Source: a virus | IMG/VR virus record: IMGVR_UViG_3300023109_000080 | Location: 1-31,381 of that record | Strand: one strand, 5' to 3' | DNA: 31,381 bases | In this document: one piece after another, positions 1-31,381 of the stretch | How positions within the stretch are numbered: the stretch's first letter is position 1 | Layout of the letters: the number at the start of each line of letters is the position of its first letter | Made by a program: the position numbers and the translations under genes | Notes under the pieces: generated by a model | Database searches by the model: none | Seen by the model: only the letters and a program-made list of their open reading frames with translations | What the model was told of the DNA's origin: nothing

Positions 1-40
1 CCTCGCCATTCGGATAAAAGTTAGGCCTTTTAGTTTCCAT
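1..40 (-). CDS. Cys-rich small protein, N-terminal fragment (runs off the window)
   Basis: The leftward ATG at 40-38 opens a frame reading METKRPNFYPNGE before the edge. It is base-for-base the same as the start of the complete 69-aa Cys-rich gene at 30843-31052. It is therefore the second copy of that gene's 5' end, cut by the window boundary and not a separate gene. Its start lies 10 bases inside the end of the coiled-coil gene (stop 30-32), the same overlap as at 31042-31052. Confidence 0.8.
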   Translation of the reverse strand, partial: METKRPNFYPNGE

Positions 41-200
41 GCTCTACTAATTTCCTTAAATCTTTTGCTATCTGTAAAGCCTTGTTTAATTTTCTTAATG
101 CAACATCTCTTTGAATTTTAGCTTGATCACATTCTGCTCTAGCTTGATCTCTTTGTTGTCTTAATTTTAAAAATGTATTCTCTCCAATTAGTTCACTCAT
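30..200 (-). CDS. Small coiled-coil protein, left allele (56 aa)
   Basis: The protein is charged and helical, with a heptad-like run of Arg, Gln, Asp and Lys from residue about 8 (KLRQQRDQARAECDQAKIQ) to the end (RKLVEHGN), so a short coiled coil is likely. I chose the ATG at 200 because AAGGAAG lies just upstream; the frame extends upstream without a better site. The ATG overlaps the stop region of the tiny basic ORF at 202-339, suggesting translational coupling. A second allele (31042-31218) is nearly identical from residue 5 on, with one Ala-to-Ser change, but begins with GTG. Mostly synonymous differences indicate a real protein under purifying selection. Function is unknown. Confidence 0.7.
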   Translation of the reverse strand: MSELIGENTFLKLRQQRDQARAECDQAKIQRDVALRKLNKALQIAKDLRKLVEHGN

Positions 201-201
201 A

Positions 202-339
202 TTATCTTCCTTGTCCTTTATATCGTTTTTGTTTTTGTTGTCGTTTTTCTTGTTTGTTTTTATTTTTCTTATGTTTTCCAGCACCTCTTTTTGGTGGTTT
301 ATCTCTTGGTATAAAGTGCGTGAATTTTTGTTTAGCCAT
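202..339 (-). CDS. Tiny lysine/arginine-rich protein, left allele (45 aa)
   Basis: The protein starts MAKQKFTHFIPRDKPPKRG and is then almost wholly Lys, Gln, Arg and Asn, ending KGQGR. Its ATG sits inside the last codons of the small terminase gene (stop 332-334), and its stop (202-204) lies just upstream of the coiled-coil ATG at 200, so it is packed into an operon. At the other end of the window the same slot holds a different basic protein (31202-31357) sharing only the start, the basic character and a KNRGQGK/KGQGR-like tail. Such peptides may bind nucleic acid, but that is inference. Confidence 0.55.
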   Translation of the reverse strand: MAKQKFTHFIPRDKPPKRGAGKHKKNKNKQEKRQQKQKRYKGQGR

Positions 340-706
340 TTACCTCGTCAGCTTTAGCATCAATGATTAATGGTAGTGGTTCAACAGTTTGTGTAGTGTG
401 TATCTTATCAACCATGTTAAGTTCGTTTTTAGATAGCCAGATAAGTAACTTAGGGTCGCCTTTAAGTGCTTTCTCCCAAAGTTTCTTTCTTAGACTAGCT
501 TTACCAATGTTTTTATTTTCTGCTACTAGATCGGCATATCGTCTTTGTAGTGTTCTAGCAGATATTCCTACAACAGAACCAATTTCTTCTTGAGTACAGC
601 CTATCTGACTAAGTTTTGCTATAACATCTTTATCTAGTTCTTTCTTGGGTCGTCCTATAGATTGTGTCTTAATTGTGTCTTTTGTCTTAATTTTGTCGTT
701 TTTCAT
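332..706 (-). CDS. Terminase small subunit (124 aa), probable
   Basis: Small terminases recognise the packaging site on phage DNA and hand it to the large subunit. Residues about 25-60 form a helix-turn-helix (CTQEEIGSVVGISARTLQRR). They are followed by the family-typical stretch LRKKLWEKALKGDPKLLIWLSKNELNM at about 72-98, which resembles the 'GNPTMLIWLGKN' region of many phage small subunits. Length is normal. On the circular map it precedes the large subunit (29447-28212) across the junction by about 2 kb of tiny genes. Its last ten codons recur at 31350-31381. A generic HTH regulator is the alternative, but the C-terminal motif favours terminase. Confidence 0.75.
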   Translation of the reverse strand: MKNDKIKTKDTIKTQSIGRPKKELDKDVIAKLSQIGCTQEEIGSVVGISARTLQRRYADLVAENKNIGKASLRKKLWEKALKGDPKLLIWLSKNELNMVDKIHTTQTVEPLPLIIDAKADEVNG

Positions 707-715
707 AATGCTAAT

Positions 716-1270
716 TTATATCTCATTTCCCCATGAATCCCAACCCTCTGCTTTCTGTCTAGCAAATAATTCTATTCTAGGTAAATCTCCACAAAGTTCT
801 GTAATTCTAGTTCTTATCTCATCTGGTTTTTTAGAGTGTATGGTTCTATCAGCCATTAACAAAGATTTTACATTATTAGATTTTTTAATATTCTTTAATT
901 TACCTTTTAATCCTATTAAACAAATTTCAGTAGATTTCATAGTATATTTACCTAAATTATAATAAAAATTGTTATTTTTGGTTTGTTTTACCCATACAAA
1001 ACCAATAGTAGCAAATTTAAAACCCCAATCATAAATTATTTTAAAAGATTTTTCTAAATGACTATCTACAACCCACATGAATAATAAAGCATCATCATTA
1101 GTTATTTTTTTAACAGGCAAATTACAAATATCTTTAATAGACATTGTTTTATATTTATCTTCTACTCTATTTCCAAAACCTCTATTACCATCTTGATATT
1201 TTGGAGAGTTAAAAGAATATGGTGGGTCAGCATATATAATATTATATTTTTTATTTGGAAAAGGTATCAT
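716..1270 (-). CDS. MT-A70 family adenine-N6 DNA methyltransferase (184 aa)
   Basis: The protein carries the catalytic DPPY motif at residues 15-18 (IIYADPPYSF), as in MT-A70/Dam-like N6-adenine methyltransferases. Downstream are the family-typical LLFMWVVDSHL, FVWVKQ and HSKKPDEIRTRI (about residue 145) stretches. Length (about 185 aa) fits the compact phage members. It probably methylates adenine in the phage genome to evade host restriction or mark DNA. No restriction partner is visible, so an orphan methyltransferase is likely. The start (1270) overlaps the stop of the HExxH gene by ATGA, so the two are translationally coupled. Target sequence cannot be told. Confidence 0.9.
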   Translation of the reverse strand: MIPFPNKKYNIIYADPPYSFNSPKYQDGNRGFGNRVEDKYKTMSIKDICNLPVKKITNDDALLFMWVVDSHLEKSFKIIYDWGFKFATIGFVWVKQTKNNNFYYNLGKYTMKSTEICLIGLKGKLKNIKKSNNVKSLLMADRTIHSKKPDEIRTRITELCGDLPRIELFARQKAEGWDSWGNEI

Positions 1271-1572
1271 TTTATTAATTTAGTTAATAATTTCCATAGT
1301 TTAGGGTTTTGTTTAAATATCTTAGTAAAGCCATTTCCTATCTCTATTGCCATTGGTTCTTCATTCATAGACTTAAATTTAATTTTAGATAGATGTGCAA
1401 TTAAGTGAAATATCTCGTGAATTATTGTGTTAAAGAGTCTTTTACCTTTAATTCTACTATCCAACACAATTATATTTTTTTCGGTTTCGTAATACCCATC
1501 AAGATTTTTAAGTGGTTTAAAATGCACCTTAATTTTCTTTCTGCCATATAAAATGTGTTCTAAATGTGGCAT
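1267..1572 (-). CDS. Small HExxH zincin-like protein (101 aa)
   Basis: Residues 51-60 read IHEIFHLIAH, giving a zinc-metalloprotease HExxH signature (H52, E53, H56) with another His at 60. Otherwise it is a short basic protein with beta-type segments (KIKVHFKPL, NIIVLDSRI) before the motif, as in minimal SprT/ImmA-like metallopeptidase domains. Phage proteins of this type are common but mostly of unknown substrate. Candidates are cleavage of a regulator or a structural rather than proteolytic role. It sits between a 44-aa peptide gene (TAATG overlap at 1572) and the methyltransferase (ATGA overlap), so all three are probably translated together. Confidence 0.7.
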   Translation of the reverse strand: MPHLEHILYGRKKIKVHFKPLKNLDGYYETEKNIIVLDSRIKGKRLFNTIIHEIFHLIAHLSKIKFKSMNEEPMAIEIGNGFTKIFKQNPKLWKLLTKLIK

Positions 1573-1706
1573 TAATGTTTTTTAGAATTATCACTTTCTA
1601 ATAATGCCTTATAATAACTTAGTTGCATCTTTAACCTTTTATTTTCAATAGATAAATTAATCAACCTTTTTCTAACATGTTTGAATATTCTAAATATAGC
1701 AGACAT
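1572..1706 (-). CDS. 44-aa helical peptide, unknown function
   Basis: A short frame from ATG 1706 to TAA 1572 encodes MSAIFRIFKHVRKRLINLSI followed by a Glu/Lys/Leu helix (ENKRLKMQLSYYKALLESDN). It has no membrane segment but looks amphipathic, possibly a short coiled coil. Both ends overlap neighbours in TAATG arrangements: its ATG with the stop of the initiator gene (1706-1708), and its stop with the ATG of the HExxH gene. This tight coupling, rather than any homology I recognise, is the evidence that it is real. Confidence 0.6.
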   Translation of the reverse strand: MSAIFRIFKHVRKRLINLSIENKRLKMQLSYYKALLESDNSKKH

Positions 1707-2278
1707 TAATAAGCCTTTATTGGTTCATCTTTAAATTTATGTTTAAGGTATTTTTTTCCGTCTTTTTGCAGAACATTATAAGCACCCTCAGTTCCAACTT
1801 TTTTATACCCATTATTCACAACCTTATCTTTGCTAGACTTACTATTTAGTATATGTGTATTAGTATTGTTATTTAGTACTTGTTGAGGTAGGTGGTTAGT
1901 AGGTGGTTGGTCGCTGTCCACATATTGATATTTGTCATAATTAACAAGCCTTATTAGAGTAACTTTTCGGCTAGGGTGGTTTCCATTGGGTTGAAGCTGG
2001 TTAGTCCTAGTGGTAATCATGCCTCTACGCACAAGCCTTAGTATAAAAGACCTCATCTCAGTATATGTCATGCCAAATCTTTTAGCTGTTACTCTCAATG
2101 GCATAATCATTTCTGCTCTACGAACAAATATGTCATTTTCTAAAAACCTTAATTTTTTTTCTTGGTGTGATGCAGATGATATAAAATATATCCAGCAACT
2201 TGCTTGAAGTAGATTTTTAAATACAGGATTTCTCCATATATCTCTATAAACTAAAAAATACCCAGATCGTTTAGCCAT
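1706..2278 (-). CDS. Probable replication initiator / helicase-loader type protein (190 aa)
   Basis: The N-terminal part (residues 1-100) resembles phage replisome-organiser winged-helix domains: GYFLVYRDIWRNPVFKN followed by SCWIYFISSASH and a predicted DNA-binding helix pair (TAKRFGMTYTEMRSFILRL, then RRGMITTRTN). The C-terminal half is Asn/Lys-rich and low in complexity, as in DnaD/lambda-O-like proteins whose tails contact the helicase. With no polymerase or helicase gene in the window, such a protein would recruit the host replisome to the phage origin. Its place in the leftward block near nuclease and methyltransferase genes fits DNA metabolism. Assignment is by pattern only; it could be a transcription regulator. 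Confidence 0.6.
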   Translation of the reverse strand: MAKRSGYFLVYRDIWRNPVFKNLLQASCWIYFISSASHQEKKLRFLENDIFVRRAEMIMPLRVTAKRFGMTYTEMRSFILRLVRRGMITTRTNQLQPNGNHPSRKVTLIRLVNYDKYQYVDSDQPPTNHLPQQVLNNNTNTHILNSKSSKDKVVNNGYKKVGTEGAYNVLQKDGKKYLKHKFKDEPIKAY

Positions 2279-2432
2279 TCTTACTCTCTTTCTCGATCAT
2301 CTCGATTAATTGTTTTTTTGTATATCTCTTTAACAGAGTCTTAATTATATTTGTGGTCTTTTTTTGTTTCTCATATTCTCTAGCACGATTACTAGATACA
2401 ACCTCAAAATGTTCATCTCTCATTTCAGCCAT
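2271..2432 (-). CDS. 53-aa charged helical protein, unknown
   Basis: The frame from ATG 2432 to TAA 2271 encodes MAEMRDEHFEVVSSNRARE and ends in a basic-acidic helix (KKQLIEMIEKESKNG). AAAGGAGAG stands just upstream of the ATG, a strong ribosome site. It overlaps the preceding nuclease gene's end by 8 bases and the initiator start by 8 bases, continuing the chain of overlapping genes. No domain is recognised. Confidence 0.6.
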   Translation of the reverse strand: MAEMRDEHFEVVSSNRAREYEKQKKTTNIIKTLLKRYTKKQLIEMIEKESKNG

Positions 2433-2751
2433 TGTTCTCTCCTTTTAGGTTAAAAAAATCATTTACTTGTTCTAAACTTTTTATTTCTTTTAAAGTCCTA
2501 TGTAATAATTCTTGTTCAGTTCCATAACGAGCCTCAAATTGTTCTTTGCAATTATGAATACTAAAAGCACCGAGATGGTGGCTTGGACACAAAGGTATGA
2601 CTTCATAGTGACTTGCTCGTTGTCCAAAACCAATATTACCTTTACCATCTCCACGATTTCTTATGTGATGACAGATTGCTGGTCGCTGACAAATTAAACA
2701 ACCAAGTGATGAAACTAAAGCCAGATGTTTTTTTTCTTTTTTACTTGCCAT
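2425..2751 (-). CDS. Ref/HNH-type nuclease (108 aa), probable
   Basis: The Cys/His spacing is that of a zinc-stabilised HNH fold: C18-x2-C21, H28-H29, then IPLCPSHH (C55, H58, H59) and SIHN (H66, N67). The intervening GFGQRASHYEVIPLC resembles the P1 Ref (RecA-dependent nuclease) / DUF968 group, in which these residues hold zinc and the catalytic His. Ref cuts DNA opened by RecA filaments and aids recombination. Here it could work with the host RecA in recombination-linked replication. The 37-base overlap with the upstream winged-helix gene is unusually long. The exact substrate and RecA dependence cannot be read from the sequence. Confidence 0.7.
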   Translation of the reverse strand: MASKKEKKHLALVSSLGCLICQRPAICHHIRNRGDGKGNIGFGQRASHYEVIPLCPSHHLGAFSIHNCKEQFEARYGTEQELLHRTLKEIKSLEQVNDFFNLKGENNG

Positions 2752-3029
2752 ACAATTCCATTCTTACCATTTACAGTTTTTCTTTTATATCCACTATCTT
2801 CAATTAAATCTAAAAGTTGTAACTCTCTCACTCTAGCACAAACAGAACTTAATGGTATTTCCAACTCTCTTGAAATCTCACAATTGTTTAGAGGTTTTAA
2901 TTTTATAAGTTCATGCACTTGCTGTCGTTTGGTTTTAATTTTTGGTTTAATATCAGCTAGTGCCTGTTTAGATGTTTCTGTGTAATTACAAGACTCGTAA
3001 TCAGTATCAAATATATCTAATTGTTTCAT
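2715..3029 (-). CDS. Winged-helix DNA-binding protein (104 aa)
   Basis: Residues about 38-90 look like a winged helix: HELIKLKPLNNCEISRELEI, then LSSVCARVRELQLLDLIEDS and a beta wing (KRKTVNGKNGIVWQVKKK). The alternation 'cis-element recognised by splitting into small arms' is typical of phage wHTH regulators that control their own operon. It follows the 165-aa gene almost without gap (TAA 3030-3032, ATG 3029), sharing its GAGAGAT-type ribosome site, and stands near the head of the leftward transcript. It could regulate the divergent promoters at 3528-3830 or serve in DNA replication. The true role is unknown. Confidence 0.65.
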   Translation of the reverse strand: MKQLDIFDTDYESCNYTETSKQALADIKPKIKTKRQQVHELIKLKPLNNCEISRELEIPLSSVCARVRELQLLDLIEDSGYKRKTVNGKNGIVWQVKKKKNIWL

Positions 3030-3527
3030 TTATCTCTCTACTGTTTCTATTATTGGTAAATTAAAATCTACATTATTAATCATGCCTTTAATATGAATTG
3101 GAAAATCAACACCAGAATTTCTTGATTTATAATTTCCATCTCTATTTTCATATCTGTATGTTTCATTTTTAATTAATGCTTCTGATATATCTTTGTTAGT
3201 TTCATTAACATTAGATTTAAGACCTTTAACAACAGCATGATATAATTGATCGTTAGTTGCAGTTCTAACAAACATTGGATAATAATCTGTTCGATTATGA
3301 TATTTGCTAATTACTTTTTTATATCCAATTAAATTATAAACAGTAATAAATTCAAATTGTGCTGATCGTAAATTTTTAAAACCAGCATCAAAAGATATTC
3401 TTCTACTACCTATTTTTTTTATTTGAACAATCTTACCAGCAGAAGTTCCATACTCCATTCCTGTGTAAGAATCTAAAAGTACATAGTCGCCAACTTTTAT
3501 TTCTATTCCGTATTTATCTGTTTTCAT
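3030..3527 (-). CDS. First gene of the leftward operon, 165 aa, unknown function
   Basis: The frame is open up to 3719, but I place the start at the ATG at 3527, which has AAGAGAGAT six bases upstream. Upstream codons encode low-complexity residues and cover the promoter region. The N-terminus (KYGIEIKVGDYVLLDSYTG, then GTSAGKIVQI and FEFITVYNLIGY) looks like a small KOW/SH3-like beta-barrel, seen in several phage proteins. The rest is polar. It is the first gene after the divergent promoter region and the leader hairpin. No function is assigned. Confidence 0.6.
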   Translation of the reverse strand: MKTDKYGIEIKVGDYVLLDSYTGMEYGTSAGKIVQIKKIGSRRISFDAGFKNLRSAQFEFITVYNLIGYKKVISKYHNRTDYYPMFVRTATNDQLYHAVVKGLKSNVNETNKDISEALIKNETYRYENRDGNYKSRNSGVDFPIHIKGMINNVDFNLPIIETVER

Positions 3528-3532
3528 TTTTA

Positions 3533-3575
3533 TCTCTCTTGTTATGACCAGCCCCAAGTAGAGAGAAGACTTGGG
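3533..3575 (-). promoter_or_regulatory. Leader hairpin with loop complementary to the ribosome binding site
   Basis: In the leader of the leftward transcript, 3553-3559 and 3569-3575 form a perfect 7-bp stem (CCCAAGT/ACTTGGG) with a 9-base loop. The loop sequence (leftward strand CTTCTCTCT) contains TCTCTCT at 3560-3566. This is exactly complementary to the AGAGAGA ribosome site at 3533-3539 in front of the ATG at 3527. Such a geometry could form a pseudoknot that hides the ribosome site. The pairing is seen; any regulatory effect is inferred. Confidence 0.45.
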
Positions 3576-3678
3576 AACTGATCGGTTAAGTATATGATAT
3601 GAAAATAAATACTTATGTCTTGCGACTCTCTCGTTATATATTTTTTTATTTATAATCATATCTTTAATTGATTCGTTT

Positions 3679-3705
3679 TTTATATTTGATTTGTTTAAAT
3701 TGCAA
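3679..3705 (-). promoter_or_regulatory. Candidate promoter for the leftward block
   Basis: On the leftward strand TTGCAA (3700-3705) is followed 15 bases later by TATAAA (3679-3684). The spacing is shorter than the usual 17, so this is only a candidate. It lies upstream of the leader hairpin and the first leftward gene and is embedded in very AT-rich DNA, where chance matches are common. Confidence 0.3.
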
Positions 3706-3720
3706 GAATTAAAACACAAG

Positions 3721-3748
3721 TTGTTAAAATAGTTAAAAAAGCTATATT
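3721..3748 (+). promoter_or_regulatory. Candidate promoter for the rightward block
   Basis: TTGTTA (3721-3726) and TATATT (3743-3748), 16 bases apart, resemble a sigma-70 promoter. A second weaker pair, TTGCAT (3768-3773) and TACATT (3790-3795), follows. Either would start a transcript ahead of the first rightward gene at 3831. No experimental support; AT-rich sequence raises the false-positive rate. Confidence 0.35.
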
Positions 3749-3766
3749 TTATGCGATAAATTAGCT
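3740..3766. promoter_or_regulatory. Imperfect palindrome, possible operator
   Basis: AGCTA (3740-3744) and TAGCT (3762-3766) are perfect inverted arms separated by 17 bases. The inner arms ATTTTAT and ATAAAT are partly complementary too. The palindrome covers the -10 element of the candidate rightward promoter, so a repressor bound here would block it. The XRE protein (5145-5519) or the winged-helix protein (2715-3029) are natural candidates. This is inference from position and symmetry. Confidence 0.35.
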
Positions 3767-3830
3767 ATTGCATAATACAACCCATTTGGTACATTATTTG
3801 TATATGAAAAACAAAAATAAAGGAGAGAAC

Positions 3831-4106
3831 ATGAAAAACAGAACACTAAAATTAGTTAAAGGAAATATTATTTACAAAAATAAATATCCTTTAGTTAGAG
3901 TAGAAAAAGTAGAACAAGAATTTGGTAAATTTACTTATATAGTTTTTACCAAAGATGCTTCTTCATCTGAACCTGATAATTTTGAGCCAATGATGAATTA
4001 TCATAAAAAAGGTATTGCATTAGATAGTGCATACAATGTTGTTCAAAATCAAATAATTGATTTGATGAAAGAAGTTAGAGATATTAAAAGAGAGGAGAGA
4101 GCATAA
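3831..4106 (+). CDS. First gene of the rightward block, 91 aa, unknown function
   Basis: I place the start at the ATG at 3831 because AAAGGAGAG lies directly upstream. The frame can be read back to 3768 but only over the promoter region. The protein begins MKNRTLKLVKGNIIYKNKYP and has alternating beta-like segments followed by a C-terminal helix (QIIDLMKEVRDIKREERA). No family is recognised. Its position directly after the divergent promoter implies early, high expression, and such first early genes often encode host-takeover proteins, though nothing in the sequence proves it. Its stop overlaps the ATG of the next small gene (TAATG at 4104-4108). Confidence 0.65.
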   Translation: MKNRTLKLVKGNIIYKNKYPLVRVEKVEQEFGKFTYIVFTKDASSSEPDNFEPMMNYHKKGIALDSAYNVVQNQIIDLMKEVRDIKREERA

Positions 4107-4201
4107 TGAAAAAAATAGCATACTACACTTTAGGTTTTATTTTTTCAGGTTTATGTTTAACTGCAATCATGTTAGGTTGCTTACACGTTTGGAGTATATA
4201 A
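4106..4201 (+). CDS. 31-aa membrane micropeptide
   Basis: ATG 4106 to TAA 4201 encodes MKKIAYYTLGFIFSGLCLTA followed by IMLGCLHVWSI, a basic start plus one hydrophobic segment long enough to cross the membrane. GAGGAGAG stands upstream. It overlaps the neighbours on both sides with TAATG junctions, the main evidence that it is translated. It has no known homologue to me. A membrane-acting early peptide (for example superinfection exclusion or host-membrane effect) is possible but unproven. Confidence 0.55.
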   Translation: MKKIAYYTLGFIFSGLCLTAIMLGCLHVWSI

Positions 4202-4479
4202 TGATTGTTAAAAAACAAAATCGTAAAGACTCAACAGTTCATACTTTTATACAAGGCGATAGATATTTTCAATTTACAGAATACTTTGAAGATTCTTACA
4301 GTTGCCTTTTTGATAAAAAAAGAAACAAACCAACTTTTAAAAAAGGTCATATTCATTTTAGTTATCTACTACCTAAAGATAAATGGATAATGGCTTCGCC
4401 TACTTGGTTTCCTGTTTCTAAAGATATTACAAATCTTAAAGATGCAAAAAGGTTTGTTAAGAATAGGGAGTATCTATAA
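4201..4479 (+). CDS. Small protein of 92 aa, unknown function
   Basis: The ATG at 4201 shares a base with the stop of the membrane peptide, so I prefer it over the earlier in-frame start at 4153, which would overlap that gene. The protein is rich in aromatic and basic residues (DRYFQFTEYFEDSYSCLFDK, then KDKWIMASPTWFPVSK) and probably forms a small beta domain. No domain is recognised. It ends in TAATG with the next gene. Confidence 0.6.
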   Translation: MIVKKQNRKDSTVHTFIQGDRYFQFTEYFEDSYSCLFDKKRNKPTFKKGHIHFSYLLPKDKWIMASPTWFPVSKDITNLKDAKRFVKNREYL

Positions 4480-4769
4480 TGAGAATACCAACTAACTCAA
4501 ACTTTACTAAAGAGATGTCTAAAAGACTACAAAGAATAATTAACCCTCAAACTACATTAGAGGAGTTACAGAATTTACAGGACGAGATGAAAATGATTAA
4601 CCCTGTAGATACTTATTTGCAAAAGCAAGTAAGTCATTTGGAGAAAAACAATGAACCCAAAACAAATGTTCAAGGTTCAAGAACAACTAGACAAGAAAAA
4701 ACAAATGGAGAAAGATTTGTTAAGCAAGTTGTTAAAGAACAAAGAACAGCAGAAGAATTTGGCTTTTAG
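4479..4769 (+). CDS. 96-aa helical protein, unknown function
   Basis: The start shares the TAATG junction with the previous gene. The first half (KRLQRIINPQTTLEELQNLQ) is helical and charged, the second half polar and rich in Thr, Arg, Gln and Glu, ending RTAEEFGF. Codon third positions are A/T-rich along the full length, as in neighbouring genes, supporting this frame even where a second frame overlaps (4651-4806). No family recognised. Confidence 0.6.
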   Translation: MRIPTNSNFTKEMSKRLQRIINPQTTLEELQNLQDEMKMINPVDTYLQKQVSHLEKNNEPKTNVQGSRTTRQEKTNGERFVKQVVKEQRTAEEFGF

Positions 4770-4806
4770 ATTACATTTTCTAAAGTATCATCAGCCAATT
4801 TTATAG
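4651..4806 (+). CDS. Possible overprinted 51-aa ORF
   Basis: In the +1 frame relative to the 96-aa gene, ATG 4651 to TAG 4806 encodes MNPKQMFKVQEQLDKKKQME and continues as a Lys/Gln-rich helix ending KYHQPIL. A ribosome-site-like TTGGAGAAAAA precedes the ATG, and the last 37 bases lie outside the overlapping gene. Third positions here are G/C-richer than neighbours, as expected when the other frame is the one under selection. It may be a real overlapping gene or a chance frame. Confidence 0.35.
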   Translation: MNPKQMFKVQEQLDKKKQMEKDLLSKLLKNKEQQKNLAFRLHFLKYHQPIL

Positions 4807-4825
4807 AGAGGAAAAAAAACAAGAT

Positions 4826-5134
4826 ATGAAAACAATACTTTTACTCATGCTATCTATGACCCTATTACAAGCCTGTAGCTATAAACCTATTATAGATACT
4901 GCTGGAAGATCAGGAACTTTTAAAAATTCTACAGCAGAGAATATAACTAACGATATTATTTTATGTAAGGAACTTGCTAAGAAAAATACTAATCAATTAG
5001 TAGAGTCTTATAAAGTAGTGCATAATTGGTATCTAAGACCAAGTGTTTTATGGCTTATGCCTAAAGCTGAATATACAAACAACAAACTTGTAAGGAACTG
5101 TCTTAAAGGCAGAGGCCACAATGTTATTAATTAA
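4826..5134 (+). CDS. Phage-encoded lipoprotein (102 aa)
   Basis: The N-terminus MKTILLLMLSMTLLQAC is a classic lipoprotein signal: Lys, a hydrophobic run and a lipobox LLQAC with C17 as the lipidated residue. The mature part (YKPIIDTAGRSGTF, then NDIILCKELA and a C-terminal NCLKGRGHNVIN) holds two Cys that might form a disulfide. No Asp follows the lipidated Cys, so export to the outer membrane is possible. Early phage lipoproteins often prevent superinfection by blocking receptors or DNA entry, which is a reasonable but unproven guess. The mature part resembles a conserved small family of marine phages and bacteria with a Y-x-P-x-x-D start. Confidence 0.7.
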   Translation: MKTILLLMLSMTLLQACSYKPIIDTAGRSGTFKNSTAENITNDIILCKELAKKNTNQLVESYKVVHNWYLRPSVLWLMPKAEYTNNKLVRNCLKGRGHNVIN

Positions 5135-5144
5135 AGGAGAAAAC

Positions 5145-5519
5145 ATGAACAAAAACAATACAGTAGAAGAAATCAATATATCAGTTAATAATCTATTAGA
5201 AGAATGGAATATTAGCAGAGAGCATAACGATAAAATTGTTACCCAGATTATAGGGCTACAATTAAGAAAGATAAGATTGGTTAATAAGATGACCCAAACT
5301 AGAGTTGCTAAAGCAATTAGAGTTACATTCCAACAGATTCAAAAATATGAAAAAGGCCAGAATCTTTGTAATCCGATAAATCTATTAGCTTTGTCAGAAT
5401 ACTTTAATGTAACATTTGACTATTTTATTAAACCAATCCATATTAAAGAACTTACATTATTAACTAAAAGGAGAGAGAATGTATATCCATTCAAACAAGA
5501 CTACAACATGGCAAGATAA
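5145..5519 (+). CDS. XRE-family helix-turn-helix regulator (124 aa)
   Basis: Residues about 37-97 form a Cro/CI-type HTH: GLQLRKIRLVNKMTQTRVAK, then RVTFQQIQKYEKGQN and LALSEYFNVTFDYFI, the standard five-helix pattern. I start at the ATG at 5145 with AAAGGAG upstream rather than at 5121, which lies inside the lipoprotein gene. A 30-residue N-terminal extension and a short basic tail flank the domain; there is no peptidase domain as in LexA/CI. Likely it represses the divergent promoters at 3528-3830. With no integrase in view, it need not mean lysogeny. Confidence 0.85.
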   Translation: MNKNNTVEEINISVNNLLEEWNISREHNDKIVTQIIGLQLRKIRLVNKMTQTRVAKAIRVTFQQIQKYEKGQNLCNPINLLALSEYFNVTFDYFIKPIHIKELTLLTKRRENVYPFKQDYNMAR

Positions 5520-5658
5520 AAGAATCAACGCCATGAATAGAACAATAAGTAAAAATAAATTTAAAACAGAACACTTTATTGAAGAATATAATAGGGTGTG
5601 TGTTTCAAATGCTAAAAACAAAAGAGAATATAAAGGAGAGAATAATGGCAATACATAA
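5479..5658 (+). CDS. 59-aa protein, unknown
   Basis: ATG 5479, preceded by AAAAGGAGAGAG, opens a frame to TAA 5658 that reads MYIHSNKTTTWQDKRINAMN and continues as a basic, polar peptide. It overlaps the end of the regulator gene by 41 bases and the start of the nuclease gene by 14. The excellent ribosome site argues that it is translated; no function is seen. Confidence 0.5.
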   Translation: MYIHSNKTTTWQDKRINAMNRTISKNKFKTEHFIEEYNRVCVSNAKNKREYKGENNGNT

Positions 5659-6421
5659 GCTAGAACATGGTCATACGATTGAGTTCAATGAAGAAAAGCA
5701 TGTGTATATTCATAACAACGAATATGTAGTTGGTATGAGTACACTACTTGGAAAGTTAGCAAGTCCAATGTTAGAAAATTGGAAGATTAGCCAACAAGTA
5801 AATGCTATCAAGACAGAAATGGAACGAGAGGGTATTCCAATCGACCAGATACAAAAGATAGTTACTAATGCTAAATCTAATGCAAAGAAGTCAGGAGATA
5901 ATATTTTAAATATAGGCTCTATGGTTCATAAGTTTTGCGAGATGTGGCTTAAAGGAGAAAAATTTACTGACCCAAGCGACCCTGTAATATTAGGTTGCTT
6001 TGAGAAGTTTAAAAGGTTTTGGACAAAACATAAGCTAAAAGTTATTGAGTCCGAAAAGGTTTTATACTCTGAGAGAGGATTTTGTGGCACTTTAGATTTA
6101 ATAGCTAAGGATTCACAGAATAATCTATGGCTCATAGATATAAAAACTTCTAAAGGTTTGTTTTTAAATATGGTTCATCAACTACATGGATATAAGTTGG
6201 CCTATGAAGAACAAACAGGAAAGAAGATCAATAAGATGTATATAGTTCGATTGCCTAAAGATAGTGGCGACTTCGAGGCTAGGCATATCTTATACAAAAA
6301 GGAACACTTAAAAGCATTTCTTGGATTATTAAGTTGTCATAAATCTGAGTTAATGTTCAATGAGTCAGTACGAAAATACAATCAACTAAAAAAAGGAAAA
6401 ACAAATGTACGAAAAAAATAA
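5645..6421 (+). CDS. PD-(D/E)XK nuclease of RecB/Cas4 type (258 aa)
   Basis: The ATG at 5645 has AAAGGAGAG upstream; an in-frame start at 5579 would lack one. The catalytic set is visible in order: H95 (GSMVHKF), E137 (ESEKVL), D151 (GTLDLIAKD), D165-I-K167 (WLIDIKTSK) and the QxxxY motif Q179-Y183 (HQLHGYKLAY). This matches the PD-(D/E)XK exonuclease superfamily related to RecB, AddB and Cas4. It likely resects DNA ends to give single strands for recombination, in partnership with the SSB-like protein encoded next (17-base overlap). A Cas4-type iron-sulfur cluster is not evident, as the Cys pattern is missing. Confidence 0.85.
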   Translation: MAIHKLEHGHTIEFNEEKHVYIHNNEYVVGMSTLLGKLASPMLENWKISQQVNAIKTEMEREGIPIDQIQKIVTNAKSNAKKSGDNILNIGSMVHKFCEMWLKGEKFTDPSDPVILGCFEKFKRFWTKHKLKVIESEKVLYSERGFCGTLDLIAKDSQNNLWLIDIKTSKGLFLNMVHQLHGYKLAYEEQTGKKINKMYIVRLPKDSGDFEARHILYKKEHLKAFLGLLSCHKSELMFNESVRKYNQLKKGKTNVRKK

Positions 6422-6869
6422 ATTCGATAAACCTTTCTGTGGATTACAAATGAGATTATTCCCTACAGGAAATGCAAGTCCAAAGTATGAGTATTCTGGA
6501 GAGGCAAGTAAAGTTAAATTTACTTGTAGCTTAACCAAAAGAAAATATGGTTTATCACAAGTTAATGATTGGTTTAACACACCTGAAGTTCAAGAATATA
6601 CTAAAGCTGGTTATGTTTTAAAGTATATGACTAAAACACAGGAAATGCAAAATCCACCACAATATGCAAAAGGTAATCTTGAGCAGATACTTTGTTTGGT
6701 TATGATTAAACCTTATAAGCCTCAAGCTAATGTAGATGGATTTAAGCCTGTAGGCCAAACTATGCCACAGTATAAACCTCAACCAATGACAGAGGCTCAA
6801 CCATCAGCACCAGATAATGCTATGCCTGTTGAGAAGATGTCAGATATGGACGATGAGATTCCATTTTAA
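6405..6869 (+). CDS. Single-stranded-DNA-binding-like protein (154 aa)
   Basis: The protein ends MSDMDDEIPF, the same acidic-hydrophobic tip as bacterial SSB (DDDIPF), which docks recombination and repair enzymes. It is preceded by a flexible Pro/Gln-rich linker (about residues 108-140), again as in SSB. The N-terminal 105 residues (RLFPTGNASPKYEYSGEASK, then KFTCSLTKRKYGLSQV) are too divergent for me to call an OB fold with certainty. It follows the nuclease gene with a 17-base overlap, giving a resection-plus-coating pair. Without OB recognition, a different protein that merely mimics the SSB tip is possible. Confidence 0.65.
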   Translation: MYEKNKFDKPFCGLQMRLFPTGNASPKYEYSGEASKVKFTCSLTKRKYGLSQVNDWFNTPEVQEYTKAGYVLKYMTKTQEMQNPPQYAKGNLEQILCLVMIKPYKPQANVDGFKPVGQTMPQYKPQPMTEAQPSAPDNAMPVEKMSDMDDEIPF

Positions 6870-6871
6870 TT

Positions 6872-7072
6872 ATGTCTAACGATTTATTTATTAGCGAGAT
6901 TGACAAACTAAAACGTGATCTCGCTTTTAAACAAGAAGAACTACAAGCTATGTATTTAGAAAATAGAAACTTACATAAAAAAATAGATATGTTAGAAAAA
7001 GAAAATCATAGCTTTAAACAACAAATAAAACAATTAGAACAAGAAGCAGAGGAGATGTTATTATACCCATGA
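6872..7072 (+). CDS. 66-aa coiled-coil protein
   Basis: Nearly the whole protein is a heptad-rich helix (DKLKRDLAFKQEELQAMYLE, then ENHSFKQQIKQLEQEAEE), so a coiled-coil dimer is likely. The start has no clear ribosome site, but the ATG is three bases after the SSB-like stop, consistent with coupling. Its last codons overlap the next small gene in an ATGA. The residue run LKRDLAF recurs as LKRDLAL in the gene at 7176-7502. Confidence 0.6.
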   Translation: MSNDLFISEIDKLKRDLAFKQEELQAMYLENRNLHKKIDMLEKENHSFKQQIKQLEQEAEEMLLYP

Positions 7073-7179
7073 TTATATTTGGAAAAAGTAAAAGCGATTG
7101 GAAAGTGTTAGAGTTACATTATAGACGAGAATGGATTTGCTTTGTAGTAGGCTTTGTATTAGGAGTTATATTGATATGA
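7069..7179 (+). CDS. 36-aa single-pass membrane peptide
   Basis: ATG 7069 to TGA 7179 encodes MIIFGKSKSDWKVLELHYRR followed by a 15-residue hydrophobic tail (WICFVVGFVLGVILI) that would anchor it in the membrane with the N-terminus in the cytoplasm. Both ends are ATGA overlaps with neighbours (7069-7072 and 7176-7179). This is strong positional evidence for a real gene. Confidence 0.6.
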   Translation: MIIFGKSKSDWKVLELHYRREWICFVVGFVLGVILI

Positions 7180-7502
7180 GTCTAAGCGATCAATTATATA
7201 AAAAACTAGAAGATGCTTCTAATGATTGGGCTGAATGGCAAAAAAAAACTATAATCTTAGATGAGGGTAGAAAAGCAGTTTTTTCTTCGTGTGTAATTAA
7301 ACATAAGAAGTTAGTGAAAACAATGTCTGAAGCAGAACATGAAGCAAGAATAGACCCTGATTATAAAATGATTGTTGAGCAATATGCAGAAGCTGAAAAA
7401 GAATTAATTAAAGCTAGATATAGATATACCAATATTGATAGGTACGTTTCACTCAAGCAATCAGAGTTAAAACGTGATCTTGCTTTGAATAGTAAAGTTT
7501 AA
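7176..7502 (+). CDS. 108-aa helical protein, unknown function
   Basis: I start at ATG 7176, which overlaps the upstream stop (ATGA) and has TTAGGAG upstream, rather than at 7131 inside the membrane peptide gene. The protein is a long charged helix (LYKKLEDASNDWAEWQKKTI, then VEQYAEAEKELIKARYRYTN) ending LKRDLALNSKV. It resembles conserved hypothetical phage proteins of recombination modules in which Ala/Glu-rich helices carry a 'DPxY' turn (DPDYKM here), but I cannot name a family. The context beside nuclease and SSB-like genes suggests DNA metabolism. Confidence 0.6.
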   Translation: MSLSDQLYKKLEDASNDWAEWQKKTIILDEGRKAVFSSCVIKHKKLVKTMSEAEHEARIDPDYKMIVEQYAEAEKELIKARYRYTNIDRYVSLKQSELKRDLALNSKV

Positions 7503-7634
7503 ATGAATTCTATTAACGATATATTGATTTGCTCCCGATATATGAGTCTAGTAGATAGAGCCATCAGCGAGAGTTGGTGGCTTGTTAAAAGAATTTTAGG
7601 TGTTTTTAATTATGGTTTATATAAACGGCCATAA
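7503..7634 (+). CDS. 43-aa peptide, last rightward gene, doubtful
   Basis: ATG 7503 begins immediately after the previous stop (TAAATG) and runs to TAA 7634. It reads MNSINDILICSRYMSLVDRA and then ISESWWLVKRILGVF with a Trp-rich amphipathic stretch. No ribosome site is seen, so it would depend on coupling. It is the last frame before the terminator. Its reality rests on position only. Confidence 0.35.
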   Translation: MNSINDILICSRYMSLVDRAISESWWLVKRILGVFNYGLYKRP

Positions 7635-7656
7635 CTATCTTTGAACCTAAAATAAT

Positions 7657-7694
7657 TAGGGTGGTTTTGATCTCTCTTTACCACCCTAGTTTTT
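7657..7694. terminator. Terminator between the converging blocks
   Basis: TAGGGTGGT (7657-7665) pairs perfectly with ACCACCCTA (7680-7688) across a 14-base loop and is followed by five T at 7690-7694. This is a rho-independent terminator for the rightward block. In the leftward direction the flanking bases are AT-rich but not a pure U-tract, so it may also stop the long leftward transcript, less efficiently. The stop codon of the last leftward gene (TAG at 7686-7688) lies inside the stem. Confidence 0.8.
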
Positions 7695-7931
7695 AGTAAA
7701 ATCAAAATGTTTTAAATCTGTATTTTTGTGAATTTGTTTAAAAGTGTATTCGTAATTAATTAGATCAACATCACTTCTTTTTTTTATTTCTTCGACCATT
7801 TCATTAACTTTAGTAAAGTATGGATAAGTATCTATGAATCTAAAGCTAACATAACTACCATAAGGATTGTTACTTGTTTCTAATTGTAGTTCTAAATCTG
7901 TGATTACAGCATCAACTTTTAATTTGTCCAT
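7686..7931 (-). CDS. 81-aa protein, last gene of the leftward block
   Basis: The protein starts MDKLKVDAVITDLELQLETS and continues GSYVSFRFIDTYPYFTKVNE with alternating beta and helical segments. It has no signal or membrane segment and no known motif. It lies downstream of the holin-like gene and ends in the terminator stem. It is the 3'-most cistron of the late transcript. Function unknown. Confidence 0.6.
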   Translation of the reverse strand: MDKLKVDAVITDLELQLETSNNPYGSYVSFRFIDTYPYFTKVNEMVEEIKKRSDVDLINYEYTFKQIHKNTDLKHFDFTKN

Positions 7932-7943
7932 TTGGACATGATA

Positions 7944-8321
7944 CTACTTTTTCTTAAATGCTGATACACCTTTTATTCCAAGAACAGAACTGTAGCCACC
8001 AATAATTAAACCTTGTAGCCATAAAGGAAATCTATCTATCTGATCAAAAAATGCGTCTAACTTTGCAATAACATTTGGGTCTTCACTAAAAATACCATAT
8101 GCACATACTAATAAAGGAATTGAAATTAAAACCAATACGATTTCGTCTTTCCAATCATTAGCTTGATGTTCTTTGATAGTTTTGACCATTTCGATCTCGC
8201 CATCAATAACTCTTTGCATTTGTTTTTTTTCTGCAACAGATTCTAATATCTTAGCTTCTTTTTTATTCTTCCAAATTTCAGCACCTGTTTTTAATCCAAA
8301 CTTAACTAATCCTAGCCACAT
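7944..8321 (-). CDS. Holin-like membrane protein of the GTA type (125 aa)
   Basis: A charged N-terminal half (GAEIWKNKKEAKILESVAEK, coiled-coil-like) precedes two hydrophobic segments, about residues 60-79 (EIVLVLISIPLLVCAYGIF) and 99-117 (WLQGLIIGGYSSVLGIKGV). The layout and the NDWKDE-to-FPLWLQG pattern resemble the three-transmembrane holin family used for gene-transfer-agent release in alphaproteobacteria. A holin would open the inner membrane for the endolysin at 9890-10369. It lies in the lysis cluster downstream of the tail genes. Family membership is from memory. Confidence 0.65.
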   Translation of the reverse strand: MWLGLVKFGLKTGAEIWKNKKEAKILESVAEKKQMQRVIDGEIEMVKTIKEHQANDWKDEIVLVLISIPLLVCAYGIFSEDPNVIAKLDAFFDQIDRFPLWLQGLIIGGYSSVLGIKGVSAFKKK

Positions 8322-8394
8322 ATTATAAATAAGTATTACTTGTTAAAAAAATTAATGTTGTCCAATATACCACAAGAATAGAATAAATAAAATA

Positions 8395-8411
8395 AGTGAA
8401 GTTCATTCACT
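8395..8411 (-). terminator. Weak hairpin downstream of the DUF3310 gene
   Basis: AGTGAA (8395-8400) and TTCACT (8406-8411) form a 6-bp stem with a 5-base loop in the 101-base gap between the holin-like and DUF3310-like genes. On the leftward strand it is followed by TTATTTTATTTATT, an imperfect U-rich tail. It could be a partial terminator or RNA-processing site. The rest of the gap shows no gene. Confidence 0.3.
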
Positions 8412-8422
8412 CCTAATATTCC

Positions 8423-8665
8423 TTATTTTTTATTTTTCAACTCTTTTGCTAATTCACAGTAATGAATGATCTTATTCCACTTCTCATCAGGGTTTTCGCC
8501 TTGCTTTTCTCTCAAGCAGTATTTGATGATATTGCCTTGTATGAAATCTAGCTTATTGGCCACTATAAACTCTATAGGCTGTATGGAATATGACTTGTAG
8601 TGTGTACCACCTATTTGCTTGTCAGTAGCCCTCTCTGTGGCTCTCTGTGGCTTTAACTTAAACAA
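8423..8665 (-). CDS. DUF3310-like small protein (80 aa)
   Basis: The core QIGGTHYKSYSIQPIEFIVA, followed by NIIKYCLREKQ and KIIHYCELAKEL, is the signature of the DUF3310 (SaV-like) family found in many phages. In it, GGxHY, PxE and the KYxxR-like helix are conserved. Function is not established; the fold suggests a nucleotide-related role. It overlaps the phosphoesterase gene's end by 8 bases and is probably coupled to it. The N-terminus (KLKPQRATERATD) is variable, as in relatives. Confidence 0.8.
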   Translation of the reverse strand: MFKLKPQRATERATDKQIGGTHYKSYSIQPIEFIVANKLDFIQGNIIKYCLREKQGENPDEKWNKIIHYCELAKELKNKK

Positions 8666-9359
8666 TTTTGCCTATCCAATCTCCCTTTTCGTTTAAAACC
8701 ATTGGGAGTAGTCTTGGTATGCCATTTAAGATAACTGCGCAACCTATGATAAATCTAGTTTTAAAATTCTTAGCATAAGCAAAAGCCATGCTCTTTTGAT
8801 TAATTAAACAACCTACATTCATTCCAAAGAAAAGGTTATCTGGGTTAGCCCACCAACTAATAACAAACTTAGTATGATAATGACCCTGAACGCAACTCAT
8901 TCCCATAGCTTGACTTGTTTTTAATACATCTGCACTTCTACCATGTGTAAAGAAACATCTTTGTCCATTAGACATAGTAAGTGTTAGATCATCTATCCAC
9001 TTCCATTTTTTAGTGCCTAAGAAATCTCCATAATCTCTTAAAAATTCTTTACTCATTCCATACTTTAATGCTCGTCTATAAACCAAGCTAGAATGGTTAC
9101 TATCTACTTCTGTTACTTCTGGAAATACACCCTCTAATTCTTTTATATATTTTCTAGCTTCTTTTAATTCATGTCCAGCAGAATATAGATCAGGGTTACT
9201 ATCGTGCATTGAGATCGCATGAAAGTCTAAGCTATCTCCAATATTAACAACTGTGTCAGGTTTAAATTCTTTTTTTATTTCTTTTAAAAATTTGATTGCA
9301 TCTTTGTGATGATATGGAATGTGCATATCAGATATAATTAATATTCTCTTATGACTCAT
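8658..9359 (-). CDS. Calcineurin-like metallophosphoesterase (233 aa)
   Basis: The five metal-binding motifs are present in order: D11-x-H13 (IISDMHIP), G41-D42 (NIGDSLDF), N88-H89 (VDSNHSS), H139 (FFTHG) and G159-H160-x-H162 (VQGHYHTKF). The usual GNH-E/D motif reads SNHS here. This is a two-metal hydrolase of the kind common in phages, with nucleases and phosphatases among its relatives; the substrate is unknown. It stands between the lysis-type membrane gene and the DUF3310 gene in the late transcript. Length is normal for the phage forms. Confidence 0.85.
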   Translation of the reverse strand: MSHKRILIISDMHIPYHHKDAIKFLKEIKKEFKPDTVVNIGDSLDFHAISMHDSNPDLYSAGHELKEARKYIKELEGVFPEVTEVDSNHSSLVYRRALKYGMSKEFLRDYGDFLGTKKWKWIDDLTLTMSNGQRCFFTHGRSADVLKTSQAMGMSCVQGHYHTKFVISWWANPDNLFFGMNVGCLINQKSMAFAYAKNFKTRFIIGCAVILNGIPRLLPMVLNEKGDWIGKIV

Positions 9360-9399
9360 GCAATTAATACTTGTACCTATTTTTAGGTGTTTGTAAAGC

Positions 9400-9591
9400 C
9401 TACAGCTTATCTACTAAAACTAAAATCACATAACCCATAGCACTAATTAATGAGCCTGTGCAAATTAGTAAAATCTTTTCTAATCTTTTTACTTTTTCTT
9501 CTATTACTGAAATTTTTTGATGAGTTAGTTTCTGCATAATACGACATAGCTTTTCGTGTGATTCTATTTTTTGTAATGCAGATTTACTCAT
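9400..9591 (-). CDS. XhlA-like membrane protein (63 aa)
   Basis: A helical N-terminal half with a heptad stretch (KISVIEEKVKRLEKILL) leads straight into one C-terminal membrane segment (about 44-61, CTGSLISAMGYVILVLVD). This is the design of XhlA/haemolysin-type accessory proteins that assist phage holins. It overlaps the basic protein gene upstream by ATGA (9588-9591). A holin-assisting or anti-holin role is inferred from the design and from the neighbouring endolysin and holin-like genes. Confidence 0.65.
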   Translation of the reverse strand: MSKSALQKIESHEKLCRIMQKLTHQKISVIEEKVKRLEKILLICTGSLISAMGYVILVLVDKL

Positions 9592-9785
9592 TTCTTTTTC
9601 TTTGGTTTGTACTTTTTAATAGCTTGTGAAATGAATATGTTTTTATACAGAGAAACCTTTTTGCCAAACTTCTTATCAGCTTTTCTTTTAGCTGATTTAT
9701 ATGCTTTAGACTTTTTGTTAAAAGACTTTGGTTTCCCTAATCTTTTTGGTCTAGCTTTTGCAAATATAGGTTTCTTTGTAGCCAT
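9588..9785 (-). CDS. Very basic 65-aa protein
   Basis: About half the residues are Lys or Arg (for example SKAYKSAKRKADKKFGKK), with an N-terminal Pro/Lys stretch and a KKYKPKKKK end. A nucleic-acid-binding or virion-internal DNA-condensing role would suit such a charge, but nothing is proven. The start overlaps the stop of the 30-aa gene (TAATG at 9783-9787). Confidence 0.6.
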   Translation of the reverse strand: MATKKPIFAKARPKRLGKPKSFNKKSKAYKSAKRKADKKFGKKVSLYKNIFISQAIKKYKPKKKK

Positions 9786-9877
9786 TATTTCTTCTTCTTT
9801 TTTTTCTTTGCTTTTTTCTTTTTCTTCATTGGTGGTCTGCCTTTTTTAGACCCATAAGTTCCTGTTCCCATTGGCAT
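9785..9877 (-). CDS. 30-aa Lys-rich peptide (MPMGTGTYG type)
   Basis: ATG 9877, with AGGAGAAT upstream, encodes MPMGTGTYGSKKGRPP and then a run of Lys broken by one Ala. Tiny proteins beginning MPMG-like and ending poly-Lys occur in many marine phages near lysis and structural genes, from memory. It lies 12 bases after the endolysin gene and overlaps the next stop-start. The coding reality is supported by the strong ribosome site and coupling. Confidence 0.6.
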   Translation of the reverse strand: MPMGTGTYGSKKGRPPMKKKKKAKKKKKKK

Positions 9878-9889
9878 AATATTCTCCTA

Positions 9890-10369
9890 TTAGTTAGTTA
9901 GTTTTCCACCAGACCATTTGGCTTCTGGTAATCCATTAGTATATGATTTGCCATCAAATGTTAATACTTGTTTTCTGTTAGAGCCATCTTTGTATGATAC
10001 ATGAATCCACCCACTATTTGCTTCTCCTGTATAATACTCCAAGATCAATTGATCAAAGTCGCAGTTGTTTTCTATCCATAAAGCTACTTGAAGATTAGAT
10101 ACACCAGCTATCTCAAAATCTGTTGCGTTTCCTGTAGTATGTTGTGATGTTTTTTTTGAGCCTATTGCTTCGCATAATTCTTCTGATCTATAACCAGATG
10201 TAATAGTAACAGGCTTATCAAATTTAATTCTTACAGGCTCTAATATTTCATAACAAAGATCGCCTAAGTTTTTAATTTCTCCAGCACCAGCTTTATTCTT
10301 AATACCTTTTCTTGTAGCAGTTTGACTTTTTTCAAATTCTTCTAAAGTAAAATGTTTTGATAATTGCAT
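9890..10369 (-). CDS. M15-type peptidase endolysin (159 aa)
   Basis: The zinc-site motif of the M15_3 / VanY-like family is present: TSGYRSEELCEAIGSKKT followed by SQHTTGNATDFEI, giving S-x-H-x6-D, and then SGWIHVSY, whose His completes the site. The N-terminus (LSKHFTLEEFEKSQTA) is also typical of these enzymes. It would cleave peptide cross-bridges of peptidoglycan for host lysis. There is no signal peptide, so release would need the holin. It directly follows the fibre genes and precedes the small membrane genes, as in other phages with this cassette. Confidence 0.9.
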   Translation of the reverse strand: MQLSKHFTLEEFEKSQTATRKGIKNKAGAGEIKNLGDLCYEILEPVRIKFDKPVTITSGYRSEELCEAIGSKKTSQHTTGNATDFEIAGVSNLQVALWIENNCDFDQLILEYYTGEANSGWIHVSYKDGSNRKQVLTFDGKSYTNGLPEAKWSGGKLTN

Positions 10370-10371
10370 AA

Positions 10372-11457
10372 TTACCTCGCAGTAGTAGGTATTGATGTAG
10401 AAGTTACGAAAGGGGAAGATGCAAATGCCATGTAGATGTATGATGCACCAGAACCATTAATATCATTTCCATTTCTTCTCATCTTAAAACCATTAGATAA
10501 AATATCTACATAATCAGTACCACTAGGCTCTGAACTACTTGCATTTGCTGTCATATATCTTTCACAAGCATTAAATGTATCTCTTTTAGTATCAAATATG
10601 TGCCAACCATTTGCAACATCAGTTCTTTTTTGCATAATCCAAGCTGGTTTAAATCCTGTGTAAACAAATGTTCCATCACTATTACCATTACCAACATACG
10701 AAGAAAATTTTGAGTAGCCTTTTTTTTCTGCGAAGCAATAGGCAATTGCGGTTGAACCAAGATTATACCAAGTACCATTACCACCTTGATAAAATAAAGA
10801 AGATGTTGGTGTTGTGCTACCCCAAACATTAGCTGATGTACTAACTGCACCAGTACCATCTAGTAATATTCTACCAGTATTTCCTAATGATACATGATAT
10901 GTATCCCAATTAGAAACAGTACTTCTGGATTTTGTTATAATCATTTTTGGTATGGCATTTAACCCATGACCTAATGACATTGTTGTTTCTGATGATACTG
11001 TATAAGAAACAATACTGAATCCAGAAGTTTGATTTACACTTATATTTGTTGCAGTATTTCCATCTGTATTTGATGATGCTGTGCCACCAGCTTTCCATGA
11101 CCAACCAACATAATTACCACCACCAGCACCAAATGGGTCTAAATCATTAAAATATAATCTTGGGTAAGTTCCATTAGTTCCATCTGCAACTGTAATTCCA
11201 TCTGAATTAAAAGAAGTTATTTCTCCATGTGACTTTGTATCTTCTGAGGCAGTAGTATTTGAGAATAACATTTTATCTCCACCTCTAAGACTATCAACTA
11301 ATGTGTGATTTATACTTGCACTCCCTCTATGCTTAACCCATACAAAATCTGGTTGATGACCAAATCCTGTGAAACTTCTTGGAGAAGAATCATCTGCAAC
11401 CCATAAATTAGTTGAGAAATAATCTGTTGGTTTATCTAATCCATTTGTGTAACTCAT
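10372..11457 (-). CDS. Tail fibre / receptor-binding-type protein with internal repeat (361 aa)
   Basis: This is a Gly/Ser/Thr/Asn-rich beta protein. It contains two related segments: residues about 30-65 (FTGFGHQPDFVWVKHRG, then LVDSLRGGDKML) and about 268-300 (YTGFKPAWIMQKRTD, then GWHIFDTKRDTF), suggesting an internal duplication. The AYCFAEKKGYSKF piece and GNGNSDGTFVYTGFKP are typical of a fibre family seen in marine phages (DUF7483-like, from memory). It follows the larger LamG-type protein and precedes the endolysin, so it is likely on the tail tip and contacts the cell surface. No trimerisation domain is recognised. Confidence 0.7.
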   Translation of the reverse strand: MSYTNGLDKPTDYFSTNLWVADDSSPRSFTGFGHQPDFVWVKHRGSASINHTLVDSLRGGDKMLFSNTTASEDTKSHGEITSFNSDGITVADGTNGTYPRLYFNDLDPFGAGGGNYVGWSWKAGGTASSNTDGNTATNISVNQTSGFSIVSYTVSSETTMSLGHGLNAIPKMIITKSRSTVSNWDTYHVSLGNTGRILLDGTGAVSTSANVWGSTTPTSSLFYQGGNGTWYNLGSTAIAYCFAEKKGYSKFSSYVGNGNSDGTFVYTGFKPAWIMQKRTDVANGWHIFDTKRDTFNACERYMTANASSSEPSGTDYVDILSNGFKMRRNGNDINGSGASYIYMAFASSPFVTSTSIPTTAR

Positions 11458-11466
11458 AATAATATC

Positions 11467-12867
11467 CTATCCATATTCGGCTAAATTTTTAGAATTAAGA
11501 GAATAGTAACCATTTGGAACTGCATATTCAAAGTTTCCATAGCCATTACCATCTGTGTTGCTTGATGAGATTGAGAATGGTGGATTGCCGAAGTTTAATG
11601 ACATATCAGTAGAAACACCATAGTTACCATTACAAAGAGATGGTTGATAAGTTCCACTTGCAAGAGTTCCCAATGCTCCTGTTCCTGAAGAACCAGATTC
11701 AGGGTCACCACTTGTTACCCAAGTTCCATTAACTCCAAAATAAAAATAATTATTATCTAAATCATAGGCAAACATACCTATATCTCCAGATGACATGGCA
11801 CTAAATACTGAACCTGTTAAAGAACCATTTACAAATTTATCTCCAGAAGCAGTTACTCCATAAAACCCACCTGATAAAGCACCATTACTATTAAACCAAA
11901 CACTTATATCTGAATTTGTTGCACCAAAATAACTAGCATTATTATCATTTCTTTTTATTTCCCAATACCATTTTCCAGTTGAAAAACCAAATGTTGCTCT
12001 GTTTCCACTATTTGCACCAACACCAGAACCAGATGATACATATTGTAAATTTCCATTAGAAAAAGCTGGTGCTATCACTCCAAAATCTAAAGGATTTAAT
12101 GTTGCAAAATTATTAGTACAAGTATCAGTAGATTGATCTATGCTAGTTAAATTATTTACAGTAAAGTTATTTCCATTACCAGATACATCTGCACCTAGAC
12201 TACCAGAGTTTTCAAAGTCTAAATAGAATCCATTTGTGCCAAAGGTTAAACCAGATACATCTATTGGTTTCCAAATGTTTGTATCTTCGTCAAATTCTCC
12301 AAATGATGTTGGGTCTAGTTGTTGTCCATCTATAAAACAAACTTCTGCCATGTAGCCATCATAATAATCTGATGCAGTTACTCTACCAATCTCTTGTACA
12401 AGAGAACTAGAATTAAATCTAATATCTGTATTTTGACTTGGGTATGTTTCTGTTTGAAAAGATGTTTCCTGAACACCATTTATATATAATTTTACTCTAT
12501 TAGATGCTGTTCCTTGTGTTGTGTCTATTGCTAAAACAATATGATACCAAGCAGATGCATCTCTAAATAATCTATCTGTCGCAATACTTATTTCTGTAGA
12601 GCCAGAAGTTTTTTGCAATAATGATAAATAACCTGAGCTTGGATAGGATAATTGAAATCTATTATTTGAATCTGTATGTTGTGAAAGAATTGCAGAATCA
12701 GTAGCTATTTGAGAAAATTTAGTCCAAAGTGATATAGTACAAATATCATTATTTGTTGGTGTTCCATTTGTTTTGTTTAAATAATCACTACTCCCATCAT
12801 TAAACCTTAATGAGTTAGCAACTTCATAACCACCAGATATTGTATTAGCTGGAATAATTAAAGGCAT
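11467..12867 (-). CDS. Tail fibre with LamG-type and SPRY-like lectin domains (466 aa)
   Basis: Residues about 15-205 resemble a concanavalin-like LamG domain (LRFNDGSSDYLNKTNGTP, TISLWTKFSQIATDSAI, AWYHIVLAIDTTQG, VKLYINGVQETSF, EIGRVTASDYYDGYMAEVCF). Residues about 280-430 resemble a SPRY-like domain (ATFGFSTGKWYWEIKRND, IGMFAYDLDNNYFYFGVNGT). Both are sugar/protein-binding folds common on marine phage fibres. The end VPNGYYSLNSKNLAEYG is also typical. It probably recognises the host surface. It lies between a Tfa-like protein and the smaller fibre protein. Confidence 0.75.
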   Translation of the reverse strand: MPLIIPANTISGGYEVANSLRFNDGSSDYLNKTNGTPTNNDICTISLWTKFSQIATDSAILSQHTDSNNRFQLSYPSSGYLSLLQKTSGSTEISIATDRLFRDASAWYHIVLAIDTTQGTASNRVKLYINGVQETSFQTETYPSQNTDIRFNSSSLVQEIGRVTASDYYDGYMAEVCFIDGQQLDPTSFGEFDEDTNIWKPIDVSGLTFGTNGFYLDFENSGSLGADVSGNGNNFTVNNLTSIDQSTDTCTNNFATLNPLDFGVIAPAFSNGNLQYVSSGSGVGANSGNRATFGFSTGKWYWEIKRNDNNASYFGATNSDISVWFNSNGALSGGFYGVTASGDKFVNGSLTGSVFSAMSSGDIGMFAYDLDNNYFYFGVNGTWVTSGDPESGSSGTGALGTLASGTYQPSLCNGNYGVSTDMSLNFGNPPFSISSSNTDGNGYGNFEYAVPNGYYSLNSKNLAEYG

Positions 12868-12870
12868 GGA

Positions 12871-13485
12871 TTAAATCTCCAATGTTGGAAATTCTACTAA
12901 TGGTCTTGTGATAGAACCATCTTCTTGCTCTGTGTATTCGTATAATGCTTTTAGTTCATCAACATTAGAACAGTTATTAATAGCAGTTTCCATTTCATTA
13001 GACTTAGATCGAACATCTGCTCTAAAGGATAATACATTTGCTGGTACATCATAATCAGCTACCTCTGTTGATTTTGTAATATACCAATCAGTAGGTGCAA
13101 GTAATCCACTTGCTTGTTGTTTAACTATTTTTTTCTTTTCAGTTTTTAAACCATAATTAATAACTTGGTTGCCATCATCATCTAAAACATTATTACCATC
13201 TTCATCTACTGCGTTTTCATCATTTAATCTTTTAGCAGTTGCAGTTCCCCAAGATTTAGTAACTTGACCATCTGCAAAGTTATATTGTTCGCTTGTGTTA
13301 TTGTAATATGCTGGGTCTTTATAATTTGTTGAATCAGTTATAACTTCATATAATCCTATTGCTTGTTTTTCATCTTGTGTCCAAACTTCAAATATTTTAG
13401 CTGGGTATCTTACCTCTCCAACTACAATAGATTTAGGATTGTTAATGTATTGTGTAATATTATTATCTTCGACTAATGCGTACAT
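12871..13485 (-). CDS. Tail-fibre assembly-type protein (204 aa)
   Basis: The N-terminus (MYALVEDNNITQYINNPKSI, then VRYPAKIFEVWTQDEKQAIG) and the LLAPTDWYITKSTEVADYDV segment resemble phage fibre-assembly (Tfa/DUF4376-like) proteins that fold or cap tail fibres. The middle has two tandem Asp-rich turns, DEDGNNVLDDDGNQV, resembling Ca-binding loops. It lies 3 bases from the next fibre gene and directly downstream of the 236-aa fibre gene. Its order next to two fibre genes supports a chaperone role; the alternative is a structural fibre segment. Confidence 0.65.
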   Translation of the reverse strand: MYALVEDNNITQYINNPKSIVVGEVRYPAKIFEVWTQDEKQAIGLYEVITDSTNYKDPAYYNNTSEQYNFADGQVTKSWGTATAKRLNDENAVDEDGNNVLDDDGNQVINYGLKTEKKKIVKQQASGLLAPTDWYITKSTEVADYDVPANVLSFRADVRSKSNEMETAINNCSNVDELKALYEYTEQEDGSITRPLVEFPTLEI

Positions 13486-13488
13486 ATT

Positions 13489-14199
13489 TTAACTTTCACT
13501 CATGTTTAATGTTCTACCAACTTCTTGCCATATAGCACCATTGTATTTAAAAACAAGAATATCAGTTTTACCATCTGCTGAAGTAAATGTTGGTGCTGTG
13601 CTTCCAGCAAATTCAAATACAGTATTAAAGGCTATTGTGTGTGAACCATTATAATTAATCTCTACACAAATAAAAGCACCCTCTACTGAGTTAGTAGGTG
13701 CAGAGAAAGTAGTGTTTTCTGTTGTTAGATGATATGCGTTTGGTTTAGCTTGTACGTCCCAAGCCACAGCATTTGATGATGAAGTTAATGCTTGTTGAGG
13801 TATGTAGGCTAGATCATTAAATACGATCTTCCCTGTTCCATTTGGTGTAAAGTTAATATTACCATTTGATGTAGATACAAAAGCATTTCCATTAACATCT
13901 AAATCGCCACCTAATTGAGGAGTTAAATCTGTTACTAAATCTAAAGCTGAATCAGAAAAATTAATTGTGTTTGCTGTAGTGTTAATAGTACCCATAGTAA
14001 TATCATCAGCACCATCATAAAATTTTAAAAGATAAGCAGTTACACCACCAGATGTGTCTAGCCATATCGTACCAGCTACTGCACCACTTGGTCTTGATGT
14101 ACCAGAGTTAGATGAATTAATAGCAGAAAGAACATTGTTAATGTCAGTTCTAGTTGCTGGAAATGATTGGTTTGCTATATTATAATCGTGTTGTGCCAT
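13489..14199 (-). CDS. Tail fibre / tail-tip protein (236 aa)
   Basis: It begins MAQHDYNIANQSFPATRTDI, followed by NNVLSAINSSNSGTSRPSG and GTIWLDTSGGVTAYLLKFYD. This is a widely recurring N-terminal module of marine phage fibres that plugs into the tail tip. The later part has a FNDLAYIPQ and a beta-rich C-terminus (GSHTIAFNTVFEFAGSTAP). As in relatives, it probably links the gpJ-like hub to more distal fibres. It lies directly downstream of the gpJ-like gene. Confidence 0.7.
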   Translation of the reverse strand: MAQHDYNIANQSFPATRTDINNVLSAINSSNSGTSRPSGAVAGTIWLDTSGGVTAYLLKFYDGADDITMGTINTTANTINFSDSALDLVTDLTPQLGGDLDVNGNAFVSTSNGNINFTPNGTGKIVFNDLAYIPQQALTSSSNAVAWDVQAKPNAYHLTTENTTFSAPTNSVEGAFICVEINYNGSHTIAFNTVFEFAGSTAPTFTSADGKTDILVFKYNGAIWQEVGRTLNMSES

Positions 14200-14216
14200 A
14201 ATTTCTTATACTCCTT

Positions 14217-17102
14217 TTAAAAGCCCTTTGCAATAAAATCAAATGTCCTTGATATATTTGTTCCACTTGAATTTTTAAACAAAACATTAAAGCCATTAAC
14301 TGTCTTATTAGATACTGTAAAGAAATCGCCTGTAGCCATATCTTCGCCTGTAATTCCTACAGCATAATTAACAGATTTGTATGGGTTTGTAAATGTTACA
14401 GTTTTAGTTCCAGCACCAGAAGTTATATCGTTTCCACTAAATATTCTATCAGGCATATCTACTGTAACTGTTACCTCTGAAACTCTAGGTGTTGACGCAC
14501 CATCTGTTGAAGTTAAAACAACTCTAAATTTAAAAAATCTAGCAGTATAATTACCTATTACAAAATTAGAAAATGATGTGTAGGTTGTGTTGTCATCACT
14601 AGTTGATATTTCTAAATGAGCATCACAGTTAGCTGGTGTATCTCCATCAAAGTTTGATTTAGCACTATCAAATAATCCTGTTCTATTATCAAACAAATCA
14701 TCTGGATTATCAGAAGTTTGTGTTAATGAGGCTGTAATTCTACAAGTATGTTTTGCACCTACATCAATAACATCTGCAAATAAATAATTACCACTTGCTA
14801 TAAAGTCAGCATTACTAACACCAGAATCAAATACTCTAGTAGTTTCATCATCAAAATCTCCAGAAGCTGAATCAAATAGTTCTGAAGAATCTAATTCTAT
14901 AGCACCATCAGTTAATAAGGTATCTGTGAATGTACCACTAAAACTAGGGTGTTCTGATTGTGTTGCTACTGCATTATGATTAATAACATCAGTTACATTA
15001 GAAATAATTGATGTTGCATTAGAACTAAAGTTACCAAGTTTATCTACTGCTTTAATAAGATAAGTTCCAGCCCTAGCTGGTACAGATATTGAAGTTGCTG
15101 GTCTTGATACTTTTGTTACTAAATTAACTGAGTTTTGCCAATCAGCACTTCCATCAGTTTCTTTTGCATATCTAATTTGATAATATGCCAAGTCTAAATC
15201 TGTTATGGCTGTCCAAGTTAAATGAGCATTTGTTCCAACAATATTACAAGCAAAATCTTCTACATCACTAGGTGGTGCAATAGCACCTACGATAGTTCTT
15301 TGTGCTGATACATAAGTAGAAGATACCCCTAAGCTATTTACAGCTTTAACCCTTACATCATAGGTAGATTGGTCAATTACATTTAATACTCTATGATTTA
15401 ATCCTGAGCCTTGTGCGTAAATAATAAAATCTGAATCTGTACTTAATTTGTATTCTACTTGGTAGTAATCAACAAAGCTATCAACAGAAGCACCTATAGA
15501 TACATCTAAAGCTACAATTACAGTTCCATCATTATATTGAACTAACTGATCTGATAAAGTTACACTTGCTGGTGGTTGGATAGTAAATGGATTAGGAAGA
15601 TTAGTAGATGGTACTGTCGTTGCTTGTACTTTTGTTGCCCAAGTATAATGTGCAGATTGATATTCAACAAGTGATAACCCTACAGTTAAATCTTGATTAA
15701 AAGTTATTCCAAGAACTCTAAAAGGTTTAGCTGAAAAACCAATGCTTGAATGTGTTATATTAACTATATCTCCAATCGCTAAATCATAACCATTAAAGTC
15801 AACATTAATACCTAAAGATAATGCTTCTCTACTTCTTCTAAGTATAACCTCTGCCATTTCTTCTGCTTGGTATTGTGATGTTAAAGTTGAGAATGTAAAT
15901 CTACCCTCTAGTAAAAAACCACCATCAGCAGTTTTCATAGTTGAGTGTTGATCTGCACTTGGCAATCCTGAATCATCTATCGGTGGAAACTGCACCTCAT
16001 CAACTTGATAGTTACGATCTGGATTAACAAAACCAACTATTACTCTGTTGTATCTATCATTTTTTGTAGGTGTAGATAATGAATAACCACCTATAATATT
16101 ATCTTCTGTTAAAGTGATACTTGCACTTCCTGTTGTTTCTACAATTAAATTATATTTACCAGCATTATAAGGTAAGTAACCTCTACAACCTTTTAAAAAC
16201 TCTCTAACATTATCTATGATTGGTTTAGATGTGTCTAACACAGTATTACAATCAAAAATATTTATATCACTACTACCTGAATATGGTGTTACTTGTGTTT
16301 CACAAACTTGTGAGGCATCATAAAAAGATTGTAAATCTAATTCACTAACTGCTAATCCTTTTCCATATCTTGTGTTTGTTAAATAATCTAATAAGCACCA
16401 TGATGGATTAACTTGATAACTAGCTGATTGTTCTACTAAACTTGAATTATAAGTTTTAACTTTTTTACCCTGTATTTTAGCTTGTACTCTTGGTATTCCA
16501 CCAAATGCGTTTTGATTCCATTTAAACCTTAATGCTAAATAACATAGACCAGATAATTTATGATTGCTTCCCCATGATGATAATGTTGAAAGTAAAGAAC
16601 TTGCAGATTGTCCATCAGTTCCAAAATGAGGCTCTACTCTAATTAGACTTTCTGCACTTGAACCCTCTACATTTGGGTCAGCTTTATAAAAATTACTATC
16701 TGAATTATTTACTTCTACTTCTGTTCCATCTGATAATGTACTTGCCCAAGTAACAACTTTTTCATCTACTCTTATTTCTTCTATATCATTTATCTCTCCC
16801 TCTGACATAACGATAGCCATATATAAATATGTGTTATCAGTTCCTGAAGTTTCCATAAACACCCTAGTTCCCCCAACAAGTCTTTCTCCATAAATTACAG
16901 CAATATTAGAGTCATTAGATTGTTTATTAAGTAAAATACCTTTTTCAAAATCATCAAATTCGTTAGTTCCAAAATCAGGAATCTCAGGTGGTTTTGGTCT
17001 TAATGCCCAACTTAAAAATAATGAAACCCCTAATGAAACTAAAGGGTTTCCAGCCATAAATAAACTTGCTATTTTTGTAACAGCACCTACTACTGCACCC
17101 AT
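14217..17102 (-). CDS. Tail-tip host-specificity protein, gpJ-like (961 aa)
   Basis: The N-terminal hydrophobic region (SLGVSLFLSWALRPKPPEIP), the LDYLTNTRYGKGLAVSELDL segment and the GDIVNITHSSIGFSAKPFRV segment are characteristic of lambda gpJ-type tail-tip hubs. Two fibronectin type III domains follow at about 490-690. The C-terminal quarter has repeated Asp-rich turns (ELFDSASGDFDDET and LFDNRTGLFDSAKSNFDGDT), possibly Ca-binding. It would form the central tip that touches the receptor and opens the envelope. I start at ATG 17102 (AAAGGA upstream) over the TTG at 17108. The start overlaps the HlyC-like gene's end. Confidence 0.85.
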   Translation of the reverse strand: MGAVVGAVTKIASLFMAGNPLVSLGVSLFLSWALRPKPPEIPDFGTNEFDDFEKGILLNKQSNDSNIAVIYGERLVGGTRVFMETSGTDNTYLYMAIVMSEGEINDIEEIRVDEKVVTWASTLSDGTEVEVNNSDSNFYKADPNVEGSSAESLIRVEPHFGTDGQSASSLLSTLSSWGSNHKLSGLCYLALRFKWNQNAFGGIPRVQAKIQGKKVKTYNSSLVEQSASYQVNPSWCLLDYLTNTRYGKGLAVSELDLQSFYDASQVCETQVTPYSGSSDINIFDCNTVLDTSKPIIDNVREFLKGCRGYLPYNAGKYNLIVETTGSASITLTEDNIIGGYSLSTPTKNDRYNRVIVGFVNPDRNYQVDEVQFPPIDDSGLPSADQHSTMKTADGGFLLEGRFTFSTLTSQYQAEEMAEVILRRSREALSLGINVDFNGYDLAIGDIVNITHSSIGFSAKPFRVLGITFNQDLTVGLSLVEYQSAHYTWATKVQATTVPSTNLPNPFTIQPPASVTLSDQLVQYNDGTVIVALDVSIGASVDSFVDYYQVEYKLSTDSDFIIYAQGSGLNHRVLNVIDQSTYDVRVKAVNSLGVSSTYVSAQRTIVGAIAPPSDVEDFACNIVGTNAHLTWTAITDLDLAYYQIRYAKETDGSADWQNSVNLVTKVSRPATSISVPARAGTYLIKAVDKLGNFSSNATSIISNVTDVINHNAVATQSEHPSFSGTFTDTLLTDGAIELDSSELFDSASGDFDDETTRVFDSGVSNADFIASGNYLFADVIDVGAKHTCRITASLTQTSDNPDDLFDNRTGLFDSAKSNFDGDTPANCDAHLEISTSDDNTTYTSFSNFVIGNYTARFFKFRVVLTSTDGASTPRVSEVTVTVDMPDRIFSGNDITSGAGTKTVTFTNPYKSVNYAVGITGEDMATGDFFTVSNKTVNGFNVLFKNSSGTNISRTFDFIAKGF

Positions 17103-17497
17103 AACCAACTATCCTTTGTTTTTACTGACATAATTTTCTTTACTTTGTTATTATTATTTAATCTTATCCATTTGAATTTTTTATTTGCACCATGAATTTT
17201 TGTTGCATTGTTTTTCAACCAACTCATAATTTGTCTAATGTTTTTTGTAGCTATAAAATCAATATGCAACATTATATCTCCACAATTCCAATTATGGATT
17301 ATTCCTGTTTTTAAAAAATGTTGTTCAGCTTCTTGATTAACATAAGCCCAATTACAAAAACCATATACACCATTATCTTTAAATAATTTATATTGATTAT
17401 AGTCGATAGATTGTTTGAGATGATAATATAATTCTAAATCAGTATTATCAGCATATCTTTTAAATGTTTTGTAGAATTTTATAATATCGTTTATCAT
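17090..17497 (-). CDS. HlyC-like (RTX toxin-activating) lysine acyltransferase-type protein (135 aa)
   Basis: Residues 34-85 resemble HlyC: NQYKLF, then YGFCNWAYVNQEAEQHFLKT, NWNCGDIMLHIDFIAT. In HlyC the equivalents are NQYVLL, YCSWANLSLENEIKYL and SGDRKWFIDWIAPFG. The catalytic Asp corresponds to D80. The catalytic His of HlyC (His23) would fall near Y15, so it seems absent or displaced (H26 is the nearest His). HlyC adds fatty acids to lysines of toxins. In tail-tip operons of alphaproteobacterial phages this slot usually holds an NlpC/P60 peptidase. It overlaps both neighbours by ATGA/short stretches. A GNAT-like protein or a non-catalytic homologue are alternatives. Confidence 0.5.
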   Translation of the reverse strand: MINDIIKFYKTFKRYADNTDLELYYHLKQSIDYNQYKLFKDNGVYGFCNWAYVNQEAEQHFLKTGIIHNWNCGDIMLHIDFIATKNIRQIMSWLKNNATKIHGANKKFKWIRLNNNNKVKKIMSVKTKDSWLWVQ

Positions 17498-18060
17498 TCT
17501 CTACCCCATTTAATATCTTGTACTGTTTGAGAAGAAAAATCCATACCTTTATCGTTTGCAAAAAATCTTTGTTGTGATGTGTTGTTTGTTTTACGACCAT
17601 TCTTTTTATTAAAATCTGCCCAATGAGATACAATAGATAGTGATAGTGTGCTTGAAGTTTCTTTTTCTTGTATTTCATAGTTTTCTATACTTCCTTTATA
17701 AAGTAGGAAAGGGTCATCAAGTATAGTATTGTCATCTGCTAAAAGCCCTCTGTGTATTGTTACAGAATCATTTATAATATTTTCATTTAATACTACTGAA
17801 ATAAAGGTTTGATCTGCACCTGATAAAGTTAAGGTAATACTAGATTTACTTACATCTGTTTGTTCGGAAAAGTCAGATATACCTATTAAATGATCTGATG
17901 ACGTATAAGTAACTGATGAGCCTGAAACTGATGAAGTTAAAGGAAAAGAGCAATCTGTTATATTAACAGGAGTACTAAACCCAATAGTAATAAGATGAAT
18001 AGGCCTAATATCATTAGTCGCTAATTCGTTCTTTATCGCTGTTGTTAGACTTCTCGTCAT
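17494..18060 (-). CDS. Tail-tip protein, DUF2163-like (188 aa)
   Basis: The start TRSLTTAIKNELATNDIRPI, followed by HLITIGFSTPVNITDCSFP, and the end SHWADFNKKNGRKTNNTSQQ with MDFSSQTVQDIKWG match tail-assembly proteins of the DUF2163/GTA gp13 kind (from memory) with their HWADFxxxNGRxTNxxSQQ signature. Such proteins form the baseplate hub in gene-transfer agents and related siphophages. It stands between the 75-aa gene and the HlyC-like gene. The ATGA overlap at 17494-17497 couples it to the latter. Confidence 0.7.
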   Translation of the reverse strand: MTRSLTTAIKNELATNDIRPIHLITIGFSTPVNITDCSFPLTSSVSGSSVTYTSSDHLIGISDFSEQTDVSKSSITLTLSGADQTFISVVLNENIINDSVTIHRGLLADDNTILDDPFLLYKGSIENYEIQEKETSSTLSLSIVSHWADFNKKNGRKTNNTSQQRFFANDKGMDFSSQTVQDIKWGRE

Positions 18061-18241
18061 ATTCTTCGTAATTAGTTTGAGTTACACTTTCTGTACCTTT
18101 TAACATAGTATATTCAAATTTGCTATTAGGTTTCTTGTATTCTTTAAGATCATTAATATTAGTATCTATTTGATCTTCATTAACAATAATTTCAGCAATA
18201 AAGTCAGCAGTTATCTTATGTGTTATTTTATATTTTTTCAC
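18014..18241 (-). CDS. 75-aa tail-region protein, unknown
   Basis: The protein has a beta-like N-terminal half (MKKYKITHKITADFIAEIIV) and a charged C-terminus (EEYDEKSNNSDKERISD). It starts at the last base of the 206-aa gene stop region and overlaps the DUF2163-like gene by 47 bases, an unusually long overlap. No homologue is recognised; position implies a role in tail tip assembly. Confidence 0.55.
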   Translation of the reverse strand: MKKYKITHKITADFIAEIIVNEDQIDTNINDLKEYKKPNSKFEYTMLKGTESVTQTNYEEYDEKSNNSDKERISD

Positions 18242-18861
18242 TATAGAGTTTCTTCTACATCAAATTCAAATTGATACAACAAAGCACCATCATTAGCTGT
18301 GCCAACTACACCAAACTCTTGAATATCATTAGTTAGATGTACTGTAAAAGGAACATTATCATAAGTTACTACTGAATCATTTACTACTGCTTGTAATAAA
18401 GGTGGCTCTATAGTTACTGTTGAAGCATTACTAGAAGCCTGAACATCTGCCACAATCATATAAACTTTATTATGACTAGCAAATTTAATAAAATCTCCTG
18501 ACTTAAATGCGTGTGGATTATCGTTGTGGTGTCCGTCCATAGCAATCGTTGTATCTCCTACTGCGTGAGAACCATTTACTAATACTGTATTAGTTTCATT
18601 ACCTCTTGCGTCTTCTACTTCTGGTGGGATTATTGTAAAGTTTTCTTTACCTGATCTTTGTTTAACTATAAAAGCAATTAACTCTCCATATACATCTGAT
18701 CTAGTTGCTGTAACTATTCTAATAGTAAAAGCCCATCTTTGATTGTCTATTTGTCTAGCAAGTTTCTTGCCAGATACACTTTTTGAAATAATAGTTTTTT
18801 GAATAGATTTTATTCCTAAAGATTCAAATTTAGCAGAAGATATTGGAAAAGCACCTGACAT
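18241..18861 (-). CDS. Distal tail / tail-hub type protein (206 aa)
   Basis: The protein is beta-rich: KTIISKSVSGKKLARQIDNQ, then RWAFTIRIVTATRSDVYGEL and FTIIPPEVEDARGNE, a pattern recurring in distal tail-like proteins placed straight after the tape measure in siphophages. A middle insert (VGDTTIAMDGHHN) resembles a small beta domain that joins ring subunits. It probably closes the tail tube end and seats the gpJ-like hub. Start overlaps the tape-measure stop (TAATG). Family name is not certain. Confidence 0.6.
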   Translation of the reverse strand: MSGAFPISSAKFESLGIKSIQKTIISKSVSGKKLARQIDNQRWAFTIRIVTATRSDVYGELIAFIVKQRSGKENFTIIPPEVEDARGNETNTVLVNGSHAVGDTTIAMDGHHNDNPHAFKSGDFIKFASHNKVYMIVADVQASSNASTVTIEPPLLQAVVNDSVVTYDNVPFTVHLTNDIQEFGVVGTANDGALLYQFEFDVEETL

Positions 18862-20666
18862 TATATTAAACTTTTAGCACCTCTCTCATTAACAGCATTA
18901 TTAATTAGTTGAGTTATTGCACCTCTTGATCTAATCAGTAATTCTTCAAAGCCAGAAGCGTCAACTGTATTAATGTTAAAATTAACTGTAGTAGCACCAC
19001 CATTTCCTGTTCCTCTAGCTGATTGTGTTATTTGACCTGATGAGTTAGGTATAAATAATTCTGCACCTTGTTCTCCAACTACGATTGGTTGTCCTTTAGA
19101 TACTGCACCACCATTTGCAAAAAATCCTAAACCACTACCACCATTACCACCACCTAAAGCATTTAAAACAACTTGTCTTTTCATTTCAGTTGTTTGTGAT
19201 CTTAATTCATTTGTAATTTGTTTTTCTGTATCTACTTGATCTTTTTTAAGTGCGTTTCTAATGGTTTCTTGAATAACTAATTGTATTGTAAAAGCTACCA
19301 TATCTACTAACAGTTTTTGTGCTATTTCTTTAAATGTCATATTAAGTTCTTTACCAAGTACCAAAGATTCTGCAAGTCCTCTTGATATAGCTTGAATTCC
19401 ACTAGTAGCCATCTTTCCTACAGTTTCATTAATGGATTCAAAATCTTTTTTAAATTCTGTTAATATATTTTCTTTAATCATTTGTAAATTTATTCCAGCC
19501 TTTTCAGTTTCTTCTGTAAAGTTAGTTGCACTTTTCATTAACTCGTCCATAGATTTTTTAGATGCAATTATATTCTCATCAATAAGTTCAATAAACTTAT
19601 TAGCTTTTTTAAACATACCACCCATACTTTCATCATCTTTTGCACCAAATATTTTATTGGTAAGTTCGTCTAAATCTAATCCCATTTTTTTAATTAATGC
19701 TAAAATACCAACTACTGCTATTTTTCCACCTCTACCTAACATTAAGAATCCAAGAATACCTAACTCTCTCATACCAGCTGGAAGTGATTTAACCACTTCT
19801 ATTAACCCAGCTAAGCCATTATTTATTATTCTAAATAAAGGTGCTACTAAATCCATTAGTCCAGCCATACCTAAAATAAATTGTTTTATAAAATTAACCA
19901 TGCCTTGACCAACTGCACTAGAGAAACCACTTAATGCTTGTGCGTTTGCTTCTATCATTCTATTTATAACTACAAGTCCATTTTTAATAAAATCAAAGAA
20001 ACCAGCTTCGTTAGTTTCTAATTTAAACTTGAAAAGTTTATCTCCAAGCATAGATAGTGTTCCTGTAAATGTTGTTGCTAATACTTCTGTTGCTTTTGAG
20101 AATCTTCCATCTTCTCCAAATAGTTCTTCAAATCTTTTTATTGTTTCTTCTGTAGTAACATTCATTCCAGCTTTAAATCCTAATAAGGCTCTAACACCTC
20201 TTTCTCTAAATAAATCTGCACTACCAATACCTGATGAGAATGATCTTTGTATTTGTTCTGCTGTTGTTCTAAAATCTAGTCCTGTAACAGATGCAACATT
20301 CCCTGTAATTTTTAATATTTTTTGTAGTTCGTCTGCATCTTTTGAAACAACTGCTAAACTTCCTGATGCTGATGATATTTCGTCTAGTGAAAAAGGTACT
20401 TTACCAGCAAAATCTATTAAACCTTTAAATGCTTTTTGACCCTCTTTAACATTACCAAATAAAAAATTAAATCTTATACCAAGATTTTCTACTTCACTTC
20501 CTACTTTTAAAATTGATCTTACAACGAGTCCACCACCAACACCTACTAAAGCTGATTGAACAGAAAATATAGATGCTTTTAAATTACTTAGTCCAGCACG
20601 AACACTATTAAATGCTTGTTTTGTTTTATCTCGTGCTAATACATTTAATACTAAATTTTGTGCCAT
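18861..20666 (-). CDS. Tape measure protein (601 aa)
   Basis: A long mostly helical protein with Gly-rich and hydrophobic patches (LGFLMLGRGGKIAVVGILAL, about 310-330) and the typical tape-measure end: GFFANGGAVSKGQPIVVGEQ, then GAELFIPNSSGQITQSARG. The order after chaperone genes and before tail-tip genes is diagnostic. With the usual 0.15 nm per residue, the tail would be about 90 nm (a rule-of-thumb estimate). The start shares the TAATG with the end of the frameshifted chaperone. Confidence 0.9.
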   Translation of the reverse strand: MAQNLVLNVLARDKTKQAFNSVRAGLSNLKASIFSVQSALVGVGGGLVVRSILKVGSEVENLGIRFNFLFGNVKEGQKAFKGLIDFAGKVPFSLDEISSASGSLAVVSKDADELQKILKITGNVASVTGLDFRTTAEQIQRSFSSGIGSADLFRERGVRALLGFKAGMNVTTEETIKRFEELFGEDGRFSKATEVLATTFTGTLSMLGDKLFKFKLETNEAGFFDFIKNGLVVINRMIEANAQALSGFSSAVGQGMVNFIKQFILGMAGLMDLVAPLFRIINNGLAGLIEVVKSLPAGMRELGILGFLMLGRGGKIAVVGILALIKKMGLDLDELTNKIFGAKDDESMGGMFKKANKFIELIDENIIASKKSMDELMKSATNFTEETEKAGINLQMIKENILTEFKKDFESINETVGKMATSGIQAISRGLAESLVLGKELNMTFKEIAQKLLVDMVAFTIQLVIQETIRNALKKDQVDTEKQITNELRSQTTEMKRQVVLNALGGGNGGSGLGFFANGGAVSKGQPIVVGEQGAELFIPNSSGQITQSARGTGNGGATTVNFNINTVDASGFEELLIRSRGAITQLINNAVNERGAKSLI

Positions 20667-21174
20667 TATCTGTGCCTTGTTTTATTCATAGCTTGTTGTT
20701 GTTCTTCCTGTTCTAATAGAAGATAACCAAGCCAATGATTATACTCCCATTCTTCCATTTGTAAAACTTGTTGTAAAGATATTTTTAACCTATCGGCTAC
20801 AATAAAACAATTCTTTAATTGATGATCAGATTTTAGTTTTTTTTTACTGTTTCAGGATTGATAGCTTTTACCATTTCAGAAGCTATCCTTGAAAGTACAT
20901 CAGAATCTACTTTGTGCATTAAAGAAAGTTTATCTTCTAATGTAAAAAGTTTGTTACCCTCTTTATCTAGTGCTTTCATAACCAGAATATCAGCAAGGAT
21001 ACTTACATCATTAAGATTATCTGACTTTTTAAAAAGTTTATTTTTTTCAGAAAGAGTTATTGGTTGCCAATATATTATACTTGGATTACCAGCTTCGTCT
21101 TTCCATTCCTCTACTTCAAGATGTTGAACACCTAAAGACTCAAAATGAGATTTCGCAGAATCTATTAACTTCAT
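20666..21174 (-). CDS. Tail assembly chaperone GT fusion via -1 frameshift (169 aa)
   Basis: Ribosomes slipping -1 at AAAAAAC (20836-20842) would leave the 113-aa G frame just before its stop (20833-20835) and continue for 56 codons to TAA at 20666-20668. The added part has the T-domain pattern ADRLKISLQQVLQMEEWEYN, then HWLGYLLLEQEEQQQ. The product would be a 169-aa GT protein. In lambda-like phages the G and GT proteins coat the tape measure and recruit tube subunits in a fixed ratio. The T frame has no start of its own, supporting the frameshift, and its TAA overlaps the tape-measure ATG. Confidence 0.85.
20833..21174 (-). CDS. Tail assembly chaperone G (113 aa)
   Basis: The frame starts MKLIDSAKSHFESLGVQHLE, with EWKDEAGNPSIIYWQPITL and a helical second half, and ends in ETVKKN just after an A-rich slippery stretch. 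Its place between the tail tube (21184-21570) and the tape measure is that of lambda gpG. It is the unshifted product and should be made in excess of the fusion. The two products start at the same ATG. Confidence 0.85.
   Translation of the reverse strand: MKLIDSAKSHFESLGVQHLEVEEWKDEAGNPSIIYWQPITLSEKNKLFKKSDNLNDVSILADILVMKALDKEGNKLFTLEDKLSLMHKVDSDVLSRIASEMVKAINPETVKKN
20836..20842 (-). promoter_or_regulatory. -1 programmed frameshift slippery heptamer
   Basis: On the leftward strand the codons read GTA AAA AAA AAC TAA. The heptamer A AAA AAC is a classical -1 slip site (X XXY YYZ) and sits directly before the stop. The nine-A run (20837-20845) gives the slip two registers. No strong downstream stem was seen by eye, so the stimulator is unknown. 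Confidence 0.85.
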
Positions 21175-21183
21175 AAAGTCTTA

Positions 21184-21570
21184 TTAGACAGTACCTATAG
21201 TTAATGCACCTGTTCCTTGAAAAGTAACAGTTCTTGATATTACTGCGTCCATTGAGTTATTAACTGACATTCCTGTAACAATTCCTGTTCCTGAAAAACT
21301 TCTGTCGCCACTTGCATTACCCTCTGGGAGTAATATAAATGAGATTGAAGCACCAGCAACTAAAGTTGTTTGAGGTGTATCTGTTTCGTCAAAGTGCATT
21401 TCTAATGAACCAGAGAATGAAGTTCTACCAGCTAAAAATGATTTAGTAGAATCTGTTAAAGCTGTATCTTCTACTACATCTCCTGTTGTTTCAAGTGTGA
21501 ATGATGTTAGTTCCCCAACACCAGTTCCACCAGCTGTTACAACTCCTTCTTTTCCGTGATGTGTTGCCAT
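21184..21570 (-). CDS. Major tail tube protein (128 aa)
   Basis: The protein begins MATHHGKEGVVTAGGTGVGE, then LTSFTLETTGDVVEDTALTD and SKSFLAGRTSFSGSLEMHFD: the beta-sandwich layout of siphophage tail-tube proteins. The repeat of long loops (DTALTDSTKSF) and beta strands matches this class. It lies in the canonical position after the tail terminator block and before the chaperones. It would assemble into hexamer rings around the tape measure. Start is at 21570 inside the end of the 55-aa frame. Confidence 0.85.
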   Translation of the reverse strand: MATHHGKEGVVTAGGTGVGELTSFTLETTGDVVEDTALTDSTKSFLAGRTSFSGSLEMHFDETDTPQTTLVAGASISFILLPEGNASGDRSFSGTGIVTGMSVNNSMDAVISRTVTFQGTGALTIGTV

Positions 21571-21704
21571 TTCTTATCCTTGTTTGATTTAGTTTGTTTA
21601 GTTTCTTTTTCTTGCTTATAGCCTAAACTTAAAAAATGTTCAAGATTAGATTCATTAATAACTATCTCTGAATTACCTTTATATAATTTAATATCCTTAG
21701 CCAT
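21537..21704 (-). CDS. 55-aa protein overlapping the tail tube gene
   Basis: ATG 21704 to TAA 21537 encodes MAKDIKLYKGNSEIVINESN and a basic end (HITEKKEL). The KLYKGNSEIVINESNLEHFL part looks like the short conserved tail-region proteins often found in siphophages. It overlaps the tail tube start by 34 bases. The A/T-rich third positions fit coding. Function unknown. Confidence 0.5.
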   Translation of the reverse strand: MAKDIKLYKGNSEIVINESNLEHFLSLGYKQEKETKQTKSNKDKKWQHITEKKEL

Positions 21705-21712
21705 AAGTCCTT

Positions 21713-21928
21713 TTACAGTTTATCATCTTCTTCGTCAATATCTTCTTCATCTTCCTCAAAATCTTCGTCATTCAAATCTTCTTCCCACTCTTGACTATCA
21801 TCTTCTTGGTTTTCTTTTAATTCAGCCAATAAGTCTTTTACTTCTTCACAGAGCAAAGACTCTTTATCGTGTAATTTTTCTATCTGATCTATTTTCTTTT
21901 CTATTCTATTTATAATTTTAGTTGTCAT
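21713..21928 (-). CDS. Acidic 71-aa protein
   Basis: Helical N-terminal half (IINRIEKKIDQIEKLHDKES) is followed by an extremely acidic tail (EWEEDLNDEDFEEDEEDIDE). Acidic small proteins often act as mimics of DNA or as decoys. In a virion operon it could be a scaffold-like assembly factor. It lies between the terminator and 55-aa genes. No family recognised. Confidence 0.6.
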   Translation of the reverse strand: MTTKIINRIEKKIDQIEKLHDKESLLCEEVKDLLAELKENQEDDSQEWEEDLNDEDFEEDEEDIDEEDDKL

Positions 21929-21936
21929 TTATTCTC

Positions 21937-22374
21937 CTATGGTGTTCCAGCTTGATATTCGTACATACACCTAATTGTCATTCTTATTCCACCAACAGGA
22001 AATAAAGAACCCTCATCAGTTTCTACTTGTATAACTTCCGAATCAAGTGCATTACCATTTCGAGTAATATCAGTTTCTATTGCAGTTTCAATAGCTGTAA
22101 TTAATTCATTTCTTTTAGTATCTATATTGGCCTCTGCACCTTTAACAAATCCAAGTATTACAAAGTCTATCGTACCATGCCTAGTTTTAGCACCACTTCC
22201 TAATTCAGAGTCATCTCTGTTTTCTTCTGATGTTTGTACTATTACTGCTGGATATTGTTGTTCTGATAACTCATCTAAAATAAAAGGTTGTCTAGTAGCT
22301 TTTCTAATATCTGGGCTAGATATAGCAGATATAACTGACAATAAATTAGATGCTATGTTTTCTCTTACACTCAT
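21937..22374 (-). CDS. Tail terminator / completion protein (145 aa)
   Basis: The sequence runs SVRENIASNLLSVISAISSP, then QYPAVIVQTSEENRDDS and TIDFVILGFVKGAEANIDTK, with a C-terminal ETAIETDITRNG. This is the alpha-beta pattern of tail terminators (lambda gpU-like) that cap the tube and bind the head. Neighbours are the connector genes upstream and tail genes downstream. The start overlaps the previous gene's stop (22371-22374). Confidence 0.75.
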   Translation of the reverse strand: MSVRENIASNLLSVISAISSPDIRKATRQPFILDELSEQQYPAVIVQTSEENRDDSELGSGAKTRHGTIDFVILGFVKGAEANIDTKRNELITAIETAIETDITRNGNALDSEVIQVETDEGSLFPVGGIRMTIRCMYEYQAGTP

Positions 22375-22850
22375 ATTCTAAACTTTCTTAATTCTTTTTC
22401 TACAAATCGGTTGAACTGCTTACTTATAATCTTTTCTGTTCTATTGTTAAAGCCAAAAAATTCCCTTTTAGGTTCATTCAATACTTGATTAAACAATGCT
22501 CTCTGACGCATTTGTGTGTTTGTAAAATTTACTGAAACTTTATGCTTCCCTGTTTTTTTAACTGAGCCAGATGGAGTTAATGCACCCAACATACGACCAG
22601 AATAAAATAAATCTACTTTTGTTGATTTACCCTCTCTATTTAGTTTTTTTAAATAACCTTGTGAATATGGTGCAAATGGTCTATCGTTAAAATCAATTCC
22701 TTTTTGGGTATTAGTTCTAATTCTATCAACTAATTGGAATCCAGCTTGTTTAACTCCTTTATCAATAACTCTTGATAATACAGATTGAAACTTTTTATAA
22801 TTTTTAGATACTTTTTTTTGATTAGATGTAATCCTTAATGTTACAGCCAT
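22371..22850 (-). CDS. Head-tail joining / HK97 gp10-like protein (159 aa)
   Basis: The GIDFNDRPFAPYSQGYLKKL and DLFYSGRMLGALTPSGSVKK segments are typical of the HK97 gp10 / virion-morphogenesis family that lies between adaptors and tail terminators. The protein is very basic at both ends and starts with an RITSNQKKVSKNYKKFQSVL helix. It probably completes the neck. It overlaps the adaptor gene stop by one base. Confidence 0.7.
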   Translation of the reverse strand: MAVTLRITSNQKKVSKNYKKFQSVLSRVIDKGVKQAGFQLVDRIRTNTQKGIDFNDRPFAPYSQGYLKKLNREGKSTKVDLFYSGRMLGALTPSGSVKKTGKHKVSVNFTNTQMRQRALFNQVLNEPKREFFGFNNRTEKIISKQFNRFVEKELRKFRI

Positions 22851-23335
22851 TATCTAGTCAATCTTCTAAATCCATGTAAAGGTTCTCTCTCGTTAGATAC
22901 AATAGTTCCATCTGCATCTACATCATATTCTACACCATCTTCTAATATCATTCTCCATTCGATATTGTATTGGCTCATGTAATATTCTTGCATTCTTTCA
23001 AATCTATCTTTTTCTGTTTCTGGTCTAAATTTAGTTAATGCTGGTAAATAGAATCTTCCAAGAAATAAATAAACACCAGCACGTTCAAACTGATCTAAAT
23101 TAACTTTTGTATTAACCATCTCAGCAGTATTAAGAACTGTAATATCTGTGAATATATTTGTTTTATATACAGGCCACCACTCAACTCTTAATGCTCTAAA
23201 AATATCATTAGTAGTTTGTGCTAGAAAATTAGTTGTTTCTGTAGCAGTTGTTGAAATACCAAAATCAAACGCATCTGGTTGATATTTCTGAACATCTGAT
23301 GTTGTTATAACATCTGCACCCGTATAATTAGCCAT
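22850..23335 (-). CDS. Head-tail adaptor-like protein (161 aa)
   Basis: An all-alpha region (NFLAQTTNDIFRALRVEWWP, then NLDQFERAGVYLFLGRFYLP and RFERMQEYYMSQYNIEWRM) resembles the first connector ring below the portal. The Asp/Val end (YDVDADGTIVSNEREPL) is unusual. Its position just after the capsid block supports an adaptor role. Family not certain. Confidence 0.6.
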   Translation of the reverse strand: MANYTGADVITTSDVQKYQPDAFDFGISTTATETTNFLAQTTNDIFRALRVEWWPVYKTNIFTDITVLNTAEMVNTKVNLDQFERAGVYLFLGRFYLPALTKFRPETEKDRFERMQEYYMSQYNIEWRMILEDGVEYDVDADGTIVSNEREPLHGFRRLTR

Positions 23336-23338
23336 AAT

Positions 23339-23461
23339 CTACTTCCAAATTAAATAAGCAATTACTAAAACTAAAGGTATAGAGTACATTGGGTTATTCT
23401 TTGCTTTAATCCAAACCCATTTAGACCACTTTTTAGCTTTCATTATAATTATTTTATTCAT
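23339..23461 (-). CDS. 40-aa membrane-anchored peptide
   Basis: ATG 23461 (overlapping the 71-aa gene stop as ATGA) to TAG 23339 encodes MNKIIIMKAKKWSKWVWIKA and then a hydrophobic tail (SIPLVLVIAYLIW). It is basic and Trp-rich with one membrane segment. It is embedded in the head genes, an odd place for a membrane peptide. Function unknown. Confidence 0.55.
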   Translation of the reverse strand: MNKIIIMKAKKWSKWVWIKAKNNPMYSIPLVLVIAYLIWK

Positions 23462-23673
23462 TTCTTTTTCCTTGTTTTTCTTTTCTTTTTAAGAGGTACT
23501 ACATTTTCTGCAACAATCTCATTAACTTCTTTTACAACATCTTCTGCTTGTTTAAAACCTCTAAAATCATACATAGCTTTATTAGTTTGATAATCTAATT
23601 CGCTTCTAGTGATTGTTTTGTTACCTCTAATAAGAGTAACCATTTTTTCATTTGATAATATTAATTTTACCAT
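23458..23673 (-). CDS. 71-aa protein following the capsid gene
   Basis: The protein reads MVKLILSNEKMVTLIRGNKT, then AEDVVKEVNEIVAENVV and a KKKRKTRKKK tail. A conserved small protein in this slot between capsid and connector is common in marine phages; a head-completion or decoration role would suit. AAGGAGAT precedes the ATG. The strongly basic end could contact packaged DNA. Confidence 0.6.
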   Translation of the reverse strand: MVKLILSNEKMVTLIRGNKTITRSELDYQTNKAMYDFRGFKQAEDVVKEVNEIVAENVVPLKKKRKTRKKK

Positions 23674-23697
23674 TTTATCTCCTTGTGTTAGTTGCGA

Positions 23698-23738
23698 GGG
23701 CTATTACTAGCCCCCACAAAGTAAGCGTTATTACGCTT
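23698..23738 (-). promoter_or_regulatory. Two hairpins at the end of the capsid gene
   Basis: AAGCG (23723-23727) and CGCTT (23734-23738) pair around a 6-base loop that holds the tandem stop codons of the capsid gene (TAA TAA). Just downstream GGGCTA (23698-23703) pairs with TAGCCC (23708-23713) around a 4-base loop. No U-tract follows. Such paired hairpins could stabilise the capsid mRNA or partly stop transcription. Confidence 0.5.
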
Positions 23739-24576
23739 GGATAGATGAATCGTAATGTAATTCAACTCCGTATGAGTCATGGATTTCTCCAACACCATAC
23801 ACAGAAGTTGCAACGATTTCGTCTGCTCTAAGAGAAGCATCTCTTTGAGTTTCGATTTTAACATCTTGCATCATTGCGATTGCTAGTGCATCTCTATGGA
23901 ACGCACCACCTTTGTAATCTCCAGCTGTTCCTGTATTAGCCATATTTGAAGTTTCAAATACATTCATACCAGCTATTTTACCAATGTGTCCTGATCTTAA
24001 TGCTTCGTTAGATAATTCAGTATCTAAACCAGCAAAAGTATTAGTAAAACCAGATTTAAGGTCATAAGCGATCTTAGGGTGTAGTACAACTTGACAACCA
24101 TCAGTAGGTAATGCGTTTTCTTTTAAAGTTGAAAGAGCATTAAATAATACTGCTGGAGTAATAGCTGTAGAACCATCTCCTAATGCAACACTAAAGCCAT
24201 TAAACAATGCAGTTAAATCTGTATCTTGTTTAGTTGCTAGTGCTTCTCCAAATAACTTACCAATATCTCCAGCAACATTTCTTGGTGCTGAGTTTCTTGC
24301 TAAATCAGTTAGAGTAGTCATAACACCAACCTCAGATGCAGTAATAGTTACTGAACTAGGGTTGATTGCTGTGTTTGATAGATCAGTTGCTTCTGCTACT
24401 GCTGATGCTGATACTTGAGCATAAACAGGAACTTCAACAGCTTTTCCACCACCCGTGATAGCATAGTTTTTAACTAAGTTTCTCATGATGGATTTTTCTG
24501 AAGCAACAAATTGTGCTTCTGCTACTATCTCTGTGTATAGTTCCGATAGTGTAGAACTTGTGCTTTCGTTTGCCAT
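23731..24576 (-). CDS. Major capsid protein (281 aa)
   Basis: The N-terminal helix (SSTLSELYTEIVAEAQFVAS) and then GGKAVEVPVYAQVSASAVAE with SVTITASEVGVMTTLTDLA suggest the HK97-fold capsid of small marine siphophages. The end (VATSVYGVGEIHDSYGVELH) is typical too. There is no long N-terminal delta domain; a separate scaffold gene (24594-25292) precedes it. It is in the standard place, and its end carries two hairpins and tandem stops, as expected of a highly expressed gene. The start 24576 lies 17 bases after the scaffold stop. Confidence 0.85.
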   Translation of the reverse strand: MANESTSSTLSELYTEIVAEAQFVASEKSIMRNLVKNYAITGGGKAVEVPVYAQVSASAVAEATDLSNTAINPSSVTITASEVGVMTTLTDLARNSAPRNVAGDIGKLFGEALATKQDTDLTALFNGFSVALGDGSTAITPAVLFNALSTLKENALPTDGCQVVLHPKIAYDLKSGFTNTFAGLDTELSNEALRSGHIGKIAGMNVFETSNMANTGTAGDYKGGAFHRDALAIAMMQDVKIETQRDASLRADEIVATSVYGVGEIHDSYGVELHYDSSIQA

Positions 24577-24593
24577 GTTATTACCTATTAAGT

Positions 24594-25292
24594 TTATTTA
24601 TTGTTTAAATTAATCTCAACAGCACCTGAATCTCGTTTCTTCCTATATTCTGAATAGGCTTTACGATCTTCTGGTTTAGTTAAGTCTAAGTCCTGTAGAT
24701 TAAAAGGTTTAACAGTTTTACCACCAATAGCACTCTGGCTTCCTGAACCAGACAAAGACCCTTGACGGAAATGTGGGTTGCTATCTAAGAACTCTTTAAC
24801 ACGATCTTCAATGCTAAGTAGTTCTCCATTTGGGTTATATCGTACATTAGAATTATTATCAACTACTTCTATTCTACCATCATCATTGTACTTAACTTCG
24901 TTTTTTAACAAAGCTACTACTTGCTGTGCGTTGATAGATTTTTCTTTGTTAGCAATAGATAAAATAGAATTATCAACTTTTTCTTTTTTGATTTGATCTT
25001 TTACCTTTTGTAACTCTGAGTCTTTTTCAGATAATCTTTCTTGCATGATCTTTTCAATATCAGCTTTAGATTTAGCTTCTTTTAATTGTTGTTCTTTTAA
25101 AAGTTCAGCTTTCTGGCTTTCTTCTTCTTGAAGTTTCTTCTCATACTTATTCTTCTCTGCTTCAAGTCTTGATTTAATTATGTTGTCTAATTGTTCTTGA
25201 GTAAAAGTATTCTGTTTTATTTCTTCAGCTTTTACTTCTTCTTTAGTTTCAGTTGCTACTTCTGGTGCAACATTTGTTTGTTCTTCGGACAT
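24594..25292 (-). CDS. Scaffold protein (232 aa)
   Basis: Acidic N-terminus, then a long helical middle rich in Glu, Lys and Gln (SRLEAEKNKYEKKLQEEESQ, KSKADIEKIMQERLSEKDSE) and a Gly/Ser-rich, charged C-terminus. This is the usual build of a phage scaffold or capsid-assembly protein. It sits directly ahead of the capsid gene and after the MuF-like gene. It would guide procapsid assembly and then leave. No protease is seen. Confidence 0.8.
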   Translation of the reverse strand: MSEEQTNVAPEVATETKEEVKAEEIKQNTFTQEQLDNIIKSRLEAEKNKYEKKLQEEESQKAELLKEQQLKEAKSKADIEKIMQERLSEKDSELQKVKDQIKKEKVDNSILSIANKEKSINAQQVVALLKNEVKYNDDGRIEVVDNNSNVRYNPNGELLSIEDRVKEFLDSNPHFRQGSLSGSGSQSAIGGKTVKPFNLQDLDLTKPEDRKAYSEYRKKRDSGAVEINLNNK

Positions 25293-25305
25293 TGTTTTCT
25301 CCTAG

Positions 25306-26295
25306 TTATATTATTAGTTCGCCTTTGCTGTCATACCAATCAGGATTGACATAAGACCATTGATGACGACAATTATAACCACCTCGAACTATTAAAGGGT
25401 TGCCAGATTTTTTACCTGACCAACTTCTACTTGTCCAAAGTGATCTGACTTCATCAACTGTGAAAAGTCCACTTTTCCTCTTATCATATACACCAGATAT
25501 TAAATTTCTGCAAATATCCCTAGTGGTAGGTATTACATCTCCATAATATTTAACAAAAGTTAAACCAGCATCTTGGGATTTATTAAAGTTAAGGGTTGCA
25601 TCAAAATCTCTTAATGAGTCGTTTAGTATTTGACCAGCATATCTTTTCATATTTTCTCCAGCCCTATCTCTTGCAAACTTAGATTGTAGAGTTTGGATAG
25701 ACTTATCAACTAGTGCTTGTTTTGATTTATCAAACTTATTCTTATTTATATAATTAATTAATCTCTGTATTTCAGGGTCATCTGAACTCGCATAAATACC
25801 ATTTATTGTTTGTCTAAGTTCCTTTTCTAATACTGCAAACTCGCTACCAACTAATGTATTCTGATAAACCTTTTCTGATAGTCGTCTTGTAAATGTATTA
25901 GATACATCTTTAAATTGCGTAAAGTATTGTTGCTTTAGATTTTTAACTAATGCTAGATCGCCTTTTGTAAGTTCTTGAAACTCTACAGGAATATTACCAA
26001 TTCTTTTAAATGCTTTTTCAATTCGTTTAGCTTGTTTATTAAAACCCTCTCTAACAACTGTATCTGACCATTTAAGATATTCTCTTTCCAAGATAGCTTT
26101 TATTTGTGGCCTTATAGCAATAGCTGATTGTAGTTCTATTAACTTGCCATCTGTTAAAGGAAGTCCATTAGCAAGAGATACTACTTCTCGTTCTATTCTA
26201 TCTAATGTTGTGATTAATGATTTGTAATATTCAGCTTCTGCAAGTTCTATTTGCTTGATTCTATAAAATGTTGCGTCTTTTACTATATCTGCCAT
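25306..26295 (-). CDS. MuF-like minor head protein (329 aa)
   Basis: The C-terminal part SWSGKKSGNPLIVRGGYNCR with RHQWSYVNPDWYD has the Cys/His/Trp pattern of the phage Mu gpF family, following a long helical N-terminal part (about 1-240). The DICRNLISGVYDKRKSG segment is part of this domain. MuF proteins are injected or internal minor head components beside the portal. Here the 'HR-x-W' end is intact, and no extra toxin domain is attached. It lies between the isolated rightward gene and the scaffold gene. Confidence 0.8.
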   Translation of the reverse strand: MADIVKDATFYRIKQIELAEAEYYKSLITTLDRIEREVVSLANGLPLTDGKLIELQSAIAIRPQIKAILEREYLKWSDTVVREGFNKQAKRIEKAFKRIGNIPVEFQELTKGDLALVKNLKQQYFTQFKDVSNTFTRRLSEKVYQNTLVGSEFAVLEKELRQTINGIYASSDDPEIQRLINYINKNKFDKSKQALVDKSIQTLQSKFARDRAGENMKRYAGQILNDSLRDFDATLNFNKSQDAGLTFVKYYGDVIPTTRDICRNLISGVYDKRKSGLFTVDEVRSLWTSRSWSGKKSGNPLIVRGGYNCRHQWSYVNPDWYDSKGELII

Positions 26296-26348
26296 TTGTT
26301 CTAATTTTGTTCTGTCAAAAATCTAGTGTTTGCTAGGTTATATTTTAT

Positions 26349-26375
26349 TTGACCTTTATATCAATATTTTATAAA
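26349..26375 (+). promoter_or_regulatory. Candidate promoter of the isolated rightward gene
   Basis: TTGACC (26349-26354) and TATAAA (26370-26375), 15 bases apart, sit 30 bases upstream of the ATG at 26406. The gap between MuF-like gene (start 26295) and this gene is 110 bases and very AT-rich, and the gene has no other possible source of a rightward transcript. Spacer is shorter than ideal. Confidence 0.5.
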
Positions 26376-26405
26376 TTTTATATATAAATAAACAAAGGAG
26401 AGAAT

Positions 26406-26750
26406 ATGAATATAATATCAATGCACAAAAATGGAATAGATGCTTCTAAAAAAGCTGTTATAAAATTTTTAGAAGATTGGAATAAAAACACGGGTGGTAA
26501 TGAATATGGAGAACCAATGTATTGTGGTTTTGCTGGTGTTGTTATTTATGATGTAAGATCAAATTCTAAAATTGGAAAACAATTACAAGAAATTGGTTTC
26601 AGAAAACACTATCCAAAAGGCCTTTATCTTAATAATCCATCTAACCATCATGGTCAATCTATGGATTGTAAAGAGGAGGGTGCATCTGCTTATGCTAAAA
26701 TTTTTAGAGATGCTGGTATAAAAGCCTATATGACTTCAAGACCTGATTAA
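26406..26750 (+). CDS. Isolated rightward gene inside the structural operon (114 aa)
   Basis: AAAGGAGAG precedes ATG 26406. The protein is MNIISMHKNGIDASKKAVIK, then KFLEDWNKNTGGNEYGEPMY, CGFAGVVIYDVRSN, GFRKHYPKGLYLNNPSN, HGQSMDCKEEGASAYAKIFR and AYMTSRPD. From memory this matches a conserved phage protein with the pattern CGFAW...GFRK.Y..GL.LWNPS...Q..D.K..GA.A...SR.D and no known function. It runs against the flow of the structural genes, with its own promoter and terminator, like a moron. No neighbour explains it. It may be an accessory for host manipulation. Confidence 0.75.
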   Translation: MNIISMHKNGIDASKKAVIKFLEDWNKNTGGNEYGEPMYCGFAGVVIYDVRSNSKIGKQLQEIGFRKHYPKGLYLNNPSNHHGQSMDCKEEGASAYAKIFRDAGIKAYMTSRPD

Positions 26751-26771
26751 TAATTAATTAACTAATGAAAG

Positions 26772-26797
26772 AGGCGATCTATATGGTCGCCTTTTTT
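26772..26797 (+). terminator. Terminator of the isolated rightward gene
   Basis: AGGCGA (26772-26777) pairs with TCGCCT (26787-26792) with a 9-base loop and is followed by a run of T at 26792-26797. It is a good rho-independent terminator for the rightward transcript. The portal gene's stop codon (26796-26798) lies in the T-run. In the leftward direction the U-tract is absent, so structural transcription may pass. Confidence 0.85.
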
Positions 26798-28208
26798 ATA
26801 TCTGCTCTTGTTCTACTTCTTGATCTTCTTGTGCTGGTTCGTCTTGTGTGAACTGACCTACTTCTGCTTGTGCATCTATCTCGTCAAAGATTTCGTTTAG
26901 TTTTGTATCATCATCAATAACTGCTCTAGCAATTTCTTTATCAACTTCTTTTGCAAATGTTGGAGAACCAATATCTAATGATTTAGCTTGTTGGAAGTAC
27001 ATAAGATCACTTGCGTAATCTCTAATATTAAATGAATCAGGATAGTTAATTTCTCCATCGAATGTAGCATTTTGAAATAAAGCATATAATCTAAATAGTT
27101 GTTCTTCTGCTATTTGTAAGTTGTCAGCTTTCTCTGATAGTCTAGCATTTAATAATTCAAATTCTGTTTGTAGTGCAACACCAGATGTTATTCCTGTCTT
27201 TTGAGTTCTAACAGCACCTGTATGTGCAATTCTATTTATAGAATCTACTTTGCTATTTATAGACTCCATAATAGCTTGTAAGTTCTGGCCAGATGGTTGA
27301 AGTAAATATGGTTTTAAGTTTGGCTCTAATTCGTCAGGCATTTCTATTACTGCACCAGCACCAGCACTTGCATTTACACTTGGAGTTTTAACTAATGATG
27401 GGTGGTTAGTTAATCTGATTAGTTGTTCCATTTCAGAGTATTCATTGTAAATAGATTTTTGTAGATCAGCTATGTCAGTTAAATCTGATTGACCAATTCC
27501 TCTCTTGTGAGATTTAGCATTGTATAAAATAACTGCTGGTATTTTACCAATCATATTTGGAACACTATCTATTAATCTAGGCTCATCTCTTTCTTGCATG
27601 TAGATAGTATCAATTTTATCAGGATACCAAATTCTCATGTATGTACCACCATTTCTATCTACTTCTTCTCTAACTTTTAAATAGTTTAATTCGTACTTAC
27701 CATTTACTTGTCTTTCAAAGTTCCAATCTAAAACATTCTCAGGAGTTACGATTGATAAGTATGGTCTAATATCTTGATCTAATTCTTCTGCTCTAGTGTT
27801 TGTAGTTACATTAGGTTTATCTAACATCATAAAACAATGACCATAAATAGACGCATAGTTTTGTGCTTGTTTAATTACAGAGTTTAAATTGTTACCCTCA
27901 AGATCAGCATCTTTTAAGAATGATTCTAAACTAGGTTCATCTTGCATAGAACCAAAATCTCTACTTGGTCTAACTCTAAATAAGAATGATGAATAAATTT
28001 GAATAATATTTTTACAATGGTTATCACAAGGAGTGTTTGCAAGTCTTTGATTGAACTCGTTATCTAATTCTAAATTATATCTGTTTAAGTATTGGCCTAT
28101 CATGTAATCATAGCCACCATTGTATGATCTAATATAATACTCCCAATTATTAACTGTTTCAGAATAGTCTTTGTGTGTATCTAATGCTTGATCTCTAGTG
28201 TATGCCAT
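26796..28208 (-). CDS. Portal protein (470 aa)
   Basis: It forms the dodecameric DNA gate of the head. Size (470 aa) and its location after the large terminase (3-base gap) are standard. The sequence has RPSRDFGSMQDEPSLESFLK and the family-like AQNYASIYGHCFMMLD, NYLKVREEVDRNGGTYMRIW and GVALQTEFELLNARLSEKAD segments of phage portals, with an acidic Glu/Gln-rich C-terminus. It is a classical siphophage portal, not a T4-type. A precise subfamily cannot be told by eye. Confidence 0.85.
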   Translation of the reverse strand: MAYTRDQALDTHKDYSETVNNWEYYIRSYNGGYDYMIGQYLNRYNLELDNEFNQRLANTPCDNHCKNIIQIYSSFLFRVRPSRDFGSMQDEPSLESFLKDADLEGNNLNSVIKQAQNYASIYGHCFMMLDKPNVTTNTRAEELDQDIRPYLSIVTPENVLDWNFERQVNGKYELNYLKVREEVDRNGGTYMRIWYPDKIDTIYMQERDEPRLIDSVPNMIGKIPAVILYNAKSHKRGIGQSDLTDIADLQKSIYNEYSEMEQLIRLTNHPSLVKTPSVNASAGAGAVIEMPDELEPNLKPYLLQPSGQNLQAIMESINSKVDSINRIAHTGAVRTQKTGITSGVALQTEFELLNARLSEKADNLQIAEEQLFRLYALFQNATFDGEINYPDSFNIRDYASDLMYFQQAKSLDIGSPTFAKEVDKEIARAVIDDDTKLNEIFDEIDAQAEVGQFTQDEPAQEDQEVEQEQI

Positions 28209-28211
28209 AAA

Positions 28212-29447
28212 TTACTTCATTGTCCATCTTGTTGGAGAGTTAAATCTTGCCTGAGTAGTTAATGGTTTTAAATAATCAATCATATAACCTAGTGCGTCAT
28301 TCATATGATCGAATCCATCTTCCTTATCAGGAATATTTGTATTCTCCTTGTATATTTGTCTTTGTAACCCTTTTATCAGCGTTTTGCAAGAATGTGAAAC
28401 AAAAATATGTCTTTCGCCATTAGAATCTTTAAGCCTACTGTTCACAGCATTGACTCTATCTCGTATTGCTGGGTGTTTGTGTTTTACTTTAACTTTAAAT
28501 CCAGCGTTCTGCAAAATAGATAAATCAGTTCTACCACCAGCAGAAGTCTTACGTTGTTTAGAGGCTGGGTCAGGATATATAAATATTTGCATTTTAGTTC
28601 CATAACGATCTCTTAATTCTTGCACCATTTCATCAGTATTACTTCCATAAATGATAACCTCATCTACAAAATAAACTTTATCTTTTTCTATTTGCCCTAC
28701 ACAAGCACTCATTGGGTCAACGTTAAAGTCCATTCCTATATGTAAAGGTTTTTCCCAATCTATCTGTCGTTTAACAACATTATCTACAGGGTGGAAGTTA
28801 TAATAAACACTACCAGCATAGTTCTCAAATGTACCCTCAAACTCTTGTCTAAAAGTTCTAATATCAATATCTTGTTTAGCTTGTTCTATTTCATCTGCTG
28901 ATACCATTCCACCTTGTATTGTGGTGTATTGAAAACTATCCCATTCATTGTCTTGCTTACCTTTAAGATATAATTCATAACTCCAATTACCATAACCTTT
29001 AGGTGTTCCACAAAATAGTACATGGCCTAATCTATCAGATATACTTGCTCTCAATACCTCATACCAAGTACGCTTATCTATATCTGCAAACTCATCTAAG
29101 ATTAAAAAGTCTAATCCTGTACCTCTAAGTGAATCATAATTATCTGCACCCTTTAATGATATTTGACTATTAGTTTTTCTAATAGTTATTGTCATTGTAG
29201 TTTCGTTAATATCCTCAATCCAATTAAACTGATTAAGCATTTCTTTAAGAGTTCCCCAGACAATCTCTTTAGCCATTTTAAATGTAGGTGCTACATACCA
29301 AATTCTTCTATTTGGTTGACACGCATACTTCATCATTTCAGTTACAGCTAAATAAGTCTTACCAAATCTACGACCTGATATTAAGACTCTGAACCTTGAT
29401 TTGCTTGATGATACTTTAAGCTGGGGTTTTGTCAGAGTTATTTTCAT
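28212..29447 (-). CDS. terL: Terminase large subunit (411 aa)
   Basis: The ATPase motor is clear: Walker A GRRFGKT (25-31), Walker B LDFLILDEF with D118 and E119, and coupling motif FCGTPKG (146-151). The C-terminal RNase-H-like nuclease has IGMDFNVDP (D240), FVDEV (D262) and DHMNDALGYM (D380/D384), the expected acidic set. It packages the genome using ATP and cuts concatemers. It sits upstream of the portal with tight spacing. Subfamily (Terminase_6C-like) is inferred; packaging mode cannot be told. The start 29447 overlaps the 73-aa gene by 32 bases. Confidence 0.95.
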   Translation of the reverse strand: MKITLTKPQLKVSSSKSRFRVLISGRRFGKTYLAVTEMMKYACQPNRRIWYVAPTFKMAKEIVWGTLKEMLNQFNWIEDINETTMTITIRKTNSQISLKGADNYDSLRGTGLDFLILDEFADIDKRTWYEVLRASISDRLGHVLFCGTPKGYGNWSYELYLKGKQDNEWDSFQYTTIQGGMVSADEIEQAKQDIDIRTFRQEFEGTFENYAGSVYYNFHPVDNVVKRQIDWEKPLHIGMDFNVDPMSACVGQIEKDKVYFVDEVIIYGSNTDEMVQELRDRYGTKMQIFIYPDPASKQRKTSAGGRTDLSILQNAGFKVKVKHKHPAIRDRVNAVNSRLKDSNGERHIFVSHSCKTLIKGLQRQIYKENTNIPDKEDGFDHMNDALGYMIDYLKPLTTQARFNSPTRWTMK

Positions 29448-29637
29448 TACAAAAGTAAGATATGTATAATTTTTCCTTGTTAAATCTTTCTGAATAATTT
29501 TCTGTGGTTATTATAGTAACTTCTGCTCCACCCTTAACACATTCTGTCCATGAGTTAAATTCTTTTTGAACTGTTATAGGGTTCTGGCAATATCCTGTAA
29601 TTGCAGAGCAGAGAGAAAATATTAAAATAAATTTCAT
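29416..29637 (-). CDS. 73-aa secreted protein
   Basis: N-terminus MKFILIFSLCSAITGYCQ has a basic start and a hydrophobic core of a signal peptide; a lipobox is not convincing (GYC). The mature part (TVQKEFNSWTECVKGGAEVT, then YISYFCNENNSDK) has three Cys and is expected in the periplasm. It overlaps the large terminase start by 32 bases and the next gene by 4. A marine phage small-protein pair like this might work as a spanin-type lysis or periplasmic effector, but that is inference. Confidence 0.6.
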   Translation of the reverse strand: MKFILIFSLCSAITGYCQNPITVQKEFNSWTECVKGGAEVTIITTENYSERFNKEKLYISYFCNENNSDKTPA

Positions 29638-29858
29638 TGTTTAGACACTATCTTTTTAATAGATTTACTGCCATCTATATTTTCTTCTAATTCAGCTTGT
29701 ACTTTCCCACATTTCCACTCGATTGATTTACTAGAATTTCTTTCTGCTTCTCTTTTACCTTTTAAACAATCAGACATTTTCTCTTGGATTCTATGTTCTT
29801 TTAACTCTCCAGCAACAAACATACACAATGCAACCACACTACTAATAATTGTTTCCAT
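29634..29858 (-). CDS. 74-aa protein with N-terminal membrane segment
   Basis: METIISSVVALCMFVAGELK forms an N-terminal hydrophobic anchor, followed by a Cys-containing hydrophilic domain (CLKGKREAERNSSKSIEWKC, then AELEENIDGSKS). Proteins beginning METII-ALCMF with CLxxKR-AER follow terminase-associated regions of marine phages, from memory, and have no known function. ATGA overlaps couple it to the 73-aa gene. Confidence 0.65.
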   Translation of the reverse strand: METIISSVVALCMFVAGELKEHRIQEKMSDCLKGKREAERNSSKSIEWKCGKVQAELEENIDGSKSIKKIVSKQ

Positions 29859-30204
29859 TTTGTCTTACCTTATCTTTTAAATCTTCAACATCAGCTAACG
29901 CTTTATCTAATTGATCTCTTAAAAATTGTATATTAACTTTATTCGTCATGTTTTGTTCTTGAGTTAATTCTAATTTTTCTGTTGTCTTATATAAATCTTC
30001 TATCAACATATATTGTTCTTGATCAGTTGGAAGTTGCTCAGATTTTTTAAGTAAATCAGCTTGGAATAATTCTCTTGATGTTTCAAGGCTTGTTAGTCTT
30101 GCAGTAACTTCTGTGTAGGCAAAGACACCCATAGCAACAGCAACAACTATACCAACCATGTTTTTAATTGGCATAGCAACAGATGTATTGTCAGATATTT
30201 TCAT
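29842..30204 (-). CDS. 120-aa membrane-anchored coiled-coil protein
   Basis: Basic start with a hydrophobic segment at about 18-33 (VGIVVAVAMGVFAYTEVTA) followed by a long charged helical domain (RLTSLETSRELFQADLLKKS, then QFLRDQLDKALADVEDLKDK). A conserved marine phage family has the same SVAMPI-VAVAMGVxAY start. It looks like an inner-membrane protein with periplasmic or cytoplasmic coiled coil, possibly a spanin-like or regulator of lysis. It is linked by ATGA and overlap to the 23-aa and 74-aa genes. Confidence 0.65.
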   Translation of the reverse strand: MKISDNTSVAMPIKNMVGIVVAVAMGVFAYTEVTARLTSLETSRELFQADLLKKSEQLPTDQEQYMLIEDLYKTTEKLELTQEQNMTNKVNIQFLRDQLDKALADVEDLKDKVRQNGNNY

Positions 30205-30272
30205 AATGGTGCAACCAATAAAGTTAGTAAGATAAATGCAATAATGATACTACCTGTAAAATAATAATTCAT
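30201..30272 (-). CDS. 23-aa single-pass membrane micropeptide
   Basis: ATG 30272 with GAGGA upstream to TGA 30201 encodes MNYYFTGSIIIAFILL followed by TLLVAPL, almost wholly a membrane span. Its stop overlaps the ATG of the 120-aa gene (ATGA at 30201-30204). Such micropeptides are easily missed by gene callers. Confidence 0.5.
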   Translation of the reverse strand: MNYYFTGSIIIAFILLTLLVAPL

Positions 30273-30280
30273 GTTAATCC

Positions 30281-30445
30281 TCATTTAGCAACTTTACCTT
30301 TGTTAATACCTTTTTTAATTACATATTGTTGAGTGCCATTAGCACCATGATTTACTTCTTGTTTTAAGTTCTTAAATATATTCATTTCTTTTAACTTCTT
30401 CTCTGAGTGTTTTTTAAACGATTCTAAAACTTTAGTATCTCTCAT
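30281..30445 (-). CDS. 54-aa basic protein, unknown
   Basis: ATG 30445 to TGA 30281. It reads MRDTKVLESFKKHSEKKLKE, then MNIFKNLKQEVNHGANGTQQ and YVIKKGINKGKVAK. The NHGANGTQQYVIKKGINKGK part may be a compact nucleic-acid-binding element. It is coupled by an ATGA overlap to the preceding 30-aa gene. No function known. Confidence 0.55.
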   Translation of the reverse strand: MRDTKVLESFKKHSEKKLKEMNIFKNLKQEVNHGANGTQQYVIKKGINKGKVAK

Positions 30446-30534
30446 CTTTTTTTCTTTTTAGTTAATGTCTTTGCAAGACCCTCACAGAATTTATCTATAG
30501 CTGATAAAAATTTTACAATGTATTTATCAATCAT
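30442..30534 (-). CDS. 30-aa peptide, unknown
   Basis: ATG 30534 to TGA 30442 encodes MIDKYIVKFLSAIDKFCEGL and a basic end AKTLTKKKKR. Both ends overlap neighbours in ATGA junctions (30531-30534, 30442-30445). The amphipathic helix plus basic tail resembles other micropeptides in this operon. Confidence 0.45.
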   Translation of the reverse strand: MIDKYIVKFLSAIDKFCEGLAKTLTKKKKR

Positions 30535-30803
30535 AATTTAAAACCTTTCTGCCATGCTCTGATACTCCAATATGCTGGAGATAGAGTCTTTTGGCCTCTT
30601 ACCTTTTTAAGAACTCCACCCATACGAGCCATGAATGATCTCTTTCTTGCTGGAATATGTTTCTTAATTGACATTTCCTTAGAGCCAAAATTAACCTTTT
30701 TAACTCTGCCAGATGATCTATCTTTTACAAATACTTTAAACTTCTTAACATCTCCACGCATAGGTTTGTTAAGTTTCACAGTTTTGTTTTTATATTTAGC
30801 CAT
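30531..30803 (-). CDS. DUF5872-like conserved phage protein (90 aa)
   Basis: The sequence KPMRGDVKKFKVFVKDRSSG, then RVKKVNFGSKEMSIKKHIPA, RKRSFMARMGG and a final YWSIRAWQKGF resembles a conserved phage family: GDxKKFxVxVKN, VKKVNFG, KRxSFxAR and YWxxxxW. Relatives (for example in cyanophages) have Cys in this region; here the Cys pair is replaced by Gly/Val. Function unknown, but conservation in structural clusters suggests a virion-related or DNA-binding role. It is very basic. Confidence 0.7.
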   Translation of the reverse strand: MAKYKNKTVKLNKPMRGDVKKFKVFVKDRSSGRVKKVNFGSKEMSIKKHIPARKRSFMARMGGVLKKVRGQKTLSPAYWSIRAWQKGFKL

Positions 30804-30842
30804 AATAAACTAAATATCATACAACAATCTAAATTTGAAGTT

Positions 30843-31052
30843 TTATCTCTTGAAGTGTCTTTTTCTCCACTCGTGGCAAACATAAGTATCTTTAACTCCT
30901 TTAGAACCCCACTTACCACAGAATGACCACTTGTTACTGTAGAGTCCACAATCTCCACAGCTATTTCCTTTTAATGCTTTAGTAAATGATTGAGGTAAAG
31001 AATAATCTATTACCTCGCCATTCGGATAAAAGTTAGGCCTTTTAGTTTCCAT
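30843..31052 (-). CDS. Small Cys-rich zinc-ribbon-like protein (69 aa)
   Basis: The sequence NSCGDCGLYSNKWSFCGKW then DTYVCHEWRKRHFKR has C-x2-C, C and C-H, enough to bind a zinc ion. The N-terminal ETKRPNFYPNGEVIDYSLPQ is polar. It might be a zinc-ribbon DNA- or protein-binding regulator. The first 13 codons recur at 1-40 because the window overlaps itself. It lies between the coiled-coil gene and the 90-aa gene. Confidence 0.65.
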   Translation of the reverse strand: METKRPNFYPNGEVIDYSLPQSFTKALKGNSCGDCGLYSNKWSFCGKWGSKGVKDTYVCHEWRKRHFKR

Positions 31053-31218
31053 GCTCTACTAATTTCCTTAAATCTTTAGCGATCTGTAAAGCCTTATTTA
31101 ATTTTCTTAAAGCTACATCTCTTTGAATCTTAGCTTGATCACATTCTGATCTTGCTTGATCTCTCTGTTGTCTTAGTTTTAAAAATGTATTCTCTCCAAT
31201 TTCATTTACCTTGTCCAC
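31042..31218 (-). CDS. Small coiled-coil protein, right allele (58 aa)
   Basis: This frame starts at GTG 31218 (AAAGGAAAA upstream) and reads VDKVNEIGENTFLKLRQQRD, then continues like the left allele (30-200) with one Ala-to-Ser change. About ten mostly synonymous base changes separate them. The left allele starts MSEL, so the N-terminus and start region were replaced together with the upstream micro-gene. Start codon choice is inferred from position and ribosome site. Confidence 0.65.
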   Translation of the reverse strand: MDKVNEIGENTFLKLRQQRDQARSECDQAKIQRDVALRKLNKALQIAKDLRKLVEHGN

Positions 31219-31357
31219 GATTTTTTCCTTTCCCTCGTTGTCTTCGTTTGTTTTTATTCATTGTACTTGTTATTGGCTTTCTACCAATAGAAGTTCCTTT
31301 GGTTGTTTTAGTGTATTCAATAGTTGCACCAAATAGATTACCTTTTTTTTTAGCCAT
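31202..31357 (-). CDS. Tiny lysine/arginine-rich protein, right allele (51 aa)
   Basis: ATG 31357 overlaps the small terminase stop as in the left copy. The protein reads MAKKKGNLFGATIEYTKTTK, then GTSIGRKPITSTMNKNKRRQ and ends KGKNRGQGK. It shares with the left allele only the MAK start, the basic bias and the RGQGK/KGQGR end. Its stop overlaps the GTG start region of the coiled-coil gene. Confidence 0.55.
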   Translation of the reverse strand: MAKKKGNLFGATIEYTKTTKGTSIGRKPITSTMNKNKRRQRGKGKNRGQGK

Positions 31358-31381
31358 TTACCTCGTCAGCTTTAGCATCAA
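31350..31381 (-). CDS. Terminase small subunit, C-terminal fragment (runs off the window)
   Basis: The last codons DAKADEVNG followed by TAA (31350-31352) are identical to the end of the gene at 332-706. The upstream part is cut by the window edge. This fragment shows that the repeat starts inside the small terminase gene. Confidence 0.8.
   Translation of the reverse strand, partial: DAKADEVNG

Follow-up and report, generated by a model that had tools for sequence, protein, structure and literature searches.

A host-type SSB docking tip on a protein encoded beside a PD-(D/E)XK exonuclease in an HTVC111P-type pelagiphage

Pairs of a phage exonuclease and a protein acting on single-stranded DNA (ssDNA) are already known. 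Gp2.5 carries an OB fold and an acidic tail. According to PMC8093625, phages of Firmicutes and of many Gram-negative bacteria encode a PD-(D/E)XK nuclease close to Gp2.5 and no ssb gene. For the SSB of phage HK620, PMC5928155 gives the last six residues (NDYPPF) as needed to stimulate its annealing partner, which is a precedent for a role of the tip. DnaD binds PriA in Staphylococcus aureus (PMC4909229). The locus described here combines an unusual protein body with an unexpected link between the tail of that protein and the type of replication initiator.

The window, that is, the whole stretch of DNA that was analysed, is the IMG/VR record IMGVR_UViG_3300023109_000080 with a length of 31,381 bases. 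Its nuclease is 96.5% identical and the adjoining protein, here called P2, 90.3% identical to those of Pelagibacter phage HTVC111P, and the gene order around the two genes is the same. Judged from this kinship, the window is an HTVC111P-type pelagiphage. HTVC111P was reportedly isolated by Zhang et al. (2021), among cultured pelagiphages. The recorded hosts of the related isolates are Pelagibacter strains (SAR11), and the host of the window virus is presumably of the same SAR11/Pelagibacter type. The nuclease, P2 and an HTH regulator (5121-5519) lie in a plus-strand stretch (3768-7634), which looks like a separate early or lysogeny-type operon; most of the other larger ORFs are on the minus strand, 26406-26750 being an exception. 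No description of P2 or of the nuclease-P2 pairing was found in the open papers searched.

The nuclease gene (5645..6421, plus strand) encodes a RecB/Cas4/RecE-type protein of 258 aa, which matched the 'exonuclease' profile phrog_298 with an E-value of 7.5e-40. Across 122 distinct nucleases, including that of the window, the residues H95, E137, D151, D165-x-K167 and Q179-x3-Y183 (5927..6193, plus strand) were each conserved at 1.00 (rounded) in the alignment, and we take these to be the RecB-type active-site set. The Pfam PDDEXK_1 cut-off was passed by the HTVC112P and HTVC202P homologues (two of the three pelagiphage homologues tested), while the HTVC026P homologue and the window nuclease lay below it, the window copy having no significant PDDEXK match. 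The PHROG profile and the conserved residues confirm, at the level of sequence, a RecB-type PD-(D/E)XK exonuclease of PHROG 298. The end of its gene and the start of P2 overlap by 17 nt (6405..6421, plus strand), as seen from the ORF coordinates, and the annotated orthologous gene of HTVC111P has equal length and the identical 17-nt overlap; translational coupling of the two genes is therefore likely. The nuclease immediately preceded P2 in 225 of the 264 loci with a full P2, a count in which the loci of one contig may recur. The PD-(D/E)XK nuclease overlapping P2, as read by the earlier note from the letters alone, was thus upheld by profile, motif and overlap.

P2 is an ORF of 154 aa (6405..6869, plus strand) with the C-terminus MSDMDDEIPF. 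The last six residues, DDEIPF (6849..6866, plus strand), form an SSB-type docking tip, as established by the ORF end, chance tests, the family alignment and codon variation. They close a tail (6723..6869, plus strand, stop codon included) consisting of a Pro/Gln-rich linker and an acidic end, which is mostly predicted to be disordered from model and composition: proline and glutamine make up 27% of the tail vs 14% of the body, the pI of the tail is 4.05, and residues 114-154 have a pLDDT below 50. P2 therefore displays the arrangement of bacterial SSB, a D-D-x-(I/L)-P-F tip on a disordered linker, and the earlier claim of such a tip after a Pro/Gln-rich linker was correct. The coding pattern D-(D/E)-I-P-F-TRR (TRR covering the stops and TGG) occurred once in the window and in none of 100 dinucleotide shuffles. 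With a wider tip pattern closing a frame, the end of P2 was the sole occurrence on both strands of the window.

The tip was found in 101 of 129 distinct full-length P2 family sequences, the window's included. The variants were DDEIPF (80), DDDLPPF (14) and DDDIPF (3), and one each of DEEIPF, DDDLPF, DDDLDAPF and DDEMPF. The set was built from the best 80 of 105, 129 and 337 relatives and is therefore weighted towards close kin. From 137 distinct hits, eight were left out as fragments (<130 aa or cut): three pieces of 80 aa and one of 44 aa with the tip, one with the YE(Q/R)EL(G/S) tail described below, two cut by contig ends, and one of 117 aa without the tip. In one locus (L233) P2 is broken, a 117-aa frame without the tip (3998-4351) overlapping a 44-aa frame (4317-4451) that ends MSDMDDEIPF; it looks frameshifted, either genuinely or through a sequencing error.

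The coding sequences of the tip were then compared at the codon level. The 79 distinct genes ending MDDEIPF used 16 different DNA strings across their last seven codons. The tail is most often 45 codons long (61 of 110 tip genes). Over 59 distinct tails of that length, pS was 0.57 and pN 0.07 in the last six codons, vs 0.48 and 0.18 in the preceding 39 codons. This demonstrates that the tip is under strong purifying selection, and the synonymous variation around a fixed peptide rules out drift as its cause. Twenty listed SAR11 loci were sampled for the host SSB, and six of these genomes gave none. All 14 SSBs recovered end DD(E/D)IPF (DDEIPF in eight, DDDIPF in six), which bears out the view that the tip copies the host's own, and two of them end SDMDDEIPF, nine residues identical to the window P2.

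The remaining 28 of the 129 sequences, an HTVC112P-like group, share a different conserved tail, YE(Q/R)EL(G/S), and keep a related P2 body. In full, this tail reads TDFNPD(M/Q/L)YE(Q/R)EL(G/S) (seen in L124 at 5974-6477 and in 27 other distinct sequences). The tip pattern was absent from both halves of the HTVC112P record. From its conservation, the YE(Q/R)EL(G/S) tail may be a docking peptide with a target other than the SSB clients. Loss of the tip in relatives, which the earlier note had counted against its own reading, does occur in this one group; the tip there is replaced by the other conserved tail, accompanied by another initiator, which argues for a role rather than drift.

The tail and the initiator were compared across contigs. 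The window encodes a DnaD-like helicase loader or initiator of 190 aa (1706..2278, minus strand), which matched phrog_2514 with an E-value of 1.3e-15; its best PHROG was the unnamed phrog_27581, and it had no Pfam match. The annotations of the three tip-bearing isolates HTVC111P, HTVC026P and HTVC202P each include a DnaD domain protein. HTVC112P has instead an initiator that matches PHROGs named 'primosomal' or 'replication initiation protein' and Pfam DUF1376, for which we use our own label 'RepO-like'. Among 22 contigs hand-picked for length and tail type (12 tip, 10 no-tip), the DnaD-like loader was present in 12/12 tip contigs and the other initiator in 0/12. The no-tip contigs carried the other initiator in 8/10 and a full loader in 0/10, and two (L193 and L224, which may be fragments) carried neither; a 33-aa partial loader match in two no-tip contigs falls inside the other initiator. 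Across all fetched loci, in most of which the flanks end before the initiator, the loader was found in 67/224 tip vs 0/39 no-tip loci, and the other initiator in 0/224 vs 1/39. Tail type therefore tracks initiator type in these 22 hand-picked contigs, which have common ancestry, so that the count is not a significance test. L195 has a no-tip tail and a RepO-like initiator, yet its nuclease groups with those of the tip phages; in the nuclease tree L195 and L250 are on long branches and their placement is unsure. The window loader (1706-2278, minus strand) and the HTVC112P initiator (L285, 5758-6552) have a C-terminal stretch in common, 13/27 identical and ending KDGKKY, as if a docking peptide had been retained on two otherwise dissimilar initiators.

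A PHROG scan of 40 window ORFs, including every ORF of at least 150 aa except an antisense frame (19432-19908), matched neither a polymerase nor a helicase; the ORFs beyond these 40 are mostly small. The earlier note had seen no annealing protein, polymerase or helicase; this held for the latter two within the scanned ORFs, but the DnaD-like loader had been overlooked. Its description of a minimal recombination module was likewise right for the nuclease and the tip and too narrow in function, as the loader is present and the tail follows the initiator. The interpretation in the earlier note thus holds in part, and P2 seems tied to the start of replication as much as to recombination.

The body of P2, residues 1-106 (6405..6722, plus strand), is a basic alpha/beta domain according to its AF2 model and composition. 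The model had a mean pLDDT of 89.0 over residues 5-106 and a predicted order of a strand, a short strand, two helices and two long strands (beta-beta-alpha-alpha-beta-beta). The body has a pI of 9.3 and a net charge of +7, and the charge was between +2 and +11 in 48/48 family members. The window P2 had no PHROG match, and its best Pfam match was DUF2623 at an E-value of 0.089 (both searches at a limit of E 1). None of the RecT/Red-beta, Erf, Sak or Gp2.5/DUF2815 profiles was matched by 48 members in Pfam or by 18 in PHROGs. Pfam SSB (PF00436) was matched by 0/48 members at E 0.05, an NCBIfam SSB model by one of the 48 (E 0.019), and the family profile found nothing in the PDB under E 0.2. Weak hits of single members to SecDF (4/48, best E 0.0022) and Organ_specific (2/48, 0.0032) were taken as chance.

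Two AF2 models, of the full protein and of the body, were searched against the PDB with Foldseek, the full protein also against BFVD, and VIA-align 2 was used in addition. The best Foldseek E-values in the PDB were 0.06 for the full protein and 0.22 for the body, which are not reliable, and the best VIA-align 2 match (Z 3.9, obtained with the body) was the KCTD8 H1 domain with an rmsd of 5.2 over 65 residues. No SSB, RecT, Red-beta or Gp2.5 chain was among the fold matches listed. The sole BFVD match below 0.001 was A0A1B1IRV7 (E 6e-17, 51% identity), probably a homologue; the second, A0A0M4K6C1, had an E-value of 1.2e-3 and 14% identity. A search of genome contigs for cellular homologues gave 14 pattern matches, none of them a relative, and a search for such homologues in 14 SAR11 genomes matched 0/14, a result that is uninformative as it had no positive control. 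The P2 body is thus not recognisably OB or SSB, none of its matches in Pfam, NCBIfam, PHROGs or the PDB is convincing, and a degenerate OB fold is possible. The possibility of a non-OB N-terminal domain, raised by the earlier note, agrees with the lack of a significant OB-fold or annealing family match by sequence; the fold searches returned nothing reliable.

Sequence identities were compared over 98 distinct nuclease-body-tail triples, all of the tip type with a VDG-type linker, the no-tip group being left out. Of the 1037 pairs whose nucleases were at least 90% identical, 232 had bodies with an identity of 65% or less (pairs are not independent), and in 119 of those 232 the tails shared 85% identity or more. 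In the opposite direction, the bodies shared 80% identity or more in 36 of the 2153 pairs whose nucleases were 55% identical or less, again not independent. On these comparisons, the nuclease, the body and the tail are modules that are exchanged separately. When the DNA of locus L093 was compared with the window, the nuclease halves gave 0.96 and 0.91, the body 0.60 and 0.63, the tail 0.98 and the next gene 0.71. The P2 body has the look of a cassette swapped in between two conserved neighbours, the nuclease and the tail. Body swaps relative to window 6405-6722 were seen in L093 (1873-2334), L068, L096 and L110. The exchange of bodies suggests a pressure to change, perhaps from host defence.

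The partners of this nuclease family elsewhere were examined in 7 of 14 non-pelagiphage nuclease records, the other seven bearing the same or sister phage names. RecT was encoded directly or one gene downstream of the nuclease in two distant phages of these seven (Mycobacterium prophiT36-2a and Gordonia Frokostdame). In Clavibacter CN1A an annotated SSB, itself without a PHROG match, lies three genes after the nuclease; the gene that follows the nuclease in Tunturi_3, Itty13, immuto and Shaeky was not a recognised annealing protein. P2 shares with annealing proteins the feature of adjoining a phage exonuclease gene, and it occupies a slot that holds the annealing protein in some phages, not all. 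The idea of a recombination pair by position is accordingly backed by the two RecT phages and weakened by the other five of the seven, where none was recognised in the next gene.

The possible clients of the tip were searched for in the 14 incomplete SAR11 genomes that had yielded an SSB. PriA was over the cut-off in 10/14, RecO in 10/14 and DnaG in 12/14. A search for the polymerase III chi subunit (PF04364), positive in E. coli and Caulobacter, detected it in 0/14, and RecQ was over the cut-off in 0/14, with weaker helicase matches in 14/14; such absences are weak given the incompleteness of the genomes. Judging from chi and RecQ, SAR11 may offer the SSB tip a smaller number of clients than E. 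coli does. Docking of host SSB clients (PriA, DnaG, RecO) by the tip is strongly implied. By analogy with the DnaD-PriA contact, we infer that PriA is the likeliest of them, as a DnaD-like loader is present in every tip contig tested.

Our preferred reading, which we hold with slightly less belief than doubt, is that P2 is a phage stand-in for SSB, a non-OB analogue that docks host SSB clients on phage DNA. The exonuclease would make single strands at the phage DNA ends, and the basic non-OB body would hold this single-stranded DNA or sit there together with the exonuclease; both ssDNA binding by the body and contact of P2 with the nuclease are presumed. P2 would cover the single strands while its flexible linker presents the host-type tip, recruiting host proteins that normally read SSB, with PriA, DnaG and RecO as the SAR11 candidates. 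In this way P2 probably brings host replication and repair proteins to viral DNA. Given the DnaD-like loader in the tip phages tested, the likeliest route would lead from the tip to host PriA, on to the phage DnaD-like loader and then to host DnaB helicase, so that replication forks driven by the host polymerase would arise from recombination intermediates or phage origins. In favour of this speak the SSB-like layout of basic body and acidic tail, a tip equal to the host's and under selection, the co-occurrence of tip and loader, the lack of a phage polymerase or helicase in the 40 ORFs, the RecT pairing in two distant phages of the seven examined, and the presence of PriA, RecO and DnaG in SAR11. 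Against it, an SSB must coat DNA, and the predicted body fold matched no known ssDNA binder in the fold searches. Furthermore, the tail-initiator link comes from the 22 hand-picked contigs of common ancestry; the step from tip to PriA to DnaD is borrowed from Gram-positive bacteria, and the phage loader has a PHROG match only. The no-tip group retains a related body and functions in the absence of the tip; in five of the seven other phages encoding a nuclease of this family, the gene that follows it is not a recognised annealing protein.

The same pairing could be an ordinary recombination pair, which we consider rather unlikely, with P2 as a diverged annealing or Gp2.5-like partner, the tip serving recombination only (RecO/RecA loading or nuclease stimulation) and the loader link reflecting shared ancestry. 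RecT after the same nuclease family in two phages, the nuclease near Gp2.5 described in PMC8093625, the gene overlap and the position of the nuclease directly before P2 in most loci would all fit; however, P2 has no profile match to the known annealing families, its body has only about 105 aa, and in L195, on its long branch, the tail goes with the initiator and the nuclease does not. The overlapping genes and a body without a recognised DNA-binding fold would also suit an adaptor that binds the exonuclease rather than DNA, its tip delivering the nuclease to PriA, RecO or DnaG or, mimicking SSB, switching the nuclease on. This we regard as improbable, since a strict body-nuclease interface is unlikely to tolerate the mismatched pairs of nucleases and bodies described above (not independent), and the body is basic in every member analysed. 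Very improbable, finally, is a decoy whose free SSB tip would sequester the host proteins that bind SSB, blocking host repair or replication. A decoy would explain a copy of the host tip on a body not recognisably SSB, but an exonuclease and a loader as partners speak for use rather than blockade, and a decoy gives no reason for the tail following the initiator type.

Extending the SSB stand-in to the family, we consider it possible, though rather doubtful, that a non-OB family took over the role of SSB in a group of ocean phages by wearing the host tip. The tail would then be a swappable plug fitting the initiator, the SSB tip going with the DnaD-like loader and YE(Q/R)EL(G/S) with the primosomal-type initiator, and bodies and nucleases would be exchanged around it. 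SAR11 is an abundant ocean bacterium, and the virus is related to SAR11 phages. An SSB tip on a body that is not recognisably SSB, tied to the type of loader, offers a testable answer to how such phages take over host replication, and suggests that the SSB docking hub of the host is a plug copied by phages.

Compared with known systems, P2 resembles bacterial SSB (PF00436) and phage SSBs such as that of HK620 in having a basic body and a flexible acidic tail with a client-docking hexapeptide. It differs from bacterial SSB in that none of the 48 members matches PF00436 and the body is predicted as beta-beta-alpha-alpha-beta-beta. The RecE/RecT-type pairs of Mycobacterium prophiT36-2a and Gordonia Frokostdame have a related nuclease with its partner directly or one gene downstream, but the partner there is a RecT of 337-348 aa, whereas P2 has 154 aa, an SSB tip and no RecT match. 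The module of nuclease DUF2800 and Gp2.5 (DUF2815), as described in PMC8093625, likewise places a PD-(D/E)XK nuclease near an SSB-like protein without ssb; the window differs in having no DUF2815 or DUF2800 match, and no polA was found. The Gram-positive PriA-DnaD primosome similarly brings together an SSB tip, PriA and a DnaD-like loader, but here the tip and the loader are encoded by the phage, and PriA would be that of its alphaproteobacterial host.

Follow-up and report, generated by a model that had tools for sequence, protein, structure and literature searches.

A probable antisense slot for exchangeable small genes beside the portal gene of pelagiphages

The portal junction and its cargo gene

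We analysed a viral record of 31,381 bases over its whole length (hereafter, the window). Most of its genes match those of the cultured Pelagibacter phage HTVC026P and keep their order, with protein identities of 82% for the portal, 80% for TerL and 73% for the capsid, and by this gene content the window is a pelagiphage, kin of HTVC026P and HTVC111P. Between the portal gene and the next late gene, both on the minus strand, a single gene runs rightward, just as the preliminary description of this DNA had stated. We refer to the stretch between the two late genes as the slot, to its contents as a cassette, and to the gene inside as the cargo. The features of the locus, and two others in the window that bear on it, are as follows.

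25306–26295, minus strand: late gene downstream of the portal gene, matching part of HTVC026P gp30 at 71% identity
26296–26797, plus strand: whole insert of the putative slot, from the start codon of the downstream late gene to the portal stop; 3–4 bp in empty relatives
26296–26313, plus strand: direct-repeat element TTGTTCTAATTTTGTTCT, adjoining the start codon of the downstream late gene; constant flank in the alignment of 41 cassettes
26346–26377, plus strand: predicted slot promoter element, with −35 TTGACC (26349–26354), −10 TAAATT (26372–26377) and a 17-bp spacer containing the conserved TTTATATCAAT
26394–26402, plus strand: Shine-Dalgarno sequence AAAGGAGAG, read directly; its AAGGAG core also precedes most cargo genes
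26406–26750, plus strand: cargo gene, ATG start, 114 aa (P0001), PHROG 22149, family F7
26773–26797, plus strand: predicted one-way intrinsic terminator GGCGATC-TATAT-GGTCGCC-TTTTTT, with a 7-bp stem, a 5-nt loop and six T
26796–28208, minus strand: portal gene, PHROG 145 (E 1.7e-62), Pfam SPP1_portal; stop codon at 26796–26798
3768–7634, plus strand: early-type operon, which in relatives is the other location of slot genes; no copy of the cargo gene is present in it here
5579–6421, plus strand: phage exonuclease, PHROG 298 (E 2.2e-40), with a possible recombination function in cassette exchange

The downstream late gene had been labelled 'MuF-like', a label that no Pfam or PHROG profile supports. 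Its product has 329 aa in the window versus ~609 aa in HTVC026P and in the relative G001 (L098:11402–13228 compared), and the extra part of the longer protein is absent from the window protein. Elsewhere in the window, the counterpart of HTVC026P gp47 (17090–17497; annotated as a toxin-activating lysine-acyltransferase) is found among tail genes in this phage group, and a leftward operon contains a DNA methyltransferase gene (716–1270, PHROG 359) adjoining a metalloprotease-like gene (1267–1572, PHROG 87).

Judged by its conservation, the ORF at 26406–26750 is a real gene. Close copies occur in 11 other records (ten IMG/VR contigs and HTVC026P) with 81–89% amino acid identity over all 114 residues and no indels, and a dN/dS of 0.11–0.16 indicates purifying selection. 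A search for the family in other phages, as the preliminary description had suggested, thus yields 12 records with close copies when the window is counted, each carrying one gene copy, and distant relatives in hundreds (276 IMG/VR stretches encode one with the alignment as query). All 53 aligned relatives match PHROG 22149 (E 4.6e-12 for P0001), a family that includes nothing about the slot; all of them end in S-R-x-D-stop and have ten invariant alignment columns, C40-G-F among them. The conserved residues of P0001 include C40, P78, Q84, E90, R112 and D114. The GC content of the gene (0.307) is close to that of the portal gene (0.318) and the window (0.313), and its base composition is therefore not foreign.

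The AlphaFold model of P0001 has an alpha-beta-alpha-beta-alpha-beta fold with a pLDDT of 94.8. Searches of P0001 for a function in Pfam, NCBIfam, PDB sequences and PADLOC returned no match, Foldseek of the model against the PDB gave no significant match (best E 0.3), and Rfam gave no family match. Structure matches in a viral library are uncharacterised phage proteins. A likeness to the EBNA1 and LANA DNA-binding domains (VIA; Z 4–5, at best 5.2 for EBNA1) was rejected as too weak, being within the tool's stated background. The cargo families as a whole have no PADLOC match and no convincing Pfam match.

Signals flanking the cargo

The cargo gene is preceded by a candidate promoter, TTGACC-N17-TAAATT, at 26349–26377. 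The preliminary description had proposed this promoter, and its conservation supports it, but a consensus scan of the AT-rich stretch taken alone does no better than chance (4 found versus 7.5 expected from shuffles), and the −10 hexamer of the window is a weak match. The promoter is credible because of its conserved position: of the 53 cassettes, with their unrelated cargo, 41 have TTTGAYNKTTATATCAA and then TATATATAAA in the same place. Within the window, the pattern occurs once, versus 0 expected. In these 41 cassettes, designated type A, the upstream flank reads TTTGTTCTAATTnTGTTCT ... TTATTTGACCTTTATATCAAT.TTT.ATA..TTTATATATAAA and is followed by the Shine-Dalgarno sequence; of the other cassettes, five use a different promoter, whose −10 is extended (TGnTATAMT), and the remaining seven differ again. 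We predict that the slot promoter belongs to the host's sigma-70 class.

Seven matches to the promoter pattern lie outside the slot, most of them resembling chance matches in other sequence. L181, which is part of a 65-kb contig of a larger, different phage, has TTGACATTTATATCAATTTATAATATAAT before a Shine-Dalgarno sequence and ATG at 556 on its minus strand. This form is a perfect TTGACA-N17-TATAAT, in register with the slot promoter, and it looks like a real promoter. A further observation concerns an inverted repeat, TTGA-N8-TCAA, inside the promoter (26349–26364, with cognates in type A cassettes); on the minus strand of the window it reads TTGATA-N16-TATAAC, possibly a divergent promoter for the downstream late genes or an operator.

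The minus-strand sequence leads to an alternative reading in which the cassette acts as a cis element, supplying the late operon with a further promoter that points leftward, back to back with that of the cargo, and the cargo itself is incidental. Such a role would fit the maintenance of the inverted repeat in type A flanks and a minus-strand match of 10 of 12 positions in the window, as read by eye. It fits poorly with the junctions found through the portal protein only, about two thirds of which are empty and so without the element, and with types B and C and L134, which have other upstream sequences. In addition, the leftward −10 varies, and the cargo frames are intact, the one tested being under purifying selection. 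We therefore consider the cis-element reading unlikely.

Downstream of the cargo, the strong terminator announced by the preliminary description is borne out by prediction, with a sense-strand fold of −20.5 kcal/mol (z = −7.35). It is the only hairpin of at least 7 pairs with a T-run that our scan of the 31-kb window found; a stock terminator scan missed it, probably because the stem is extended into the A-tract and T-run. The portal stop codon indeed lies inside the T-run, and it does so in nearly all filled relatives. The sequence GGCGATC-loop-GGTCGCC-TTTTTTA recurs in all but a few of the 53 cassettes. Stem pair 4 has undergone compensatory changes (C-G in L134 and HTVC202P, A-U in L162, G-C elsewhere), which lend modest support, as they comprise 8 sequences and one varying pair.

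The hairpin is predicted to act in one direction. Specifically, the stem energy is −10.8 kcal/mol on the sense strand versus −6.1 kcal/mol on the antisense strand, because pair 6, always U-G, becomes a C-A mismatch on the opposite strand, and the antisense strand has no consistent T-run. The hairpin by itself does not mark the slot, because it also matches 12 viral contigs that form one separate group (L240, L242, L244, L246, L250, L254, L255, L257, L258, L259, L261 and L265). In these 12 contigs, a conserved TTTCTACTAAATA follows the terminator.

Occupancy of the slot and exchange of its contents

A search with the portal protein only fetched 80 loci, of which 76 have readable junctions; in this less biased set, 24 junctions are filled and 52 are empty (3–4 bp). 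Addition of loci from searches with the promoter and terminator patterns brought the collection to 82 distinct junctions with a bimodal size distribution: 29 measure 3–4 bp, 53 measure 278–931 bp, and none falls in between. Every one of the 53 filled junctions has an antisense ORF with a Shine-Dalgarno sequence, and none has a sense ORF of at least 60 aa with one; the orientation is partly inherited with the common flanks, and the 53 cases are not independent events. The cassettes carry one, occasionally two, small genes. In total, their ORFs make up ~25 unrelated families between unchanged flanks, namely 23 families, one longer family (L113, L115, L127 and L185) and HTVC111P gp32. Flank uniformity is partly selected among the loci added after the portal search, which were mostly fetched by promoter or terminator pattern; the portal-only set has the same cassette design, though several of its members lack the type A promoter.

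The longer family, of ~200 aa, has the type A promoter and no terminator; it meets the portal gene tail to tail, with its stop codon overlapping the portal stop region. Its member in L113 matches PHROG 2319 and others without known function.

The cargo genes that we traced have a second home. The F7 gene lies antisense beside the portal gene in the window, G001 and G002, and in the early operon, co-directional with it, in HTVC026P and G003–G010. In HTVC026P, G007 and G010, where both sites are readable, the gene is early and the portal junction is empty (3–4 bp). Most F7 relatives (44 loci) are co-directional with their called neighbours, but the gene of the window, G001 and G002 stands between opposed genes; the loci thus do not show the constant co-directionality that the preliminary description had named as refuting its reading. 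For three more families, loci were classified by marker genes nearby, giving slot versus early counts of 10 versus 7 for F1, 8 versus 6 for F2 and 1 versus 5 for F25 (plus HTVC111P itself, in the slot), with nine F1 and two F2 loci left unclassified for lack of a usable marker. All four traced cargo families (F7, F1, F2 and F25) thus also occur in early operons. A search of a phage-record collection with the F1 and F2 cargo gave no match.

In the early loci of F1, F2 and F25 the gene is on the early-gene strand and the slot promoter and terminator are found in none, while the slot loci have both signals in all but two distant F1 members; one F2 locus is on the strand opposite an early marker. 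Because relatives in early operons lack them, the promoter and the terminator are features of the slot rather than of the gene, and the earlier view of these signals as the gene's own does not stand. Furthermore, HTVC111P gp32 has 81% identity to the early gene that lies immediately upstream of F7 in G007, and therefore two adjoining early genes of one phage each occur alone in the slot of another.

Slot contents vary among near-identical backbones, and distant backbones have flanks in common. Among pairs whose portal tails share at least 97% DNA identity, the slot content differs in 17 of 21; in particular, L139 and L141 have portal tails 99.4% identical and unrelated cargo (F16 versus F4). 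Conversely, the promoter flank of the window is 98.9% identical to that of L193, yet the portal proteins share 74% identity and the cargo is different. The dS of the F7 gene is 0.38 between the window and G001, versus 0.76–0.94 between the window and early-operon copies, and the flanks of the window and G001 belong to two subtypes. The lower dS between slot copies is consistent with slot-to-slot exchange.

Taken together, it is highly probable that HTVC026P/HTVC111P-type pelagiphages have a fixed antisense slot at the junction of the portal gene and the next gene, holding one exchangeable early or accessory gene, and that the gene at 26406–26750 is its current occupant and not a one-off insertion. 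An earlier account of a slot at the portal junction was not found in the open-licence literature.

A moron is an extra gene between genes that adjoin in relatives; it has its own promoter and terminator, and its transcription is generally regarded as independent of the late genes. Morons were reportedly described in lambdoid and other phages by Juhala, Hendrix and colleagues. The slot insert is like a moron in that the genes around it are adjacent in relatives (3–4 bp in 52 of 76 junctions) and in having its own promoter and terminator, as judged from sequence, conservation and folding. It differs in that the slot is fixed, with constant flanks and ~25 exchangeable cargoes that are always antisense, and in that the cargo has a base composition that is not foreign (GC 0.307 versus 0.318 for the portal gene), an early-operon home, and a phage background in which we noticed no integrase among the examined genes. 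This base composition and the lack of an integrase among those genes leave a prophage-type role as a moron without support. An ordinary moron, that is, a single independent insertion of one gene with promoter and terminator travelling along, would explain why the junction has no gene in many relatives and why the insert has its own signals; we find it quite improbable in the face of ~25 different genes at the same junction with the same flanks, relatives elsewhere without these signals, and the base composition. Of the preliminary 'moron-like' reading, the tight antisense insertion, the conserved promoter, the one-way terminator and the site empty in close relatives hold, but the one-off insertion does not. 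Its expectations that the cargo would be transcribed independently and that late readthrough would produce antisense RNA over it are reasonable inferences.

The strictly antisense placement, together with the portal stop within the T-run, could also point to a regulatory device, in which the rightward transcript would control expression of the portal or capsid gene, with the peptide playing a secondary part. The transcript, however, would end at the portal stop codon, given the predicted terminator, and would hardly overlap the portal gene; moreover, cargo RNAs of different families have no common sequence, and coding selection is strong. We regard such a device as very unlikely. Finally, although most loci are IMG/VR fragments, there is next to no chance that assembly chimeras in metagenomic contigs produce the apparent cargo diversity, because the complete cultured genomes HTVC111P (gp32) and HTVC202P (gp29) carry antisense cassettes, with HTVC112P and HTVC026P empty, the gap sizes are strictly bimodal, and the HTVC202P cargo family recurs in L134 at 89% identity.

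Proposed working and related loci

The fixed antisense slot could work as follows. Host RNA polymerase would transcribe the cargo from the slot promoter, and with a sigma-70-type promoter the cargo would be made early, in the same phase as the early-operon genes it replaces. The terminator would stop the cargo transcript before the portal gene. Being weak on the other strand, such a one-way hairpin would let late transcription run on to scaffold and capsid, and late readthrough may switch the cargo off. The strict antisense rule would be explained because a cassette with a strong terminator would hardly be tolerable in the sense direction. Homologous recombination through the constant flanks and the neighbouring portal and late-gene sequence would swap the cargo, possibly aided by the PHROG 298 exonuclease of the phage.

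We infer that P0001 most likely serves as a small accessory protein of the early phase, in host takeover or counter-defence, because of the early-operon home, wide spread and fast exchange of its gene. More tentatively, the slot may be a gene-exchange port, in which the flanks are both recombination handles and expression signals, the antisense orientation is selected for early expression and late shut-off, and the cargo pool, moving between the slot and early operons, is a reservoir of genes for takeover and counter-defence. We hold this fuller picture to be possible, somewhat short of an even chance.

Similar features are found in other phage loci. Small, unrelated, fast-exchanged genes behind a conserved regulatory sequence at one locus are characteristic of anti-CRISPR and similar variable phage loci, and the slot shares this arrangement. 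It differs from them in its position in the late operon, in a cargo without match to known defence-related models (PADLOC), and in that we saw no conserved partner gene of the aca-regulator kind. The PeSLs (promoter-early stem-loops) of T4-type phages, said to go back to Arbiol 2010 and Comeau 2014, are another point of comparison. Two papers report that these conserved promoter/stem-loop sequences mediate gene shuffling between related phages (PMC4503421, PMC3950731), and one of them reports that PeSLs are dense where shuffling is intense (PMC4503421). The slot too combines a conserved promoter and a stem-loop with shuffled small genes; unlike in PeSLs, promoter and terminator flank the cargo on opposite sides, there is one slot per genome, lying antisense within the late structural operon, and the window has one promoter pattern and one such hairpin (at least 7 pairs). 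The slot thus appears to be a new variant among phage gene-shuffling loci, which resembles a moron in its working, and to some degree a T4 PeSL, and lacks a typical feature of each.

SAR11, the hosts of pelagiphages, are the most abundant marine bacteria, and most pelagiphage accessory genes are of unknown function. A fixed slot that is easily recognised makes it simple to list exchangeable genes that probably act early, and it offers a natural comparison of empty with filled junctions and of one backbone with different cargo. The slot also points to a way in which a phage may tolerate a gene with a strong terminator in its late operon, namely in antisense orientation only and with a terminator that acts in one direction.
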